Of a DNA stretch of 64,000 bases, positions 1 through 64,000 are shown piece after piece (positions within the stretch are counted from its first letter, which is position 1; every line of letters starts with the position of its first letter). The notes under the pieces were generated by a model. The model did not search any database. It was not told where the DNA came from and worked only from the letters and a program-made list of their open reading frames with translations. The DNA comes from Desulfatirhabdium butyrativorans DSM 18734 (lineage in GTDB: Bacteria; Desulfobacterota; Desulfobacteria; Desulfobacterales; Desulfatirhabdiaceae), in contig NZ_KE386985.1 of assembly GCF_000429925.1 (NCBI RefSeq), forward strand, positions 347,739 to 411,738, read 5' to 3'. The position numbers and the translations under genes are program-made.

Positions 1-379
1 CGTTCTCCTCAATCCAGCTCCGGATGTCCTCTTCCGAAGCCATCTTCGGCAGATAGGCTTCCAGGATGTGCAGGTATTCGGGGCTTTGTTCGGGCTTGAG
101 GGAAATCACCGTTTTTTCCGACTTGACCAGCCCCCGGATGATGTCGAGGATATCGTCGTTGGTGATTTCTTCGGCGGTTTTCAGCCGAAAGGATTTCTTT
201 CCGCTTTCCAACGTCAGTGGAACCGTCAGCTTCGGGAATTCGGACATGATCTGGCGGATGGCGTTACGGAGGGTTTCGTTTTTTTGAAGCATGCTCGTCT
301 TCAAATCCGCCTTGAGTTTCTCCAGAAGCGGGACATGCATATCCGGGCTCCAGCCATAGGGTTTATCCGTTGTGGTCAT
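1..379 (-). CDS. GatB/YqeY-domain protein (partial, C-terminus outside window)
   Basis: The minus strand from an ATG at 379 stays open to the window edge for 126 codons. The start has a textbook Shine-Dalgarno sequence (AGGAGG, five bases before the ATG). The translation begins MTTTDKPYGWSPDMHVPLLE and contains LEAYLPKMASEEDI near residues 108-121, which matches the LxxYLPxxLSEEEI signature of the YqeY family. That family is related to the tail domain of the GatB amidotransferase subunit and is thought to bind tRNA; its cellular role is not settled. A family member is about 150 residues, so only the last 20 or so are missing. It lies 130 bp downstream of the ABC-F gene on the same strand and may be co-transcribed with it. 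The family call is fairly secure, the function is not. Confidence 0.75.
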   Translation of the reverse strand, partial: MTTTDKPYGWSPDMHVPLLEKLKADLKTSMLQKNETLRNAIRQIMSEFPKLTVPLTLESGKKSFRLKTAEEITNDDILDIIRGLVKSEKTVISLKPEQSPEYLHILEAYLPKMASEEDIRSWIEEN

Positions 380-511
380 GATTACCTCCTGGGTTAGCGA
401 TATTATAGGCGTCAACTGTAAAAAGCACTGCTGCGTCGTTCCGGCGACCGATCAAGGTACGGGCATGGGCCAACGATATTGCCCGGGAATGATCGAACGA
501 AGCTGCCACCG

Positions 512-2362
512 TTATGCCGCGTCGCTCAATTGGGTTTCGAAAAACGCTTTTTTCTCCTCGTATTGCCGACTGAGCACATCGAGCTTGTTGAATGCTTCCT
601 CCATACGATCCTGGCATGCGGCCAGTTCTTTGGAAAGTGCCGCAATCCTGGCACCTTCTCCCGACTGGGCTGCCTCCTGAATGGCCAGCGACAGGGTGCT
701 CATCGTCTCTTCGTCCGCCACGATCCGGTTTTCGATCTCCGCCATCGCTGTCTCCAGGGGTTTCAGTTCGCGGGATTTTGCTGCGATCAGCTCGGAGCGG
801 ATTTTCCGCTGCCCTTTTTTGGAGGTTTTGATGACCGGCAGCGTTTCGGCGGAAGGCTGTGATCCACCCGTGCGGACTTCTTCGGCCCATCCGATGGTAT
901 CGAGAAACCGCTGATAGGTGCCGTCGAAATGCTCGATGCGATCGTCCTGGAATACAATGAGGCTGTCGGCCAGGGCATGCAGAAACATTTCGTTGTGGGT
1001 GACCATGATCAGGGCGCCATCGAAGCTGTCGAGCGCTTCCAGCAGGGCGTCACACGCATCCATGTCGAGGTGGTTGGTCGGCTCGTCGAGAATCAGCAGG
1101 TTGCAAGGCGTAAGCAGAATCTTTCCGAGCATCACCCGGCTTTTTTCGCCGCCGGAGAGCACATCGATCTTTTTCAGGGCATCGTCGCCTTCGAAGAGCA
1201 TCGCCCCGCAAATGTTCCGGACAGCCTGCCGTTCGATCCGGTGGTTGACCGTCCAGATCTCTTCCTCGATGGTATGCTGAGGGATCAGCGTCTGGATATT
1301 GGTCTGCTCATATACCCCCATGGCCACCCCGGGGTTGACGGTGATCTTGCCGCTTTGCGGCTGCAGGGTTCCAGCCAGAAGCCGAAGCAGCGTCGTCTTG
1401 CCTTTCCCGTTTCGTCCGATCACCCCGATCTTGCGACCGGATTCGATGGCGCAGGAAAAATCCCGGATGAGGGGTTGGGTCGGATCATAGGAAAAGTCGA
1501 TATGCTCCGCCCGCAGCATCTGCTTTCCGGAAAAAGGCTTGGAACTGAAGGAAAACTCGAGCTGCCGGATTTTTTCAAGCCGGTCTTTCTGGCTCATCTT
1601 GGCCAGGGTTTTCACGCGGCTTTGCACCATGTTGGCTAGCCGCGCCTTGGCCCGGAAGCGGGAAATGAACAACTCGATTTCCTTCCGCTTTTTTTCGTCG
1701 TTGACCCGCGTCTTTTCGTAAATGGCCTCATCCTGGGCGATCTGGGTGTAGAATTTTTCGGTGTTGCCAGCGATTTTCCGGATTTTTTTCCGGTGGATGC
1801 CCATGGTATGCGTGATGACGGAATCCATGAACCCGCGATCATGGGTGATGAGGACAAGCTCTCTGGGCCAGGATGCCAGAAACCGCTGAATCCAGCGGAT
1901 GGAGGCGATGTCGAGGTAGTTGGTGGGCTCATCGAGAAGCAGCATGTCCGGATCGGACACCAGAATCTTGGCCAGATTGAGCCGCACCTGATATCCTCCC
2001 GAAAAGTCGAGGGGATTCTGTTTCATGTCTTCTGCGGAAAACCCGAGGCCTGTCAGAATACGCTCGACTTTCCAGTGATGGTCCCGCTGATTGGCCGGAA
2101 GGTGCTTCATGCCTTCGAGCAGAACGGTGCTTTCCGTAAAATCGAATTCCTGCTCGACATAGGCGATGCGATACAGTTTGGGAATCAGAACCGTTCCCGA
2201 ATCGGGGCGCTCCTTTCCCATCAGGATGCGAAAGAGGGTGGTTTTCCCGTGACCGTTTCTGCCGACAAATCCGACTCGCTCTTTCGGATTGATCTTGAAA
2301 CTGACCTCGTCGAAGAGGACGTGATCTCCGTAACTTTTGGATATATTGTCTACACTGATCAT
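512..2362 (-). CDS. ABC-F family ATP-binding protein (Uup/YheS/EttA-like)
   Basis: This encodes a soluble tandem ABC ATPase of 616 residues without membrane segments, as expected for ABC-F proteins that act on ribosomes. Visible motifs are Walker A GRNGHGKTT (about 34-42), signature SGGYQ (121-125), Walker B LLLDEPTNYLD (about 141-151), a basic helical linker (about 205-270), second Walker A GRNGKGKTT (316-324), second signature LSGGEKSR and second Walker B LILDEPTNHLD. The last ~80 residues are charged and heptad-like, suggesting a C-terminal coiled coil as in Uup and YheS. I chose ATG 2362 (MISVDNISK) because ABC-F proteins begin right at this strand. An in-frame TTG at 2407 adds 15 unlikely residues. 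The exact subfamily and any antibiotic-resistance role cannot be told from motifs alone. Confidence 0.9.
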   Translation of the reverse strand: MISVDNISKSYGDHVLFDEVSFKINPKERVGFVGRNGHGKTTLFRILMGKERPDSGTVLIPKLYRIAYVEQEFDFTESTVLLEGMKHLPANQRDHHWKVERILTGLGFSAEDMKQNPLDFSGGYQVRLNLAKILVSDPDMLLLDEPTNYLDIASIRWIQRFLASWPRELVLITHDRGFMDSVITHTMGIHRKKIRKIAGNTEKFYTQIAQDEAIYEKTRVNDEKKRKEIELFISRFRAKARLANMVQSRVKTLAKMSQKDRLEKIRQLEFSFSSKPFSGKQMLRAEHIDFSYDPTQPLIRDFSCAIESGRKIGVIGRNGKGKTTLLRLLAGTLQPQSGKITVNPGVAMGVYEQTNIQTLIPQHTIEEEIWTVNHRIERQAVRNICGAMLFEGDDALKKIDVLSGGEKSRVMLGKILLTPCNLLILDEPTNHLDMDACDALLEALDSFDGALIMVTHNEMFLHALADSLIVFQDDRIEHFDGTYQRFLDTIGWAEEVRTGGSQPSAETLPVIKTSKKGQRKIRSELIAAKSRELKPLETAMAEIENRIVADEETMSTLSLAIQEAAQSGEGARIAALSKELAACQDRMEEAFNKLDVLSRQYEEKKAFFETQLSDAA

Positions 2363-2684
2363 GAATGAGGACCGAAAGGGTGGTTGATAAGAAAGACGGT
2401 TTTCCAAACCGATTTGGCGAATGTTGTTGGATTTTCTTTATCATAACCGGGGATGCAGGAGCAAGGTCAACGGGGCAGAATTACAGGAAAGCGCCTTTTT
2501 GGGCAGCCGATATTCATACGAGGCTGCTTCAGACTGGTTTCCGCTGCATCGCAACACGACCTGCCCTCCGGTACGGGGCGGGCAAAAAACGGGATTTTGC
2601 AGGAATCGCCCATGCAACCGGGGCGGCACCCCGGTTAATGAAAGTCGCAGGAGCAAGATAGAAAAAATGGGAGCCATCCGCTTT

Positions 2685-2761
<77 letters not shown>

Positions 2762-2765
2762 TATT

Positions 2766-2822
2766 CGACTTTCGTAGGAATCCCCCATGCAGCCGGGGCT
2801 GCGCCCCGTTGGATGAAAGTCG
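2766..2822. repeat. 57 bp dispersed hairpin element with 8 bp terminal inverted repeats
   Basis: The element starts CGACTTTC and ends GAAAGTCG, which are reverse complements. Its centre CCGGGGC-TGC-GCCCCG is a second nested hairpin. Related copies, full or decayed, are at about 2599-2649, 21733-21772, 25365-25396, 25508-25550 and, in reverse orientation, inside murD (about 43150-43190). No coding capacity was seen; it resembles REP/MITE-like DNA. Confidence 0.85.
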
Positions 2823-3150
2823 ATGGAGCAAATTCCTTAGGAGTATGGCGACATGACAGTCGCCTTACGGTTCTGCCGACTGCCCACTTTCGGAGGAATG
2901 GCGCATCATGACGCAGAAAGACTTTTGCATTTGGCCCATATGTGATAAGGCAGGTACGATACGATTTTGCCGGTAATGGTTGATTTTTTCCATGTGGTTT
3001 TGAGGCGGCATTCCGCTGAAGCAAATCGTTTTTTTCGATGACGTTGTGCGGAGGAAAGCTGGCCACTAAATGGTCGTAATGCCGCCGCCTCCGGGGATGA
3101 AAATCCGGTCGTCATTCCGGCGAAAACTGGGGGACGAGCTTGGGGGATTT

Positions 3151-3257
3151 CGATTACGATTACGACAACGACAACGATAGCGATAACGACAACGATAACG
3201 ACAACGATAACGACAACGATAACGACAACGAATATGGATACGAATACGACAACGATT
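3151..3257. repeat. GACAAC/GATAAC hexanucleotide array
   Basis: About 18 hexamers of the type GAYWRC (GACAAC, GATAAC, GATTAC, GATAGC) run in series. In one frame they read Asp-Asn/Asp-Tyr repeats, and on the other strand mostly valine codons. Sister arrays are at 21595-21691 and 25611-25710. The sequence just after this array (about 3257-3293) is also shared with the one after the 21.6 kb array, so the array moved or was copied with its flank. It ends ~57 bp before the start codon of the TPP-enzyme gene. Confidence 0.95.
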
Positions 3258-3313
3258 ATCCCCAGCGTTGCGAGGAGAGGTATTTTCAAGAGAAAACGAT
3301 AGGAGAAAACCGG

Positions 3314-4867
3314 ATGGATACAGGGGCCTATAGCCTGATCGAAACCGCTCGAAATGCAGGCGTGGAAATATGCTTCGCAAACCCCGGCACCACCGAGATG
3401 CCGATGGTTGCGGCACTCGAGCGGGTACCGGGAATGCGTGTCGTTCTCGGGCTTTTTGAGGGTGTCTGCACAGGGGCCGCCGACGGCTGGGCGCGCATGC
3501 GGGGGCGGCCTGCCGCAACACTGCTTCACCTCGGACCGGGTTTTGCCAACGGCATCGCCAACCTGCACAACGCACGGCGTGCGCGCACACCCGTTATCAA
3601 CTGGATCGGCGATCACGCTACCCGGCACTTGGCATTCGACGCGCCGCTGACGTCCGACATAGCGGCTCTCACCGGCACTGTGGGCTGGACCCGAACCGTC
3701 CGGACAGCAGGGGAGATGGCGGAGGCGAGTCTGGCCGCAGTCGAAGCGGCACTTGGCCCCCCGGGGCGTGTGGCATCGCTCATCATTCCAGCCGATTGTC
3801 AATGGGAGCCGGGGCCCGAACCGCTCATCGTAACCCCGTCACCCCGAATACGCGAAGTTCCGCTTCCGGCAATTCAGGAAGCGGCGGGTCTGATGCGAAA
3901 GGGACGGGGCGGCATCCTGCTGGGCGGCAACGCCCTGAGCGGCCGGGGCCTGCGCGCTGCAGAACGCATCAGGTCAGCCACATCCTGCGGCGTCTGGATC
4001 GAGACCTTTCCCTCCCGTCAGGAGTCCGGGCGACACCTGCCGAGCTTTCCGGCCCTCCCCTATTTTCCGGAGCCGGCCTGCCAGGCGCTTTCCGGCCTTT
4101 CCAGTCTGGTGCTGGCAGGCGCCCGGGAGCCCGTGGCTTTTTTTGCCTACCCGGATCAGCCTTCCCGGTTTGCACCCGCAGGCGCAACGCTGTGCATGCT
4201 GGCTGATCCGGACGAGGGCATGGACGCGGCGCTTGCCCTCGAAGCGCTTGCGGAGGAGATGGATGCCCCGCAGGTCGTCTTACCAGCCCGGGCTGTGCCG
4301 GAGTTTGCAACCAGCGACCGGCCGCTCGACCCGGACACCGTATGCCGCGCCATGGCAGCCTTTACGCCGGAAAATGCGATCGTGGTAAACGAAGCGGCAA
4401 CGACGGGCTTGACCTGGAATGCGATGCATGCCTCCAGTGCCGCACCACACACGTCGTTTTTCATTACAGGAGGGGCGATTGGCCAGGGCCTTCCCAATGC
4501 GCTCGGCGCAGCACTGGCATGTCCGGAGCGGCGCGTCATCGCCTTTCAGGCGGACGGAAGCGGCCTCTATACGGTGCAGGCGCTGTGGTCCATGGCGCGG
4601 GAGGGCGTAGATGTGACGGTCGTGGTGTGCGCAAACCGCCGCTACCGCATCCTGCAGGTCGAGCTTGCACGCGCCGGCATTCAAAAGCCCGGACCGAAAG
4701 CGCTGTCCCTTACCGATCTCACACAACCGGTCATCGACTGGAGCGCGCTTGCAAAAGGGTTCGGCCTCCCTGCATGCTGTGTGCAAACCGACAGGGAACT
4801 TGCCGATGCACTGGTGCGATCGCTTGCCGACCGCGGTCCAAGCCTGATCGAAGCGGTCCTTGTCTGA
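3314..4867 (+). CDS. Thiamine pyrophosphate-binding enzyme, acetolactate synthase/benzoylformate decarboxylase-like
   Basis: The 517-residue protein has the three-domain layout of TPP-dependent decarboxylases and synthases. The N-terminal PYR domain contains NPGTTEMPM with the likely cofactor-activating Glu28 (compare NPGSNELPF of benzoylformate decarboxylase). A central domain follows, then a C-terminal PP domain with the metal/TPP motif at 413-441 in the form ADGS...CAN rather than the usual GDGS...NN. ATG 3314 is preceded by AGGAG at a good distance. The frame stays open upstream through the hexamer array, but that Asp-Asn-rich segment is not part of any known family member. The substrate cannot be deduced. 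It stands alone, with an unrelated secreted protein downstream. The GDG-to-ADG change keeps the metal-binding Asp and Asn, so activity is possible. Confidence 0.8.
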   Translation: MDTGAYSLIETARNAGVEICFANPGTTEMPMVAALERVPGMRVVLGLFEGVCTGAADGWARMRGRPAATLLHLGPGFANGIANLHNARRARTPVINWIGDHATRHLAFDAPLTSDIAALTGTVGWTRTVRTAGEMAEASLAAVEAALGPPGRVASLIIPADCQWEPGPEPLIVTPSPRIREVPLPAIQEAAGLMRKGRGGILLGGNALSGRGLRAAERIRSATSCGVWIETFPSRQESGRHLPSFPALPYFPEPACQALSGLSSLVLAGAREPVAFFAYPDQPSRFAPAGATLCMLADPDEGMDAALALEALAEEMDAPQVVLPARAVPEFATSDRPLDPDTVCRAMAAFTPENAIVVNEAATTGLTWNAMHASSAAPHTSFFITGGAIGQGLPNALGAALACPERRVIAFQADGSGLYTVQALWSMAREGVDVTVVVCANRRYRILQVELARAGIQKPGPKALSLTDLTQPVIDWSALAKGFGLPACCVQTDRELADALVRSLADRGPSLIEAVLV

Positions 4868-4986
4868 TCCATAATGGTGATCCGAACCTCAGCTATCAAA
4901 TGAAAGGAGGGCTCTTTTCGGAAATTGGCCAAATGCTAAGCAAATCCATTGGAAAACCATCATCTGCCAGAGGAAGGATATCGATC

Positions 4987-6405
4987 ATGATGAGCAAGAC
5001 CAGACGTTTCATTTTCTTGACGATTGCAACAGCTTTCTTTTCTGCCACAGTTGCTTTTGGGGCAAACGGAAGCCGGGAATTGTGGTCAACTTACCAATTC
5101 ATTTCGAAAGCGGAACAAAACGAATTTATTGTCCTCACGGGGAGCGCTACCCACTTCGACCCCATCGGGCAGTACTGCGCCGGAAAGCTCCCGAACGCGC
5201 TCTATTCAAATAATGGGGCGCCTTATGCCGCAGCCATGGTACCGGATTCGCCAAGAGGAGAGGCCCCCACGCTTCTGGGGCCGGAATTCCGCATCGCGCC
5301 TGACGAGGCCGTTGTTCTCATGGGTTTGACGCCACCCGAAGAGAAATATTACAGCTATCAAATCTATCTCAGCCACAGACAGTATCCAGCGGAAGCAGGG
5401 CCAAAGTTCCTGCTCAACAGTCTGGGGGATACCGTCAACATCAACACCATCCATAAGATGGGTTCGGATCCGTTCAACACACCCGTGGTTCTGATTTTCA
5501 CCGCCGACAAGGACATTGATGCGCAAATTCGGGAAGCCCTGATCGGTTCAGGTATTCCTTCGTCCATCATCAACACGCTGGTGATTCCATCAACGATCCT
5601 GAAGCTCGGTCTGGATGAAAACAGCGATACCTTTCTGATCGCAAACCGTAATGCGCTTTTTGCGGACCAGAATGCAGGGGATGCCTACGTTGCCAATCCG
5701 ACACTTGCGGTATTTCGGGTTACACCGAAAAACCCGGCCACCCTCAATCCATTTCCCACACCGACTCTGCGTATCCGCGGCTCGGGGCAAACGGAAATGG
5801 ATCTGATGCCTTCTATCGAAAAACTTCGCCAAGCGATTATCGACGCCAATTCCGGATTTACGCCCACCGAATATACCACATCACCGATGGCTTATGAGGG
5901 ATACGACTATACCCAGCGCGGCTTACCGACATTGGGTGATACGCGGGATGCCTTGTATATGGGGGCCGGCTATATGCCGGAGTTCAATTCGTTGGATAAA
6001 TTGCAATTGGGTGACGATGACTTTTTGATTGCCTACGGGGTCAACCACGTAGCCACCGGAAAGGCAACGTACGCCAATATCAACAGCTATGCCAGCGAGA
6101 AGGCCAAGCTGGCGCTTGGCAGCGCGTTTTCCGGCGATTTCGGGGGGAGTTCCTACCCATATCTGGGATCGGGGGACCCGGCCGCCGATCTGACCTATGT
6201 ATACAAAATTTCGCGCCATTGCCAGCCGAATGAATCGTTTTGCCTGCAGATGGAAGCGCCTTCTCAATGCAGTGGATTTCAACTGGATTCCGACACACTG
6301 CTCGGGATTGCATTCCGGCTTTACATGGAGCCGGCAACCAGTATTGGAGCGGCATACTCGGAAATCCTGTATGATCGGATCATCAAGTTTTCAAAGAAAC
6401 AGTAG
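4987..6405 (+). CDS. Secreted protein of unknown function
   Basis: I do not recognise this 472-residue protein. It starts MMSKTRRFIFLTIATAFFSA, a clear Sec signal peptide (basic n-region, hydrophobic stretch about 8-22, likely cleavage near AFGA), so it should be periplasmic or exported. The mature part contains few cysteines (one at GQYCAG and a cluster near the end, RHCQPNESFC and SQCSG) that might form disulfides. It also has a YYSYQIYLSH segment and a later NSLGDTVNIN segment. ATG 4987 is supported by GAGGAAGGA about eight bases upstream. An upstream in-frame extension overlaps the previous gene and lacks any signal-peptide logic. It lies 119 bp after the TPP enzyme and could share its transcript, but no functional link is visible. 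Confidence 0.75.
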   Translation: MMSKTRRFIFLTIATAFFSATVAFGANGSRELWSTYQFISKAEQNEFIVLTGSATHFDPIGQYCAGKLPNALYSNNGAPYAAAMVPDSPRGEAPTLLGPEFRIAPDEAVVLMGLTPPEEKYYSYQIYLSHRQYPAEAGPKFLLNSLGDTVNINTIHKMGSDPFNTPVVLIFTADKDIDAQIREALIGSGIPSSIINTLVIPSTILKLGLDENSDTFLIANRNALFADQNAGDAYVANPTLAVFRVTPKNPATLNPFPTPTLRIRGSGQTEMDLMPSIEKLRQAIIDANSGFTPTEYTTSPMAYEGYDYTQRGLPTLGDTRDALYMGAGYMPEFNSLDKLQLGDDDFLIAYGVNHVATGKATYANINSYASEKAKLALGSAFSGDFGGSSYPYLGSGDPAADLTYVYKISRHCQPNESFCLQMEAPSQCSGFQLDSDTLLGIAFRLYMEPATSIGAAYSEILYDRIIKFSKKQ

Positions 6406-6536
6406 CGGTGATGCAATGAACGCGCTTCCGGCGGGCTGGTCCATCATTTGTACCCGGCTCTCAAGTTGCGGAGTGATGTTTCCCTTCAGCGCTCATAAGC
6501 CGCGTATTTGATCGGGCAGTCGGCAGTGGGCAGTCT

Positions 6537-6564
6537 GTAGGGGCGACCGGCCGGTCGCCCCTAC
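6537..6564. repeat. Perfect 28 bp palindrome, GTAGGGGCGACCGG arms
   Basis: The arm GTAGGGGCGACCGG is followed directly by its exact reverse complement. Related palindromes are at 13703-13730 (12 bp arms, GGCG centre) and 25481-25509 (arm GTAGGGGCGGGTTT, one-base centre). The outer GTAGGGGCG...CGCCCCTAC is constant and the inner bases differ but stay self-complementary, showing selection for, or copying of, the fold. Confidence 0.95.
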
Positions 6565-6835
6565 GAGGACCAGCGCATGCCAACGTTCTGGATTCCTTAG
6601 ATTGCTTGCGGGCAGGCATCGCCATGAACATCGATCGTTGAATCCGCATGCCGTTCGCCCTCAACAAAGCCTATCCCATTTTTTCTGTTTTTCTGAACCT
6701 GAAATGCAAAGGAAACTGCAGGGCGCTTGATCAACATCCTGCCTGCTTGCGGCGATGGTCCGCCAAAACTCTGCATACCCCCTTCAATTTTATCACCCCA
6801 ACTCAAAAATAATTGGCCCAAGAACCAAAACATGC

Positions 6836-6863
6836 TTGACATGCTTGGGCGATCGCATAGAAT
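6836..6863 (+). promoter_or_regulatory. Sigma70-type promoter for the kor operon
   Basis: TTGACA at 6836-6841 matches the -35 consensus, and TAGAAT at 6858-6863 is five of six to the -10, with a 16 bp spacer. It would start transcription near 6870, about 100 bases before korD. It is the best promoter match in the gap, and no other gene starts nearby. Confidence 0.7.
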
Positions 6864-6970
6864 GCGAAACTTCTTCAGTTTATGTCCCGATGTTCTTCCG
6901 GCGGGTTTGAACCAGCGGGTAGTTTCGCTGCCCAGACCCGGTTTCGGATTTTCAAGGTTGGGGGGCGCGG

Positions 6971-7276
6971 ATGAAATATTGGCGAGAGCCTCTGGATTCG
7001 AAGGAAGTTGCGGTTACCCGGGGAATCGTTGTCATCATCGAAGAAAGGTGCAAGGGCTGCGGTTATTGTATCGCCTACTGCCCCCGTGGTGTGCTGGAGT
7101 TGTCTGCCGGATACAACGTCAAGGGTTACCACCCGCCTGTGGTCAAAAAGCCGGACGATTGCGTGAACTGCCATTATTGCGAGACGATCTGCCCGGATTT
7201 TGCCATCTATTCCATTGAAATTCCGCCGGAATCACCGACCCAGGCCGCTCTTTCGGCCTGTGCGGCAGATTCCTGA
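6971..7276 (+). CDS. korD: 2-oxoglutarate:ferredoxin oxidoreductase, delta (ferredoxin-like) subunit
   Basis: A 101-residue protein with two classic 4Fe-4S motifs, C27-x2-C30-x2-C33-x3-C37-P and C64-x2-C67-x2-C70-x3-C74-P, i.e. a bacterial 2[4Fe-4S] ferredoxin fold. It is the first gene of a D-A-B-C set that matches the subunit order of 2-oxoacid:ferredoxin oxidoreductases of the 2-oxoglutarate type, and it would carry electrons from the TPP/4Fe-4S catalytic beta subunit to free ferredoxin. ATG 6971 follows a G-rich stretch rather than a classical Shine-Dalgarno sequence. The frame is open further upstream, but the first cluster begins at residue 27, which suits this start. korA follows 17 bp later. 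Confidence 0.9.
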   Translation: MKYWREPLDSKEVAVTRGIVVIIEERCKGCGYCIAYCPRGVLELSAGYNVKGYHPPVVKKPDDCVNCHYCETICPDFAIYSIEIPPESPTQAALSACAADS

Positions 7277-7293
7277 TTCATGAAGGCAATCCG

Positions 7294-8439
7294 ATGAAAC
7301 CAGCAGTGCTTACCGGTGAACATTTCATGACTGGCGATGTGGCCTGCGCGGAGGGTGCTCTGGCCGCAGGGTGCCTTTTTTTCGGGGGGTATCCCATAAC
7401 GCCTGCAACCGAGATCGCCGAACACATGGCCGCCCGACTTCCGGATGTGTGCGGTACCTTCGTTCAGATGGAAGATGAAATCGCGGCCATGGCCTCGATT
7501 CTGGGGGCTTCCTGCGCAGGGCTCAAGAGCATGACCGCCACTTCAGGCCCCGGGTTCAGCCTGATGATGGAAAACCTGGGTCTCGGCATCTGCACGGAAA
7601 CGCCGTGCGTGGTTGTCAATGTGCAGCGGGCCGGGCCATCCACAGGGCTTCCCACGCTGGGCGCGCAGGGAGACATGATGCAGGCCAGGTGGGGCTCGCA
7701 TGGCCATTATGAAATCATTGCCCTGGCGCCGGCCTCTCCCCAGGAGCTTTTTTATCTGACGATTACGGCTTTTAACCTGAGCGAAACCTACCGCACCCCG
7801 GTTCTGATCATGACCGATGAGGTCACCGGACACCTGAGCGAGCGGGTTGTCATTCCGGAGGCCAGGGCCATCAAGCTGCGGCAGCGGCCGCGCCCCAAGG
7901 GCAGAAAAGACCGGTTCAAGGCTTTTCAGCCGGGACCAAACGGCGTTGCGCCCATGGCGATTGCAGGCGAAGGGTACGGCATCCACGTGACCGGTTTGAC
8001 CCATGACGAACGGGGTTATCCCGGCATGAATGCGGAAACGCAGCTTGAGATGATGACGCGCCTGACCCGGAAAATCCAAAACAATCTCGATGATATCATC
8101 CGGACGGAAAGCTACCGGCTGGAAGATGCCGAAATCGTGCTCGTCTCCTACGGCATTTCGGGCCGGAGCAGCCTGGCTGCGGTGGATGAGGCAAGGGAAC
8201 AGGGCATTCAGGTGGGGCTGCTGCGGCTGATCACGGTCTGGCCATTTCCGGAGCGGCAGATTCAGGAGCTGGCGGAAAGGGTACGCGGTTTTGTGACGGT
8301 GGAGATCAATCTGGGTCAGGTGCATCTGGAAGTTCAACGATGCGCCGGCGGCAAGGTCCCTGCCATTCTGGTCGGGCATCCGGGCGGGTCGGTCATCCCG
8401 CCGGAGCAAATCGTCCAGACCCTTAAAGCGGCTTTTTAG
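7294..8439 (+). CDS. korA: 2-oxoglutarate:ferredoxin oxidoreductase, alpha subunit
   Basis: 381 residues covering the PYR-like domain and the following domain of the alpha subunit. Family landmarks are the N-terminal GYPITPATEI segment (about 33-42), FVQMEDEIAAM and the SGPGFSLM turn (about 87-94), which form the TPP pyrimidine-binding part. A C-terminal transketolase-C-like region contains VSYGISGRSS. It pairs with KorB to decarboxylate 2-oxoglutarate with CoA, giving succinyl-CoA, CO2 and reduced ferredoxin. A related 2-oxoacid such as a branched-chain substrate cannot be excluded on sequence alone. It sits in the korDABC order with 17 bp to korD and 100 bp to korB. The location next to fumarase supports 2-oxoglutarate as substrate. 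Confidence 0.9.
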   Translation: MKPAVLTGEHFMTGDVACAEGALAAGCLFFGGYPITPATEIAEHMAARLPDVCGTFVQMEDEIAAMASILGASCAGLKSMTATSGPGFSLMMENLGLGICTETPCVVVNVQRAGPSTGLPTLGAQGDMMQARWGSHGHYEIIALAPASPQELFYLTITAFNLSETYRTPVLIMTDEVTGHLSERVVIPEARAIKLRQRPRPKGRKDRFKAFQPGPNGVAPMAIAGEGYGIHVTGLTHDERGYPGMNAETQLEMMTRLTRKIQNNLDDIIRTESYRLEDAEIVLVSYGISGRSSLAAVDEAREQGIQVGLLRLITVWPFPERQIQELAERVRGFVTVEINLGQVHLEVQRCAGGKVPAILVGHPGGSVIPPEQIVQTLKAAF

Positions 8440-8539
8440 AACGGTCAGGAGATCGCTGGGCCGGGAGGATCCCGGCCTTCGCCGGGGTGAAGCCTTTTTA
8501 CCAAGTCGTCAATATTCTCTCGTGTAACTGGAAACGGAA

Positions 8540-9373
8540 ATGGAAAACGTGAAGAACCGTTCGGATCATCCACTGAACTCGATCCTGCGCACAGACCGCA
8601 TTCCCCATATCTGGTGCCCGGGATGCGGGATCGGGACGGCATTTTCCGCGTGCATGATGGCCATTCAGACCAGCGGCATCGATCTGGACAAGACCGTGAT
8701 GGTTTCCGGCATCGGATGTTCGGGCCGCGGGGCAGGGTACACCCGGCTCGACTCCTACCACACGACGCACGGCAGGGCCATTCCCTTTGCCTCCGGCATG
8801 AAGCTGGCCAATCCGGAACTGAATGTGGTGGTCTTCAGCGGAGACGGCGATCTGTTCGCCATCGGCGGGAACCACTTCATCCATGCCGCCCGGCGAAACA
8901 TGGACATTACGGTGGTCTGCGTGAACAACCTGATCTACGGCATGACCGGCGGCCAGGCGGCGGCTACCACTCCCTGCCAGGCGAAAACCACCACAACCCC
9001 TCGTGGAAATCCGGATCCACCCTTCAGCCTTCCCCTGCTGGCCTTCGCGGCAGGCGCCAGCTATGTGGCCCGGTGGACCATTCTCCATACCCGGGACTTG
9101 ACCAAATCCATTGAAGAAGCCCTGAACCGGCGAGGATTCTCCTTCATCGAGGTGCTGGCGCCCTGCCCGACCGGGTATGGACGAAGAAACAAGCAAAAAC
9201 CGCTGGATACCTTGAAAATCTATCAGGAACGCACGGTCATCAAAAACGGCGCGCATCCCATGGATGCGGTGATGGAATTCGGTAGCAGCATCACGCTGGG
9301 GAAGTTCATCGATGAGGAGCGACCGACCTTTTCGGAGAATTACGACCGGACATGCAGGCCCCAATCCGCTTAG
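8540..9373 (+). CDS. korB: 2-oxoglutarate:ferredoxin oxidoreductase, beta subunit (TPP-binding)
   Basis: 277 residues with the PP-domain motifs of the beta subunit: WCPGCGIGT near the N-terminus (Fe-S ligands), the conserved SGIGCSGRG segment, and the TPP/Mg motif GDGD at about 115-118 followed by VNN about 26 residues later. Cysteines at CPGC, CSGR and CPTGY are candidates for the 4Fe-4S cluster. It catalyses the oxidative decarboxylation together with KorA. ATG 8540 opens the frame and the downstream GTGAAG offers an alternative. The 100 bp gap to korA shows no hairpin terminator, so the operon probably continues through it. Confidence 0.9.
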   Translation: MENVKNRSDHPLNSILRTDRIPHIWCPGCGIGTAFSACMMAIQTSGIDLDKTVMVSGIGCSGRGAGYTRLDSYHTTHGRAIPFASGMKLANPELNVVVFSGDGDLFAIGGNHFIHAARRNMDITVVCVNNLIYGMTGGQAAATTPCQAKTTTTPRGNPDPPFSLPLLAFAAGASYVARWTILHTRDLTKSIEEALNRRGFSFIEVLAPCPTGYGRRNKQKPLDTLKIYQERTVIKNGAHPMDAVMEFGSSITLGKFIDEERPTFSENYDRTCRPQSA

Positions 9374-9395
9374 CCAATCGAATCCTGGAATTTCT

Positions 9396-10010
9396 ATGAC
9401 ATCACAGACATCAACGCCAAAGACCAGCGCCAAAATGGAAATCCTCATCACCGGCTTCGGCGGTCAGGGTGTCGTGCTGGCCGGTCAGATCGTGGGAAAA
9501 GCCGCAAGTCTCATCGATCACAAGGAAAGCACGCTGACCCAGTCCTACGGGCCCGAGGCCCGCGGCGGCTCCTGCAGCGCCCAGGTGATCATCTCCGATG
9601 CCTTCATTCATTTTCCCTATGTGCGCAGACCCGACATTCTGGTGTGTCTCTCCCAGGGCGGTTTCGACAAATACGCCGCAATGATCAAGGAATCCAGCAT
9701 CGTCATCGTCGATCAGGATCTCGTCCATACCGGAGAGATTTCCTGCGGCGGGTGCTTTGCCATCCCGGCGACGCGCCTGGCCGAAGAGCTGGGCAGAAAG
9801 ATGATGGCCAATATCGTCATGGTGGGCTTTTTGACGGCAATCACCCGGGCCATCTCCCTGGATGCGGCACGGAAAACGGTTGCGGAATCTGTTCCCAGGG
9901 GCACGGAAGCCCTGAACCTTGCTGCATTCGACAAAGGCCATGATTTTGGACTGGCCACGCTCAAGGGACGGCGGAAAAAAGCGGAAGGGAAGAAAGGAGC
10001 CGGGGGATGA
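9396..10010 (+). CDS. korC: 2-oxoglutarate:ferredoxin oxidoreductase, gamma subunit
   Basis: 204 residues. The segment MEILITGFGGQGVVLAGQIV (about 15-34) is the hallmark of the gamma subunit, which binds CoA-facing parts of the complex. YGPEARGGSCSAQVI follows as in the family. I start at ATG 9396. The frame is open from 9312 but that would overlap the end of korB. The gene ends in a charged Lys/Gly tail, and its TGA overlaps the start of the next gene (ATGA at 10007-10010). This translationally couples Kor to the large flavoprotein and is good evidence that they work together. Confidence 0.9.
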   Translation: MTSQTSTPKTSAKMEILITGFGGQGVVLAGQIVGKAASLIDHKESTLTQSYGPEARGGSCSAQVIISDAFIHFPYVRRPDILVCLSQGGFDKYAAMIKESSIVIVDQDLVHTGEISCGGCFAIPATRLAEELGRKMMANIVMVGFLTAITRAISLDAARKTVAESVPRGTEALNLAAFDKGHDFGLATLKGRRKKAEGKKGAGG

Positions 10011-13000
10011 GAAACCCCAAAGATCGTCTCTACCGGGTTCTGGTTATCGGCGCAACGCCTGCCGGAATTGCCGCGACCAACAAACTGGGTGAAATCGGCG
10101 TTCCGGTGACACTGGTGGATCCGGATCCGGATCTGAACCGGAAACTCTCGCGTGAAGACTGGCGCCTGAGCTCCGGTGTGCCGCTGAACTACGCGCACCG
10201 TCCCGGACTGCTGCGCATTCTGCGAAATCCGCGCATCCGCTGCATCCTTCCCGGAAGCATCCGCTCGCTGAAACACACGCCTCAGGGTTTCTGCGCCCAC
10301 ATCGAAAGTCCCGCGACATACATCGATCCGGAACGCTGCACGCTTTGCGGCCGCTGCCTGGAATTGTGTCCGGTGACGATGCCCGAAGGTTCCAAACCCA
10401 TCCAGTTCGGCGGCAGGCAGAGCCTTCCGGGACGGCCCGTCATCGACAAGCGCCGTCAGCCCCTGTGCCAGGCAAACTGCCCGCTGGGGGTCAATGCCCA
10501 GGGATATGTGGCCCTCGCCAAAGCCGGAAAATTCGCAGAGGCGCTGGATCTGATCCGCAGGGACAACGTTCTGCCCGGGATCTGCGGCAGGGTGTGCACC
10601 CATCCCTGCGAAATCGCCTGCAGGCGGGCAGAGCTGGATCAGGCCGTATCCATTCGGGATATCAAGCGCTTTGTTGCGGATTACGGGATGTCGCATCCGC
10701 GCGCTATTGCCAAAGCGGCGGCTCCGACAAGGCCGCAGCGAATCGCCGTCGTCGGCTCCGGTCCGGCGGGTCTTGCGGCTGCGGCCGATCTGGCGCGCCT
10801 CGGGTACCCGGTTACGGTTTTCGAACAAGAAAACCGAATCGGAGGGCTGCTGCGATACGGACTGGGCTCCCACCGGCTGCCCAGGGAGATTCTGGATCGG
10901 GAAATTGATTTTATCGAAGAACTGGGTGTCACGTTCCGGGCCGGGACGCATGTGGATTTGTCCGGCGGGTTGGATGAGCTCCGAAAATCCTTTGCGGCCG
11001 TGATCGTGGCCATCGGCGCCTGGAAGGACCGGAAACTGGGCGTTCCCGGAGAAAGCTTGGCGGGTGTCGAGGGGTGCTTGGCCTTTCTGACCAGGTTCCA
11101 TCGCGGGGAAATCCGGGAGATCCGGGGAAACGTCGCCGTGATCGGAGACGGAAATGCGGCCTTTGATCTGGCGCGGACACTGGTTCGACTGGGTGCCCGG
11201 GTGAGCCTGCTCTCCTGGTTTCCGCAAGCGCTCATACCGGCCGATCCGCAAGAGGTTGCTGCCGCAATTGAAGAAGGCATCGCCATCCACGACAGTGTCA
11301 AAGTCGTTGGTTTCACCGGATCGGATGGCAGACTGTCAGCGCTTCGCTGCGCGGCAACCCGCCCCGGCCCGCCGGATGCCTCGGGCATCCCCTGGCCGGT
11401 TTTGGTTCCGGAAGCGGCGCCCTTTGAACTGGCTTTTGAGAGGGCTTTTGTCGCAATCGGCCAGAGCCTGGACCCAAACCGCTTCGGTTCTTATGCCGCC
11501 GGTCCTGCCAATGGAACCATACTGCCGGATGGCGATTGCAGGATCGGGATTGCCGGTGTGTATGCCGCAGGAGATGCGGCTTGCGGACCTTCCTCGGTCG
11601 TCCATGCCATGGCTTCCGGCAGGAAAGCGGCCCGTGCGGTGCACCGGGACCTGAGCGGCGAAACATCGGTGGGCGATTTTCCCATAAGACCGCAGGATCG
11701 GGATTTTGCAGCCATTACGCGCGACATTCCTTCCCTTGCCCGGGCTCACATGCCCGAGCGGCAGCCAGCGGCCCGCGCCGGAAATTTTTCGGAAGTGGCC
11801 CTGGGGCTGAGCGAGTCTCAGGTCTATTTCGAGGCGGCCCGGTGTCTGCAATGCGGCGTTTGTTCCGAATGCCTGGCGTGTGTAAAGGTCTGTGAGGCGC
11901 CCGGCGCCATTCGGCACGGCGATTGCTCCGAAACGCTGATCGAGCAGGCTGGTGCCGTGATCATTGCCGATCCCGATGCCGCCCCTGCCGTCAAGGGAGA
12001 CGATATCCTGCGGCCCTACAGCACCAAAACCGCAAAAAACGATGTCCACGCCATGACGCTTCGCGGTTTTGCCGCAGCAGCAGATGCCATGCTCCTGCTC
12101 GGCGGCGGCTCTCAGCGGCTGAAAGGTCACGGACTGGCCTTTTCACCGCCGGATCCGCGGCTTTCCGCCGAGATCCGGCTGGGTGTTTTCGTTTGCCGCT
12201 GCAACGATTCCCTCGGATGGTCCGATACACTGAGCGGGTATGTCGCCGGGCTCGTCAACCAAGAGCACATCGAACACGCCGAAGTGCTGGCTGCGGCATG
12301 CACGCCGGAAGGATCGGCGGCGCTGATTCGCACCATCCGCGAGAAGGGGCTCACCCGCGTGGTTCTGGCTTCCTGTGTCTGCTGCCCACTGGATTTCATC
12401 TGCAGCGCCTGTACGGATCAGCGAAGCCGGCTCAAGCACGCGCTCTTTTCCGGGACCGGAATCAGCCGCGCCATGGTGGAAACCTGCAATCTGCGAGGGG
12501 AAGTGCTGCGTCTTCTGAAAACGGATTGCGCCCTTGCCGAAGATCGCTTCAAGGGGCTGATTGAACGCTCCATTCACAGAACCTTCGGGTTGAAGGCCCT
12601 GCCCGCACCGGCCCGCCCCTATAATTTCACGACGGCAGTGATCGGGGATTCCGAAGCCGCCCTGAAAAGCGCCATGACGCTGGCTCAGGCAGGCATGGAG
12701 GTTTTTCTGTTCGGAAGTCCCGACAAGCCACTTCCGGAAACCGTGGCCCACCCCAACATCCACAATTTCGGTGAATCCGTTGTCCAGTGCCTGCGGGGGA
12801 CGGTCGGCAATTTCGAGGTCACCCTGGAAACCCATGGGATCAAACAAGTCATGCATGCCGGAGCCGTGATCCTGGGAGAACAATCCCGAAAACGCATCCC
12901 CTACATGCCGATGGCGGATCTGCCCGCCCATATCGTGGAATCTGCCATGCAGCAGCGGGGCGTCACCGGAATTCCCTTTTTCAATCCGGGCGCAACCTCC

Positions 13001-13357
13001 ATTCCGGGGCTTTTTCTGGCCAATCCTTCCGGAATCGCGGTCTCGGACCGGATCAAGGGAACTGCTGCCGCCATGCTGGCCGCAGCGGCCATGCCCAGAA
13101 GCCCCAGGCAAAACAAGGGATACACGGTGTCGGTGGATGAAGCCCTCTGCAGGGGATGCGGCCGGTGCATCGCCGTCTGTCCCTACCAGGCGGTCCGTTT
13201 CCGGCCCAATGCCGCAGGGGGCTGGTGTGCGGTCGTGGACGAGGCCCTTTGCAAGGGGTGCGGCAATTGTATCGCCGTCTGCCCTTCCAGTGCCGCAGAC
13301 AGCCCGTATCGGGACCGGAAGTATCTGAAGCAGATGATCGCGGAGTTGCTGGTATGA
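10007..13357 (+). CDS. Large Fe-S flavoprotein: GltD-like NAD(P)H domain fused to HdrA-like domains
   Basis: 1116 residues with a composite layout. An FAD-type Rossmann start, VLVIGATPAGIAA, is at about 9-21. A 4Fe-4S motif CTLCGRCLELCP lies near 110. A GltD-like block (about 155-600) has the CGRVCTHPCEIACRR cluster region, an FAD fold VVGSGPAGLAAAADL (about 247) and an NAD(P)H fold VIGDGNAAFDLA (about 380). A cysteine-rich stretch CLQCGVCSECLACVKVC lies near 615-632. Then come a segment like the N-terminus of HdrA (GVFVCRCNDS, about 726, with a further Cys group near 790), another degenerate flavin-type domain, and two C-terminal 4Fe-4S motifs (about 1047-1095). GltD-type modules move electrons between NAD(P)H and Fe-S clusters, and HdrA modules handle flavin bifurcation. 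The gene overlaps korC by four bases, so a role coupling Kor-derived ferredoxin to pyridine nucleotides is likely but inferred. Confidence 0.85.
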   Translation: MRNPKDRLYRVLVIGATPAGIAATNKLGEIGVPVTLVDPDPDLNRKLSREDWRLSSGVPLNYAHRPGLLRILRNPRIRCILPGSIRSLKHTPQGFCAHIESPATYIDPERCTLCGRCLELCPVTMPEGSKPIQFGGRQSLPGRPVIDKRRQPLCQANCPLGVNAQGYVALAKAGKFAEALDLIRRDNVLPGICGRVCTHPCEIACRRAELDQAVSIRDIKRFVADYGMSHPRAIAKAAAPTRPQRIAVVGSGPAGLAAAADLARLGYPVTVFEQENRIGGLLRYGLGSHRLPREILDREIDFIEELGVTFRAGTHVDLSGGLDELRKSFAAVIVAIGAWKDRKLGVPGESLAGVEGCLAFLTRFHRGEIREIRGNVAVIGDGNAAFDLARTLVRLGARVSLLSWFPQALIPADPQEVAAAIEEGIAIHDSVKVVGFTGSDGRLSALRCAATRPGPPDASGIPWPVLVPEAAPFELAFERAFVAIGQSLDPNRFGSYAAGPANGTILPDGDCRIGIAGVYAAGDAACGPSSVVHAMASGRKAARAVHRDLSGETSVGDFPIRPQDRDFAAITRDIPSLARAHMPERQPAARAGNFSEVALGLSESQVYFEAARCLQCGVCSECLACVKVCEAPGAIRHGDCSETLIEQAGAVIIADPDAAPAVKGDDILRPYSTKTAKNDVHAMTLRGFAAAADAMLLLGGGSQRLKGHGLAFSPPDPRLSAEIRLGVFVCRCNDSLGWSDTLSGYVAGLVNQEHIEHAEVLAAACTPEGSAALIRTIREKGLTRVVLASCVCCPLDFICSACTDQRSRLKHALFSGTGISRAMVETCNLRGEVLRLLKTDCALAEDRFKGLIERSIHRTFGLKALPAPARPYNFTTAVIGDSEAALKSAMTLAQAGMEVFLFGSPDKPLPETVAHPNIHNFGESVVQCLRGTVGNFEVTLETHGIKQVMHAGAVILGEQSRKRIPYMPMADLPAHIVESAMQQRGVTGIPFFNPGATSIPGLFLANPSGIAVSDRIKGTAAAMLAAAAMPRSPRQNKGYTVSVDEALCRGCGRCIAVCPYQAVRFRPNAAGGWCAVVDEALCKGCGNCIAVCPSSAADSPYRDRKYLKQMIAELLV

Positions 13358-13360
13358 CGG

Positions 13361-13452
13361 TGGGCGATAGGCGATAGGCGATAGGCAATGGGCAATAGGC
13401 TATGGGCTATGGGCTATGGGCTATGGGCTATGGGCTATGGGCTATGGGCTAT
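13361..13452. repeat. Heptanucleotide tandem array, GGGCTAT type
   Basis: The array starts as GGCGATA units, grades through GGCAATG/GGCAATA forms and ends with about eight identical GGGCTAT heptamers. It begins within a few bases after the stop codon of the large flavoprotein gene. The gradient from diverged to identical units suggests recent expansion at the right end. Confidence 0.95.
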
Positions 13453-13594
13453 CGCTTGGACGGAAATTCCTCATTCGGAGCGGCAAGCCGCTTGAGGGCA
13501 GGCTGTTTGACGACGTGAAATGGGTGATGCCGTCAAGCATCAAAATCGGAGTCAACCGTCCATATCCTGACTCCTGATTTCTGACTCCTATTTA

Positions 13595-13677
13595 GTGTCT
13601 GGACGGAAAACCCGTTTTGGGTACAACCTGCCCGCAGACGACGCGCTGCTCCGAATAGGGGTTTTCCGTTCAGACAT
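13595..13677. repeat. ~83 bp inverted-repeat element, copy 1
   Basis: The left end TGTCTGGACGGAAAACCC and right end GGGTTTTCCGTTCAGACA are near-perfect reverse complements. The interior contains ACAACCTGCCCGCAG and CTGCTCCGAATAGG. It is almost identical to the copy at 30966-31048, in the same orientation. No open reading frame is inside and no transposase is nearby. Confidence 0.92.
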
Positions 13678-13702
13678 TACATCAGTGGCCAGTGGGTAGC
13701 CT

Positions 13703-13730
13703 GTAGGGGCGACCGGCGGGTCGCCCCTAC
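13703..13730. repeat. 28 bp palindrome, GTAGGGGCGACC arms
   Basis: The arm GTAGGGGCGACC, centre GGCG and reverse-complement arm form a strong hairpin. It is the same family as 6537-6564, and in both places it is preceded by a short GGCAGT-like heptamer remnant and CTGTAG, so the two repeats travel together. Confidence 0.93.
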
Positions 13731-13841
13731 GAGTCCCTGGGAATGTCTTGGTCTGTATTACCGCATCTGGCGGAATGACTGGTTGGATTTTCATCTCCGG
13801 GGCGACGCCCTCGCCATGAACATATCTTTTCAAGGGAATCC

Positions 13842-15425
13842 ATGGACAATCTGAAAATCATCCTGTTTATCTGCAACTGGGGTCCCCATGCCGCCTTCCA
13901 GACGCTTCTCGACAGCGGGGCCGACATCCCTGCCGAAGTGCGAATGATCCGCATCCCCTGCACCGGCAGCATGAGCAAGTCGCTTCTTTTCCGGGCGTTC
14001 GAGATGGGCGCCGACGGGGTCGCTCTGGTCGGATGCGAGCCTGGCTCCTGCCGCTACGGAAGCGGGACGGAAGTGGCCGAGCGAAACGTCGAAGATACCC
14101 GGGGCATTCTGGACCTGCTGGGCCTGGGCGGCGACCGGCTGAGACAGGCCATGTTTCTTCCCGAAGAATCGGGCGCCCTCCTCGCATTTCTGCAGGACTT
14201 TCATCAGGTCATTCAAACCATCGGCAAAAGCCCGGTGATACCGGCCCAGCCGCAGGCGGCATCGCCTATTCAACAGGATGCCGCTGCACAGGTCATGCGT
14301 GAACATGATATTTTTGCCTGCCAGGATTGCGGAAAATGCGCTTCCGCATGCCCCGTCGCGCTTGCCGGAAAAGCCTTTTCCCCGAGAGCCATGGCCGGGG
14401 CCATTCTGGCGGGGAATTTCGAATCTCCCGCTGTCATTAGAGATGTGTGGTCCTGCCTGACGTGCGGCCTCTGTCATGACCGATGCCCGTCAGACGTGGA
14501 TTTTCCGGAATTTATCCGGGACATGCGCATCTTGCAGAAAATGGCCGGCAAGGAAGGATGCGAAGCGCATGAAGGATTTTTCCAGTCGTACATGCGCGCC
14601 ATGACATCGCCGGGGCTGCAGATTCGCCACTGGGACTGGCTCCCGGCGGATATCCGCACCGATCCCGCTTCCAAAACGCTCTTTTTCGGGGGGTGCGCCC
14701 CCTATTTCGATACCTATTTCAAGGCGCATCTGGGCATTCAGACGCGGGATATTCTGGTCGATGGCCTGCGACTTCTGAATTTTTTCGATATTCACCCGGC
14801 GCTTCTGGCAGGGGAAAGATGCTGTGGTCACGATCTGCTCTGGTCCGGAGATCGGGAGAACTTTCTGAAGCTTGCACGGTTGAATGTTGCGGCCATCGAA
14901 GCAGCCGGAATCGAGGAAGTGGTCACAGCCTGTCCCGAATGCTACCGGACCCTGGCCCACGACTACCCTGCCCAGGGCGTCGGCTACAGTTTCCGGGTGA
15001 CGCACCTCTTTGATCTGGCGGAACAGGAAATCAGCAAGGGCGCCATCGGCTTTGAAAAACTGGATCGGGCGCTGACCTTTCAGGATCCCTGCTGCCTGAG
15101 CCGGCTCGAAGGGCGGCCGGAGCTGCCCCGAAAACTACTCAGCCGGCTGAATCCGCATGCGTTTACGGAAATGCAGGACCGGGGCGCTTCGGCGCTTTGC
15201 TGCGGCAATTGCGCGTGGACCGGGTGTGACAGCTTCACCAAGGCGCTTCAGGTCAAACGCCTGCGCCAGGCCAAGGCGACCGGAAGCGATCTTCTGGTCA
15301 CCGCCTGTCCCAAATGCCAGATTCATCTGCGCTGTGCCATGGAAGACCCGTTTGTCGGCAATGAGATTGAAATGGAACTGATGGATTTGACCAGTATCCT
15401 GGCCAGAACCATCCGGTGGGAATGA
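13842..15425 (+). CDS. MvhD-HdrC-HdrB fusion protein
   Basis: 527 residues combine three Hdr-complex modules. Residues 1-125 are an MvhD-like domain (starts LKIILFICNWG, then CTGSMSK and VGCEPGSCRY), which in methanogens carries a 2Fe-2S cluster and links hydrogenase to HdrA. Residues 155-240 are HdrC-like, with two 4Fe-4S motifs CQDCGKCASACP (about 160) and CLTCGLCHDRCP (about 204). Residues 270-527 are HdrB-like with two CCG domains: GGCAPYFD...CCGHD...CPECY, and DPCCLSR...CCGNC...CPKCQ. The CCG domains would hold the noncubane clusters that reduce disulfides in HdrB. AAGGGAAT precedes ATG 13842. The next gene is HdrA, so all Hdr subunits are present in two polypeptides. The disulfide substrate is unknown. 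Confidence 0.88.
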   Translation: MDNLKIILFICNWGPHAAFQTLLDSGADIPAEVRMIRIPCTGSMSKSLLFRAFEMGADGVALVGCEPGSCRYGSGTEVAERNVEDTRGILDLLGLGGDRLRQAMFLPEESGALLAFLQDFHQVIQTIGKSPVIPAQPQAASPIQQDAAAQVMREHDIFACQDCGKCASACPVALAGKAFSPRAMAGAILAGNFESPAVIRDVWSCLTCGLCHDRCPSDVDFPEFIRDMRILQKMAGKEGCEAHEGFFQSYMRAMTSPGLQIRHWDWLPADIRTDPASKTLFFGGCAPYFDTYFKAHLGIQTRDILVDGLRLLNFFDIHPALLAGERCCGHDLLWSGDRENFLKLARLNVAAIEAAGIEEVVTACPECYRTLAHDYPAQGVGYSFRVTHLFDLAEQEISKGAIGFEKLDRALTFQDPCCLSRLEGRPELPRKLLSRLNPHAFTEMQDRGASALCCGNCAWTGCDSFTKALQVKRLRQAKATGSDLLVTACPKCQIHLRCAMEDPFVGNEIEMELMDLTSILARTIRWE

Positions 15426-15447
15426 AAACAATCGCGAGAGAATGATC

Positions 15448-17865
15448 ATGGAAAAACGGGAGAATCCGACAACCCAACCCCGCATCGGTGTATATGTCTG
15501 TAACTGCGGCGCCAACATCGGCAAGACCGTCGATTGCGAACAGGTGGCGAAAACGGCGGCAGGCATCGCGGATGTCAAGATCGCCAGAAGCGTCCCCTAT
15601 GCCTGTTCCGAGCCTGGCCAGCAAAGCATCCGGGAAGACATTCTGGAGCAGAACCTGGATCGGGTGGTGGTGGCTTCCTGCTCACCGCGGTTGCATGAGC
15701 CCACTTTCCGCCAGATGGTTCAGGAAGCGGGGCTCAATCCCTACGTGCTGGAAATGGCCAATCTGCGGGAACAATGCAGTTGGGTGCACATGGACCAGTC
15801 CGAGGCCGCAACCGAAAAGGCCATGGATTTGACGAAAATGGCCATATCGCGGGCCCGAACCCTTCAGGCGCTGACGCCCGAGAAGCAGGCCCTGGTCAAA
15901 CGGACGCTGGTGATCGGCGGTGGCGTGGCCGGGATTCAGGCGGCGCTCGATCTTGCGGACAACGGGTATGACGTGGTGCTGGTGGAAAAGAAACCATCCA
16001 TCGGCGGGGTCATGGCCACCCTGGATAAAACCTTTCCCACCATGGACTGCTCCATCTGAATCCTCGGGCCGAAAATGACGGATGTCGGTCGACATCCCCG
16101 GATCAAGCTGTATACCCTGAGTGAAGTGCGTGAAGTCAAAGGTTCCGTTGGAAATTTTACGGTTCGCATCCTTAAAAAGGCGCGCTACGTGGATGAAAAG
16201 GCGTGCACGGCCTGCGGAGACTGCGCTGCGGTCTGCCCGGTGGTGCGGCCCGATGCCTTCAATTATGGCCTTTCGTCCCGAAAAGCCATCTATTCCCCTT
16301 TTCCCCAGGCGGTCCCTTCCGCATACGCCATCAACGTGAACGAGTGCCTGGGACACAACCCGGCGGTGTGCGCCAAGTGCGTTGAAGCCTGCAAGAAAGG
16401 CTGCATCAATTTCCACATGTCCGATGAGGAAATCACCGAAACGGTGGGCACCATCGTGGTGGCGACCGGTATGGAAACCTATGATCCAACGGAAATGGAT
16501 GAATACGGTTATACCCGATTTGAAAACGTCCTCACCAGCGTCGAATTCGAGCGGCTTGTCAATGCGGGAGGCCCCACAAAGGGTGAGCTGCTGCGCCCGA
16601 CAGATCGAAAACGGCCGGCATCCGTCGGTTTTGTCCAGTGCGTCGGATCCCGGTCTGCCAAAAAAGGAGGCGCCTACTGCTCCAATGTCTGCTGCATGAA
16701 TACGATCAAGAGCACGCTGGTTCTGAAGGAGCATTATCCGGATATGGACGTCAAGGTCTTTTATATCGATATCCGGGCGTTCGGCAAGGGATTCGAGGAT
16801 CTCTACAGCAGGAGCCGGCGGCTGGGCGTCCATTACCTGCGGGGGCTTCCGGGGACGGTCGAGGAGACGCCGGACAGGGGGCTCCGGGTGGCGGTTGAAA
16901 ACACGGCCCTGGGAAAAATCGAGTTCTTCGATCTCGACATGCTGGTGCTGGCTGTCGGGATCCAGCCATCCGAGAGCACCCGGACGCTGCAGGAAATGCT
17001 CGGGCTGCAACTGACGCCGGATGGGTTTTTTCTGGAGGCCCATCCCAAGCTGCAACCCGTGGATGCGGCAACCCGCGGCATTTTTTTCGCCGGATGCGCC
17101 GAAGGGCCCAAGGACATCAAGGACAGCGTCACCCAGGCATCCGCTGCCGCAGCCAGGGCCATCCGGCTGATGCACACGGGGGAGATCCTGACCGAGCCGA
17201 TCACATCGGAAATCATCGCGGAAAAATGCAAATCCTGCGGCAAATGCGCCGAGGTCTGCCCATACAATGCCATTACCGTGGATGTGAAAAAGAAGACCCC
17301 CGCAATCGTCCATACGGCCGCCTGTGCGGGGTGCGGGACCTGTGCCGCCGAATGTGCCTTCGATGCCATCGTCATGAACCATTTTACAGACCGACAGATT
17401 CTCGATCAGGTGGACGCCCTGCTGACCGAAAAGCCGGAGGAGAAAATCCTCGCGTTCGCCTGTAACTGGTGCTCCTATGCCGGGGCCGATTACGCCGGGG
17501 TGTCCAGGTGTCAGTATCCGCCCAATGTGCGCCTGATCCGCACCATGTGCTCCGGCAGGGTGGATGAAAAATTCATCTGGGATGGTTTCTTGAAAGGTGC
17601 TCCCGTCATCCTGGTGAGCGGGTGCCATATCGGGGACTGCCATTACATCGATGCCAACCACTGGACCGAAAAACGCATTGCCAAAATCCACCGGAAAATG
17701 GCCAAACTGGGCATCCGGCAGGAGCGGCTGCAACTGGCGTGGATCAGCGCGGCCGAAGGCATGCGGTTTGCGGCCGTCATGAACGACCTGGAAGTTCTGA
17801 GAAAGAGCGTGAGCCGGGAGGAAATCGCGGAGACCATCCGCATTTTGCAGAAAGACAGCGCCTGA
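15448..17865 (+). CDS. hdrA: HdrA-MvhD fusion, apparent selenoprotein (in-frame TGA at 16057-16059 read as Sec204)
   Basis: Two abutting open frames, 15448-16056 and 16060-17865, are in the same phase and separated by one TGA. Together they give an 805-residue HdrA with a C-terminal MvhD domain. The segment before the TGA ends LDKTFPTMDCSI and the one after begins ILGPKMTDV. In HdrA this is continuous as DCSxCILxPK, so the TGA replaces a conserved cluster-binding cysteine. A SECIS-like hairpin follows at 16080-16097. Other features are FAD fold VIGGGVAGIQAALDLA (about 155), CTACGDCAAVCP (about 254), the CVGSR...CSNVCC region, two ferredoxin motifs CKSCGKCAEVCP and CAGCGTCAAECA, and C-terminal FACNWCSYAG (MvhD). 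ATG 15448 has GAGAG seven bases upstream; ATG 15442 is the alternative. A nonsense mutation is possible but much less likely. Confidence 0.87.
16060..16103 (+). promoter_or_regulatory. Bacterial SECIS-like element downstream of the hdrA TGA
   Basis: Immediately after TGA 16057-16059, GGATGTC (16080-16086) and GACATCC (16091-16097) form a perfect 7 bp stem with a GGTC loop. ATCC (16060-16063) can pair with GGAT (16100-16103) as a lower stem. The apical loop is 27 bases past the TGA and begins with G, resembling the GGUC core of the E. coli fdhF element. It lies inside the coding sequence, as bacterial SECIS elements do. Confidence 0.75.
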
Positions 17866-17902
17866 ACGAAAACCCCGTTTATCGCCGAACCTGAGGCGGC
17901 TC
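17859..17902. repeat. Partial inverted-repeat element forming both ends of hdrA and fumC
   Basis: GCGCCTGAACGAAAACCCCG and the following CCGAACCTGAGGCGGCTC match the left half and middle of the element at 34098-34190. Its TGA is the stop codon of hdrA, and on the other strand it supplies the last residues and stop codon of fumC. The right half is missing. Confidence 0.75.
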
Positions 17903-19291
17903 TTTTCTGGGGCCTATCATCTGCCCGGGATTGACCCAATCATCAAATTGATCCTCGGCCAGAAAACCCAGCTCAAGCGCCGCCGCCTTCAACGTTTTAT
18001 GCTCGTTATGCGCTTTCTGCGCAATCCGGGCCGCCTTGTCGTATCCGATATGCTCGTTCAGAGCCGTTACGAGCATCAACGAATTTTCAAGATTTCGCCG
18101 GATGTTTCTTTCATTGGCGTTGATGCCGGCCAGACAGTGATCGGTAAAGCTTTCACAGGCGTCCGAGAGCAGTTTGATCGACTGCAACACGTTGTAAATG
18201 ATCATCGGCTTGAAAACGTTCAGTTCGAAATTTCCGCTGGCTCCGCCAATGCATACCGCAACATCGTTTCCCATGACCTGCGCGCAAACCATGGTCATGG
18301 CCTCGCATTGGGTCGGATTGACTTTCCCCGGCATGATCGAGCTGCCCGGTTCATTGGCCGGGAGCTCCAATTCGCCGATTCCGCAGCGGGGCCCTGAACC
18401 GAGCCATCGGATATCGTTGGCGATCTTCATCAATGATGCGGCAATCGTCTTGAGAACACCGTGAAATTCGACCAGGCTGTCATGTGTGGCCAGGGCTTCG
18501 AATTTGTTTCTGGCGGAAGTGAAATGCCTGCCCGTCAGTTCGGCGATCTTTCCTGCGACCCGTTCGGCAAATTCCGGATGGGTATTCAACCCCGTTCCGA
18601 CGGCTGTGCCGCCCAGCGCCAGCTCATGCAGCCTCGGCAATGCGGCATCGATTCTCTCCAGCCCGTTTGTCAGCATCTGCGCATAGCCGGAAAATTCCTG
18701 ACCCAACGTCAATGGCGTTGCATCCATCAGGTGGGTCCTGCCGATCTTGATGATGTCCAGAAATTCAACCGATTTTGTTCCAAGTGCGTCGCGCAGTTTG
18801 GCGAGCATCGGCGACAACCTTCCGTGCACTTCCTCAACGACGGCAATATGCATGGCGCTCGGAAACGTATCGTTGGATGACTGCCCCTTGTTCACATCGT
18901 CATTCGGGTGGATCGGAATTTTGCTGCCCAATACACCGCCGGCCATTTCGATTGCGCGGTTCGATATGACTTCATTGACATTCATGTTGGTTTGCGTACC
19001 GCTTCCGCTCTGCCAGACAAGCAACGGAAATTGGTGGTTCAGTTTCCCGTCGATGATTTCCTCGGCAGCCCGAACGATCAGGTCCGCTTTATCAGCGGAG
19101 AGAATGCCAAGTTCCTGATTCACCAACGCTGCGGCTTTTTTCAGAATCCCGAATGCCCGGATCAGCGCCGCAGGCATTCTTTCTTCCCCAATCTGAAAGT
19201 TCTGTCTTGCCCGTGCGGTTTGCGCCCCGTAATAGGCATCGGAGGGGACCGCTATTTCGCCCATACTGTCTGTTTCGATCCTGAAGGCCAT
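17879..19291 (-). CDS. fumC: Fumarate hydratase, class II
   Basis: 470 residues of the class II fumarase/aspartase superfamily, interconverting fumarate and malate without an Fe-S cluster. Landmarks are [15 protein letters not shown] (about 95-110), [28 protein letters not shown], the catalytic-loop signature [13 protein letters not shown] (about 320-332) and a C-terminal NPGQMIGP. These favour FumC over argininosuccinate lyase or aspartase. It reads towards the Hdr block, and the two stop codons are only 13 bp apart. The last eight or so residues (EPPQVRR) come from the dispersed repeat lying across the junction, so the native C-terminus has been replaced or extended. Its place beside Kor suggests an oxidative or reductive citric acid cycle branch. 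Confidence 0.93.
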
Positions 19292-19543
19292 TGTTGCCGC
19301 ACCCTTTCCAGATAAAAGCAGGAGATCAATGATCTCGCAATAAGTCGCTCAAATCCCGAATTCTCCATACAACCAACCGGAAAATGGTGCAACGGCTAAT
19401 CAGGAGGATGCGCTGGATAAGATCGAATTTCTGTCGCAGCAAGTGTCCACCGGCAACAATGGGCTTGTCACCATGCGCCAATTGCTATAAGAAATCGTAG
19501 GCAATTTTCCAGGAAAGGATATTTTCGGAAAGGAGCGAACAGG

Positions 19544-20386
19544 ATGGAAATACGCTTTGAAAATGCTTTGCGGCGCGGGCTTTTTGCAATTTGCCTTGGA
19601 TGGCTGGCATGTGGTTTGTTAGCGGTTCTTTTGCCGATGGGTGTTCAGGCGCAGTCTTCCGATGCAGGGACTCCCGTTCTGCGTTTCAAAATCCCTTCCC
19701 CCCCCCAGCAATCGGCGTCTACCAGCTCAACCACAACGACACTCCCGACGGAAACGGTAAAGCCTCCCGCGGGTGCCGCTCCTGTCATCGAAGAAAAGCC
19801 ATCCGAAGTCGCTACCGAAAAACAGGCTTCCCAGCCGCCTGTAGCGACATCGCCATCGTCTTCAACACCGCCGCTTTCTCATGAAATTCTGACCCCCAAA
19901 AAGCCAGCAGGCCCGCAAACATCCGTCGAAGCCTCGCCTCAGCCATCGGCCTCCCAGGCGCAACCATCGCAGGGCGCTTCTTCTGAAAAGCATCCTGTCA
20001 TGACCAAATCCGAGAAAAAGACTCCGATGCCCGGAGCCGTTGTCGATAAGATTCTTTCCGCCATTTCCGTCCAGAAAGACGATCCGGCCGGCGAAACCCT
20101 CAATGTCATGCTCAATGGCTTCTATCCGCCCCAGGTCAGCTCTGCAGAAGGCGGGCCTCCCCGGATCATCTGTGATTTTCCGGATGTCCGTCTGGGACAG
20201 GGCGTTCCGAAAGTCATCCCGGTCAATGGCAAATTCATCACCCAGGTGCGTATCGGCCTGCATACCAAGCCTGCCTTGAAGGTGCGGATCGTCCTGGATC
20301 TGGTGCCGGATTATAATTACGATGTCGAGCAGTTTTACTATCAGAAGGAAAGCCTGTACAGCCTGATTGTCAAAAAGAGGCCATGA
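19544..20386 (+). CDS. Exported Pro/Ser/Thr-rich protein with C-terminal AMIN-like domain
   Basis: 280 residues. The N-terminus has a hydrophobic segment (about 14-36, LFAICLGWLACGLLAVLLP) ending near VQAQSS, either a signal peptide or an anchor. Residues 45-160 are low-complexity, rich in Pro, Ser, Thr and Ala, like a periplasmic linker. Residues about 185-280 resemble an AMIN domain (LNVMLNGF...PRIICDFPDV...VRIGLHTKPALKVRIVLDL), which in AmiC and PilQ directs proteins to the cell wall or septum. AAGGAG lies eight bases before the ATG. Its stop is four bases before the next gene's start, suggesting co-transcription. The AMIN assignment is from pattern only. Confidence 0.7.
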   Translation: MEIRFENALRRGLFAICLGWLACGLLAVLLPMGVQAQSSDAGTPVLRFKIPSPPQQSASTSSTTTTLPTETVKPPAGAAPVIEEKPSEVATEKQASQPPVATSPSSSTPPLSHEILTPKKPAGPQTSVEASPQPSASQAQPSQGASSEKHPVMTKSEKKTPMPGAVVDKILSAISVQKDDPAGETLNVMLNGFYPPQVSSAEGGPPRIICDFPDVRLGQGVPKVIPVNGKFITQVRIGLHTKPALKVRIVLDLVPDYNYDVEQFYYQKESLYSLIVKKRP

Positions 20387-20390
20387 TCCG

Positions 20391-21512
20391 ATGAAATCGT
20401 ATGAAAGACCGCATGCAGCGGGTGAATCCCGCATGACGGATACGGAGCGCAGAATTCTGCATGGATTGCGATGGGAGTATCAGAATTGTCTCGATTATAT
20501 ATCGAGCGATATTCGGCCGGTTCTTCGTCCGGTGACCTTTTTGTTGATGGATTCCGAAAGACGTCTCGGTCAATGGGTATATGCGAGGCGGGAGATCGCC
20601 CTGAGTCGCTCCTTTGTGTTGACCCATCGCTGGGGTGACGTCCGGGAAGTGCTCTTTCACGAAATGGCGCATCAGATTGCCGATGAATGTTTTGGGGGCC
20701 AACAGGAGACCAGCCACGGGCCGTCCTTTCGAAAAGCCTGCGAAATGCTCCGGATCAAGGCCGATGCCAGCGCCGCCTTCGTTCCGATCAGCCGATTGAT
20801 CGATGGGCAGGCGGAGGACAACGACGATCCGATTCAGCGCAGAATCCACAAATTGCTTGTGCTTGCCCAAAGCGCCAACCGTCACGAGGCGCAGGCCGCC
20901 GCCGCAAAGGCGCGGGAAATGATGGCCCGTCATGCCCGTGAGGAGATCGAACATATCCCTGATCGGAAATTTTTCTCGATGCTGGTTGGCGAGCCATCCA
21001 TCAGGCGTACGCGGGATCAGTGCATGCTCGGCAGAATTCTGATCGATCATTACTATGTGGAAGGCATCTGGATTACCGTTTTCATTCCTGAACAGGGAAG
21101 AACGGGTAAGGCATTTGAAATCAGCGGAACACGAGCCAATGTGCAGATCGCATCCTATATTCATGGCTTCATCGAACGGTTCATCGAAAGCGAATGGCAA
21201 CGATACGCCCGGGAAACAGGCGTCGGCAAGCGATACCGGGTGGATTTCGCCTTCGGCATTCTCAGCGGTTTCCTGGAAAGACTCGAGGATCAGACCAGAC
21301 ACTGGACAAAGTCGAGTCTGCCCATGCTCTGTCCAAAAGACGAAAACCTGTACGCCTACTATCGGTTTCGACATCCCCATATCTGCCATACCAGATCGGC
21401 GGCATCTCTCGATCCGCAAGTGCTGGCCGACGGGGAACTGCTGGGAAAAAAGCTGGTCATTCATAAAGGTGTCGATCAAAAGGAAGGCGGGATCAGGGGG
21501 TTGTTGCACTGA
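20391..21512 (+). CDS. SprT-like zinc metallopeptidase with DUF2786-type segment
   Basis: 373 residues. The early part holds VLFHEMAHQIADECFGG (about 82-98), a HExxH zinc motif, with a second His in SHGPSFRKAC about 20 residues later, as in SprT-like metallopeptidases. Next, DPIQRRIHKLLVLAQSANRHEAQAA (split here as a helix pair near 146-170) resembles DUF2786, often found with SprT-like domains in bacterial and phage proteins. No signal peptide is present, so it is probably cytoplasmic. ATG 20391 is taken as start; an in-frame TTG at 20367 would overlap the previous gene and ATG 20433 is another option. SprT-family enzymes can act on DNA-protein crosslinks, but no function is shown here. Confidence 0.75.
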   Translation: MKSYERPHAAGESRMTDTERRILHGLRWEYQNCLDYISSDIRPVLRPVTFLLMDSERRLGQWVYARREIALSRSFVLTHRWGDVREVLFHEMAHQIADECFGGQQETSHGPSFRKACEMLRIKADASAAFVPISRLIDGQAEDNDDPIQRRIHKLLVLAQSANRHEAQAAAAKAREMMARHAREEIEHIPDRKFFSMLVGEPSIRRTRDQCMLGRILIDHYYVEGIWITVFIPEQGRTGKAFEISGTRANVQIASYIHGFIERFIESEWQRYARETGVGKRYRVDFAFGILSGFLERLEDQTRHWTKSSLPMLCPKDENLYAYYRFRHPHICHTRSAASLDPQVLADGELLGKKLVIHKGVDQKEGGIRGLLH

Positions 21513-21594
21513 ATATGCCGAATCAATATTCATTGCGGGATTCGCCACCTCCGGCCATCATTCAGACGAAAGCCGGTGCGGCGGGGCGAGAGAA

Positions 21595-21691
<97 letters not shown>

Positions 21692-21820
21692 CATCCCCAA
21701 GGTTGGAGAGAGAAGTATTTTCATGATTTTCCCCCATGCAGCCGGGGCTGAACCCCGGTTAATGAAAATCGATGGAGCAACTTCCTTAGGAGTGTGGCGA
21801 CATGACCGCCGCCCTACCAC

Positions 21821-21927
21821 ACTGCCCACTGCCCACTGCTGACTGCCCACTGCTGACTGCCCACTGCTGACTGCCCACTGCTGACTGCCCACTGCTGACT
21901 GCCCACTGCCGACTGCCCACTGCTGAC
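21821..21927. repeat. Heptanucleotide array, TGCCCAC/TGCTGAC (14 bp higher-order unit)
   Basis: Seven-base units alternate between ACTGCCC and ACTGCTG, giving a 14 bp period repeated about seven times. Read on the other strand it is the GGGCAGT/CAGCAGT type seen in short form at 6514-6535, 25334-25360, 54126-54151 and inside murD (43088-43121). Confidence 0.95.
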
Positions 21928-22259
21928 TTTCTTAGGAAAAGTTGACAATCTCCTTCTTGGAGTAGTAGAGTGCGTGCAATCGGGGCATGAAGCCTCTTTG
22001 GAATACCGGTGGTTTTGTGGCGGAGTCGTGCTCGAATCTCTCGGATCAAGTGCGATGGTCTCCCAAAAAGTCGCGGAAGATCCCATTTCGCCTTGATTAC
22101 GGCTTTTTGTGAAATCATCAAGCTGTTACCGGAGCGGACGCCAGCCTGAGAACCCCCAGGAATTTCCTGCATCGGAACGATGCCTTGCGACACCATTTAT
22201 CTATCGGTTGCCCATGGAGGGCATCATTCCATTCTTTTTTCGATGAAAGGAGAACGACG

Positions 22260-23306
22260 ATGCATATGGCAGACGCCCTGATTTCACCGGCTGTCGGCGC
22301 GGGCATGTGGGCCGTGACGGCATCCATTGCCGCCTACAGCGCCAAGCAGGTGACGAAACAGATCGACGATCACAAAGTGCCCCTGATGGGTGTTCTGGGG
22401 GCTTTCGTATTCGCCGCCCAGATGATCAATTTTTCCATTCCGGCCACAGGCTCCAGCGGCCATCTGGGCGGAGGCATGCTGCTTGCCATTCTGCTGGGGC
22501 CGCATGCCGCGTTTCTCGTGATTTCCTCCATCCTCACCGTTCAGGCCCTGTTCTTTGCAGACGGCGGCCTGCTCGCCCTGGGTTGCAACATTTTCAACAT
22601 GGGCTTTTTCCCCGCTTTCATCGGTTATCCGCTGATCTATCGCCCATTGGCAGGGGATGGGGCAAGCGGCGCCAGACGGTTCTGGGCGATAATGGTGGCA
22701 GCCGTCGTTTCGCTGCAGTTGGGCGCATTCTCGGTCGTTCTGGAAACCACTTTTTCCGGCATCTCCGAGCTTCCTTTCGGCACTTTTGTCCTGCTGATGC
22801 AACCCATCCACCTGGCCATCGGCATCGTGGAAGGCTTCGTGACCGCAGCGGTTGTCGCTTTCGTGCTGAAGGCAAGGCCGGAATTGCTTTCGAGCTCGGT
22901 TTTCCCTGATGCCGCCAAACGATCCATGAACCTCAAACCGGTGCTGGTCGGAATCGGGATTGCCGCGCTGGTTACGGCAGGGGCGGTATCCTGGTTTGCC
23001 TCCACCCATCCGGACGGACTGGAATGGTCGATTGCCGGTGTTTCGGGAAAGGAAGAGCTGGAAGCGCCTGAAGACGGGGTTCATGCCGTGTTGTCCCATC
23101 TCCAGAAAATGACGGCCTTCTTCCCGGATTACAGTTTCAAACCCGAAGCCGAGGCCGCGCCGAAAGCCGAAAAAAAGGGAGAAGCTGCATGGCCGGCAGT
23201 TGAGCCCGGGACATCCATTTCGGGGGTCATCGGGTCGGTCATCACCCTGCTGCTTGCCCTGGCGATCGGATACGCCCTGCGCAGGTGGTCCAGAAAGACT
23301 TCGTGA
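22260..23306 (+). CDS. cbiM: Cobalt ECF transporter, fused CbiM-CbiN-type substrate-binding protein
   Basis: 348 residues. The mature protein starts MHMADALISP; the Met-His-Met-x-Asp N-terminus is the metal-binding hallmark of CbiM/NikM and fixes the start at 22260, preceded by AGGAG. Several hydrophobic segments follow in the first 220 residues, including the conserved HLGGGMLLAILLGPHAA. The C-terminal part contains STHPDGLEW, the PDGLE signature of CbiN/NikN, and a final membrane helix (about 320-340). The protein is thus a CbiM-CbiN fusion. It forms an energy-coupling-factor transporter with CbiQ and CbiO just downstream. Cobalt rather than nickel is favoured by the corrinoid context (CbiK, B12 riboswitch nearby), but nickel cannot be excluded. 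Confidence 0.9.
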   Translation: MHMADALISPAVGAGMWAVTASIAAYSAKQVTKQIDDHKVPLMGVLGAFVFAAQMINFSIPATGSSGHLGGGMLLAILLGPHAAFLVISSILTVQALFFADGGLLALGCNIFNMGFFPAFIGYPLIYRPLAGDGASGARRFWAIMVAAVVSLQLGAFSVVLETTFSGISELPFGTFVLLMQPIHLAIGIVEGFVTAAVVAFVLKARPELLSSSVFPDAAKRSMNLKPVLVGIGIAALVTAGAVSWFASTHPDGLEWSIAGVSGKEELEAPEDGVHAVLSHLQKMTAFFPDYSFKPEAEAAPKAEKKGEAAWPAVEPGTSISGVIGSVITLLLALAIGYALRRWSRKTS

Positions 23307-23313
23307 TCGGCAA

Positions 23314-24132
23314 ATGGTCATGTCCAGTCCGCAGACGGCGCTTTTCGACCTGCACCGCATCGAAGCCTTCGCTTATCAGGACAGCCCGATCCACCGCTTC
23401 GACCCGAGGGCCAAGCTGATCGTGACGCTGGCGTATATCGTTTCCATCGTATCGTTCGGAAAATATGAAGTCAGCGCCCTGCTGCCGTTCGTGCTCTACC
23501 CGGTCGTGATGATCTCCCTGTCGGGGGTTCCGGCAGGGCCGCTTCTGGTAAAACTCTTCTGGGCAGCGCCTTTCGCCTTTTTCATGGGGCTCTTCAACCC
23601 GATCTTCGATCGGGCCGTCTGGGTGCAATTCGGTCCCATTGGTATCAGCGGCGGATGGGTGTCGTTTCTATCGATTCTCATCCGCTTTTCCCTGACGGTA
23701 TGCGCCGCATTGATCCTGATCTCCACAACCGGGTTCATGGCGGTCTGCGATGCCCTGGGCAGGCTCGGACTTCCCAGGGCCTTTGTCACCCAGCTCATGG
23801 TTCTTTTTCGCTATCTGTTCGTGCTGGCCGAGGAAGCGGGGCGGATGAGCCGGGCAAGAAGCCTGCGCAGCTTCTCCAGGCGCGGTCTTGGCATGCAGGT
23901 CTTCGGCTCCATGATCGGACACCTGTTGCTTCGAACGATTGATCGCGCCACCCGGATACATCTGGCGATGTGTTGCCGGGGGTTCAGCGGTGTGCTGGTT
24001 CGTGTGCAGACCCTGCGGTTTCGGCCATCCGATGCCGGGTTCGTTCTGGGGTGGTCGATGCTGTTTCTCGTTTTTCGATTTGTGGACATTCCCCGATGGA
24101 TCGGGCATCTGATTGAAACCGTAGGCCGATGA
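23314..24132 (+). CDS. cbiQ: Cobalt ECF transporter transmembrane subunit CbiQ
   Basis: 272 residues with an N-terminal cytoplasmic stretch (DSPIHRFDPRAKLIVTLAYI) typical of CbiQ/EcfT, then hydrophobic helices. The two ATPase-coupling motifs appear in the second half as AGRMSRARSLRSF and, later, RATRIHLAMCCRGFSG, each with the Ala-Arg-Gly-like core. It is the scaffold joining CbiMN to the ATPase. ATG 23314 is 7 bp after cbiMN with only a weak ribosome-binding site; ATG 23320 is an alternative. Its TGA overlaps the ATG of cbiO (ATGA, 24129-24132), indicating translational coupling. Confidence 0.9.
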   Translation: MVMSSPQTALFDLHRIEAFAYQDSPIHRFDPRAKLIVTLAYIVSIVSFGKYEVSALLPFVLYPVVMISLSGVPAGPLLVKLFWAAPFAFFMGLFNPIFDRAVWVQFGPIGISGGWVSFLSILIRFSLTVCAALILISTTGFMAVCDALGRLGLPRAFVTQLMVLFRYLFVLAEEAGRMSRARSLRSFSRRGLGMQVFGSMIGHLLLRTIDRATRIHLAMCCRGFSGVLVRVQTLRFRPSDAGFVLGWSMLFLVFRFVDIPRWIGHLIETVGR

Positions 24133-24893
24133 GCCATCATCTCGTTGAAGCGAACAACCTGTGTTATGTCTATCCCGATGGAACCCGGGCGCTCGAAGGC
24201 ATCCAGTTCCGGATCACCCACGGCGAATCGGTCGCCGTGATCGGTGGAAACGGGGCTGGAAAATCGACATTGCTGATGCATCTGAACGGGTGCCTGGCGC
24301 CTGCCTCGGGAACGGTCCGGGTGGGCGATTTCCCCATCACCCCGAAAACGCTGCCGCATGTGCGGGAAACGGTCGGCATGGTGTTTCAGGATCCGGACGA
24401 TCAGCTTTTCATGCCGACCGTGGAGGACGATGTCGCGTTCGGTCCGCTGAACTTGTGCCTGCCTGCCGAGGAGGTGTCCGCACGGGTGGATGCGGCGCTT
24501 GAAACCGTAGGGGCGTTGCATCTGAAGCATCGCCCGCCATACCGGCTTTCCGGCGGAGAGAAGCGGGCCGTGGCCATCGCCACGGTGCTTGCCATGAGCC
24601 CGAGCATCCTCGTGATGGATGAGCCAACCTCAAATCTCGATCCGTTGGCCCGCCGCCAGTTGATTACCCTGCTGCGGGGCTTCGATCATACGCTGATCAT
24701 TGCCACCCATGATCTCGACATGGCGCTCGATGTCTGTGAAAGAACGCTGATTCTGAAACATGGAAAAATCGCTGCGGATGGCCCTACCCGGGAGCTGCTG
24801 CAGGATCAGGCGCTTCTGGAGGACTGCCGGCTCGAGATGCCGCTGCGGCTCCAGGGATGCCCTGTCTGCGGCAAGGTGAGGCCCCTTTCATGA
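24129..24893 (+). CDS. cbiO: Cobalt ECF transporter ATP-binding protein CbiO
   Basis: 254 residues forming a single ABC ATPase: Walker A GGNGAGKST (about 38-46), Q-loop VFQDPDDQLFMPTVEDDVAFGP (split motif near 87-108, typical of the EcfA/CbiO group), signature LSGGEKRAVAIA (about 141) and Walker B ILVMDEPTSNLDP. The H-loop is IIATHDLDMAL. It powers cobalt import with CbiQ and CbiMN. Its stop codon overlaps the start of the next gene, a small lipoprotein, by four bases. Confidence 0.93.
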   Translation: MSHHLVEANNLCYVYPDGTRALEGIQFRITHGESVAVIGGNGAGKSTLLMHLNGCLAPASGTVRVGDFPITPKTLPHVRETVGMVFQDPDDQLFMPTVEDDVAFGPLNLCLPAEEVSARVDAALETVGALHLKHRPPYRLSGGEKRAVAIATVLAMSPSILVMDEPTSNLDPLARRQLITLLRGFDHTLIIATHDLDMALDVCERTLILKHGKIAADGPTRELLQDQALLEDCRLEMPLRLQGCPVCGKVRPLS

Positions 24894-25336
24894 AAATGAC
24901 GAAACCGGGATGGAGAACTGCTGCGATGTCGATGGTCCTTCTCTGGGTCGCATCCTGTGCGGCAACCGGGGTGCCGGGCAATCCGGCCCGGAACCTGCTG
25001 GTGCTGCGCGAAGCCGACAGCGGGGTATGGCACCGTGCGGGATTGGAGGATGCCGTTTCCATTGAATTGGCATCGAATCCGACAACCGGGTTTCTGTGGA
25101 AAGTGGTTCGGATCGATCCGGCAATGGCAAGGATCGATCCGGGCCAAAGCTATGTGCCGGATCGTGTTCCGCCGGGCATCGTCGGCTCTGGCGGGAAAAC
25201 GATCTTCCCGCTTCGCCTGCTTCGCCCCGGAAAGACCGAGATCGTCCTCGAATACCGCAGGCCTTTTGAAAACAAGCCGGAGCCTGAAAAGCAGGTGACA
25301 TTTCGTCTGGAAATTGTCCCTGGCAGCAGTAGATAG
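24890..25336 (+). CDS. Chagasin-like (I42) protease-inhibitor lipoprotein
   Basis: 148 residues. The N-terminus is a lipoprotein signal with lipobox LWVASC (lipidated Cys23). The mature part holds the three landmark loops of chagasin/I42 cysteine-protease inhibitors: NPTTGFLW (63-70, family NPTTGYxW), a glycine-rich GSGGKTIFPL loop and a final YRRPFENK (family RPWE-like). Strong assignment by motifs. ATG 24890 overlaps the cbiO stop (ATGA), so it is made from the cobalt-transporter transcript. That placement is unusual, because no protease is encoded nearby and the family normally blocks papain-like enzymes. It may instead have been recruited as a periplasmic or outer-membrane folding or binding module. 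Confidence 0.85.
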   Translation: MKMTKPGWRTAAMSMVLLWVASCAATGVPGNPARNLLVLREADSGVWHRAGLEDAVSIELASNPTTGFLWKVVRIDPAMARIDPGQSYVPDRVPPGIVGSGGKTIFPLRLLRPGKTEIVLEYRRPFENKPEPEKQVTFRLEIVPGSSR

Positions 25337-25480
25337 TGGGCAGTGGGCGGTCGGCAGTGGGGCCCGTTACTCCGTTGGATGAAAGTCGCGGGAGCGGAAA
25401 TCCATAGGAATAGGCTTCATCCTTCTTCTGATCCCTGACCCCTAACCCCTGACCCCTGACTTCCGTAGGAATCGCTCATG

Positions 25481-25509
25481 TAGGGGCGGGTTTTAAACCC
25501 GCCCCTACA
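25481..25509. repeat. 29 bp palindrome, GTAGGGGCGGGTTT arms
   Basis: Fourteen-base arms are separated by a single T. It is the same outer sequence as the palindromes at 6.5 and 13.7 kb but with a compensated change of the inner stem from GACC to GGTTT, so pairing is preserved. Confidence 0.93.
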
Positions 25510-25610
25510 TCCCGGTTGATGAAATGCGCCATGGCGACTTTCGTAGGAATGGGAACGGCGCCTCCGCCGGGGGCATTGGGGAAAATGGCCCGGGAAGGAT
25601 TCAACGGGTG

Positions 25611-25710
<100 letters not shown>

Positions 25711-25737
25711 TAAGAGGGCGCCAAGCGGAGACGGAAA

Positions 25738-28422
25738 ATGAACGAAGCGCTGAACCGGGAATATATCGAATCGCAGTACCTTCTCTGGAAGACGGCGCCC
25801 GAGCGGCTTCCGGAGGACTGGCGGTATTTTTTCGAGGGATTTGAAATGGGACTGGCCAGGAGCCAGACCCCGGTATGCGACGAGGCGGCTCTTGCCAGGC
25901 AGGCTCGCGTAGAAGCCCTCGTTCACCGGTACCGGGACATGGGGCACATGCTGGCCTGCATGGATCCGCTGACTGCCTGCCCCATATCCCATCCCTTGCT
26001 CGAACCCGCCGCTCTCGGCATCGGTGCCGACGAAGAAGACTTGCCGGTTCGTTTTGCCGTGTCCACATTTTCCGGTACAACGACGATTCGGGACCTGGTA
26101 AAAGCTCTGAAAGACACGTACTGCCGGACCATCGGCGTGGAATACATGCATCTGCAGAATCCCGAAGAGCGGGAATGGCTTCAGGGCCGTATGGAGCCAA
26201 GCCGCAACCGTACCGCTTTGGATGGGGAAACCCGGAAACGGATTCTTCGAAAACTCTTGGAGGCGGACAGTTTTGAGCGTTTCCTGAACAAAACCTATGT
26301 GGGTGTGACCCGGTTTTCGATTGAAGGGGCCGATACCCTGGTCCCGGTGCTCGATCGGCTGTGTAGCCGGGCTGCGGCTGGGGGATGCGGTGAAGTCATT
26401 CTCGGCATGGCTCATCGAGGCAGGCTCAATGTGTTGGCTCATATCTTCGAAAAACCCTATGAAGACATTTTTATCGAATTCGAGCACTGCTACGATCCGG
26501 CGCATGTGAGCGGTTACGGAGATGTCAAATACCACAATGGGTACCTGAATGACATCACCCATGAAGGGCATCCGCTGCGGTTGTTCATGGTTCCCAATCC
26601 GAGTCATCTCGAGGCCGTCGATCCGGTCGTGGAAGGGATTGCCCGGGCCAGACAGGATGCGCTCGGTTCCGTTGACCTGGCGCTTCCGGTGTTGATTCAC
26701 GGGGATGCCGCCTTCGCCGGTCAGGGGATCGTGGCGGAAGTGCTCAACATGAGCCAGCTTGAAGGGTATCGAACAGGCGGCACCCTGCATATCGTCGTCA
26801 ACAACCAGATCGGTTACACCACCTTGCCTGCGGATGCCCGTTCGAGCCGATATGCAACGGATGTGGCCAAGGGAATCATGGCCCCGATTTTCCATGTTCA
26901 CGGAGAGGACCCCGAGGCTGCGTGCTATGCAACTACCCTTGCGCTTGACTATCGAAACCGCTTTCACAAGGATGTCGTCATCGATTTGGTCTGCTACAGG
27001 CGACATGGCCACAACGAGGGAGACGATCCGTATTTCACCCAGCCGCAAATGGTGGAGCGCATCCGGAGCCGCCCGACGGTTGCGGCTGTTTATGAAGAAG
27101 TGCTCCGCCAGGCGGGCGTGATCGAAGCGGAGGAGGTGAGCAGGCAGCGCGAAGATATCGGGAACCGGCTCGATGCCGCCTATCAATCGGTTCATGGAAC
27201 GGTCTGTGCGTTTCCGCAGCCCCGCTTTTACGAACATCTGCAAGAGCAGAAGGCTTCGGCGAATGCGCCAGGCGCAATGCCCGTTTCCGAAGACCAATTG
27301 CTTCGGTACGCAAGGACCATTTGTACCGTTCCGGAAGGTTTTATGCCCCCTCCCAAGCTGGTTGCCCTTCTTCAAAAACGGCTTCAGGCAATGGAGACGG
27401 ACACGGGCATCGACTGGGCGTTTGCCGAGACACTGGCTTTCGCATCGCTTCTGGATACCGGCATTTCGGTAAGGCTGAGCGGGCAGGATGTGCGGCGCGG
27501 CACGTTCAGCCAGCGGCATTGCGCGTTGACGGACATCCATACCGAAAAGCGGATTTTCCCGCTCCAGGCTGTGGCGAGGCCGCCTGCCGTTTTCCAGGCC
27601 TTTGACAGTTTGCTGGCCGAACCCAGTGTTCTGGGCTTCGAATATGGCTATTCCCTGCTGCGCCCCGATTGCCTCACCATATGGGAGGCCCAGTTCGGGG
27701 ATTTCGTCAACAATGCCCAGTCCATCATCGATCTGTTCATCGCCAGCGGCGAGACCAAGTGGCATCAGCAGAGCCCTCTTGTGGTCCTGCTGCCTCATGG
27801 GCTGGAAGGACTCGGTCCGGAGCATTCGAGCGCCAGACCCGAGCGGCTGTTGCAGCTTTGCGCCGGAAACAACATTCAAGTCTGCCAGCCCACCACACCG
27901 GCCCAGTTCTTTCATCTGCTGCGGGGCCAGGCAACGGGTTTTTCGGACCGGAAACCGCTCTTCGTGCTGACGCCCAAGAGCCTGCTTCGGGCGGCCCAGG
28001 CCGTATCCAGGAGGGAAGCATTCGCGGGCGGTTCTTTCGAGGATGTTTTGGTGGATGGGCCGGGGGGAAAGACGGAGCGGGTGCTGCTGTGCAGCGGGAA
28101 AATCGCCTATGAGCTGATCGAAAGGTGCAAAAGCCGGGGAAGAGACGATGTGGCCATCGTTCGGATGGAGCGGCTCTATCCCTTCGATGGAGCGGCCTTT
28201 GCCGCAAAAACCGCCTCCATTTCGTCAGCATCCCGCTGGTTCTGGGTTCAGGATGAGCCCGAGAACATGGGCGCTTACCGGTTCATGGCGCCGCTCATCG
28301 AGGCAATCATCGGGCAAAAGCTGCGCTATGCCGGAAGGGACGCCTCGCCATCGCCAGCCACTGGCTATCCGAGAGTTTTTAAAATGGAACAGGAGGCCGT
28401 TTTCGAGAAAGCTTTGGCCTGA
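25738..28422 (+). CDS. sucA: 2-oxoglutarate dehydrogenase E1 component
   Basis: 894 residues matching E1o across its length. The N-terminal segment NREYIESQYLLWKTAPERLP (split) is like the E2-binding arm. Later come GMAHRGRLNVLAHIF (about 221), VKYHNGYL, PNPSHLEAVDPVV, the TPP motif HGDAAFAGQG...VNNQIGYTT (about 320-357), RRHGHNEGDDP and the C-terminal RLSGQDVRRGTFSQRH. It decarboxylates 2-oxoglutarate using TPP. E2 (sucB) and E3 (lpd), which usually follow, are absent here. The same window carries ferredoxin-dependent Kor for the same substrate. The start has GGCGCC...CGGAGACGG upstream rather than a clean Shine-Dalgarno sequence. Its last 44 bases overlap the convergent mobA-like gene. It may be a stand-alone 2-oxoglutarate decarboxylase, or its partners may lie elsewhere. 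Confidence 0.92.
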   Translation: MNEALNREYIESQYLLWKTAPERLPEDWRYFFEGFEMGLARSQTPVCDEAALARQARVEALVHRYRDMGHMLACMDPLTACPISHPLLEPAALGIGADEEDLPVRFAVSTFSGTTTIRDLVKALKDTYCRTIGVEYMHLQNPEEREWLQGRMEPSRNRTALDGETRKRILRKLLEADSFERFLNKTYVGVTRFSIEGADTLVPVLDRLCSRAAAGGCGEVILGMAHRGRLNVLAHIFEKPYEDIFIEFEHCYDPAHVSGYGDVKYHNGYLNDITHEGHPLRLFMVPNPSHLEAVDPVVEGIARARQDALGSVDLALPVLIHGDAAFAGQGIVAEVLNMSQLEGYRTGGTLHIVVNNQIGYTTLPADARSSRYATDVAKGIMAPIFHVHGEDPEAACYATTLALDYRNRFHKDVVIDLVCYRRHGHNEGDDPYFTQPQMVERIRSRPTVAAVYEEVLRQAGVIEAEEVSRQREDIGNRLDAAYQSVHGTVCAFPQPRFYEHLQEQKASANAPGAMPVSEDQLLRYARTICTVPEGFMPPPKLVALLQKRLQAMETDTGIDWAFAETLAFASLLDTGISVRLSGQDVRRGTFSQRHCALTDIHTEKRIFPLQAVARPPAVFQAFDSLLAEPSVLGFEYGYSLLRPDCLTIWEAQFGDFVNNAQSIIDLFIASGETKWHQQSPLVVLLPHGLEGLGPEHSSARPERLLQLCAGNNIQVCQPTTPAQFFHLLRGQATGFSDRKPLFVLTPKSLLRAAQAVSRREAFAGGSFEDVLVDGPGGKTERVLLCSGKIAYELIERCKSRGRDDVAIVRMERLYPFDGAAFAAKTASISSASRWFWVQDEPENMGAYRFMAPLIEAIIGQKLRYAGRDASPSPATGYPRVFKMEQEAVFEKALA

Positions 28423-29050
28423 TGCGGGCGGGAATCATGGGTTTCCGTTCAGGCACCATGAAGTTAAGCGCCCACGCATAGTCCTCTGGCGTATCAATAT
28501 CTTTCAGGATGAATGGATCCCCCACAGGCACATCCGTTGCGTCATCCTGATGATTCCTCAGAAACATGCGAAGGCCGCCACGTCCATGCCAGGATTGAAT
28601 GGCTTTGACATGGATGGCCGAGATCAGGGGCGGATGCCCTCGGCGTTCTTGAAAAGAAGGGTAATAAACGCTTGATTTACCCTGTTGAAAAGCCTTCCGC
28701 AAGGCAATCAGCGTTTCGCATCTGACCAGGGGAATATCCACCGGATGAATGAAAAAGCCGCTGCATCCGGGAGACAAATCGACGATGCCTGCGACAACCG
28801 ATGAGAACATGCCTGTTTGAAAATCCGGATTGAAAACCACCCTGGCCCCGAAACGCTCGGCAGGCGGTATCAGCTCATCGCCGCGATAACCGGCTACTAC
28901 CCGGATATCCGAAATTCCCACAGACCGGTACAGCGACAGGACATGTTCCAGGAGTGTTTTGCCGGCCAACGGCAACAGCGGCTTGAAGCCGCCGATCCGG
29001 GAGGACATTCCGGCCGAGAGGACGATGGCGCTCAGGTTGGATCGTTCCAT
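28379..29050 (-). CDS. MobA-like NTP transferase family protein
   Basis: 223 residues beginning MERSNLSAIVLSAGMSSRIG; the LSAGxSxRxG motif (about 10-20) followed by KPLLPLAGKTLLEHVL is the nucleotide-binding signature of the MobA/MocA/GlmU-type nucleotidyltransferase fold. HPVDIPLV (about 105) carries the metal-binding Asp region. Family members load GMP or CMP on molybdopterin, or activate sugars. The MocA-like layout would suit CTP:molybdopterin cytidylyltransferase, but the substrate is not proven. I start at ATG 29050, one base past the exbD stop, making it the last gene of a tonB-exbB-exbD unit, an unusual partner. Its 3' end overlaps sucA on the other strand by 44 bp. Confidence 0.8.
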   Translation of the reverse strand: MERSNLSAIVLSAGMSSRIGGFKPLLPLAGKTLLEHVLSLYRSVGISDIRVVAGYRGDELIPPAERFGARVVFNPDFQTGMFSSVVAGIVDLSPGCSGFFIHPVDIPLVRCETLIALRKAFQQGKSSVYYPSFQERRGHPPLISAIHVKAIQSWHGRGGLRMFLRNHQDDATDVPVGDPFILKDIDTPEDYAWALNFMVPERKPMIPARIRPKLSRKRPPVPF

Positions 29051-29051
29051 G

Positions 29052-29465
29052 TCATTGGCCGCCTGGCAGAGATTTTTCGGTGACGACCTGAAAGTTCTTT
29101 GAGCCTGAATGCCGGACGCTGTCAATGACTGCGACCAGAAGTCCGACGGCAGCCTCCCGGTCAGAACGGATATGGACAGGCACATCCGGGCTCCAGCCGG
29201 GCTGCTGGCGGAGAACCGCCGACAGCGCCTCGATGGGGATGGCCTGGTTCCGGAGCCGGATGAGACCATCCCGCGAGATCGTCACGACGATGCGGCTGGC
29301 CGAGAGGTCATCGGCGGTGGTGGACTGGGGCAGACGGATGGGAATGGTCTGATCCAGCGCCATGTTGAAGGTCAGCATGAAAAACAGCAGCAGATTGAAA
29401 ACGACATCGACAAGCGGTGCGATGTCGATATGGCTGTGACGCCGCTTGCGCCGCTCAATCTCCAT
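29052..29465 (-). CDS. exbD: ExbD/TolR-family energy-transducing protein
   Basis: 137 residues with the family layout: short cytoplasmic N-terminus, a single membrane helix PLVDVVFNLLLFFMLTFNM (about 17-35) carrying the conserved Asp20 in LVDVVF that is needed for proton coupling, and a periplasmic domain of about 100 residues. It overlaps exbB by 11 bases and precedes the mobA-like gene. With ExbB and TonB it uses the proton-motive force to drive outer-membrane transport. The tonB gene in the same unit argues for ExbD rather than TolR. Confidence 0.9.
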   Translation of the reverse strand: MEIERRKRRHSHIDIAPLVDVVFNLLLFFMLTFNMALDQTIPIRLPQSTTADDLSASRIVVTISRDGLIRLRNQAIPIEALSAVLRQQPGWSPDVPVHIRSDREAAVGLLVAVIDSVRHSGSKNFQVVTEKSLPGGQ

Positions 29466-30000
29466 GACGCCTCCGGGAGAAAGCGTAAGAGGCCGCTTCT
29501 TTGATGATCAGCGCGATATGATCGAGCCGGTCTTCCAGAAAATGCCCTGCCACGTGGGTGGGAATGGCCACGAAAAGCCCGGCTGCCGTGGTAATGAGTG
29601 CCTCCCAGATTCCCCCGGCCAGCATCCCGGGGTTGACCTGGGTCTGGCTTGCGGCAATGACCTGAAAGGCTTTGATCATGCCGGTGACGGTACCGGTCAA
29701 ACCGAGAAGCGGGGATATGACCGCGATCAGGGAAAGCATGCCCAGGCCCTTTTCCATCTTCCGGATTTGCCGTGTGCCGATGATCCCGATTTCCTTCTCG
29801 TCCCTGCCGGCTTCGATGGCATCCCGGATCGGTTCCAGATACGGCAGATGCTTCGACAGAACGGTTTCGATATCGTCTGAAAGCGCTTTCCATACGCTGT
29901 AGAATTCCCAGCTCTTCTGAATGGCAATGGACAGCGCCAGGATGGAGCACAGCAAGATGGGCCACATGAGCAGCCCGCCTTTGACAAAAAAATCGATCAT
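29455..30000 (-). CDS. exbB: ExbB/MotA/TolQ-family proton channel protein
   Basis: 181 residues with three hydrophobic segments: about 8-26 (LLMWPILLCSILALSIAI), about 90-115 (LSLIAVISPLLGLTGTVTGMI) and about 133-155 (ALITTAAGLFVAIPTHV). The GLTGTVTGMIKAF segment and the EALITTAAGLFVAIP segment are the conserved MotA/TolQ/ExbB membrane motifs. It is shorter than E. coli ExbB, as is common for the compact ExbB proteins in tonB-exbB-exbD units. It lies between tonB (27 bp gap) and exbD (11 bp overlap), so it is co-transcribed with both. Confidence 0.9.
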   Translation of the reverse strand: MIDFFVKGGLLMWPILLCSILALSIAIQKSWEFYSVWKALSDDIETVLSKHLPYLEPIRDAIEAGRDEKEIGIIGTRQIRKMEKGLGMLSLIAVISPLLGLTGTVTGMIKAFQVIAASQTQVNPGMLAGGIWEALITTAAGLFVAIPTHVAGHFLEDRLDHIALIIKEAASYAFSRRRHGD

Positions 30001-30027
30001 GATCCCATTGTTCCTTTCATCGGTTCT

Positions 30028-30768
30028 TCAATCGCCGGTATTCAGTTGAAATCGGATTTGCAGCAGGGCAAGACAGGGGATGGGACGGCCTTGCCGGACA
30101 GCAGGCGCGAATCGCGATTGTCGCACTGCCCGCAAGGCTTCTTCGTCAAAGCCGTGACCCGCCGATTGAACCACTTCCGCACTGGTCAAATTCCCGCTTG
30201 CATCGATGGCCAGACGAAGGATCACCGTTCCTTCCACGCCCATTCGCCGCGCAATTCTGGGGTATTGGGGAAGGCTGCGGTGAACGAATTGAGGCCCGCC
30301 AATGGCGCCGATTTTCGATTCGATGGGGGGACCTGCCGAGGCAACGGAGACAGGGCCGGAGGATGCGGTTGTCGAAGCAGCGGCGGATGGCTGTGAGACG
30401 ATTCCCGGCTCAGGGTCTGGCGCAGGCTCCTTGCCCGTTTGCGGGGAGAATTCTTCGGATTCTTCGGGTTTCGGCAAAGGAGTCGGTTCCGGTTGCTTTT
30501 CACGAGCAGGCTGTACGGTCTGTTTGGCGACCTTGACTGCGGTTTTTCTTGCGACAGGAAGTGGTTTTAGGGGTGTGCTCACCCGGGGCGGTTCCGTCAC
30601 CATGGGCGTGATGGGGTCTTGCGGTGGTGGCGGCGGCGGCGGATCCGTAATGACCAGTTGAATCGTTTCGGGCATGGGCTCTCGTGAGGCCTTCGGCGTG
30701 AGCGGCAGACAAAAAATCAACCCATGAGCCACAAGGGCCAGCAGGATGCATTGCCAGGTTTTGATCAT
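30028..30768 (-). CDS. tonB: TonB energy transducer
   Basis: 246 residues. The N-terminal membrane anchor is MIKTWQCILLALVAHGLIFC with a conserved His15 inside the helix. Residues about 40-130 are a Pro-rich spacer with Pro-Glu/Pro-Lys runs (PPPPPPPQDP and PEPTPLPKPE), as expected for a periplasm-spanning TonB. Residues about 160-246 are the TonB C-terminal domain (LPQYPRIARRMGVEGTVILR...VQSAGHGFDEEALRAVRQSRFAPA). ATG 30768 is chosen because the hydrophobic anchor begins there; an upstream in-frame extension has no anchor-like features. A structured leader precedes it. Which receptor it serves is unknown; cobalamin or metal-chelate receptors are plausible from the cbi genes nearby. Confidence 0.92.
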   Translation of the reverse strand: MIKTWQCILLALVAHGLIFCLPLTPKASREPMPETIQLVITDPPPPPPPQDPITPMVTEPPRVSTPLKPLPVARKTAVKVAKQTVQPAREKQPEPTPLPKPEESEEFSPQTGKEPAPDPEPGIVSQPSAAASTTASSGPVSVASAGPPIESKIGAIGGPQFVHRSLPQYPRIARRMGVEGTVILRLAIDASGNLTSAEVVQSAGHGFDEEALRAVRQSRFAPAVRQGRPIPCLALLQIRFQLNTGD

Positions 30769-30850
30769 GAAAATCGACTCCGGTTTTCGCAGGCGATCTG
30801 CAAATCGTTGCAGAGGAGAATCCCGATTCACCTCAGGCGCGGCCCCCGGG

Positions 30851-30906
30851 AAAAATGAAAAGCCACGAAAGGGTCCTCCTGCTGGAAGAGAGCGCCTTCG
30901 TGGCTT
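30851..30906 (-). terminator. Terminator-like hairpin upstream of tonB
   Basis: On the minus strand AAGCCACGAA (30906-30897) pairs perfectly with TTCGTGGCTT (30869-30860), with an inner TCTTCC-AGCA-GGAGGA stem. The tract TTCATTTTT follows (to 30851). The form is that of a Rho-independent terminator ~90 bases before tonB. A preceding hairpin at 30927-30952 (GTTCGTTGG/CCAGCGAAC) could belong to the same leader fold. Confidence 0.6.
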
Positions 30907-30965
30907 GTTGATTGGCAACGATAAGCGTTCGCTGGCTGTGATACCAACGAACATCATGCTATTTT

Positions 30966-31048
30966 GTGTCTGAACGGAAAACCCGTTTTGGGTACAACCT
31001 GCCCGCAGGCGACGCGCTGCTCCGAATAGGGGTTTTCCGTTCAGACAC
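30966..31048. repeat. ~83 bp inverted-repeat element, copy 2
   Basis: The ends GTGTCTGAACGGAAAACCC and GGGTTTTCCGTTCAGACAC are exact reverse complements over 19 bases. The interior is nearly identical to copy 1 at 13595-13677 and in the same orientation. This is the best-preserved copy. Confidence 0.95.
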
Positions 31049-31169
31049 TATTTTGGATTCAGCGAACGGCTTCAGCCGATCATTGATTCAATTTGTAGAT
31101 CATCGGGCGAGCCGCTGTCAAGCACCATTTGGGATTTGGGGTGTAACGCCTTTCCCATAGGTCGGAGGT

Positions 31170-32054
31170 TCAGAAATGGGCCATCGCCGTTTTCAGATGG
31201 TCCAGCCAGAGATCGACGATCTGGGGATATTCCGCCGTTCCCTTCATGACAGGCTCACAGACAAAACCGTTTTTGGTCAGGATGGATTTCCAGCTTTCAG
31301 GCTCATCCCCGGCCATATCGTTCATCGCATGGTCTCCGGCCACCAGCATCAGGGGGACAAGATAGATCTTCCCGACCTTCTGTTCCTTCAGTTTGGGAAT
31401 GATATCCTGGACCGTGAGCATTCCTTCCACCGTCGCCACGTAAGCCTTGGGGTCCTTCTGCTGGAAAATTGAATTCATGGCCAGATAGATGGCATCCGAT
31501 GGATGGTGTTCCGTGCCGTGCCCCATAAAAATCACGGCATCGTCGGCCTTTCTTTCCGGAATGTTTTTGAGCAGAACATCCGCAACCGTTTCCATGTCTT
31601 TCCCGGAGGACAGAAGCGGTCTGGCGACAATGATCTTTTCGATGCCGCCGCTCATTTGGCCGAAAAGGGAGGCATTCTGTACCAATTGGTGGAACTCGAC
31701 TCCCGGAATGGTTTGCAGCGACAATACGGCGACGTGGGTGAAATGATCCGCCATCAGCTTGGCAAGGGCTTCTTCCGGGGAATCGAGATGTTTTCCCTGT
31801 TTGGCGAGCTTGGCCCGAATGATTTTCGAGGTGAACGCCCAGCGGATTTCGGTATTGGGGAAAGTGGTCCGGGCCTGGGCTTCGATTTTGTCGAAGGCTT
31901 TCTGCGCTTGCGGAACACTGGTGCCGAAGGCGGTGAGCAGGATGGCCTGTTTGGCCGCCCGTTTTTCTCCATGGCCGGCCAGGGTATTGGTGGTGAGAAC
32001 CAGAGCTGCGAGCAATGCCAGAATTGTACAACAGAAACGTTTCAGACTGTTCAT
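31170..32054 (-). CDS. cbiK: Periplasmic sirohydrochlorin cobaltochelatase CbiK
   Basis: 294 residues. An N-terminal signal peptide (about 1-26, RFCCTILALLAALVLTTNTLA) precedes a class II chelatase fold. KQAILLTAFGTSVPQAQKAF starts the first half, and FMGHGTEHH (catalytic-type His179) and the later GDHAMNDM (His241) give the two His metal ligands. The export signal marks it as the periplasmic CbiK form known from Desulfovibrio, thought to bind heme or handle cobalt outside the cytoplasm, rather than the cytosolic biosynthetic copy. ATG 32054 has AAAGGAAAA upstream. It follows a small gene behind a cobalamin riboswitch, so it should be shut off by B12. Confidence 0.9.
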   Translation of the reverse strand: MNSLKRFCCTILALLAALVLTTNTLAGHGEKRAAKQAILLTAFGTSVPQAQKAFDKIEAQARTTFPNTEIRWAFTSKIIRAKLAKQGKHLDSPEEALAKLMADHFTHVAVLSLQTIPGVEFHQLVQNASLFGQMSGGIEKIIVARPLLSSGKDMETVADVLLKNIPERKADDAVIFMGHGTEHHPSDAIYLAMNSIFQQKDPKAYVATVEGMLTVQDIIPKLKEQKVGKIYLVPLMLVAGDHAMNDMAGDEPESWKSILTKNGFVCEPVMKGTAEYPQIVDLWLDHLKTAMAHF

Positions 32055-32132
32055 GGCTGTTTTCCTTTCGTTTCGAATTTGTTCCGTATCCGATGGAATC
32101 GATTCCCCAGAGCGGCCTCTTTGCAAGACGGA

Positions 32133-32390
32133 TCAGCCGACCAGGCGGATGGGATAGCCTCGAAGTTCCAGCTTCGATTGATCGGGCAAAACAGATGCGC
32201 CGATGCAGGATACCTGCTGTATGCCGGTTGCGACCATTCGCCAGCAGGCTTCGGCAACTTCGTCCTCCGTACTGGTCAGGCGAAGGGTTTGAACATCGAG
32301 TGTTCGGCGAAGCCCCGCAAAATCGATCCGCTCGAGTTCCTCCATGTACTGCCTTCCTTTTGTGACGTACAAAATCATTCCCTTTTTCAT
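32133..32390 (-). CDS. Small protein of unknown function in the B12-controlled cbiK unit
   Basis: 85 residues, not recognised. It begins MKKGMILYVTKGRQYMEELE and contains a single Cys-Ile-Gly segment (VSCIGA) and one Cys-Trp. No signal peptide or membrane helix is evident, so it is probably cytoplasmic. It is supported as a real gene by a strong Shine-Dalgarno sequence (AAAGGAGG, about ten bases before the ATG), by lying directly after the riboswitch terminator, and by the 78 bp gap to cbiK on the same strand. Its link to cobalt or corrinoid handling is by location only. Confidence 0.65.
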   Translation of the reverse strand: MKKGMILYVTKGRQYMEELERIDFAGLRRTLDVQTLRLTSTEDEVAEACWRMVATGIQQVSCIGASVLPDQSKLELRGYPIRLVG

Positions 32391-32462
32391 CGGTTCTGCT
32401 TCCTCCTTTTCCTGGGGTCCGGCATTTTTTGCCTTCCATTTGGAGGAAGACCGTTTTCAGGC

Positions 32463-32499
32463 AAAAAAAATCCCGGACCGATTCAAATCGATCCGGGAT
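32463..32499 (-). terminator. Rho-independent terminator of the cobalamin riboswitch
   Basis: On the minus strand ATCCCGGATCGATT pairs with AATCGGTCCGGGAT (14 bp with one G-U) around a three-base loop, followed by eight T. It sits between the aptamer and the small gene, so B12 binding would be expected to favour termination. Confidence 0.92.
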
Positions 32500-32567
32500 G
32501 CCCTTTTTATCGCACGGAATCTTTGCCTGTTCAGGTCCACGAAACAGGGTTTTCAACATGATCGATA

Positions 32568-32765
32568 CCAGGCAGGTCTTCTGACTTTCGATTCATCCTA
32601 CCGGCAGCGCCTTCCCGATCCATGGCGTTCGATCAGTGGCTCTAAAGCTGCTTTCGTCCTCGAATACAGCGGCGGGCCCGTCCCCGATTCTCACGGGGTT
32701 CCCTCTTTGCGGCTCCCTTGACGGGGAGCACCTGTTCGATGGTTTTCAGCTAACCACAAGAAAGG
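32568..32765 (-). ncRNA. Cobalamin riboswitch
   Basis: Read on the minus strand the region has the class hallmarks in order: an AGGTGCTCCCCGTCAAGGG start, AAGAGGGAACCC, GTGAGAATCGGGG, CGCCGCTGTA and the B12 box AAGTCAGAAGACCTGCC near the 3' end. A terminator follows 70 bases later. It controls the small gene and cbiK. Confidence 0.95.
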
Positions 32766-32844
32766 GGCGCTGTCAACAATTTCATGCATCACACGGCTTT
32801 GGCATGTTCCTTTGCACCCTGCAGCTCAACAATTGATCTGCTGG

Positions 32845-32873
32845 TTGACAAGGGAAGTACGAGATACTATAAA
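32845..32873 (+). promoter_or_regulatory. Sigma70-type promoter for thioredoxin
   Basis: TTGACA at 32845-32850 and TATAAA at 32868-32873 with a 17 bp spacer. Transcription would start near 32880, about 45 bases before the gene. Confidence 0.8.
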
Positions 32874-32924
32874 TGAAATAAATCGGAAAGATTACTTTTT
32901 ACCTCTTCAGAAAGGACGTCGCTC

Positions 32925-33251
32925 ATGTCGAATCATGTTTCGGAAATTTCGGATGCTTCGTTTGAAACGGATGTTCTCAAGAACACGGGTGCAGTTCTGG
33001 TGGATTTCTGGGCTCCCTGGTGTGGACCATGTCGTGCGTTGGGACCAGTCGTGGAAGAGTTGGCCGGGGTTTATGGCAATCAGGTGAAATTTGCCAAATG
33101 CAATGTGGACGATAACCCGGTCACGCCTCAGCAATATGGGATTCGTTCCATACCCACGCTCATTTTTTTCAAGAACGGGAAGGTCGTCAACCAGGTAGTC
33201 GGTGTCGTAGCCAAGGCCAAGCTCGAAGAAATGATCAAGACACTGGCTTGA
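32925..33251 (+). CDS. trxA: Thioredoxin
   Basis: 108 residues with the active site FWAPWCGPCR (Cys33 and Cys36), the cis-proline segment SIPTLIFFKNG and the typical length of classical thioredoxin. It reduces protein disulfides in the cytoplasm using electrons from thioredoxin reductase, which is not in this window. AAAGGA lies about ten bases before ATG 32925. A strong promoter stands just upstream. bamD follows 104 bp later and may be read from the same start. Confidence 0.95.
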   Translation: MSNHVSEISDASFETDVLKNTGAVLVDFWAPWCGPCRALGPVVEELAGVYGNQVKFAKCNVDDNPVTPQQYGIRSIPTLIFFKNGKVVNQVVGVVAKAKLEEMIKTLA

Positions 33252-33355
33252 TTTTCTGTCTTCAAGAAAACATTCCATCCCCTTTTCGGGCAACGATTTG
33301 TCGAAGAGGGGATGTTGTTCGGTATTGCTAACATTTCCGGTACGAGCCAATCCCT

Positions 33356-34015
33356 ATGAAACGATTTGTCGGCCTTGTGGTAGTCGGCTGCCTTCTGTTG
33401 ACAGGATGCAGCCTTTTCAAGAGCAAAGAAGAAAAAAGCGCTCAGGAGCTGATTTCGGAAGGAATGGAAGATTATTCCCAAAAGAAATACCGCGCTTCCA
33501 TCGAATCGTTTCAGAAGCTCAAGGACTGGTATCCATTCAGCAAATATGCCATTCTCGCGGAATTGAAAATCGCTGACGCCTATTTTCAGATCGAGGAATA
33601 CGACAAGGCCATCTCGGCTTACGAAAGCTTCGAGTCCCTGCACCCAAAAAATGAAGCGACACCTTATGTCATCTTTCAGCAGGGCATTTGCCAGATTCAA
33701 CAAATGGAAACCATCGACAGGGATCAAAAGGCTGCAAAGAGCGCTATTGAAGTATTCAACCGGCTCAAACGTCAGTTTCCCGATGATCCGAACGCCAAGA
33801 AAGCGGATGAGTATATCCTGAGGGCAACGCGGAATTTGGTTGCGCATGAATTCATTATCGGACAATTTTATTACAAGTCCAAACATTATGAAGCGGCCAG
33901 AGAGCGTTTTCGCGGTATTATCTCAAATTATGAAGATGTCGGATACCACCAGAAAGCGCTGGATTATCTATCCAAATGCGATGCGAAGCTGGCCAGGGAA
34001 TCCGCCAGGAAATAG
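33356..34015 (+). CDS. bamD: Outer membrane protein assembly factor BamD
   Basis: 219 residues. The N-terminus MKRFVGLVVVGCLLLTGC is a lipoprotein signal with lipobox LLTGC (lipidated Cys18). The rest is helical tetratricopeptide-like repeats with the BamD pattern: YSQKKYRASIESFQKLKDWYP, YAILAELKIADAYF, YDKAISAYESFESLHP and a C-terminal YYKSKHYEAARERF. It would anchor in the inner leaflet of the outer membrane and help BamA fold beta-barrel proteins. YfiO/ComL are the same family. It fits with tamA-tamB at the far end of the window, another outer-membrane assembly pair. Confidence 0.9.
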   Translation: MKRFVGLVVVGCLLLTGCSLFKSKEEKSAQELISEGMEDYSQKKYRASIESFQKLKDWYPFSKYAILAELKIADAYFQIEEYDKAISAYESFESLHPKNEATPYVIFQQGICQIQQMETIDRDQKAAKSAIEVFNRLKRQFPDDPNAKKADEYILRATRNLVAHEFIIGQFYYKSKHYEAARERFRGIISNYEDVGYHQKALDYLSKCDAKLARESARK

Positions 34016-34383
34016 GTCTGATTGCATTTGAAACGAACGGAGCCGCCGCAAATTGGGTGCGGCCTGGTCGATAACCCCCGCATTCTTTCCCTTCTGAACA
34101 GTGCCTGAACGAAAACCCCGATTTTGTGTGACCCGAGCCTGCCCGCAGGCGGCTCATTCCTCCGAATAGGGGGGGCGCTCAGGCACTGTTTTGATTCTTC
34201 GTGCCCTTCATCTGTCACGCCTCGACCCGTTTCATCCATCCTGATGTTTTTCTCTCCGTTCAACTTCTGGAAGCCTTGAGAAAGAAGTTTTCCACATTTT
34301 GTTTTGTTCAAATAATTTCTGTTGACTTCCATCGAAAAATGGGTTTGTATCCATCCAAAGTGGAATAAAGTGGATGGAAATGG
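34016..34383. other. Gap before the dcw cluster
   Basis: Contains an inverted-repeat element (34098-34190) shortly after bamD, where it could end or stabilise the bamD transcript, and the mraZ promoter and operator at the right end. No gene was seen. Confidence 0.75.
34098..34190. repeat. Inverted-repeat element, copy 3 (diverged)
   Basis: The outer ends AACAGTGCCTGAACG and CGCTCAGGCACTGTT are reverse complements with one mismatch. The interior keeps GCCTGCCCGCAGGC and TCCGAATAGG. About 40% of positions outside the ends differ from copies 1 and 2, yet the ends still pair, so changes in the arms are compensated. Confidence 0.85.
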
Positions 34384-34386
34384 ATG
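34322..34386 (+). promoter_or_regulatory. mraZ promoter and MraZ-type operator
   Basis: TTGACT (34322-34327) and TTGTAT (34345-34350) are 17 bp apart. Downstream, TGGAA at 34361, TGGAT at 34371 and TGGAT at 34381 recur with exactly 10 bp spacing, the pattern bound by MraZ, which represses its own dcw cluster. The last repeat overlaps the mraZ start codon. Confidence 0.75.
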
Positions 34387-34836
34387 AAAAAGTTTAGAGG
34401 TAATTATTCCCATACGTTAGATGAAAAAGGTCGGTTCATTCTGCCGAGCCGGTTCAAGGAAGTGCTTCTGGAAAGTGAAGCCGCTTCGGTCATGATGACC
34501 CGGATGGATCGGTGTATTTTCGTCTATACCATCGAGGAATGGGAAAAGATCGAGGATCGGATTACCTCTCTTCCGACAACCAGTGAAACGATGCGCCGGT
34601 TTCGGAGAATCTTTATCGGCGGAGCTTTTGAATGCCCATTCGACAAGCAGGGCAGGATTCTCATTCCCGTCCCGCTTCGGGAATATGCGCAGCTTGATCG
34701 GGATATCGTGCTGGTCGGTGAAGCCCGATATTTCGAAATCTGGTCCAAGACGCTGTGGGAAAACGAAAACCTCAAGATGGAATGCGACCTGGCGCAGCCT
34801 GAGGCGCGCGCAGAAATCGCGGCATTGGGAATTTGA
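34384..34836 (+). CDS. mraZ: Transcriptional regulator MraZ
   Basis: 150 residues with two AbrB-like SpoVT/MraZ repeats: the first begins KFRGNYSHTLDEKGRFILPSRF (split) and the second GGAFECPFDKQGRILIPVPLREYA, each with the DxxGR-x-x-I/L-P motif. It binds TGGG/TGGA-type direct repeats and usually represses the division and cell-wall cluster that it heads. Such repeats stand immediately upstream, overlapping its ATG. It is the first gene of the dcw cluster, with rsmH beginning 3 bp after its stop. Confidence 0.95.
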   Translation: MKKFRGNYSHTLDEKGRFILPSRFKEVLLESEAASVMMTRMDRCIFVYTIEEWEKIEDRITSLPTTSETMRRFRRIFIGGAFECPFDKQGRILIPVPLREYAQLDRDIVLVGEARYFEIWSKTLWENENLKMECDLAQPEARAEIAALGI

Positions 34837-34839
34837 TGC

Positions 34840-35778
34840 GTGTATACGGCTCATCCATCCGCAATGCTTCAGGAAACCATCGAATACCTGAATTGTCGAC
34901 CCGGCCGGATTGTTGTGGATTGCACCCTCGGCGGCTGCGGGCATGCGATGGCCATTTGCCGGAACATCGGTCCGGACGGTTTGCTGATCGGTCTGGATCA
35001 GGATGCAGAGGCCATCGCCCATGCAAGAGAAGTCCTGGAGCCTTATGGGAACCGGGTTCGCCTGTTTCACAGCGATTTCAGTGAACTGGGCGCGATTCTT
35101 TCGGGGTTGGACATTGCAGGGGTTCATGGCATCGTCATGGATTTGGGCATGTCCCGCCATCACCTGGAAGGAAGTCTGCGAGGATTCAGTTTTCAGGCCG
35201 ATGAGGTTCTCGATATGCGCATGGATGTTCGCAACCCGATGACAGCAGCCGAAATTCTTCGGACAGCGACAGAGAATGAACTGGCCGAAATTTTCCAGAA
35301 TTTTGGCGAAGAGCGGTATGCCAAGCGAATCGCCCGTATGATCGTGCGGTCCAGGGAACATCATCCGGTTGATACGACATTCCGGCTGAGTGCGCTCGTT
35401 TGCGAGGCGCTGCCTGCCAAAGCACGCTATCGTCAGCCCATCCATCCGGCGACCCGGGTATTCATGGCCTTGCGGATAGCGGTCAATCGTGAACTGGAAA
35501 AGCTGGAAGGCTTTCTCGAATCCGTCCCGCAATGGTTGTTGCCGGGCGGGCGATTGTGCGTTCTATCCTTTCATTCGCTGGAAGACCGTATCGTCAAACG
35601 GTTCATGCGGGCCTGGGAGGGCAGATGCGTATGCCCGCCAGGTCTTCCGGTTTGCGCCTGCGGCAGAACATCGCTCATGCATGCGGTCTTTCGACATGCC
35701 ATGCGCCCGACGAATGCAGAAATCACTCGGAACCCCCTTTCCAGAAGCACAAGACTTCGCGTGGCGGAGAAATGGTGA
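34840..35778 (+). CDS. rsmH: 16S rRNA (cytosine1402-N4)-methyltransferase
   Basis: 312 residues. The SAM-binding start is VVDCTLGGCGHA (about 24-35; most homologues have D-G/A-T-x-G-x-G-G-H). Later motifs are GIVMDLGMSRHHLEG, GFSFQADEVLDMRMD and, near the end, VLSFHSLEDRIVKRF, all diagnostic for RsmH (MraW). It methylates C1402 of 16S rRNA. The only sensible start is GTG 34840, giving YTAHPSAMLQETIEYL, matching the family's N-terminal H-x-PVM-L-x-E pattern. ftsL overlaps its end by 7 bases. Confidence 0.93.
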   Translation: MYTAHPSAMLQETIEYLNCRPGRIVVDCTLGGCGHAMAICRNIGPDGLLIGLDQDAEAIAHAREVLEPYGNRVRLFHSDFSELGAILSGLDIAGVHGIVMDLGMSRHHLEGSLRGFSFQADEVLDMRMDVRNPMTAAEILRTATENELAEIFQNFGEERYAKRIARMIVRSREHHPVDTTFRLSALVCEALPAKARYRQPIHPATRVFMALRIAVNRELEKLEGFLESVPQWLLPGGRLCVLSFHSLEDRIVKRFMRAWEGRCVCPPGLPVCACGRTSLMHAVFRHAMRPTNAEITRNPLSRSTRLRVAEKW

Positions 35779-36191
35779 TTCCAAATCCGGATACACAAAA
35801 GCATCAGGGACGGTCTTTCTCTTCCGGCGGTTGGGAATGGATCTCCCGATTCTTTCGATGGAAGTCTGAGCCGCCGGAGGGTTCGCTCGGGAACAGCCGA
35901 CTTTCAGCAACCATCGATTCGCTGCCTGCCGGTCGACTGACCGCGCTTCTCTTGCTCATCATGGCTACCCTGTTCGAAGCCATCATTTTTGTCAAGATGG
36001 ATATCCGCGACAAGAAAATCCAGAAGGAAATCGTTCAGGAGTTGCAGCGGAATCAGAGCCTGATGATCCTCGAAAACAACCTCGATATTGAAATTGCCGG
36101 TCTGAGCTCTCCAGAGAGAATCGCCCAGATCGCCAGAGATCAGTTTGGCCTTTCGACACCCAGTCATGAACAACTACAGGTGCTGCCATGA
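35772..36191 (+). CDS. ftsL: Cell division protein FtsL
   Basis: 139 residues. A cytoplasmic N-terminal half of about 55 residues is followed by one membrane helix LTALLLLIMATLFEAIIFV and a periplasmic stretch that looks like a coiled coil (KKIQKEIVQELQRNQSLMIL, then ENNLDIEI). It ends with IAQIARDQFGL, typical of FtsL/DivIC ends. Sequence conservation in the family is low, so identification rests on layout and position between rsmH and ftsI. It overlaps both neighbours (7 and 4 bases). It would bridge FtsQ, FtsB and FtsI at the septum. Confidence 0.8.
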   Translation: MVIPNPDTQKHQGRSFSSGGWEWISRFFRWKSEPPEGSLGNSRLSATIDSLPAGRLTALLLLIMATLFEAIIFVKMDIRDKKIQKEIVQELQRNQSLMILENNLDIEIAGLSSPERIAQIARDQFGLSTPSHEQLQVLP

Positions 36192-38026
36192 GAACCGACA
36201 TCATTCATTCTGTGAAAAGACGCCTCGGGTATATGCGTTACGTTGTTTGGTTTCTTGCCGTTCTGGTTTTGGGAAAGGCGTTTTACTATCAGTGCGCCAA
36301 AAGTGAATGGCTTACCGAGGAAACCTGGCGCAGGCATATCAAGCGTACGAGTGTCGAGGGAAAGCGTGGAATGATTCTCGATGCGGCAGGCAGAGAAATG
36401 GCCCTGAGCATCGATACCATTTCCGTCGGGCTGCATCCGAAGAAAATTGAAAAATCCGGGCCGACGGTAGATCTGCTTTCCGAAGCACTGGATATTCCCA
36501 GAAAAGCGCTCGAGCAGCAGATTGCGGAATCCGAAAAGCGGGATTTCATCTGGTTGAAGCGCAAGCTTCCTCCGGTCGATTCCGTTCGACTGGTCCAGAA
36601 AATCGAGAAGGCAATTTGCGATCCTTCAAGCCCGCTCCATAAAAACAGCAAGAAGGCGCTTGATTCGAACCCGCTGTACTTCCAGCGGATGCAGAAGGAA
36701 ATTCTGCCGGGCGTTCTGTTCGTTCCCGAGTACAATCGCTACTATCCCAACAAAACGCTCGCCGCACAGGTCGTCGGCTTTACCGGGACAGACAGCAAGG
36801 GTATGGAAGGTATCGAAAAGCAATACGATCAGGAACTTTCAGGGTATCATTCCGTGGCCCGGGTGCTCAAGGATGCCCGGGGAATGGGGCTCGATGTTGA
36901 AATGCCCGAGGAGTCGGCATACAATGGCAACAGCGTCGTTCTGACGATCGATGGGATGATTCAGTACAGCGCGGAGAGGGCGCTCGAGGAGGCAGTCAAT
37001 ACATTCGAGGCAAAGTCGGGCATGGCCATGGTCATGGATCCTTTTTCGGGAGCGATTCTGGCGCTGGCGCATTATCCTTCCTACAACCCCAACAATATTG
37101 CCGACGATGACCGGAAGCTGATTCGGATCAGGGCGGCGACAGATCCTTTTGAGCCGGGATCGACAATGAAAATATTCAGCGCTGCGGCAGCCATCGAATT
37201 CAATGTTTGCAAACCGCAAACCGTTTTTTTCTGTGAGAACGGGGCCTATCGGATCGGCACCAATGTGGTGCATGATACGCATTCATACGGGAACCTGTCC
37301 CTTACGGAGATTATCAAATATTCCAGCAATATCGGCGCGATCAAGGTCGGGCAGAGCATCGGGCCCGATTTTCTCTTCGCAAACCTGAAAAACTTCGGGT
37401 TCGGGGATCGAACCGGAATCGATTTGAGCAGTGAAAGTGCAGGCATGTTGTCGGATCATCGCAAATGGCGCAAAATCGATGCCGGGACCATTGCTTTCGG
37501 GCAGGGGGTGGCTGTGACCACGATGCAGCTTGCTGCAGCGACTTCGGCGCTGGCCAATGGCGGCATGCTGATGAAGCCCAGGCTGGTTCAGGCGATTCTC
37601 GATCCATCCGGCAATCAGACGCAGGTTTTTCCGCCCCAGGCCATTCGACGGGCCTGTTCCAAGAAAACGGCCCAAACGGTAAGGGACATGATGAAAGAGG
37701 TCATCACCACGGGTGGAACGGGTGTGAATGCCGCCATGGAGGGATATACCGTTTGCGGAAAGACGGGTACGGCCCAAAAGACGATCGGCGGCGCCTATGC
37801 CAGAGGAAAGTATGTATCCTCCTTCATTGGTTTTGTCCCGATGGATCGTCCCGCAGCCGTTATCCTGGTGATCCTTGACGAGCCGTCCAAACGCCATTAC
37901 GGTGGTACGGTCGCTGCACCGGCATTCAAGAAAATCGCCATCGATACATTGGGGTATCTGGGGATTCCGCCCGAAACCTTCCCGAAGAAATTCATGGTCT
38001 CTCTGGGCCGAGAGGTAGATGGATGA
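36188..38026 (+). CDS. ftsI: Peptidoglycan transpeptidase FtsI (PBP3)
   Basis: 612 residues. An N-terminal membrane helix (about 17-36, RYVVWFLAVLVLGKAFYYQC) precedes a dimerisation domain containing RGMILDAAGREMALSI, then the penicillin-binding domain with STMK (catalytic Ser325 and Lys328), SSN (379-381) and KTGTAQ (525-530). It cross-links septal peptidoglycan in the periplasm. Length and the lack of C-terminal PASTA repeats favour FtsI rather than SpoVD/PBP2x. It overlaps ftsL (ATGA-type) and murE by four bases each. Confidence 0.94.
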   Translation: MRTDIIHSVKRRLGYMRYVVWFLAVLVLGKAFYYQCAKSEWLTEETWRRHIKRTSVEGKRGMILDAAGREMALSIDTISVGLHPKKIEKSGPTVDLLSEALDIPRKALEQQIAESEKRDFIWLKRKLPPVDSVRLVQKIEKAICDPSSPLHKNSKKALDSNPLYFQRMQKEILPGVLFVPEYNRYYPNKTLAAQVVGFTGTDSKGMEGIEKQYDQELSGYHSVARVLKDARGMGLDVEMPEESAYNGNSVVLTIDGMIQYSAERALEEAVNTFEAKSGMAMVMDPFSGAILALAHYPSYNPNNIADDDRKLIRIRAATDPFEPGSTMKIFSAAAAIEFNVCKPQTVFFCENGAYRIGTNVVHDTHSYGNLSLTEIIKYSSNIGAIKVGQSIGPDFLFANLKNFGFGDRTGIDLSSESAGMLSDHRKWRKIDAGTIAFGQGVAVTTMQLAAATSALANGGMLMKPRLVQAILDPSGNQTQVFPPQAIRRACSKKTAQTVRDMMKEVITTGGTGVNAAMEGYTVCGKTGTAQKTIGGAYARGKYVSSFIGFVPMDRPAAVILVILDEPSKRHYGGTVAAPAFKKIAIDTLGYLGIPPETFPKKFMVSLGREVDG

Positions 38027-39633
38027 AACTGCGTGATGTATTGGCGTGCATCACACCCCGCTCGGTAACGGGTCCCGGAGGGGCTTCGGGCCGAGAACTT
38101 CCGGATGCCTGTCTGGATATGGACATTACGGCCGTACATTATCGGGCGCAGGACGTCATCCCAGGCAGCCTGTTTGTGGCCGTTCCCGGCAGCCGGGCGG
38201 ACGGCAATGCGTTTGTGCCTTTGGCGCTGGCGCGAGGAGCGCAGGTGATCGTCAGTGAGCGGCCCACCGCCGTTCCGGGCGCCGTTCTGATCGAAGTGGA
38301 AAAAGCCCGCTGGGCCATGGCGCGCATCGCGGCCCGGTTTTACGGCGATCCGTCCCGGGACATGGTCGTCGTGGCCATTACCGGTACCAACGGCAAGACC
38401 ACGACCGCCTTCCTGATCGAAAGCATCCTGAAGAAGGCCGGTTTTTCGGCAGGCGTTATCGGCACACTGAACGCCCGCTATCCGGGAACCGTCATCGATA
38501 TCGGCATGACGACACCCGAGTCCGTGGATCTGCAGCGCATCCTGCATGACATGAAAGCGGCAGGGGTCACCCATGTGGTCATGGAGGCCTCCTCGCACGC
38601 CATTGCACTCGAGCGGATCGAAGGATGCCGTCTGGATGTCGGCATGTTGACCAATGTCACCCAGGATCATCTCGATTTTCACAAGGACATGCAGACATAC
38701 TGGGAAGCCAAAAAAAAACTGTTTACGCACTATCTGGCGGACCAGCCTTCTGGGCGGCGGCCAACTGCCGTCGTCAATCGAAACGATCCGAGAGGGCGGG
38801 AGCTGTGCCTGGAACTGGATATACCGGTGCTCGATGTAGGGTTTGAAGATGATTGCAAAGTCCGATCGATCCCGATCCGAAGCGATACCCATGGCATTGA
38901 AGCCGTCATTGTCACGCCATCCGGCCTGTTTCAGGTCAAAAGCTCCCTGATCGGGCAGCACAATCTCGAAAACATCCTGTGTGCCGCTGCAGCCGGTGTC
39001 GCCCTCGGTCTTTCGCTGAAAACCATTCGGGAAGGGATCGAAGCCGTGTCCTGGGTTCCGGGAAGACTCGAGCGAATCCCCAATACCCTGAAACGGCTGG
39101 TCACGGTCGATTATGCCCATACCCCCGATGCGCTCGATCACGTCCTTTCCACCCTGCATCAACTGATCGGCGGAAAGCTGATCTGTGTTTTCGGCTGCGG
39201 CGGGGATCGGGATGCCTCCAAGCGGCCGATCATGGGCCGAATTGCAGCCAAATGGGCCGACGCGGTCGTGGTGACATCCGACAATCCGCGAAGCGAGGAC
39301 CCCATGGCCATCATCGGCGCCGTTGTTGACGGTCTGGTGGAAGGCGGTTGGCATGCTGCCGAGCCGAATCGGCGAAGAATCGGCAGGCAAAATCGCCAGT
39401 TTTGGGTCGAGCCGGATCGCAGAAAGGCCATCCGGCTGGCCATATCGCTTTCCAGCCGCTCGGATGCCGTTCTGATCGCTGGAAAGGGGCACGAAACTTA
39501 CCAGATCATCGGCTCCGAGCACCTCCCTTTCGATGATCGCGTGGAAGCCGGGCTGGCATTGAAGGAAATGGCCCGGACCGGCTCTCGGGCGGCCAAACCA
39601 CAAACCCGACGTCAGAAGAACACCCAACCATGA
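38023..39633 (+). CDS. murE: UDP-MurNAc-tripeptide synthetase MurE
   Basis: 536 residues of the Mur ligase family. The ATP-binding loop TGTNGKTT is at about 119-126, the carbamylated-lysine region follows, and the substrate-selecting motif DNPR in TSDNPRSEDP lies at about 420. DNPR is the signature of enzymes adding meso-diaminopimelate rather than lysine, consistent with a Gram-negative wall. An Arg-rich insert of roughly 15 residues (NRRRIGRQNRQFW) lies after this motif. Overlaps of four bases with ftsI and murF show tight coupling. Confidence 0.95.
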   Translation: MKLRDVLACITPRSVTGPGGASGRELPDACLDMDITAVHYRAQDVIPGSLFVAVPGSRADGNAFVPLALARGAQVIVSERPTAVPGAVLIEVEKARWAMARIAARFYGDPSRDMVVVAITGTNGKTTTAFLIESILKKAGFSAGVIGTLNARYPGTVIDIGMTTPESVDLQRILHDMKAAGVTHVVMEASSHAIALERIEGCRLDVGMLTNVTQDHLDFHKDMQTYWEAKKKLFTHYLADQPSGRRPTAVVNRNDPRGRELCLELDIPVLDVGFEDDCKVRSIPIRSDTHGIEAVIVTPSGLFQVKSSLIGQHNLENILCAAAAGVALGLSLKTIREGIEAVSWVPGRLERIPNTLKRLVTVDYAHTPDALDHVLSTLHQLIGGKLICVFGCGGDRDASKRPIMGRIAAKWADAVVVTSDNPRSEDPMAIIGAVVDGLVEGGWHAAEPNRRRIGRQNRQFWVEPDRRKAIRLAISLSSRSDAVLIAGKGHETYQIIGSEHLPFDDRVEAGLALKEMARTGSRAAKPQTRRQKNTQP

Positions 39634-41036
39634 ACACATGGCGCTTGCGGGATTTGCTGGAAGCGACGGCAGGAGAGTGCCTTTGCCGCATCCGAGACGA
39701 TGGGTACCGGACGATCGGGACCGATTCAAGGACCATTCGTCCGGGCGATATTTTTGTAGCCCTGATCGGGGAAAATCATGACGGACACCGGTTTATCGAT
39801 GCGGCAATCGAAAATGGCGCCAAAGCGATCATCCTGAATCCGGATGCGGTCGGGGAGGAGGCCATTCGCCGATGGGCTCTGCAGGGGATAGCGTGTATCG
39901 CTGTATCGGATACCCTGACTGCGCTGGGGGATCTGGCCCGCTATCATCGGAATCGCATGAACGTCGGGGTGGTGGCCGTTACGGGTTCGAATGGAAAAAC
40001 CACCACCAAGAATCTGACCGCCGCCGTACTGGGCCAATGCTTTCCCGTGCTTGCCACGGAAGGAAATTTCAACAACCTGATCGGCGTACCCCTGACCCTG
40101 TTCCGATTGAATCCGGAACATCGCTGGGCGGTTATCGAGATGGGCATGAACCGGCCGGGAGAAATCGATCGGCTGGGAGCCATCGCCAGTCCTGATATCG
40201 GCATCATCACCAATGTGGCTCCGGCGCATCTGGAAGGGCTGGGCAGCATCGAGCGGGTGGCTCTGGCCAAGGCCGAGCTGATGGATCATGTGCGGGAGGC
40301 GATGGTGCTCAACGCGGACGACCCGATGCATGCTTTCCTTGCCAACCGTTGCCAGACAACGATTGTCTCGTTCGGAAATTCCGATGGGGCGGACATACGG
40401 GCCACGCGTATCGAGCAGGGGTTTACGGATAGCCGTTTTCTGCTGCATATCCCGGGATATGCGCCCCTGGGCGTTCATTTGCATCTTGCCGGGCCAGCCA
40501 TGATTTCCAATGCCCTGGCTGCCGCTGCCGCCGGTTTTGCGGCCGGGCTTGGTCCGGATGCCATCGTGAGGGGTCTTGAAGGCGTTCGTCCCGTGCCGGG
40601 AAGGATGTATTGCATCGACACGCCCGGAGGGATCCGGCTGATCGATGATACGTACAATGCCAATCCCGGATCCATGAAAGCGGCACTGTCCGCCCTTGCG
40701 CCCTTTTGCCGGGAGCGACGCATTTTCCTGATTCTGGGAGATATGTTCGAGCTGGGGGAAGCTGCCGCTTCCCTTCACCGGGAAATCGGGCGGGAAGCGG
40801 GAAAGACCGGGGTGTTTCGATTGTGGGCAACAGGAGCTCATGCAACCGATGTCGTATCCGGTGCGATGGATGCGGGGATGGATGGCGATGCGCTCATGGC
40901 CGGAACGCCGGGCGATCTGGTTGCGGGCCTGAAAGCGCTCCTGGCTCCGGGAGACTGGGTTTTGGTGAAAGGAAGCCGCGGGATGCGGATGGAGACCATT
41001 GTCAGCGACATCCGGCAATGGTTGCAGGAGGGATGA
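39630..41036 (+). CDS. murF: UDP-MurNAc-tripeptide D-alanyl-D-alanine ligase MurF
   Basis: 468 residues. The ATP loop TGSNGKTTTK is at about 116-125, with EMGMNRPGEI, NADDPM and the later DDTYNANPGSMKAAL, a MurF-diagnostic segment. It adds D-Ala-D-Ala to the MurE product in the cytoplasm. ddl, which would supply the dipeptide, is not in this cluster. It overlaps murE by four bases and lies 6 bp before mraY. Confidence 0.95.
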   Translation: MNTWRLRDLLEATAGECLCRIRDDGYRTIGTDSRTIRPGDIFVALIGENHDGHRFIDAAIENGAKAIILNPDAVGEEAIRRWALQGIACIAVSDTLTALGDLARYHRNRMNVGVVAVTGSNGKTTTKNLTAAVLGQCFPVLATEGNFNNLIGVPLTLFRLNPEHRWAVIEMGMNRPGEIDRLGAIASPDIGIITNVAPAHLEGLGSIERVALAKAELMDHVREAMVLNADDPMHAFLANRCQTTIVSFGNSDGADIRATRIEQGFTDSRFLLHIPGYAPLGVHLHLAGPAMISNALAAAAAGFAAGLGPDAIVRGLEGVRPVPGRMYCIDTPGGIRLIDDTYNANPGSMKAALSALAPFCRERRIFLILGDMFELGEAAASLHREIGREAGKTGVFRLWATGAHATDVVSGAMDAGMDGDALMAGTPGDLVAGLKALLAPGDWVLVKGSRGMRMETIVSDIRQWLQEG

Positions 41037-41042
41037 GACCCC

Positions 41043-42122
41043 ATGCTGTATCTTCTGCTGTATCCACTGGGCACGAACTTCACCATTTTCAATGTGTTCC
41101 GCTATATCACCTTCCGGACGATCTATGCGGGTCTGACCGCTTTTTTGATCTGCTTTCTTCTTGGGCCATGGTTCATCCAGAAACTCAAGGATCTTCAGGT
41201 ACGCCAGTATATCCGGCAAGAAGGACCGCAATCCCACCAAAAAAAGGCGGGCACGCCGACCATGGGGGGGACCCTGATCCTGACGAGCCTGACGATTTCG
41301 GTGCTGCTTTGGGGCAACCTCAAAAACGGGTATTTGTGGATCACCCTGTTCATTACGCTGACGACGGGGCTTGTCGGTTTCCTTGACGATTACCTGATGC
41401 TTGCCAGAAAGCAGAACAAGGGGCTATCGGCACGGAACAAGCTCGGATGCCAGACCCTCGTGGCGCTGCTGGGCAGCCTGCTGCTCTATTTTTATCCCGG
41501 CTTTTCGACGGAAATCACCTTCCCTTTCTTCAAACACACAACGGTCGATCTGGGGCTGGGCTATGTCCTGTTTGCCAGCCTGGTCATTGTGGCGGCTTCC
41601 AATGCCGTCAACCTCACCGACGGGCTCGACGGGCTGGCCATCGGCCCGATGATCGTGGCCAGTGTGACCTATATGGTTTTTGCCTATGTGACCGGTCATG
41701 CCCGGATTGCCGCTTACCTCCAGCTTGCCTATGTGCCCGGCGGCGGCGAGATGAGCGTTTTCTGCGGGGCGCTGGCAGGGTCAGGGCTGGGTTTTCTCTG
41801 GTTCAACGCCTATCCGGCTCAGGTTTTCATGGGTGATGTCGGATCGCTTTCCCTGGGCGCCGCCCTGGGCACCATCGCGGTCATCTGTAAACAGGAGATT
41901 CTGCTGGTTCTCGTTGGCGGTCTTTTCGTGATCGAAGCCTTGTCGGTCATTTTTCAGGTGGGTTATTTCAAGATGACCCACGGAAGACGCATTTTCCGGA
42001 TGGCCCCTTTGCATCATCATTTCGAACTCAAAGGCTGGCCGGAGCCCAAGGTCATTGTCCGTTTCTGGATCATTGCCATCGCTTTGGCGCTCGTCGCCAT
42101 CAGTACACTGAAAATCCGCTGA
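41043..42122 (+). CDS. mraY: Phospho-MurNAc-pentapeptide transferase MraY
   Basis: 359 residues with about ten hydrophobic helices. Conserved polar loops are [12 protein letters not shown] (about 66-77), FLDDYLM with the catalytic-type Asp pair (about 116-121), [10 protein letters not shown] (about 190-199) and [11 protein letters not shown] at the C-terminal side. It transfers phospho-MurNAc-pentapeptide to undecaprenyl phosphate to form lipid I. The start ATG 41043 follows GGAGGGATGAG. It is the last gene before the repeat element that separates it from murD. Confidence 0.95.
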
Positions 42123-42135
42123 ACCGCGCAACTGC

Positions 42136-42267
42136 GTGGTGCCTGAACGGAAAACCCTGTTTGGGTTACAACCTGAGCCGGAGGGCAGACTGTTTCACGC
42201 TGTATCGCAAAATTGCCTGCCAACAGGCGGCGCGTTGCTCCAAATAGCGGTTTTTCGTCCAGCCACT
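42136..42267. repeat. Inverted-repeat element, copy 4, with ~45 bp insertion
   Basis: Left GTGGTGCCTGAACGGAAAAC and right GTTTTTCGTCCAGCCAC are imperfect reverse complements. The interior has the family words ACAACCTG and GGCGCGTTGCTCCAAATAGC, plus an extra AGGGCAGACTGTTTCACG-type segment also found in the decayed copy at 13.46-13.51 kb. It fills the whole mraY-murD gap inside the otherwise overlapping dcw cluster. Confidence 0.85.
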
Positions 42268-42281
42268 ACATGAAGGATGAC

Positions 42282-43790
42282 ATGGATTCTCCAGTTGATT
42301 TTCCAATTCACGGCCGGCATTTTGTCGTGGTGGGTCTTGGGCTGAGCGGGGTTGCCGTATGCCGGTTCCTGCTGGATAAAGGCGCGAGGCTCTATGCGAC
42401 GGATTTGTCCGCTGCGGATGGCATCCGCCAGGCGGCTCGGGAACTCCAGGCGCTGGGGGCGGAGATCGAACTGGGCAGCCATTCGGAGGCAAAATTTTGC
42501 TCGGCCGATGTCATCGTCCTCAGCCCGGGCGTTCCGCATGACCTCGCTCCGATCGAAGCGGCCCGCACGCGGGGCGTGCCCGTCATGGGCGAGATCGAAC
42601 TGGCAGCCCGGTTCGCGAATGCCCCGATTCTCGCCATTACCGGGACCAACGGCAAGACGACCGTCACGACGCTGATCGGCAACATGCTGCGCCGGTCCGG
42701 CAAGACGGTGTTTGTCGGGGGCAATATCGGTGATCCGCTGATCGGTTTTGTGAGTCGAAACGAAACGGCCGATTGGCTGGTTCTCGAAGTCAGCAGCTTC
42801 CAGCTCGATACCATCGGGAGCTTCCGGCCCCATATCGCCGTGCTGCTCAACATTACCGAAGACCATCTGGACCGGTATTCGGGCATGAGCGACTATGCCC
42901 GATCCAAGTTCCGGATTTTCGAAAATCAACGGCCGGACGACTGGGCCATCCTCAATGGGCAGGACCGCTACATTCGGGAGCTTGCCGGTACGATCCCGTC
43001 CCGCCGGTTGTGGTTCAACGTGGCGATAGCGGAAGGGGCATGCGTTTGCGAGGAGGGGATTTCCTGGATACTGCCTGATATTCCTACGGCAGTGGGCGGT
43101 GGGCAGTCGGCAGTCGGCAGTACCATCCCGGCCACTACCCTTCTTCGGGATGCAGCCTCGACTGCATGGGGGATTCCTGCGGAAGGGATGCGGCGGCAAA
43201 CTCGCCAGAAATCCGACGATCGGATGTTCCAAATTCCGGAAAAGGACATTCTGTTACCGGGGAGGCACAACCGCGAAAATGTCGCAGCCGCGATGATGGC
43301 CAGCCTGATTGCCGGGGCGACCGCGGAGGCTGTCCGGGAGGAAATCCGCTCTTTTCCCGGTCTGGGGCATCGGATCACGACGGTCGGGTGTGTGGACGGG
43401 GTCTGTTTCGTCGATGATTCCAAGGCGACCAATGTGGATGCCGTCATCCGGGCGCTCTCCTGTTTTTCGAAAAATGTCGTGCTGATTCTCGGCGGCAGGG
43501 ACAAGATGAGCCCGTTTCACCAGTTGCGGGATGCCGTTTCCGCTCATGTGCGTCTTGCCATAGTCCTGGGCGAGTCGGCACCGGCGATTGTGGAAGCCAT
43601 TGGCGATCTGGTTCCGGCCATTCGGGTTTCCAGCATGGAAGAGGCGGTAACGAAAGGGTTTCAAAACGCCAGATCCGGGGATGTGGTGTTGCTGTCTCCG
43701 GCTTGCTCCAGTTTCGACATGTTTACCAGTTATGCCCACAGGGGGCAGGTCTTTGCCGATGCTGTCAGGAGGCTTGCACATGATCGATGA
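42282..43790 (+). CDS. murD: UDP-MurNAc-L-alanine:D-glutamate ligase MurD with in-frame repeat insertion
   Basis: 502 residues. The N-terminal Rossmann start is VVVGLGLSGVAVCRF, the ATP loop TGTNGKTT lies at about 120-127, then ITEDHLDRY, LPGRHNRENVAAA, DDSKATNVDA and LSPACSSFDMF at the C-terminus, all MurD. It is about 40-45 residues longer than usual. The surplus (about residues 268-308, bases 43083-43200) is translated from intergenic-type repeats: four GGCAGT/GGCGGT heptamers, then a reverse copy of the hairpin element. The insert sits just before the LPGRHN motif, in a surface loop region, and keeps the frame open, so the enzyme may still work. ATG 42282 has GAAGGA upstream; ATG 42270 is the alternative. 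Confidence 0.92.
   Translation: MDSPVDFPIHGRHFVVVGLGLSGVAVCRFLLDKGARLYATDLSAADGIRQAARELQALGAEIELGSHSEAKFCSADVIVLSPGVPHDLAPIEAARTRGVPVMGEIELAARFANAPILAITGTNGKTTVTTLIGNMLRRSGKTVFVGGNIGDPLIGFVSRNETADWLVLEVSSFQLDTIGSFRPHIAVLLNITEDHLDRYSGMSDYARSKFRIFENQRPDDWAILNGQDRYIRELAGTIPSRRLWFNVAIAEGACVCEEGISWILPDIPTAVGGGQSAVGSTIPATTLLRDAASTAWGIPAEGMRRQTRQKSDDRMFQIPEKDILLPGRHNRENVAAAMMASLIAGATAEAVREEIRSFPGLGHRITTVGCVDGVCFVDDSKATNVDAVIRALSCFSKNVVLILGGRDKMSPFHQLRDAVSAHVRLAIVLGESAPAIVEAIGDLVPAIRVSSMEEAVTKGFQNARSGDVVLLSPACSSFDMFTSYAHRGQVFADAVRRLAHDR
43083..43200 (+). repeat. Dispersed repeat inserted in frame within murD
   Basis: GTGGGCGGTGGGCAGTCGGC and further CGGCAGT units (43088-43121) match the heptamer strings at 25334-25360 and 54126-54151. 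GGATGCAGCCTCGACTGCAT and GGGGGATTCCTGCGGAAG (about 43150-43190) match the reverse complement of the hairpin element at 2766-2822. Together they replace nothing recognisable in MurD and add roughly 40 codons. Confidence 0.85.
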
Positions 43791-44913
43791 TTTTCGCAAT
43801 CGCTATCGCCTGGTCCGCCAGCGGTACCGCTATGAGCTTCTTCTGATTCTGCCGACGATCGGCCTGGTGGGATTCGGCCTGATCATGATCTACAGCGCCA
43901 GTTACCCCATTGCCGAGGCCAAAAAGCTTCCGGAGGCGATCTATGCATTCAAGCAGGTCATTTTTCTGGTGATCGGTTTCTGCGGGCTCTTCTGCGCCTA
44001 CAAGGCGCCGGTGGCGCTTTCACCGAAAGTGATCTACACCTTGCTGATTGTCTCCATCCTGATGCTGATCGCCGTCAAATTTACCCCCCTCGGATTTGCT
44101 GCAGGAGGGGCCAAGCGCTGGTTCCGGCTGGGGCCGCTTTCCTTTCAGCCATCGGAGTTTGCGAGGATTGTTCTGATCATGTTCCTTGCCTATTCGCTGA
44201 GCCGAAAGGCGGAGCGGGTCCGCGAATGTCTGATCGGCTTTTTACCCCATGCCCTGATTTTGGGTGTGTTCGCGGGCCTGATCGCCATAGAGCCCGATTT
44301 CGGCTCCACGCTGATTCTGGTCATGCTGGTCTGGGCCATGCTCTTCTTTGCCGGTATACCGTTGATCCATCTGTTGATTCCCGCCATTCCGCTGGTACCG
44401 GGTCTGGTCCTCTACCTGGTTTCCAAACCCTACCGCATGCAGCGGCTATGGGCCTATCTCGATCCCTGGGCCTATGCTTCGAGCTGGGGATACCAGCCCA
44501 TTCATTCCCAGATGGCTTTCGGCACGGGCGGGCTCACCGGATCGGGGCTCGGAGAGAGCATCCTCAAACTCTATTACCTGCCCGAGCCCCATACCGATTT
44601 CATCATTTCCATCATCGGTGAAGAATTCGGTTTCATTGGGGTTACCGCAGTAGTGGCCTGCTATGTCATCATCCTGGTTACTGGAATCTCCATCGCGGTT
44701 AACGCCAAAACACTTCGGGCAAGTCTTCTGGCCACCGGGCTGGTCCTGTCCCTGACGATCCAGATTTTCTTCAATCTCGGTGTCGCCTTGTGTCTGCTGC
44801 CCACCAAGGGACTTCCCCTGCCCCTGCTGAGCTACGGCGGCAGCTCGCTCATCTTTTCGATGATTTCCATCGGCATACTGATGGCCATCGCACGGGAGAC
44901 GACACGGTGCTGA
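43780..44913 (+). CDS. ftsW: Septal peptidoglycan glycosyltransferase FtsW
   Basis: 377 residues with about ten membrane helices. SEDS-family landmarks are GLIMIYSAS in the first helix region, GGAKRWFRLGPLSFQPSEFAR (split, about 108-128), IEPDFGSTLIL (Asp in the catalytic region) and near the end LPLPLLSYGGSSLIFSM. FtsW rather than RodA is favoured by its position in the dcw cluster. It polymerises glycan strands for septum formation with FtsI. Its start overlaps the end of murD by 11 bases and its end overlaps murG by 7. Confidence 0.94.
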   Translation: MIDDFRNRYRLVRQRYRYELLLILPTIGLVGFGLIMIYSASYPIAEAKKLPEAIYAFKQVIFLVIGFCGLFCAYKAPVALSPKVIYTLLIVSILMLIAVKFTPLGFAAGGAKRWFRLGPLSFQPSEFARIVLIMFLAYSLSRKAERVRECLIGFLPHALILGVFAGLIAIEPDFGSTLILVMLVWAMLFFAGIPLIHLLIPAIPLVPGLVLYLVSKPYRMQRLWAYLDPWAYASSWGYQPIHSQMAFGTGGLTGSGLGESILKLYYLPEPHTDFIISIIGEEFGFIGVTAVVACYVIILVTGISIAVNAKTLRASLLATGLVLSLTIQIFFNLGVALCLLPTKGLPLPLLSYGGSSLIFSMISIGILMAIARETTRC

Positions 44914-46034
44914 GGCACGAAACGGGGATCGGCGGAGAGCCGCATCCATGTCCGCGGATCGTTCTTGCGGGAGGCGGAACCGGGGGGCATTTGTTTCCCG
45001 GCATTGCCATTGCGGAGGCGTTTCAGGAAAGGTATCCGCAGTGCGCCGTCTGCTTCATCAGTGTCGGTACACGGATCGAACGGGACGCGCTGCGTCTTGC
45101 CGGATTTCCGCTTCGTCTCATTCGTTCGAAGGGACTCAAGGGCAAGGGGTTTGGCGCGCAACTGCAAAGTCTTGCCGAAATCCCGGTCGGCGTGGCCCAA
45201 TCCATTGCGATTCTACGTGAATTCCGACCCGATGTCGTGATCGGTGTTGGCGGATATGCTTCCGGCCCGGTATGCCTGGCCGCCTGGTTGCTCGGCATTC
45301 CCCTCGTCCTTCACGAACAGAATCGGGCGTGCGGATTGACCAATCGTCTCCTGAAGCCCATCGCTCGGCGCCTGTATGTTTCCTTCCCGTTTTCGGGCAA
45401 ATCGTGCTCCCGCGTCCGGCTGACCGGGAATCCGGTGCGCGCGGGATTTCTCCGGGGAAACGGGAAGCGGGGGGCGCATTCGGGTTTTACGGTTTTGGTA
45501 TGCGGCGGAAGCCAGGGGGCGCATGCCATCAATCAGGCCGTGCTCGATGCAATGGACCGGATCGGCGACCGGATCCGGCTTATCCATCAAACGGGAATTC
45601 TTGACGAAACCCATGTAAAAGCGCATTATTGTCAAACACGCCTGCAGGCGACGGTTTCGGCTTTCATCACGGACATGGCCGCGGCTTATGCGAAAAGCGA
45701 TCTGGTGGTCTGCAGGGCGGGGGCCACGACGATCGCCGAAATTACGGTTTCGGGAAAACCGGCCATCTTCATTCCATTCCCCCATGCAACGGGAGATCAC
45801 CAGATGGCGAACGCCATGGCGCTGGTCGATGCCGGCGCAGCCGAATGCATCCCGGAGAAAGCGCTCAGCGGCGAAAATCTGGCCAGGCGTATTGTCTATC
45901 TGATGGAACATCCTGAAGTGCTTGACGCAATGGCTTCGGCATCCCGGAGCCTGGGGCGGCCGGAGGCTGCCCAGGTGATCGTCGATGATGTGATGGGGAT
46001 GCTCATTCCATTTTGCGAGACCACCAACCATTGA
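44907..46034 (+). CDS. murG: UDP-GlcNAc:lipid I N-acetylglucosaminyltransferase MurG
   Basis: 375 residues. The N-terminal glycine-rich loop IVLAGGGTGGHLFPGIAIA (about 18-36) is the MurG hallmark. GVGGYASGPVCLAAWLLGIP (about 112), LHEQNRACGLTNR, GGSQGAHAIN (about 202) and the donor-binding FITDMAAAYAKSDLVVCRAGATTIAE with HATGDHQMANA follow. It makes lipid II on the inner face of the membrane. The start is GTG 44907, seven bases inside ftsW; no ATG gives the complete glycine-rich loop without running far into ftsW. Confidence 0.95.
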   Translation: MLRHETGIGGEPHPCPRIVLAGGGTGGHLFPGIAIAEAFQERYPQCAVCFISVGTRIERDALRLAGFPLRLIRSKGLKGKGFGAQLQSLAEIPVGVAQSIAILREFRPDVVIGVGGYASGPVCLAAWLLGIPLVLHEQNRACGLTNRLLKPIARRLYVSFPFSGKSCSRVRLTGNPVRAGFLRGNGKRGAHSGFTVLVCGGSQGAHAINQAVLDAMDRIGDRIRLIHQTGILDETHVKAHYCQTRLQATVSAFITDMAAAYAKSDLVVCRAGATTIAEITVSGKPAIFIPFPHATGDHQMANAMALVDAGAAECIPEKALSGENLARRIVYLMEHPEVLDAMASASRSLGRPEAAQVIVDDVMGMLIPFCETTNH

Positions 46035-46083
46035 AGGGGATGAACGGGTCGCAGCCTTCGGGTGTTGCGGCATTTTCGGGAAA

Positions 46084-47478
46084 GTGTCATTCGTGTATCA
46101 GAAATCGTATCACATTCACTTCGTCGGTATCGGCGGCATCGGAATGAGCGGCATTGCCGAGCTGCTCCTGAACCTGGGATACCGGGTATCGGGCTCGGAT
46201 GCCGTTGCATCGGATATCACCGAAAATCTCAAGCGACTGGGAGGCTCGGTGTTTCTGGGGCACAGGCCGGAGCATGTCGAAGGAGCGGATGTCGTCGTGA
46301 TCTCATCCGCCATTGCTAAAGACAATCCGGAGCTGGTTTCGGCGCGCCAGGCATCCATCCCCGTGATTCCGAGGGCGGAGATGCTCGCCGAGCTCATGCG
46401 GCTCAAGTTCAGCGTGGCGGTTGCCGGTGCTCACGGGAAAACATCCACCACATCGCTGGTGGCGGCCGTTCTGGCTGCGGGGGGATATGATCCGACCGTG
46501 GTCATCGGCGGCAGGCTCCGCAGCATCGGGAAAAACGCCGTCCTGGGCCAGGGGGATTTTATCGTGGCCGAAGCGGACGAGAGTGATGGCTCGTTTTTGA
46601 AATATTCTCCGAGCATCGCCGTCGTTACCAATATCGATCGGGAACATCTCGATTTCTATCGGGATATGGATCATATCCAGACGTCTTTTCTCGAATTCAT
46701 CGATCGTGTGCCTTTTTATGGTCTTGCCGTTGTTTGCCTGGACAACGAGGGTATCCAGAACATTCTGCCCAGAATTCAAAAGCGGCTGATCACCTACGGA
46801 ACCAATCCTCAGGCCGATTTCTCGGCGAGAAAAATCGTTTCCGAAGGTCTGAAAACGCGTTTTCAGGTCGATTTTCGAGGCAAAACGCTGGGGCAGTTCG
46901 TTCTGAGCCTGCCGGGAAAGCACAACGTGACCAATGCGATGGCCAGCATTGCCGTCGGTATGGAACTGGGCATCGGATGCGATGTGTTGCAGGATGCCCT
47001 GGGCCAGGTGCAGGGGGTCCAGCGAAGGCTCGAGATCAAGGGGGAAGCCGCTGGCGTCACCATCGTGGATGACTACGGTCATCATCCGACGGAGATTCGA
47101 ACCACACTCGATACGCTGCGCACCTGCTGGCCGGAGCGGCGCGCCATCGTCGTGTTTCAGCCCCATCGCTATACCCGGACCCAGGCCCTTTTCGACGAGT
47201 TTTCCCGAAGCTTCTATCTTTCGGATGTCCTGCTCGTTCTCCCGATTTATCCGGCAGGGGAAAAGCCCATCGATGGCGTACATGCCAGGGATCTTGCCGC
47301 AAGCATTCTGGACCATGGCCACCGCAACGTACGCTATGTCGAGCAGGCGGCCGATGCGGTTGCGGATCTTTGCGAGATCGTCAGGTCGGATGATATCGTC
47401 TTGACCCTGGGGGCCGGCGATGTCTGGAAGATCGGCGAGGCACTGCTTGCTGCCTTGCAACAGCAGGAAAAACGGTAA
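46084..47478 (+). CDS. murC: UDP-N-acetylmuramate:L-alanine ligase MurC
   Basis: 464 residues. It starts with HFVGIGGIGMSGIAELL (about 12-28), the UMP-binding glycine loop. The ATP loop is AGAHGKTSTTS (about 116-126), followed by AEADESDGSF, NIDREHLDFY and DDYGHHPTEI, which are MurC-specific. It begins the peptide stem by adding L-alanine. GTG 46084 opens the frame after GGGAAA; GTG 46093 is equally possible. It lies 49 bp after murG and 8 bp before murB. Confidence 0.94.
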   Translation: MSFVYQKSYHIHFVGIGGIGMSGIAELLLNLGYRVSGSDAVASDITENLKRLGGSVFLGHRPEHVEGADVVVISSAIAKDNPELVSARQASIPVIPRAEMLAELMRLKFSVAVAGAHGKTSTTSLVAAVLAAGGYDPTVVIGGRLRSIGKNAVLGQGDFIVAEADESDGSFLKYSPSIAVVTNIDREHLDFYRDMDHIQTSFLEFIDRVPFYGLAVVCLDNEGIQNILPRIQKRLITYGTNPQADFSARKIVSEGLKTRFQVDFRGKTLGQFVLSLPGKHNVTNAMASIAVGMELGIGCDVLQDALGQVQGVQRRLEIKGEAAGVTIVDDYGHHPTEIRTTLDTLRTCWPERRAIVVFQPHRYTRTQALFDEFSRSFYLSDVLLVLPIYPAGEKPIDGVHARDLAASILDHGHRNVRYVEQAADAVADLCEIVRSDDIVLTLGAGDVWKIGEALLAALQQQEKR

Positions 47479-47486
47479 ATTCTTCT

Positions 47487-48458
47487 GTGATACGCGAGCG
47501 GGACAAAGCATGGTTGATCCGCTGTACGGAAGGCAGGGTCCGATTCGATGAGCCGATGGCGCGGCATACAAGCTTCCGGGTGGGAGGGCCAGCCGCCGTT
47601 TTCCTGGAGCCCAGGTCGCTGGATGAGCTGGCTATGCTATTGCGAGGGCTGTATGATCGCGACATTCCGGTTTTCGTTCTCGGCGGAGGCTCCAATGTAC
47701 TTGTCTGGGATCGGGGGATTGCCGGGGCGCTCATCCGGCTCCGGTTCTGTGAACCGCATATCGGGGTGGCGGATTGCGCCGACGGAAGGATTCGGATCGT
47801 TGCGGGTGCAGGGGCAAGCCTTCCTGCGCTGTGTCGATTGGCCATCCGTCGGGGTTGCAAGGGGCTGAATCGATTGATCGGCATCCCGGGGAGTGTCGGG
47901 GGTGCATTGGCGGGAAATGCCGGCGGCGCCCAAGGCTGGATTTCCGATGTCGTGGAATCGATCTCGCTGTTGACGACATCGGGAAAGATTGTCCGGGAAA
48001 GCGCCGGGCGATTCGGCTGGGCCTACCGCGGCATGCATTGGCCGCAAACGCCTCAGTACCAAGACGATAAGCCGGTGTGCATCGTTTCGGCCGAATTCGT
48101 TCTCGAGCCGGACGATCCTGAACGGCTGCGAGCGGAAGCCATCGAATTGTTAGACCGGCGCAAGCGTTCACAACCGATCGGTCAGGCAAGTGCCGGCTGT
48201 ATCTTCAAAAATCCGCCAACCGGACCCTCAGCGGGTTATCTGATCGATCGGGCCGGGTTGAAGGGCTTGCGAATCGGAGGAGCAGAAATCTCCCGGGTTC
48301 ATGCGAATTTTATCGTCAATGTCGCAAATGCCTGTGCAGCGGATATTTCCGGGCTCATCGATCTCGTACGAAATCGCGTGATGGAGCGATGGGGGGTTTG
48401 TCTGGAAAATGAAATCATTGTGCTGCGGCAGCGGCCGAACCCTTTTCATCGCGAATGA
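47487..48458 (+). CDS. murB: UDP-N-acetylenolpyruvoylglucosamine reductase MurB
   Basis: 323 residues. FAD-binding segments are HTSFRVGGPAAVFLEP (about 27-42), VLGGGSNVLVWD (about 62-73) and GIPGSVGGALAGNAGG (about 131-146). The proton donor is Ser in SAGCIFKNP at about 234-242. It reduces UDP-enolpyruvyl-GlcNAc to UDP-MurNAc. The start codon is GTG 47487, 8 bp after murC. MurB is not always in dcw clusters but is common there between murC and ftsQ. Confidence 0.94.
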   Translation: MIRERDKAWLIRCTEGRVRFDEPMARHTSFRVGGPAAVFLEPRSLDELAMLLRGLYDRDIPVFVLGGGSNVLVWDRGIAGALIRLRFCEPHIGVADCADGRIRIVAGAGASLPALCRLAIRRGCKGLNRLIGIPGSVGGALAGNAGGAQGWISDVVESISLLTTSGKIVRESAGRFGWAYRGMHWPQTPQYQDDKPVCIVSAEFVLEPDDPERLRAEAIELLDRRKRSQPIGQASAGCIFKNPPTGPSAGYLIDRAGLKGLRIGGAEISRVHANFIVNVANACAADISGLIDLVRNRVMERWGVCLENEIIVLRQRPNPFHRE

Positions 48459-48467
48459 AATACCGAA

Positions 48468-49316
48468 ATGCCGTTTCGCCCCAGAAGAGATTCCACCTTC
48501 CTGCGTCAGCGCCGAGCCTTGCGATGGAGGGCTTTCCGCATATTCTGCTGGCGTTGCGCCGGATGGCTCCTGCTGGCCTTGTTCCTGGTGGCGATACATG
48601 ACGTTTTCGTTCAATGGGACCGCTACAATGTTCGGGAAATCGATATTTCGGGGAATCGGCTGATCGGAAGGGAAGAAGTGCTGGATGTGACCGGACTGAA
48701 GGGGCGGATCAATGTGTTTCGGGTGAATCCCTTTCTGCTGGCCAAACGGTTGCGGGATGATCCGCGAATCAAGTCGGCCGACGTATCGATCAACTGGCCG
48801 GATCGAATCCGAATCCGGATTGTTGAAAGAACCCCGCTGGCCATCATCCGCATGGATCCACCGGTCATGATCGATGTGGAAGGGGCCTGTTTTCAGGCTT
48901 CGCAGAAGCCTTCCCAAAGAAGCCTTCCCGAAATAGAGGGGCTGGCCCCCTCGGATTTCCCGGGGCCGGGAACGCCTGCTACCGAGGCTTACCAGGAAAC
49001 CATGAATGCGCTGATCGCGTGGACGCAGGAAAACGTTTACCTGACGTTTGAGAACATCGATCGTATCCGGGTCGACCCCGATATCGGGTTGACCGTGATC
49101 CCGAAACAGGCGATTTCGGGTTTGAACGTTGGGCAGATCCGTGTCGGCTATCACTTCTATTCCGAGAAATCGGCTATGCTGGAACACGTGATACGCTATA
49201 TGAATCAGATCCACATGAATCAGGCCATCGAATGGATTGATCTGACCGATATGAAACGAATTGTCCTCAAGCCTGCAGGCGCTGATTCCGCCGAAGCTTT
49301 TCGTAAGGAGAAATGA
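48468..49316 (+). CDS. ftsQ: Cell division protein FtsQ
   Basis: 282 residues. Arg-rich cytoplasmic N-terminus (about 1-30), one membrane helix CAGWLLLALFLVAIHDVFV and a POTRA domain (VREIDISGNRLIGREEVLDV, about 55-75). An FtsQ/DivIB domain follows, with INWPDRIRIRIVERTPLAII. It recruits FtsL/FtsB and the septal synthases from the periplasmic side. ATG 48468 is 9 bp after murB, and ftsA starts 4 bp after its stop. Confidence 0.93.
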   Translation: MPFRPRRDSTFLRQRRALRWRAFRIFCWRCAGWLLLALFLVAIHDVFVQWDRYNVREIDISGNRLIGREEVLDVTGLKGRINVFRVNPFLLAKRLRDDPRIKSADVSINWPDRIRIRIVERTPLAIIRMDPPVMIDVEGACFQASQKPSQRSLPEIEGLAPSDFPGPGTPATEAYQETMNALIAWTQENVYLTFENIDRIRVDPDIGLTVIPKQAISGLNVGQIRVGYHFYSEKSAMLEHVIRYMNQIHMNQAIEWIDLTDMKRIVLKPAGADSAEAFRKEK

Positions 49317-49320
49317 CGAG

Positions 49321-50553
49321 ATGCCCCGAAAAGAAAAACTGGTGGTTGGATTGGATATCGGCAGCACGAAGGTTTGTGCCATTGTCGGTGAGTGGCTCAA
49401 TGACGCCGTCAATATCGTGGGAATCGGCACGAGTCCATCCAACGGGTTGAAACGCGGTGTGGTCATCAATATGGAATCCACGGTGGAATCCATCAAACGG
49501 GCCGTAGAAGAAGCCGAAACGATGGCGGGCCATGAAATCACATCGGTGTATGTAGGCATTACAGGGACCCATATCCAGGGGAGCAACACCCGGGGAGTCA
49601 TCAATGTACGGGGCGGAGAGGTGACTCCGGAGGATATCAAGCGGGTTCAGGATCAGGGAAGGCCATCCGTTATCCAGCCGGATCGATACATGGTTCATAT
49701 CCTGCCGCAGGAATATACCGTAGACCGTCAGGACGGAATCTTCAATCCGATCGGCATGCAGGGTGCGCAGCTCGAGGCAAAGCTGCATATCGTTACGGGT
49801 TCGGCTGCAACGGTGAACAACATCATCCGCTGTGTGCAGCTTGCCGGGCTGGATGTCGAGAACATCGTTCTCGAATCGCTTTCTTCGGCCATGGCGGTCC
49901 TGACGGAGGAAGAAAAGGAGCAGGGGGTCCTGTTGATCGACATCGGTGGCGGAACGACGGACATGGCGGCCTATTCCGGCAAGAATATCCGCTATACCTA
50001 TGTGCTTCCTGTCGGCGGGTATAACTTCACCTACGACATTTCCATGGGGCTGAGAATCCCGTTTACCGAGGCGGAAAAGCTCAAAATTGAACATGGCACG
50101 TGCTTGGTGCAGGAAGTCAAACCATCCGAAACCATCGAGATCAAATCGTTCGGTACGAATAAAGTTCGAACGATCGAGCGGGATATTCTGGTCGATATTC
50201 TCAATCTGCGCATGGAGGAACTTTTTCGCCTGCTGCTGAAAAACCTCAAGCAAAACGGGTTCGGCCATTTGCTCAACAATTGTTCCGGGATCGTGCTGAC
50301 CGGAGGAGGCGCCCTGCTGGATGGCGCCGTGGAGATAGCAGGTGATGTTTTCGGGCTTCCGGCCCGCGTTGGAGAACCTCACAACATTGTCGGACTTGCG
50401 GATGTGGTGGGTACGCCGATGCATGCCACCGGTGTCGGGCTGGTGCTCTACGGCCTCGAGCATCCGAATGGGAAGTCTTTCAAAGCGAAAGACGGCAACA
50501 TGCTGGGTAAAATTCTGGAGCGGATGAAATCCTGGTTTAAAGAAGTGATTTGA
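49321..50553 (+). CDS. ftsA: Cell division protein FtsA
   Basis: 410 residues of the actin-like fold. Phosphate loops are GLDIGSTKVCAIVGE (about 10-24) and LLIDIGGGTTDMA (about 204-216), with ITGTHIQGSN in the 1C subdomain. The C-terminal amphipathic helix ILERMKSWFKEVI is the expected membrane-targeting sequence. It tethers FtsZ filaments to the membrane. AAGGAG lies upstream of ATG 49321, inside the end of ftsQ. Confidence 0.95.
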   Translation: MPRKEKLVVGLDIGSTKVCAIVGEWLNDAVNIVGIGTSPSNGLKRGVVINMESTVESIKRAVEEAETMAGHEITSVYVGITGTHIQGSNTRGVINVRGGEVTPEDIKRVQDQGRPSVIQPDRYMVHILPQEYTVDRQDGIFNPIGMQGAQLEAKLHIVTGSAATVNNIIRCVQLAGLDVENIVLESLSSAMAVLTEEEKEQGVLLIDIGGGTTDMAAYSGKNIRYTYVLPVGGYNFTYDISMGLRIPFTEAEKLKIEHGTCLVQEVKPSETIEIKSFGTNKVRTIERDILVDILNLRMEELFRLLLKNLKQNGFGHLLNNCSGIVLTGGGALLDGAVEIAGDVFGLPARVGEPHNIVGLADVVGTPMHATGVGLVLYGLEHPNGKSFKAKDGNMLGKILERMKSWFKEVI

Positions 50554-50610
50554 ACAGGGCTGGGGTTTTTTCGGGATAGGACAAATGAAACATGGGGAGG
50601 GCTATCGATC

Positions 50611-51843
50611 ATGGGATTTACGTATCTTGAGACGGAAATGGAACAAAAGGAAAATGACCAGAGCGCAGTCATCAAGGTGATCGGCGTCGGTGGCGCCGGA
50701 AAGAATGCCGTCAACACGATGATCGATTCCAACATCAAAGGCGTTTCTTTCATCGCCGCCAACACGGATGCCCAGGATCTGGCCCGCTGCAAGGCGCCGA
50801 TCAAGATTCAACTGGGTGAAAAGCTGCTCAACGGTTTGGGAGCGGGATCCGATCCCCAGCAGGGCAAGGAAGCGGCGCTCGAAAGCGAGGATATGCTGCG
50901 GAGCGTGCTGGAAGGGGCCAACATGGTCTTTATTGCATCGGGATTTGGTGGCGGGACGGGCACAGGCGCATCTCCCGTCATCGCCGAATTGTGCAAATCC
51001 ATGAACATCCTGACCGTTGCCGTTGTGACCAAGCCATTCCGTTTTGAGGGCAAACCCCGGGAAAAAAACGCCGATGAAGGCATCGAGCTGCTCCGGCAGC
51101 ATGCCGATGCCGTCATTGTGATCCCCAACAACAAGCTTCACAGTGTCGGCAGCAAGAACACACCGATGCTGCATATTTTCAAGAAGGCGGATGAGGTTCT
51201 TCTCAATTCGGTCAAGGGCATTACAGACCTCATTTATTCCCCGGGCTATGTCAACCTTGACTTTCAGGATGTTCGAAAGATCATGTCCAAGTCCGGCATG
51301 GCCCTGATGGGTATCGGCTCCGCCAGCGGCGAGAACCGGGCGATTCTGGCTGCAGAGCAGGCATTTTCCCATCCCCTGCTGGAGGATATCAGCATCGCTA
51401 GCGCCAAGGGCGTGCTGCTCAACATCACGAGTTCGGAAGACATCACCTATGAAGAGATGACTTCTGCAAGCGAGAGGATTTACAAGGAAATCGGTGAAAA
51501 CGATACGACGGAAATCATCTGGGGGCAGATCTTCGACAACACCCTCGAAAACGAGGTGCGGGTGACCCTGATCGCTACGGGCATCGGCCATTCGGAACGA
51601 CGTAACCTGAAGGTGCTGGCCGGCGGGAAAAAAGTTGCCCCCTACACGGGCGCCTATGACGACACCTATGGCGGCCGGGTGCGGCCGGCGCCGCCATTCG
51701 GAGATGACGAGTTTGAATTGCCGGAGCTCAAATGGGGCAACCCGGGGGGGGCTCCTGTCGATGTAAAGGAAGATCCGTCCGGCTTCGGTACTTCGATTAC
51801 CAATCTGGATATGCCTGCATATCTCCGCTCGAAAGGCAAGTAA
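50611..51843 (+). CDS. ftsZ: Cell division GTPase FtsZ
   Basis: 410 residues. An N-terminal tail of about 20 residues leads to VIKVIGVGGAGKNAVN, followed by the tubulin signature GGGTGTGASP (about 113-122) and the T7 region NLDFQDVRKIM. A short linker precedes the conserved C-terminal peptide LDMPAYLRSKGK that binds FtsA. It assembles the division ring. GGAGGG stands ten bases before ATG 50611; ATG 50638 is less well placed. It is the last core gene of the dcw cluster. Confidence 0.95.
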   Translation: MGFTYLETEMEQKENDQSAVIKVIGVGGAGKNAVNTMIDSNIKGVSFIAANTDAQDLARCKAPIKIQLGEKLLNGLGAGSDPQQGKEAALESEDMLRSVLEGANMVFIASGFGGGTGTGASPVIAELCKSMNILTVAVVTKPFRFEGKPREKNADEGIELLRQHADAVIVIPNNKLHSVGSKNTPMLHIFKKADEVLLNSVKGITDLIYSPGYVNLDFQDVRKIMSKSGMALMGIGSASGENRAILAAEQAFSHPLLEDISIASAKGVLLNITSSEDITYEEMTSASERIYKEIGENDTTEIIWGQIFDNTLENEVRVTLIATGIGHSERRNLKVLAGGKKVAPYTGAYDDTYGGRVRPAPPFGDDEFELPELKWGNPGGAPVDVKEDPSGFGTSITNLDMPAYLRSKGK

Positions 51844-51850
51844 GCAGGGG

Positions 51851-53593
51851 ATGTCGGGTCGTGATCGGCATTCCCTGAAAGGGGCCTCGATCCATCGCTG
51901 GCGGTTGCATCGGCACCATGTTGCGCTGCTCTATCCCAATCGCCATGCCGTCGGTATGAGCAATTTGGGTTTTCAGACGGTACGCCGGTTGTTCAACCAG
52001 ATACCGGAGTGGCTCTGCGAAATGGCTTTTTTGCCCGAACATCCGCATGATCCACTCCGGTCCTTCGAATCGGGGAGGCCCCTGCAGGATTTCGATCTGC
52101 TGGCTTTTTCCATCTCATTTGAAAACGATTACCTCCATGTGCCCGTCATGCTCCGGGCGGCCGGTCTGCCCGTTTTTTCGGAGAAGCGGGATGAGACGCA
52201 TCCGCTCGTTCTGGCGGGCGGTGTCGCCTGTAGCCTGAATCCAGAGCCCATCGCCGATTTCATCGATGTTTTCCTGCTGGGTGAAGTTGAAAATGCCCTC
52301 GGGCGCTGGGCGATGCTTTTCGAAAATCTTCAGGGGCGCCGGCGCTCCAGCGTGCTTCGGGAAATGGCCGTTGGTATCGATGCCGTCTATGTGCCCTCTC
52401 TGTATGAAATCGCCTATGCGGATGACGGAACAATCGGCTCCCGAACACCCGTTTCCCCCGATATTCCGGAAAAGGTACGCACGGCCGTGCTGCAGGATGT
52501 CGATGCATCTCCGACGACATCGGAATTTCCGGCAAGCCAGGGCGCTTTTGCGGATACGTTTCTCGTGGAAATCGGCAGGGGATGCCCGCATGGTTGCCGA
52601 TTCTGCAGTGCGGGGTTTTTATACAGGCCGCCGCGGTACAGAAGTTTCCCGGTGTTGATGGACAGCATTCGCAAGGGGGGGCGGCAGGGGGTGCGCGTCG
52701 GCCTGCTGGGGACAGCGGTTTCGGATCTGCCCGATTTGCTGCCGTTGTGCCTGGAAGCCCGCAGGGAAGGCATTGTCCTTTCCTTCAGCTCTCTTCGGGT
52801 GGATGCCATAACCGATGAATTGGCCGCCGTTCTTGCCGGGCAGGGTGTGAAAACCGCAACGCTGGCCCCGGAGGCGGGATCGGAGCGGATGCGCCGGGTC
52901 ATCAACAAGGGAATCACGGAAGCACAGATCTTCCAGGCGGCCCGAACACTGGTTCGGGCGGGCATTGCGAATCTCAAACTCTACTTCATGGTCGGTCTTC
53001 CAACGGAAACGACCGATGATGTCGAGGCCATCGTGGAGATGGTCCGGGCGATCAAGGTGGTTTTTCTGGAAGAAAGCCGAATCCATCGGAAAATCGGGAC
53101 CATTTCGGTGAGCCTCAATGCTTTTGTCCCCAAACCTGTCACGCCATTTCAGTGGGCGCCGATGGATGCAGCGAATGTGCTTCAGCAGAAAGTCCGGATC
53201 GTGCGAAAAGGCCTTGGATCCATCGCCAACGTGAACCTTTCCGTCGAGCCTGTCCGGGATTCCGTGATGCAGGGCTTCCTTTCCCGGGCGAACCGGAGGG
53301 CAGGCGTGCTGATCGAGCGGGCGGCCCGTCCGGGTGCGCAATGGAACGAGGTTGTCCGGCAATCCGGGATAAAACCCGATGTCGAAACCACACGGAAACG
53401 GGATTATTCCGAAGTCCTTCCCTGGGATTTCATCGATTCGCGGGTAAAACGAACGTTTTTATGGCGGGAGCATCTCCGGGCGCTTTCAGAGAAGCGAACA
53501 CCGCCATGCCCCAGCACTGCTTGCTCTGTATGCGGAGCCTGCGCAACCGTTATCGACAGGACCGGCCATGACAACGGAACACATCATTCTTGA
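51851..53593 (+). CDS. B12-binding-type radical SAM protein (TIGR03960-like)
   Basis: 580 residues. An N-terminal region without a cofactor motif contains LLYPNRHAVGMSNLGFQTVRRL (split) and a FSISFENDY segment, resembling the B12-binding-like start of this radical SAM group. The radical SAM motif GCPHGCRFC (Cys245, Cys249, Cys252) binds the 4Fe-4S cluster, with ATLAPEAGSERMRRVINKG typical of the family core. The C-terminus ends with a short cysteine group STACSVCGACATV. Its biochemical substrate is not known to me; related proteins are found beside ribosome or RNA genes. It is 7 bp after ftsZ and overlaps pyrR by 26 bases. Confidence 0.8.
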   Translation: MSGRDRHSLKGASIHRWRLHRHHVALLYPNRHAVGMSNLGFQTVRRLFNQIPEWLCEMAFLPEHPHDPLRSFESGRPLQDFDLLAFSISFENDYLHVPVMLRAAGLPVFSEKRDETHPLVLAGGVACSLNPEPIADFIDVFLLGEVENALGRWAMLFENLQGRRRSSVLREMAVGIDAVYVPSLYEIAYADDGTIGSRTPVSPDIPEKVRTAVLQDVDASPTTSEFPASQGAFADTFLVEIGRGCPHGCRFCSAGFLYRPPRYRSFPVLMDSIRKGGRQGVRVGLLGTAVSDLPDLLPLCLEARREGIVLSFSSLRVDAITDELAAVLAGQGVKTATLAPEAGSERMRRVINKGITEAQIFQAARTLVRAGIANLKLYFMVGLPTETTDDVEAIVEMVRAIKVVFLEESRIHRKIGTISVSLNAFVPKPVTPFQWAPMDAANVLQQKVRIVRKGLGSIANVNLSVEPVRDSVMQGFLSRANRRAGVLIERAARPGAQWNEVVRQSGIKPDVETTRKRDYSEVLPWDFIDSRVKRTFLWREHLRALSEKRTPPCPSTACSVCGACATVIDRTGHDNGTHHS

Positions 53594-54113
53594 CGCATCG
53601 GACATCGATCGCATGCTGACGCGCATGACCCATGAAATTCTGGAAATTCACAAGGGAGCCGAGGGGGTGGCTCTGGTCGGCATTCAGACACGGGGGGTGA
53701 TCATGGCCCAGCGGCTGCAAAAGAAAGTGTCCGATGTGGAGGGGGTCGACATCCCCGTGGGTATTCTCGATATTACCCTGTATCGGGACGACTGGACGCG
53801 GGTGGCCAAACATCCCGTGCTTCAGGCAACGGAAATCCCGTTTTCCATCGATGGGATGCAGGTCATTCTGGTGGATGATGTGCTCTTTACGGGCCGGACG
53901 ACCCGGGCGGCAATGGATGCCCTGATCGATTTCGGCAGACCGGACCGAATCGAGCTGGCCGTCCTGATTGATCGGGGCCATCGGGAACTGCCCATCCAGG
54001 CGAATTTTGTGGGAAAGGCGATTGCAACGCGCCGATCGGAAACCGTAAACGTGATGTTCGTCGAAAAGGACGGCGCCGATCAGGTGGTTCTTCAGTTGAT
54101 GAGTGAGGCATAG
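53568..54113 (+). CDS. pyrR: Bifunctional PyrR regulator/uracil phosphoribosyltransferase
   Basis: 181 residues with the phosphoribosyltransferase fold. GIQTRGVIMAQRL (about 39-51), DITLYRDDW (about 67-75) and the PRPP-binding loop VILVDDVLFTGRTTRAAMDAL (split, about 101-121) are PyrR-specific. In many bacteria PyrR senses UMP and controls pyrimidine genes by binding RNA, but no pyr gene or anti-antiterminator is visible here. It overlaps the radical SAM gene by 26 bases, so it is likely translated from the same message. Confidence 0.92.
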   Translation: MTTEHIILDASDIDRMLTRMTHEILEIHKGAEGVALVGIQTRGVIMAQRLQKKVSDVEGVDIPVGILDITLYRDDWTRVAKHPVLQATEIPFSIDGMQVILVDDVLFTGRTTRAAMDALIDFGRPDRIELAVLIDRGHRELPIQANFVGKAIATRRSETVNVMFVEKDGADQVVLQLMSEA

Positions 54114-54422
54114 GCGGCGCCTGCGGGCAGCGGGCGGTCGGCAGTCGGCAGTGTTCCGTCACCTCGGCGAAATCCAGCCTTTGGCATCAGGGGGCCATCA
54201 TCTGTTGAGAAAACCGGGTTCCTTCCGCCAAAGCCGGAATGTCGCTGGGGCGAGTTTAGAAGAAATAGGATCCATCCGCTTTTCTTCTGACTTCTGACTC
54301 CTGACTTCCGCCGGAATCACCCGATTGGCTCGGGGCAGCGGTTGCCTGCCCGCAGGCGCCGTGCTGCTCCAAATAGAGGATTTTTGTTCAGGCGCCAAGG
54401 TGAGAGAGAAGGAGAGACAAAC
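54114..54422. other. Repeat-filled gap before the moaB/mogA gene
   Basis: Holds GGCGGT/CGGCAGT heptamers (54126-54151), TGACTTC heptamer remnants (about 54285-54308) with their usual lead-in, and the right half of an inverted-repeat element (54341-54396). A strong ribosome-binding site (AAGGAG) for the next gene follows at the end. No gene is supported. Confidence 0.75.
54341..54396. repeat. Inverted-repeat element, right half only (copy 5)
   Basis: GCCTGCCCGCAGGCGCC, then GCTGCTCCAAATAGAGG, then TTTTTGTTCAGGCGCC matches the right portion of copies 1-4. The left arm is missing, so this copy is truncated. Confidence 0.75.
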
Positions 54423-54929
54423 GTGGGCACAACGGATCACCGGAAAGATGCACCCGATTGCGTGACGATGGCCGTCATCAGTGTTTCATCGACCAGGAGC
54501 CTTGCGGAAGACAAGAGTGGCAACTGGATCTGCAGGCGAGCCGGGAAGGAAGGGCACCGGATTGTTGCCCACGAAATGGTTCCGGACGATGCGGAAGCCA
54601 TTGGCTCTTGCGTTACGGGTATCCTGGAAAAGTTGCAGCCGGATGCCGTGCTGATTACGGGAGGCACTGGTATCAGCGAAAAAGATGTGACGATCGAGGC
54701 GATCCGCCCCTTGTTCCGAAAGGAATTGAGCGCATTTGGCGCGCTGTTTGCCCTGCTGAGCTTCGAGGAAATCGATGCCGCCGCCATGCTTTCCAGGGCA
54801 GCGGCAGGAATTGTCCAGACGAGCGCCGTCTTTTGCATGCCCGGCAGTCTGAACGCATGCAAAACGGCCTGCGAGAAACTGATTTTCCCGGAAATCGGTC
54901 ATCTCGTCCGTCATCTGCGCAAAGGTTGA
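54423..54929 (+). CDS. MoaB/MogA-family molybdopterin protein
   Basis: 168 residues. VISVSSTRSLAEDKSGNWIC starts the MPT-binding fold, and ITGGTGISEKDVTIEAI (about 80-96) and FCMPGSLNACKTACEKLI (about 139-156) are the TGGTGxxxRDxT and PGS motifs of MoaB/MogA/Cnx1G. These proteins adenylylate molybdopterin before metal insertion. GTG 54423 is chosen because AAGGAG lies eight bases upstream. An in-frame upstream frame through the repeat has no support. With the mobA-like gene elsewhere in the window it points to molybdenum or tungsten enzymes in this organism. Confidence 0.88.
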   Translation: MGTTDHRKDAPDCVTMAVISVSSTRSLAEDKSGNWICRRAGKEGHRIVAHEMVPDDAEAIGSCVTGILEKLQPDAVLITGGTGISEKDVTIEAIRPLFRKELSAFGALFALLSFEEIDAAAMLSRAAAGIVQTSAVFCMPGSLNACKTACEKLIFPEIGHLVRHLRKG

Positions 54930-55032
54930 GACCGCCGTTCTTGCCGTGGCATGGGGCGGTTCCGCATTCCATGCCGCACCTCATTTTCCCCGCGTTGGAA
55001 AGTCTGGCGCCGGGTCAGCTTCCCAACTCCCG

Positions 55033-55557
55033 CTACGATGCATCGAGGATGCGCATCTTCATGTGTTCGTCTGCCGCATCGCGGTAATTGCCGACGGGAT
55101 CGGCGATTTTCGGGACCGGATGGGGTGGTAAGGCTTTGCGCACCGTGGCGGGGGAACCGGCTACCAGGTGGTAGGGCCCCACCGCCTGGTGTTCCAGCAG
55201 CAGCGATCCGGCCGCTACGATGGTGCCGGTCTGGACATGTGTCTCGTTGAGCAGGATGGTTCCCATTCCGATCAGGCAGTCGTCATCGATGCGGCAGGCG
55301 TGGATGATGGCGTTGTGGCCGATGGTTACCCTGCTGCCGATGTGTGTCGGTTTCCCGTAATCGGTATGAACGGTGCAATTGTCCTGAATGTTGCTGTCTT
55401 CTCCGATCTCGATGGGCGCCATATCGCCCCGCAAAACGGCGCCGTACCAGATGCTCGATCCGTTGCCGATGGTCACGTCTCCTACGACTACGGCAGTCGG
55501 TGCAATGAAAACATGGTTGCCGATCTTGGGTTTCTTTTCCCCCAGTGCGATGATCAT
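55033..55557 (-). CDS. Gamma-carbonic-anhydrase-like left-handed beta-helix protein
   Basis: 174 residues with hexapeptide repeats: VFIAPTAVVVGDVTIGNGSSIWYGAVLRGD, then INIQ-like and VTIGHNAIIHACRIDDDCLIGMG, all with the I/V-x-x-x-x-x spacing of a left-handed beta helix (motifs split over 15-110). Conserved His in YGKPTHIG and GHNAIIHAC correspond to the zinc-ligand positions of CamH/YrdA/PaaY. Catalytic activity varies within this group, so only the fold and family are claimed. ATG 55557. Its 3' end faces the moaB/mogA gene, 103 bp apart. Confidence 0.88.
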   Translation of the reverse strand: MIIALGEKKPKIGNHVFIAPTAVVVGDVTIGNGSSIWYGAVLRGDMAPIEIGEDSNIQDNCTVHTDYGKPTHIGSRVTIGHNAIIHACRIDDDCLIGMGTILLNETHVQTGTIVAAGSLLLEHQAVGPYHLVAGSPATVRKALPPHPVPKIADPVGNYRDAADEHMKMRILDAS

Positions 55558-55628
55558 GCTAATCGGGTCCTCCTTTAAGTAAAACGATCCTTCCCTTATT
55601 TCGGGTGTGATGAAAATGCGTTGTATTT

Positions 55629-56363
55629 TCAGTGCCCCGCATCGTTTTGAATGAATCTTCCCGGATCGTCCCCCATCTGCCTCTGATCGCCTGGCGGTCT
55701 GGGTGGTGCTGGATGCTGTCTGGTGTTCCCGTGCGGCGGAGCGGGAGGAGGAGAAGGCTGCTTGTAATCCCGTTGTCCCGGAGGAAAAGAAGGCTGCCTG
55801 TGGTCTCCGCGCGGCGGACCTGGTGGCGGTGGCGGCTGCCTGCGATCCACTTGTGGGGGTCTGGGGGGTGGTTGTGGCTGTCTGTAGTCCCGATCAGGCC
55901 TGGGGCGCATGTCCGGATGGCGCTCCGGGTGAATCCCCCGGTACTCATGGTCGCGGTAATAACGAATCTCTTCCGGTTTATGTTTGCGCAATACCGGAGG
56001 AAGCCTTCCGTGGGGAATGGCATTCCATGGCCCGTTGTAGCTGGGGGCGCTGTACCAGTAATTGCCCTGATACAGGTAATACCTGCCGGACATAAAAACA
56101 ATGTCATAAGGAACATCGACGCCGACATAGAACCCGAGACCCGGCGGCATGATGAACGCGGGGGCCTGCTGAAAGACGACCTGCGGGGGTGGCGGTGGTG
56201 GCGTTGGGGGTGGTGGCATGACAGGCGGCGGAGGCGGCGCAGGCGCAACGACAACGGGTGGGCCGCCAACGTTGATGTGAACATCGAAGCCGACATTGGA
56301 AGCAGCGAAAGCGGAAGATGCCGCCATCGCGCCCAGGCATAGGATTGCCAGAAAATTTCTCAT
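55629..56363 (-). CDS. Secreted proline-rich protein of unknown function
   Basis: 244 residues. A clear signal peptide (MRNFLAILCLGAMAASSAFA, cleavage AFA-AS). The mature part has a short variable segment, a Pro run (about 43-60), a compact aromatic domain (GLGFYVGVDVPYDIVFMSGR, then YYLYQGNYWYSAPSYNGPW, about 75-115) and a long Pro/Arg/Gln tail (about 140-240) of loosely repeated RQPPPPP/DHRQP units. I do not recognise the family, though the Tyr/Trp pattern resembles small outer-membrane or periplasmic proteins with YxW repeats. The tail's codons are in the same GC-rich style as neighbours, so a real protein is likely. Confidence 0.75.
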   Translation of the reverse strand: MRNFLAILCLGAMAASSAFAASNVGFDVHINVGGPPVVVAPAPPPPPVMPPPPTPPPPPPQVVFQQAPAFIMPPGLGFYVGVDVPYDIVFMSGRYYLYQGNYWYSAPSYNGPWNAIPHGRLPPVLRKHKPEEIRYYRDHEYRGIHPERHPDMRPRPDRDYRQPQPPPRPPQVDRRQPPPPPGPPRGDHRQPSFPPGQRDYKQPSPPPAPPHGNTRQHPAPPRPPGDQRQMGDDPGRFIQNDAGH

Positions 56364-56493
56364 GATTCTGCTTCCTCCGGATCGTTTCTCTCCATCGTTT
56401 GCATTATCTTAACCGTTTACCCTATCGTTGTCGCAATCGCATCCGTTTCATCCACCGAAAATCGGCAGATCATCGACCTCGTTGATTTCTTCA

Positions 56494-57510
56494 TCAGAAA
56501 GCCCGCTCATACGGTTTGGGCCAGGGAAGGCTCACACCATGCTTTTTGGCTTCAAGCAGCGGAAAAAACGGATTGCGGAGCAGTTCACGGCCGAGCGCGA
56601 CCAAATCCGCCCGGTTGTTGCCGATGGTTTCCTCGATCATCTCCAGTGTGGTGATCAGCCCCACCGCAATGGTGGGTATCATACATGCTTTGCGGATGAT
56701 TTCGGCAAAAGGGATCTGATAGCCGGGAAAGCTGTGGGGCATGACAGGCGTGACGCCGCCGGAGCTGACGTGGATGAGATCCACTTCCGCCTTGATCGTT
56801 TCGATGATCTGGATCATTTGATCGACGGTCATGCCACCCGGCACGTAATCGTGGGCCGATACCCGAAGGAACAGGGGTTTTTCGGTCGGCCACCGGGTGC
56901 GAACGACCCTGACGACCTCCTGCAGAAAGCGGGAGCGGCCTTCGAGATCGATGCCGTATGTGTCTTCCCGCTGATTGCTTACGGGTGAAAGGAACTGGTT
57001 GATCAGATATCCGTGGGCGCCATGAATTTCCACCACATCGAAACCGGCTTCCAATGCCCGCCCGGCGGCTGCGGCAAAAGCGTGTGTCACGGATGCAATG
57101 TCATCAAGGCTCATTTCCGCCGGGTTCCGATATGATTCATCCGGGCTGAAAATGATGGCGCTGGGTGCATATATCTTCTCAACGCTTGCGACACACTTGC
57201 GTCCGGCGTGATTCAACTGGATACCGATTTTGGCCCCGAACCGGTGAACCTGATCGACAAGGCGGGCGAAGGCGGGTATCTGTTCATCCTTCCATAATCC
57301 GAGGCAGTTGTCGGATATTCTTCCCTCCGGAAGGATGCCGGTTGCCTCTACAATGATGAGGCCCGCTCCGCCCAGTGCGCGCGCACCGTAGTGCAACAGG
57401 TGAAAGTCGGTCGGAATGGCATCGGTGGCGCTGTACATGCACATGGGCGGCATGACAATGCGGTTCTTGAGCGCCAGATCCTTTATTTGAAACGGTTCGT
57501 ATGTTTTCAT
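56494..57510 (-). CDS. NADH:flavin oxidoreductase, old yellow enzyme family (YqjM-like)
   Basis: 338 residues, FMN-binding TIM barrel. Landmarks are LKNRIVMPPMCMYSAT (about 15-30), IQLNHAGRKC (about 100), GFDVVEIHGAHGYLINQFLSP (split, about 165-185) carrying the HGAHGYL motif, and SNQREDTYG. The C-terminal GRELLRNPFF is also typical. The Cys26-Tyr28 pair (MCMYSA) is like YqjM thermophilic-type ene reductases. It would reduce activated double bonds with NAD(P)H. ATG 57510 follows GGAGCAGAGG; an upstream in-frame extension is not needed. Confidence 0.9.
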   Translation of the reverse strand: MKTYEPFQIKDLALKNRIVMPPMCMYSATDAIPTDFHLLHYGARALGGAGLIIVEATGILPEGRISDNCLGLWKDEQIPAFARLVDQVHRFGAKIGIQLNHAGRKCVASVEKIYAPSAIIFSPDESYRNPAEMSLDDIASVTHAFAAAAGRALEAGFDVVEIHGAHGYLINQFLSPVSNQREDTYGIDLEGRSRFLQEVVRVVRTRWPTEKPLFLRVSAHDYVPGGMTVDQMIQIIETIKAEVDLIHVSSGGVTPVMPHSFPGYQIPFAEIIRKACMIPTIAVGLITTLEMIEETIGNNRADLVALGRELLRNPFFPLLEAKKHGVSLPWPKPYERAF

Positions 57511-57962
57511 CCTCTGCTCCGGCATTTTGCACCAACGAAACGATGACTTCATGTGGCTGTTTTCAAGGCCATTGAAACCATTATCCCAACCCTCCCGTAA
57601 ATATGCAATATGAGATCAAGGGTATTCTCAACGTATCGTGAAATTCCAAGGCCAGGGAAAAGGGGTGGATGGGAACGGTTGGATAACGGAAAAGGCTTTT
57701 CCGATTTCGATTACCGGGGGCGGCGATCCCGCCATGGATGCTTGTTGTGACAAAATGCCCTTGACAGCGTTCAAAGCACCTGTTAGCCAAGGATCGGCAA
57801 TTCGTTGACATCTTGATGGGTTATCCGGCCAGTGCTTTTGATCCAACCCTGGCTCTCATGCGAAATGGAAACATGTCCAGTGGATAGCGGACGGCAATGC
57901 AATTCGGTTTCTTCAAAAGACCTCCTGGGGGAGCGGTTTGGGAAACGCTTTTGTGAAGTGCG
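57511..57962. other. Intergenic region before tamA, nothing certain
   Basis: Roughly 450 bases between divergent genes. I see a CGGAAAAG/CTTTTCCG inverted pair (57687-57703) without a clear poly-U tail and TTGACA words near 57760 and 57804 without good -10 partners. None of the dispersed repeats is present. Short frames here look like chance. Confidence 0.5.
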
Positions 57963-59789
57963 ATGATAGATTGCATGCGTACAGATCCAATCATCATGAA
58001 ACTCGCTGTTTTCATCATGCTTCTTTGCACCTTCCCGAATCACGGTTGGACGCTGGAGACGATCGGGGCTGCGGACGAAGAAGCCGTCATGAGCGAATCT
58101 GTCCGAAAACAACAGCCATCCCCTCGCTATCTGCTGGACATCCGTGCGCCCGATGATGTGGCGCCAATGCTGAAACAGTACCTCGATGTCTCCCGCTGGT
58201 CGGCGTTTGCCGATCTGAGCCCCGAGCAGTTGCGCGGGCTTGCCGGGAATATTCCCCAACAGGCGCGGGAACTGCTTTCGGCGCAGGGCTATTTTTCCTC
58301 CGAAATACAGGTCAGCCTCGATGACGGGGCCCAGCCGCCAAAGATCACCGTCCTGGTTCAGCCGGGCTTGCCCGTGCGGGTCAGCCGCGTCGATCTGAGC
58401 GTCCGGGGGCCTGATGGGGCGCCCGAGGCCGAACTTTCCGCCGAATTGCTCAAATCCTGGCCGCTTGGGCCGGGGGCCGTGTTTTCCAGCGGCGCCTGGG
58501 AAAGCGCCAAGGACAATGCGCTTCTGGCGCTCCTGATCAAACGCTATCCGGCAGCCCGAATCCGCCACAGCGAGGCCCGGGTCGATCCTGGACAATACAG
58601 CGCCGCCCTGACGCTGGCCCTCGATACCGGTCTGGCTTACAGCTTCGGTCCCGTTCGCATCGAAGGGCTGGAACGGTATCCGGAGAAGGTCGTGCTCTCT
58701 CAGGCGCCGATGCATCCCGGCGATCCCTATGATCAGGGCCTGGTTCTCGAATACCAGAAGCGGCTGCAGAACAGCCAGTATTTCCGCTCGGCCTACGTCG
58801 CCGCGCCGCTGGCGGACGCCCAGGAAACGGTATTGCCCGTTCGGGTGAAGGTGGCCGAGCAGCCCGCCCAGAAAATCGGTCTGGGGTTGGGATACAGCAG
58901 CAACACGGGCAACCGGGGGCAGATCGATTATGAACATATCAATCTGTTTGGCCGGGCCTGGCGTCTGAGTGCTGCGGCCAAAATGGAAAGCCTGCAGCAA
59001 TCCATTTCAACGGGGCTGACCTTTCCGAGAACGGCAGAAGGGTTTCACTACGGCATCAGCGCTGAATTGAAGGAAAGCGATATTCAGGGGCTGACGACCA
59101 GAAGTCAGATGATTGGCGGCCAGCGCCAGCGCCTCGATGGGGATATCGAAATCGTGACTGCGGTATCGTTCATCAACGAGCGGCTGGACGTGGCCGGCAG
59201 CGGCAGCTCGGGCAGCATGGCGCTGGTTCCCAATGTATCCTGGACGCTGCGCCGCCTGGACGATCCGATAGCGCCGACCCGGGGCAGCCTGCTCAATGTG
59301 AGCGCAGGGGTTGCGGCAAGGGCGCTGCTCTCCGATCAAGACTTCATTCGCGCGCGCATCCAGGGTAGGCACTACATTCCGCTTGGCGCCGACAACCAGT
59401 TGGTGTTGCGGGCCGATGTAGGCAGCGTGCTCAGCGCTTCGGCGGAGGGCATTCCCCAGGAGGAGCTCTTTCGGACTGGGGGCATCGGTTCGGTGCGCGG
59501 CTATGCCTATCAGAGCCTCGGGGTGTCGCAGGGGGATGCCATTGTCGGCGCCCGGAACCTCGTGGTCGGCAGCATCGAGTTGGCGCACTGGTTCACCCCC
59601 AAATGGGGCGGTGCCGTGTTTTACGATCGGGGAGGCGCGGCGGATTCCTTCGCGGAATTGCACACCGTTTCCGGTTATGGGATCGGCGCCCGCTGGCGGA
59701 GCCCGGCCGGGGTCATCAGCGTCGATCTGGCCTATGGCGAGGCCGCAGAGGCCTTGCGGCTGCAGTTGAATGCGGGGGTCAATTTCTGA
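57963..59789 (+). CDS. tamA: Outer-membrane translocation and assembly protein TamA (Omp85 family)
   Basis: 608 residues. A signal-like segment MKLAVFIMLLCTFPNHGW begins at the third Met (57996). POTRA-type domains occupy about 60-320 (for example YSFGPVRIEGLERYPEKVV), and a 16-strand-like C-terminal barrel follows with VGLGLGYSS-type and RTGGIGSVRGYAYQSLG, the latter the Omp85 loop-6 VRGY motif (about 505-520). It ends in LNAGVNF, a C-terminal aromatic beta-signal. It pairs with TamB, whose ATG overlaps its stop (TGATG), so the two are made together. I list the longest ATG, 57963; 57996 may be the true start. Confidence 0.9.
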   Translation: MIDCMRTDPIIMKLAVFIMLLCTFPNHGWTLETIGAADEEAVMSESVRKQQPSPRYLLDIRAPDDVAPMLKQYLDVSRWSAFADLSPEQLRGLAGNIPQQARELLSAQGYFSSEIQVSLDDGAQPPKITVLVQPGLPVRVSRVDLSVRGPDGAPEAELSAELLKSWPLGPGAVFSSGAWESAKDNALLALLIKRYPAARIRHSEARVDPGQYSAALTLALDTGLAYSFGPVRIEGLERYPEKVVLSQAPMHPGDPYDQGLVLEYQKRLQNSQYFRSAYVAAPLADAQETVLPVRVKVAEQPAQKIGLGLGYSSNTGNRGQIDYEHINLFGRAWRLSAAAKMESLQQSISTGLTFPRTAEGFHYGISAELKESDIQGLTTRSQMIGGQRQRLDGDIEIVTAVSFINERLDVAGSGSSGSMALVPNVSWTLRRLDDPIAPTRGSLLNVSAGVAARALLSDQDFIRARIQGRHYIPLGADNQLVLRADVGSVLSASAEGIPQEELFRTGGIGSVRGYAYQSLGVSQGDAIVGARNLVVGSIELAHWFTPKWGGAVFYDRGGAADSFAELHTVSGYGIGARWRSPAGVISVDLAYGEAAEALRLQLNAGVNF

Positions 59790-62700
59790 TGCAGCCAGAA
59801 GACGCGCAGCAGAAACAGGCCGCACAGGCATCAGCGCCTCCAGAATCGATCCCGAACGGGCGGATCGGCAAGAGCGTCTGGAGTGGACCGGTTCGCCGCC
59901 TTCTGGTGCTGTTGCTGCTTTTTCCGGCAGCGGCTGCGGGCACTCTGGCCTGGCTGGGCAGCGGTCCGGGACTTGGCTGGCTGGGCAACCGATCCTATGA
60001 ACTCGGTGATACCCAGGTTCAGGTCGGTGATGTTCAGGGCAGCCTGTGGGGAACGATTCGCATGGCAAGCCTGCAGGTGCGGAACCCCGGGGTGCTCATC
60101 CATGCCGAAACCGTTTTGCTGAGCTGGCGACCGATGTCGCTTTTACAAAGGCCCGGCCGCATCGATGTCGCCAAACTCGAAGTGGATAAGCTTTCGATCG
60201 AATTGCCTCCTTCCCCCCCTGCCGTTCCGTCCCCCCCAACGGCCATGCCGCAGGCCGTCGAGCTGCCCATTGCCCTGCATGTCGAATCCCTGCGCATTGG
60301 AAAAATTGTACGGGTCATCCCCGGCGGGGCCGAAGCGATCGGCGGGATGGAAGCGCGGCTGGACGCCGATGCCACCGCTATCCATCTGGAGACCCGGGCG
60401 GCGACCTCTTGGGGAACGGGAAGCGCGAACCTGCGCATGGACGCGGCGCCACCCTTCAGCCTCGAAGGCCGTATCGATGCGGATCTGCGCATCGATGGCA
60501 TCCAGGTCATCCTCCAGGTGGAGCCGTCGGGTTCATTGTCTGAGCTTCGATTGCAGGGCGCTGCACGGGCACTCCAGAGCCAGGCCCGTTTCGATGTGCG
60601 TCTGGCGCCTTTTGCCGAACGGCCGATTGAGGCGGCGCATGTGCAGGCGGAAGATGTCGATCTGAAACATCTTGCCCCCGATTTTCCCGATGTCCGGATC
60701 GATGCGGAGCTTGTTGTGCAACCTTCCGGAATCGATGATGCCGCGGCAAGCCTCAAGCTCCGAAATCGCCTGCCCGGAACGCTGGATGCCAACCGCCTGC
60801 CGCTGGAAAGTCTCGATGTATCGCTGCGGGTTCGGCCGGGTCTGATCGAGGCAGGGGGCATGGATCTGCGTCTTGCAGGCGGGGCAGGAATTTCAGGAAC
60901 CGGCATCTGGCGGCAGCATTCGGGGAAACCGGATTCGGCCAGCTTCGAGCTGGACCTGCAGGCGAAAGGGATCGATCTGCACGAATTCGATGCGGCGCTG
61001 CTCCCGACCCGGCTCGAAGGGCCGATCCACCTTGCCGGGACAAGCAGCCGTCAGCAGGCGTTTGCCCGACTTTCGCAGGCCGGCTGGCTTGCAGAGCTCA
61101 AAGCCTTTCGGGAAGGCGCCCGCATCGGGGTGGAGCAGTTCCGGTTGCACGCAAACGGTGGAAAACTCGAGGCTGCTGGCCATATCGACACGAAAGAGGC
61201 GATGCCGTTTCGCATCGATGCCCATTTGAGCCATTTCGATCCGAGCCGTTTCGGGGATTATCCCGGAGCCGATCTCAATCTCGGTTTGCAGGCAACGGGG
61301 GAGGCAAAGGATTTCCGGAGCCGGGTGGATCTGCAGATTTCACCCAGCGTCTGGCAAGGCCGGATGTTTCGCGGGCAATTGCACGGAGCGGTTTCGCCGG
61401 AAGGCATCAGCGGATTGCAGACCACGATCAGGCTCGGCGAAAACACCCTGAGCGCCGAGGGGGATTTCGGCCGTCAGGGTGCATCGCTGCGCTGGCGCCT
61501 CGATGCGCCCGCGCTGAATGCGCTCGATCCGGCCTTTTCGGGGCAGCTCAGCGGCCAGGGTCTTATCGGCGGAACGCTGCAGCGCCCTTCGGGAAGCTTC
61601 GATCTGCAGACAAGCCGCCTGATTCTTCCGGGTGATGTGCAGATGGGCCGGGGGTCTGCCCGAGGCACCCTGCAGGAAGGGCTTGAAGGGGAGCTCTCGG
61701 TGGCTATCGATGCGAAGGACATGCGGATCGGCGGATATGGCATATCCGGTGCGCGTTTGAATGCCTCGGGCAGGCTGGATGCGCATCGCATCGATCTTTT
61801 CCTGCAGAGCGGAGAATTCGATCTTCACACGCTTCTTTCGGGGGGATACCGAGCGCCGGATGGGTGGCAGGGTCGCATCGAAACGCTGCGCAATGCGGGC
61901 CGCCATCCCCTGCGGCTGACGGCGCCGGCGCTCTTGCACATCTCGGCCGACGGTTTTCAACTGGGCGATATGAATCTGGTAAGCGCTTACGGGATGCTGG
62001 GCATCCAGGAGGCGAGCTGGCGTTCCCCTGCTCAGGGGACGGCCTTCAGCCGGTTCGCTTCGAGGGGCACCTGCCGGGAAATCGATCCCGTGCAGGTCTT
62101 CGGTCTTTTGGGATTCGACACGTCCGCCGTTGCGGCATCCACCTTGCGGGTCGATATGGGCTGGGATTTCGATGTTGGCGAGCGATTCTCCGGATGGCTC
62201 GACATCGAACGAAGAGCAGGCGATATGCGGCTCGCTGGGGAGCCTGCTCTCGCCCTCGATCTGTCCGGTCTCCGTCTGCACCTCGAGACTCAGGAAAATG
62301 CGATTTCGGCCTATCTGAACGGAACCAGTGGGAAGTTGGGCAACATGCAGGCGGATGTTCATACCCGGCTCGTTCGAATCGGTTCGAGCTGGGGCCTGAA
62401 GGCGAGCGCACCGATCGAGGGGAAGCTCAGCGCCGATATTTCCAGTATCGCCTGGCTCGGACGGCTTGTCGGGCCATCGGGCAAAATCGATGGCAGCCTG
62501 GTTGCGGATATTCGGGCCACCGGCTCGCTGGGAGCGCCGGTGCTGAGCGGCCGGATTTCCGGGAAATCGCTGCGGTTTGCGCTTCCGGAGCAGGGCCTCG
62601 ATTTTCACGACGGGCTTCTGGATGCGGGTTTCAGCGAAGATACCCTCCACGTGAATCGGCTGGTCCTGAAGGGTGGAAATGGCGTGCTTCGTGCGAACGG

Positions 62701-63682
62701 CAAGGTGCATCTTGCGGGGGATTCGTTCCAGGGAGGGATCGCATTTGAGGCGGAGCGCCTCCAGGTGCTCGATCGGCCGGATCGGCAGGCTATGCTCAGC
62801 GGCGGCGGGAATGTCACACTGGAGAAGAAGGCCCTCCGGATCGATGCCCGGTTTGCGGTGGATGACGCAAACATCGAGCTGCCCCGCGGTACGGAACCGA
62901 AACTGTCGGAGGATGTCATCGTCATCGGCCGCCAAGTCACCCAATCCGGGGCGGCACCGGCCTCCGGATATGTCGTTTCGGCAGTGGTGCGCGTGGATTT
63001 GGCCGATCATGTGCATATCAGCGGTTATGGGCTGGATGCGCGGCTGGGGGGCGTGCTCACCGTGCTATCGGAGACAGGAAAGCCCTTGTCCGCAGAAGGC
63101 GGCATCGAAGTGGAAAAGGGCAATTACAGCGCCTACGGGCAAAAACTGAGCCTGGTGAAGGGTGGAGCGGTGAATTTTTCCGGTCCAATCGACAACCCCG
63201 GTCTGAATTTCAGCGCCCAGCGGGAGAATCTGCCCGTGCAGGTCGGTGTGCAGGTGGCGGGCACGCTGCAAAAGCCACTGATCTCCCTGACATCCAGCCC
63301 CGCCATGTCGGATGCCGAAGCACTTTCCTGGCTCGTGCTCGGGCAGGATATCACGACAGCCAGCACCAACAACCTGGCCCTGCTCCAAACCGCAGCCGGC
63401 GCATTGCTGTCATCGGGGCAGGGTGTGCCGATCACCCAGCGCATCGCTGCGAAGCTCGGCCTCGACACGCTCGAATTCGGCGGCCAAAGCGGCTTGCAAA
63501 CCGGGATCGTCACCATCGGCAAGCGGATTACATCCAAGCTTTCCCTGAGCGTCGAGCAGGCGTTGGGCAGCGCAGGCAGTCTTTTCCAGATCCGGTACGA
63601 GTTTACGCCGCTGCTGTCCGTGCGGCTGCAGTCGGGTGCAGACAGCGCTATGGACTTCTTCTACACCTTCCGCTTTCACTAG
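59789..63682 (+). CDS. tamB: Translocation and assembly protein TamB
   Basis: 1297 residues. One N-terminal membrane anchor (about 38-55, LLVLLLLFPAAAAGTLAWL) is followed by a long beta-rich periplasmic body of repeating 20-25-residue segments. The DUF490/TamB C-terminal domain (about 950-1297) shows NYSAYGQKLSLVKGGAVNFSGPIDNPG (split) and GSLFQIRYEFTPLLSVRLQSG near the end. It spans the periplasm and works with TamA, possibly carrying lipids to the outer membrane. ATG 59789 overlaps the tamA stop by one base. Length and layout are normal for the family. Confidence 0.92.
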   Translation: MQPEDAQQKQAAQASAPPESIPNGRIGKSVWSGPVRRLLVLLLLFPAAAAGTLAWLGSGPGLGWLGNRSYELGDTQVQVGDVQGSLWGTIRMASLQVRNPGVLIHAETVLLSWRPMSLLQRPGRIDVAKLEVDKLSIELPPSPPAVPSPPTAMPQAVELPIALHVESLRIGKIVRVIPGGAEAIGGMEARLDADATAIHLETRAATSWGTGSANLRMDAAPPFSLEGRIDADLRIDGIQVILQVEPSGSLSELRLQGAARALQSQARFDVRLAPFAERPIEAAHVQAEDVDLKHLAPDFPDVRIDAELVVQPSGIDDAAASLKLRNRLPGTLDANRLPLESLDVSLRVRPGLIEAGGMDLRLAGGAGISGTGIWRQHSGKPDSASFELDLQAKGIDLHEFDAALLPTRLEGPIHLAGTSSRQQAFARLSQAGWLAELKAFREGARIGVEQFRLHANGGKLEAAGHIDTKEAMPFRIDAHLSHFDPSRFGDYPGADLNLGLQATGEAKDFRSRVDLQISPSVWQGRMFRGQLHGAVSPEGISGLQTTIRLGENTLSAEGDFGRQGASLRWRLDAPALNALDPAFSGQLSGQGLIGGTLQRPSGSFDLQTSRLILPGDVQMGRGSARGTLQEGLEGELSVAIDAKDMRIGGYGISGARLNASGRLDAHRIDLFLQSGEFDLHTLLSGGYRAPDGWQGRIETLRNAGRHPLRLTAPALLHISADGFQLGDMNLVSAYGMLGIQEASWRSPAQGTAFSRFASRGTCREIDPVQVFGLLGFDTSAVAASTLRVDMGWDFDVGERFSGWLDIERRAGDMRLAGEPALALDLSGLRLHLETQENAISAYLNGTSGKLGNMQADVHTRLVRIGSSWGLKASAPIEGKLSADISSIAWLGRLVGPSGKIDGSLVADIRATGSLGAPVLSGRISGKSLRFALPEQGLDFHDGLLDAGFSEDTLHVNRLVLKGGNGVLRANGKVHLAGDSFQGGIAFEAERLQVLDRPDRQAMLSGGGNVTLEKKALRIDARFAVDDANIELPRGTEPKLSEDVIVIGRQVTQSGAAPASGYVVSAVVRVDLADHVHISGYGLDARLGGVLTVLSETGKPLSAEGGIEVEKGNYSAYGQKLSLVKGGAVNFSGPIDNPGLNFSAQRENLPVQVGVQVAGTLQKPLISLTSSPAMSDAEALSWLVLGQDITTASTNNLALLQTAAGALLSSGQGVPITQRIAAKLGLDTLEFGGQSGLQTGIVTIGKRITSKLSLSVEQALGSAGSLFQIRYEFTPLLSVRLQSGADSAMDFFYTFRFH

Positions 63683-64000
63683 GAATCCCCTTCCGGTTCA
63701 ACGCCTCGGATTCGATTATTGACAGAATCTGTGGCATCTGTTACTAAATCGACCCTTATAACTACTCAAGTTCTAAGGAAAAAGACACATAATTGCAACA
63801 TTGGTCCACTTTATTGCATGGGCGTTTCCCTCAGGCAGCGTTGTTTCTGTACTTCCCGGTTTGCTGCCTGGCAACCCGCTTCATTTCTTGACCGGATTCG
63901 TTTCTGTTGAAATACCTCTGGTTCATTGAGGCGTCAATGATTCCGATATGGCCATAACGATGCCTGCGGGGCAATCCGCGGGCTGGATTCTTGAGAGTGT
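63683..64000. other. Right-end gap, nothing certain
   Basis: About 320 bases after tamB. TTGACA at 63719-63724 followed by TACTAA after 17 bases could be a weak promoter for a gene outside the window. No coding region or repeat of the local families was recognised. Confidence 0.45.

Follow-up and report, generated by a model that had tools for sequence, protein, structure and literature searches.

A high-copy MITE family with TANNTA target sites in Desulfatirhabdium butyrativorans, likely derived from an ISNCY-type insertion sequence

The short inverted-repeat elements dispersed through the genome of Desulfatirhabdium butyrativorans are very probably MITEs that arose by internal deletion from an insertion sequence. 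Its DDE transposase (NCBIfam ISNCY, NF033593) would recognise the ends GTGYCTGAACGRAAA, insert the element into TANNTA and thereby duplicate these 6 bases. This reading builds on direct observations. The ends, the duplications and a series of deletions were seen in the elements themselves, relatives have full-length elements with these ends, and this genome retains two end-bearing transposase remnants. The family is very widespread and of a kind already known. The first-pass annotation had proposed MITEs, and the target duplications, the deletion series and the likely parent transposase bear this out.

The window, the whole stretch of DNA analysed, spans 64 kb, positions 347739-411738 of contig C66. 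All seven copies that had been listed there are genuine by covariance model, BLAST or both, and an eighth was added at 2522-2597. The features are the following.

2522-2597, minus strand: partial copy of the 311-bp form, overlooked before (E 6.6e-13 to the 311-bp form)
13454-13506, minus strand: decayed partial MITE (BLAST E 2.5e-9; below model detection at E<=1)
13595-13677, plus strand: MITE, 83-bp form (covariance model 102 bits)
17860-17899, plus strand: half MITE (BLAST E 4e-4; below model detection at E<=1)
28432-28456, plus strand: single terminal repeat, weak (E 0.011)
30960-30965, no strand: left target duplication TATTTT of the copy at 30966-31048 (flank comparison)
30966-31048, plus strand: MITE, 83-bp form (covariance model 113 bits)
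31049-31054, no strand: right target duplication TATTTT of the same copy (flank comparison)
34101-34186, plus strand: diverged MITE, copy 3 of the first-pass annotation, between a YfiO-like gene and mraZ (covariance model 35 bits)
42139-42266, plus strand: MITE, 127/128-bp form, here 128 bp (covariance model 53 bits)
54342-54393, plus strand: half MITE upstream of a MoCF_biosynth-domain gene (BLAST; the model gives 54308-54395, E 4e-4)
56869-56893, no strand: single terminal repeat, weak (E 0.004)

The copy at 30966-31048 sits between two minus-strand genes, one of which (30028-30957) has a TonB C-terminal domain. The flanks of the copy at 13595-13677 read TATTTA and TACATC, so its duplication is not intact. 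The half copy at 17860-17899 lies at the convergent ends of a FlpD-domain gene and a fumarate-lyase gene, and the copy at 42139-42266 is found in a cell-wall cluster with a Glycos_transf_4 gene (mraY by position) on one side and a murD-like gene on the other.

The window also holds other repeats. A tandem 7/14-bp array of GGCTATG/GGCGATA (13361-13458) directly precedes the decayed copy, and 7-bp arrays of the CTGACTT/CTGCCCA type lie at 2676-2772, 21806-21942 and 54281-54308. A 12-bp array, CGACAACGA..., occurs at 3115-3280, 21562-21762 and 25587-25752. A second dispersed repeat, CCCCCATGCAGCCGGGGCTG..., is about 82-86% alike at 2606-2656, 2781-2888, 21730-21837 and, inverted, 43146-43185. The palindrome GTAGGGGCGACCGGCCGGTCGCCCCTAC is present in two near-identical copies (6537-6564 and 13703-13730). 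The only Rfam family above its gathering score in the window was a cobalamin riboswitch (32554-32748, minus strand, 108.5 bits); none was found for the MITE.

The intact form is 83 bp long, running from GTGYCTGAACGRAAAACCC... to ...GGGTTTTYCGTTCAGRCAC, and has inverted ends of 19 bp. When the 4.48-Mb host genome (73 contigs) was searched with the end GTGYCTGAACGRAAAAC, allowing up to 2 mismatches, 449 matches were obtained against 1 for the reversed control. Chance is therefore excluded, and the family is not confined to the few copies of the window. A covariance model built from 17 copies gave at least 119 matches (E<=0.01), some of them single ends of longer forms; this is a lower bound, since the search scored 150 of 3769 candidates.

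From the fetched stretches, 57 distinct paired elements were assembled: 36 of 82-90 bp, 10 of 127-128 bp, 1 of 180 bp and 10 of 284-313 bp. As had been claimed from the first copies, they combine terminal inverted repeats of this length with the lack of a transposase: none of the 57 (82-313 bp) carries such a gene, and even the long forms are too short for one. The sizes form a series of 311, 297, 284, 127, 89 and 83 bp. Aligned to a 311-bp copy, most copies of 83-84 bp share one common 228-bp deletion and most of 127 bp one common 184-bp deletion, and those of 297 and 284 bp show small deletions; the breakpoints vary by a few bases at ambiguous short repeats, and the 89-bp copies aligned less consistently. 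Since the deletions are common within size classes, a few deletion events were probably each multiplied. Such a pattern matches what non-autonomous elements should show when they are moved in trans, and each deletion form would have been amplified separately. One element at contig ends of the relative G007 continued beyond base 108 into CAGACCTCGTTAATTTGAGTCG... and was considered as a parent body. It was rejected, because this part is an unrelated inserted repeat, another high-copy family that had inserted into one MITE copy (L109-L122).

The elements duplicate their target. In related genomes their flanks are direct repeats of 6 bp that match exactly and follow the pattern TANNTA. Across the 113 loci taken from a scan of the genome contig collection, 64 distinct paired elements were counted and 54 of them have an exact 6-bp duplication, where shuffling gives 6.8 on average; from the 120 exact end matches, the 29 unpaired near a contig end, the 22 unpaired elsewhere and the pairs seen twice do not enter into the 64. 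In the host genome, at length 6, the flanks of 8 of the 36 short copies were exact and those of 12 had one mismatch, giving 20 of 36 with at most one; the corresponding figures were 2 of 10 in the 127-bp class and 3 of 10 in the longer class. When lengths of 6-8 and a shift of one were allowed, 34 of all 57 host elements had 0-1 mismatch against about 5 by chance. The first 30 loci had been the top matches of the 83-bp query, which biases duplication rates taken from them towards intact copies. We conclude that the copies in the host genome are older than those elsewhere.

The likely parent is an insertion sequence of about 1.9 kb that encodes an NF033593 (ISNCY) DDE transposase and carries the same ends in relatives. 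A full-length transposon with these ends had been named as a thing to look for, and it was found there: end pairs lie 1886 bp apart at two loci, and the 1886-bp element at L170 encodes an intact transposase of 491 aa, which scores 495.4 bits to NF033593 (cut-off 325) and also passes the cut-off of Pfam DDE_Tnp_1. In homologues within the order, these ends lie about 200 bp beyond the gene. Both ends were present at 25 of 35 loci examined, 1.67-1.91 kb apart, where L214 and L293 are probably one locus, leaving 24 distinct full-length elements. TANNTA was found on both sides in 17 of the 25 and an exact duplication in 8; unlike the MITEs, 17 of the 25 have unequal flanks, a point against the proposed parentage. 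At L273-L302 the flanks of full-length elements often differ and yet both are TANNTA. After the end core, 21 of 32 downstream ends have AAACC, compared with none of 27 upstream ends, and the host MITEs have AAACC at both ends, as if they had been assembled from two downstream ends.

Residues D380 and E431 (P0001 numbering) are invariant in 11 aligned sequences, the host fragment included, and are predicted from motifs to be catalytic. In all 8 split copies inspected (L289, L290, L291, L292, L294, L297, L302 and L207), the transposase gene breaks into two frames near residue 147-156, where 8-9 A follow one another. This suggests slippage or programmed frameshifting, although a homopolymer sequencing error is possible. 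We take the insertion sequence to be possibly of the ISDol1 group. In excerpts of the digIS paper (PMC8147514), IS1202 and ISDol1 are named as ISNCY subfamilies.

The host genome itself contains only two fragments of an ISNCY-type transposase, aa 333-487 and 430-487. Both are followed by the end GTGCCTGAACGAA about 220-230 bp further on, with 96% similarity between the two right-end regions. Thus an element bearing such ends once lived and died in this genome. A blastn comparison of the remnants' right-end region with the 57 MITEs gave no match to any of them. The ends of the MITEs are common to the autonomous elements, the plasmid copy described below included, but further inwards they are unlike the local remnants. 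Because remnants and MITEs have only the outer end in common (about GTGCCTGAACGRA), the direct parent of the MITEs may be a sister element that is now lost. Amplification of the MITEs would have ended in this genome, since an intact transposase was not found in it. At L271 (3796-3881), a MITE directly adjoins a dead-transposon end, and the TATTTA between them is common to both. The first two host DDE_Tnp_1 genes (L124 and L125) were rejected as parents; they are without the ends.

The end is found far beyond this genome. Of 389 sampled genomes of the order, 132 have TAGTGYCTGAACGRAAACCC with at most one mismatch, and by genus it is found in 55 of 150; the control gave three matches. The exact end pattern occurred in at least 113 stretches of the genome contig collection (80 listed), where about 2 matches are expected by chance as estimated from base counts. 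Among the matches listed are Desulfobacterales and other Desulfobacterota, Scalindua, KSB1, Nitrosomonas, Parabeggiatoa, Alteromonadaceae, Bacteroidetes, Verrucomicrobia, Nitrospinia, Troglogloeales and the isolate Thiorhodococcus minor. Judged from these sequences, the same end signal appears to occur in bacteria of many phyla, most of the end-positive records being MAGs, in which binning errors are possible. In viral contigs the end was nearly absent (1 stretch), a search of phages for the transposase gave no match, and a search of plasmids with the 83-bp element gave none either. The transposase is also encoded, at 49.5% identity, on a conjugative plasmid of Methylotuvimicrobium alcaliphilum 20Z, an isolate; the two ends there lie about 1.9 kb from each other and are flanked by TATATA and TAAGTA. 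A conjugative plasmid is a plausible vehicle for the spread of the element.

End and transposase tend to occur together. The end was present in 33 of 56 genomes with a close transposase against 99 of 333 others (p 5e-5), a comparison that ignores relatedness among the genomes and is partly circular, because the search pattern also matches the end of the insertion sequence itself. Genomes with only a distant subfamily (at most 35% identity) were not enriched (5 of 18). No transposase match was found in 94 of the 132 end-positive genomes, which counts against the proposed parentage.

The placement of the elements at gene ends, which had been pointed out in the first-pass annotation, is real. With gene positions from a home-made hexamer gene finder, not a standard annotation, 56 of 57 elements are mostly intergenic, compared with 14% of bases and 36% of TANNTA sites on C66, the contig of the window. 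For 15 of the 56, a predicted gene 3' end is no more than 12 bp away, against 2 of 50 intergenic TANNTA sites; this null is weak, because insertions that supply their own stop would earlier have lain inside genes. There were 16 cases in which a reading frame reaches or enters an element and ends there. The stop is at the junction TA/G in 4 of them, at a TGA inside the end in 2, at the triplet (TAG or TAA) that opens the duplication six bases ahead of the element in 4, and elsewhere up to 12 bases upstream in 6. Entered from either side, the combination of TANNTA and GTGYCTGA closes two of the three frames in about 10 bp, and therefore much of the gene-end pattern is explained without an RNA role. 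An insertion near the 3' end of a gene could create a stop at the junction TA/G or at the TGA of the terminal repeat and so truncate the gene cleanly. The intergenic placement as a whole is best explained by selection against insertions into genes together with the TA-rich target.

The elements could be MITEs by origin, some of which were co-opted as operon terminators or RNA-stability elements. Their location after stop codons and between operon genes fits this, as does the strong predicted fold of the 83-bp form (-45.8 kcal/mol, z -7.8). However, the arms do not covary, and the sole terminator-like match within the two intact copies of the window is a short stem of 5 pairs, so that we regard co-option as unlikely.

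The stronger proposal, that the repeats are maintained by selection for a hairpin that stabilises or terminates transcripts, can draw on the same fold and on the nearly exclusive intergenic location with its share of gene 3' ends. It had been suggested from the first copies together with a covariance model as its test, and on this test it failed. With right arms shuffled among 36 copies, 614 +/- 3.4 Watson-Crick cells were obtained in the arms compared with 619 observed, and the covariation score of the 21 copies of 83 bp was reached by 83 of 500 shuffles. In the same 21 copies, identity to the consensus was 0.935 in the arms and 0.948 in the loop, so neither covariation nor relative arm conservation supports an RNA role. 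The paired changes pointed out in the diverged copy at 34101-34186 are no evidence of RNA selection: its ends have the common C-variant of the terminal repeat, and there is no excess covariation over 36 copies. Inverted ends form a hairpin without any RNA function; the complementarity of the arms is to be expected where one transposase site is present twice. A transposon also fits the target duplications and the partial copies. The selected hairpin was consequently dropped and is in our view very improbable.

That the elements are REP-type palindromes mobilised by a Y1 (RAYT) transposase, as the earlier label 'REP-like' would imply, is very unlikely: they are palindromic, intergenic and of high copy number, but they have clear 6-bp target duplications where such repeats should have none, measure 83-311 bp and share their ends with a DDE transposase element.

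With the MITE reading, this repeat family gains a parent transposase family, a rule for its target and a signature; its end is present in roughly a third of the genomes sampled in the order. The signature eases tests of horizontal spread, of stop-codon capture and of MITE survival after loss of the enzyme. More tentatively, and with the odds somewhat against it, a single ISNCY-type transposon lineage with a near-invariant end and a TANNTA target may have seeded MITEs in many phyla, partly via conjugative plasmids. Its ends would suit landing at gene 3' ends with a self-written stop, and the MITEs would outlive the enzyme in most genomes.

A literature search, with most subscription journals outside its range, brought up no publication about MITEs of ISNCY elements. 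Neither 'ISNCY' nor 'stop codon' occurs in the main text of a MITE review (PMC10969869), and excerpts of PMC9208149, PMC3852290 and PMC11448079 contain no ISNCY-derived MITE, the MITE in the last being assigned to ISL3. The likely parent resembles ISNCY insertion sequences in a transposase that passes the NF033593 cut-off, in the size of about 1.9 kb, in the inverted ends and in the short duplication; the MITE repeats themselves differ in being without a transposase. Correia, ERIC and other bacterial MITEs are short, palindromic, intergenic, of high copy number and without a gene, and the elements described here are alike in all of this. Their ends and transposase family are different, however, and they duplicate the 6 bp of TANNTA in place of TA. 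REP and BIME sequences are palindromic and intergenic as well, but they are associated with Y1 transposases and are not known to make a target duplication, which the present elements do. A possible parallel, as described in excerpts of the report (PMC4853749), is the hupL MITE of Candidatus Thiomargarita nelsonii, an element of about 205 bp in many copies for which its authors found no parent: its 19-bp inverted repeat and high copy number are like those of the present family, and its direct repeat of 10 bp is different.

Follow-up and report, generated by a model that had tools for sequence, protein, structure and literature searches.

The murD gene of Desulfatirhabdium butyrativorans DSM 18734 very probably contains, in frame, a copy of a dispersed repeat that is specific to this lineage and is tolerated as a nearly neutral, disordered passenger loop of the encoded protein. 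The gene occupies positions 42282-43790 (plus strand) of the window, that is, of the whole stretch of 64,000 nt that was analysed. The copy is documented by its homology to repeats elsewhere in the genome, its boundaries, its reading frame, its absence from MurD of relatives, its predicted disorder and a second case, in cbiG.

The repeat copy within murD

murD codes for 502 amino acids and its reading frame is unbroken across the insert. It is a single-copy gene, the sole full-length match in the 4.48-Mb genome. Its product matches the curated MurD model TIGR01087 with 409.9 bits (cut-off 211.95), in two separate stretches, and displays the MurD fold in the predicted structure; both identify it as MurD.

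The sequence-only reading placed the same heptamers and hairpin element that otherwise lie between genes at 43083-43200. The repeat is indeed present, at other coordinates: profile and genome-wide model matches delimit a type-I composite element at 43077-43185 (plus strand; residues about 266-301). This segment aligns end to end with the composite, which consists of a GGGCAGT-type heptamer array and a CATGGGSGATTCCT hairpin module. The array, about five units of GGCAGT(G/C)G type at 43087-43121 (plus strand), groups with intergenic arrays (repeat family D12) and was detected by Tandem Repeats Finder at 43088-43121 with period 7. The hairpin module, ending in CTGCATGGGGGATTCCTGCGGAAG, lies at about 43130-43185 (plus strand). 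It is recognised by its identity to an intergenic copy (85% over 40 nt between 43146-43185 and the reverse strand of 2769-2808) and by a hairpin-model match at contig C66:390860-390923 (E=2.7e-7 genome-wide). The intergenic composites 2903-2769 and 21953-21730, both on the minus strand, have array and hairpin in this same order and relative orientation.

Homology was assessed with models from which murD had been excluded. The window profile, built from 14 other type-I copies, finds 43077-43184 at 50.2 bits (E=9.8e-15), whereas none of 500 codon-shuffled murD genes exceeds 7.4 bits. The genome-wide model, built from 13 copies and comprising 145 positions, retrieves the murD copy from 4.48 Mb at C66:390819-390922 (E=7.7e-10) and aligns with it over positions 2-144, so that its proposed relatedness to the intergenic copies is upheld by full alignment. 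Compared with the consensus, about 39 internal nucleotides are missing from the murD copy, a gap that removes the internal hairpin. Conservation of RNA structure in the insert found no support, folding of the murD copy being unremarkable (z -0.25; -1.58 for an intergenic copy and -1.56 for the cbiG copy).

The element is bounded by direct ATTCCTRCGG boxes (ATTCCTNCGG box type). The left box, ATTCCTACGG at 43080-43089 (plus strand, in the murD frame), precedes the right box, ATTCCTGCGG at 43173-43182 (plus strand), by 93 nt. The box-to-box unit of 93 nt equals 31 codons and leaves the open reading frame intact, as had been claimed. Read from the sequence, the net insert would most simply be these 31 codons; 96 or 105 nt are alternative lengths.

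It is very improbable that the order of events was reversed, that is, that the loop arose within murD by slippage in a GC-rich loop and merely resembles, or even seeded, the intergenic repeats. Slippage could expand the heptamer part alone, but the match runs through the whole model, with array and hairpin module in their proper order, and chance likeness is excluded by the codon shuffles. Nor is the murD copy a plausible source of the family, since it is one of about 150 copies, diverged and with an internal deletion. Equally slight is the probability that a repeat was wrongly placed in murD by sequencing or assembly. The assembly is a draft of 73 contigs and repeats are typical sites of error; however, the murD copy has diverged, shows private differences and has a deletion of its own, and on its 446-kb contig the nearest end is about 55 kb away. 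The repeat leaves the frame unbroken, and cbiG provides an independent second case.

Length and predicted structure of the MurD loop

Loop length was measured as the number of residues from DHLDRY to LPGRHN in an alignment with 59 MurD relatives. This spacing amounts to 132 in D. butyrativorans and to 73-107 in 58 of the 59 relatives. The seven other genomes of the family, all belonging to one repeat-poor sister genus, have shorter loops of 101-107 residues, and members of the order outside the family have 73-103. Subtraction of one box-to-box unit from the observed spacing (132 - 31) gives 101, within the family range. MurD is thus longer than normal, as the sequence-only reading held, by 31 codons in the simplest case (+25 to +31 residues when compared with the seven family members, about +40 when compared with typical relatives at order level) rather than by the 40-45 residues it proposed. 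Both the exact ends of the insert and the direction of change are deduced from comparison within the family, at an identity of about 50%. The insert had also been located directly before the LPGRHN motif; in fact it ends about 24 residues upstream of it. Repeat insert and repeat family occur together in this genome and are missing together in the relatives.

The one exception among the relatives, a Desulfobulbaceae MAG (PWOG01000120.1), carries in an unrelated MurD an even longer loop of 156 residues at the same place. This suggests that the same loop tolerates insertions in other lineages, too.

The structure of MurD was predicted with AlphaFold from an alignment of 31 MurDs. Mean pLDDT of the model is 88.2, with values mostly above 90 in the core. 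Residues 270-311, which make up most of the insert and extend slightly beyond it, have pLDDT below 50 and are situated between the strands 259-263 and 315-319. The core superposes on crystal structures of MurD with Z of 42.5 (8dp2) and 41.9 (4uag, Escherichia coli MurD; rmsd 2.0 over 425 residues), and the invariant columns of the alignment fall outside the insert. The MurD fold is therefore predicted to be intact and the inserted segment to be disordered, in line with the expectation that the protein should tolerate the repeat. We infer a functional MurD enzyme carrying a disordered passenger loop that probably has no function of its own.

The dispersed family and its copies in genes

The motif GCATGGGSGATTCCT occurs 67 times in the genome at up to one mismatch, its reversed control not at all, and its copies with their surroundings were used to define the composites. 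Two types exist, with the hairpin module common to both. Type I starts with box ATTCCTACGAAAGT, followed by GGGCAGT/CGGCAGT heptamers, an internal hairpin around GGCGGCTGTCATGTCGCC, then CGACTTTCATTNANCGGGGTGCAGCCCCGGCTGCATGGGSGATTCCTACGAAAG; after the internal hairpin come the CGGGGTGCAGCCCCGGCTGCATGGGSGATTCC hairpin module and a second box. In type II, the heptamers are replaced by TCAGAAG/TCAGGAG. Composite units chain via shared boxes. Unit length is divisible by three in eight of 14 type-I copies, and all eight are open in the murD frame; the type-I element thus often happens to be compatible with translation.

In the window, a full intergenic type-I composite is found at 2769-2903 (minus strand; 130.5 bits, E=1.9e-39). 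It is adjoined by a type-II composite at 2596-2713 (minus strand), which has TCAGAAG/TCAGGAG heptamers and the common hairpin module and scores 57.2 bits with the type-I profile. Another type-I composite between genes, whose heptamer array is long, lies at 21730-21941 (minus strand; 114.8 bits over 21853-21730, array matches up to 21941), and two diverged intergenic copies (36.5 and 20.7 bits) at 25368-25551 (minus strand). Hexamer arrays (ACGACA/CGATAA) adjoin the composite repeats at 3151-3260, 21597-21690 and 25609-25703.

Genome-wide, the murD-free model of 13 copies yields about 150 matches and the hairpin model 142. Elements are spread over the whole genome, about one per 25-30 kb, and are mostly intergenic. 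The 67 matches to GCATGGGSGATTCCT stand against 0-3 per genome in family relatives. A 22-mer core present 60 times here occurs at most once per genome, at two mismatches, across 290 other genomes of the order; one such two-mismatch match (locus L370) lies within a coding frame resembling mutS. These sequence counts support a lineage-specific family, dispersed in this lineage as had been supposed, whose core motif hardly occurs in the sister genus. The number of lineage-specific copies, about 150, implies mobility or copying of the element.

The earlier idea of an insertion hot spot at murD fails, because the element in the mraY-murD gap belongs to another family and elements are spread over the genome. 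This gap element (42139-42262), taken for a further copy of the same repeat ("copy 4"), gives no match to the type-I profile. It is one of a separate dispersed family of about 90 bp with inverted ends GTGYCTGAACGGAAAACCC ... GGGTTTTCCGTTCAGACAC, MITE-like in appearance, whose other members lie at 13588-13679, 30959-31050, 34101-34184 and 54345-54391.

Six matches to Y1_Tnp (Y1-type transposase) were found in the genome, one of them apparently intact (L194). The DNA read around these six loci contains no copies of the element, and no transposase encoded by the element or clearly associated with it was found.

The second case is cbiG (G000:C29:6378-7742, minus strand; locus L320), which harbours a full type-I element at C29:7381-7512. 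The insert, GQRAVGSRQSAVGDSVGRLSCRPIGAESRPGDFHSAGRSPGCMVDS, comprises 46 amino acids in frame and is absent from all 12 aligned relatives. By inferred secondary structure, it separates the first helix from the DIFLPEQL strand. murD and cbiG read the hairpin module in different frames, which argues against selection for one peptide.

Copies in genes were surveyed among about 190 merged copies in the DNA stretches around the matches, a few of which overlap. The survey covered long ORFs within these stretches, and the genic count is a lower bound. Twenty further long ORFs overlapping a copy were scanned against Pfam: 15 have no domain (one of these with a below-cut-off match), in four the copy precedes the conserved part, and cbiG alone carries it inside. 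On these long ORFs, the supposition of many more genic insertions was rejected. Nearly all other copies are intergenic or outside conserved parts, a scarcity expected if selection removes most genic insertions. As a separate observation, frames with RRAPTLRRAPTPRRAPT and RAVPQPCAVPQPRAVPQ peptide repeats occur near a DNA-methylase-like ORF (L199; G000:C12 near 76101), possibly another repeat read through in frame.

An element-derived loop might also have been kept for being useful to MurD (and CbiG), for instance in regulation or protein contact. In favour of such domestication, the murD copy has had time to diverge (50 bits, where good intergenic copies reach 115-130) and yet remains in frame within an essential gene. 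Against this, the loop is predicted to be disordered, the frames of the hairpin module differ between murD and cbiG, whose proteins are unrelated, and retention of frame in an essential gene requires no benefit from the loop. We consider domestication improbable.

The preferred explanation, a tolerated passenger, can be outlined as follows. A composite element would have entered murD, by transposition or conversion, at the loop that connects two beta strands of the central domain. This copy is open in the murD frame and is about 39 internal nucleotides short of the consensus. The resulting MurD would have gained a disordered passenger loop, about 31 residues long, while keeping its catalytic core unchanged. 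Most insertions into genes would be removed by selection, murD and cbiG being the only two conserved genes found with the element inside; the murD insert would be retained because it is nearly neutral at a permissive loop.

Comparison with known repeat systems

GTAG/CGTC REPs are short palindromic repeats, mostly intergenic and in several species also found inside some genes (PMC3733652). Our elements are likewise mostly intergenic and sometimes genic, and the ATTCC-GAAAG boxes look like stems of CGTC-type REPs. REPs are, however, single hairpins of 20-40 bp, in contrast to our composites, which contain a heptamer array and measure about 85-140 bp, and the consensus ends carry neither the GTAG nor the CGTC tag. 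GTAG REPs are associated with a RAYT transposase gene. The window also contains GTAG-type REPs (GTAGGGGCG...CGCCCCTAC), at 6537-6564 and 13703-13730, where GTAGGGGCGACCGG...CGCCCCTAC palindromes adjoin heptamers.

In Geobacter metallireducens, tandem heptanucleotide repeats occupy 49 intergenic and intragenic places; the heptamer of these 49 copies, GGGACCG (consensus GGACCGG), was interpreted as a regulatory element (PMC2700814). The heptamers described here, GGGCAGT/CGGCAGT, differ from it and do not belong to that class. By eye, the Geobacter class-3 heptamer MTYCTGA resembles our type-II CTGACTT/CTGACTC arrays (PMC2700814). In-frame insertion into conserved proteins is not described in the Geobacter text (PMC2700814). 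Intergenic TAACTGA arrays are known from Beggiatoaceae (PMC4679880).

Bacterial MITEs such as ERIC/RU-1, YPAL/RU-2 and Correia/NEMIS are non-autonomous elements measuring 100-170 bp; some contain open frames that are fused in frame to genes (PMC2229807). MITEs have terminal inverted repeats and target-site duplications, whereas the ends of our element are direct ATTCCTRCGG boxes.

In-frame repeats in conserved genes are a known phenomenon, mainly from Rickettsia. Rickettsia palindromic elements (RPEs; Ogata et al. 2000) reside in frame in 19 reading frames, in conserved protein genes (PMC2229807). They are dispersed, mostly intergenic repeats of about 100-150 bp, specific to Rickettsia and folding into one long stem-loop (PMC2229807). 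The element described here shares with RPEs its dispersal and its in-frame occurrence in conserved protein genes (murD, cbiG). Unlike RPEs, it forms no long stable stem-loop (z values of -0.25 in murD, -1.58 in the intergenic copy and -1.56 in cbiG), combines a heptamer array with separate hairpin modules and inhabits a 4.5-Mb genome; it is regarded as a family distinct from both RPEs and intragenic REPs.

No published account of the murD or cbiG case was found in the open-licence literature searched, and as far as this literature shows, the composite repeat family, its host lineage and the two genes are new. The insertions in both genes are delimited to a few residues and are lacking in sister lineages, so that tolerance and spread of a repeat in an essential enzyme, and its possible domestication, can be measured. 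They suggest that in-frame colonisation of conserved proteins by repeats is not confined to reduced intracellular genomes. More tentatively, the elements may represent an undescribed class of composite mobile repeats, chained via ATTCC-GAAAG boxes and still dispersing in one lineage of Desulfobacterales. Their units, often a multiple of three in length and open in at least one frame, might enter essential proteins as ready-made disordered linkers. Such a class would constitute an RPE-like, protein-compatible selfish element outside Rickettsiales.
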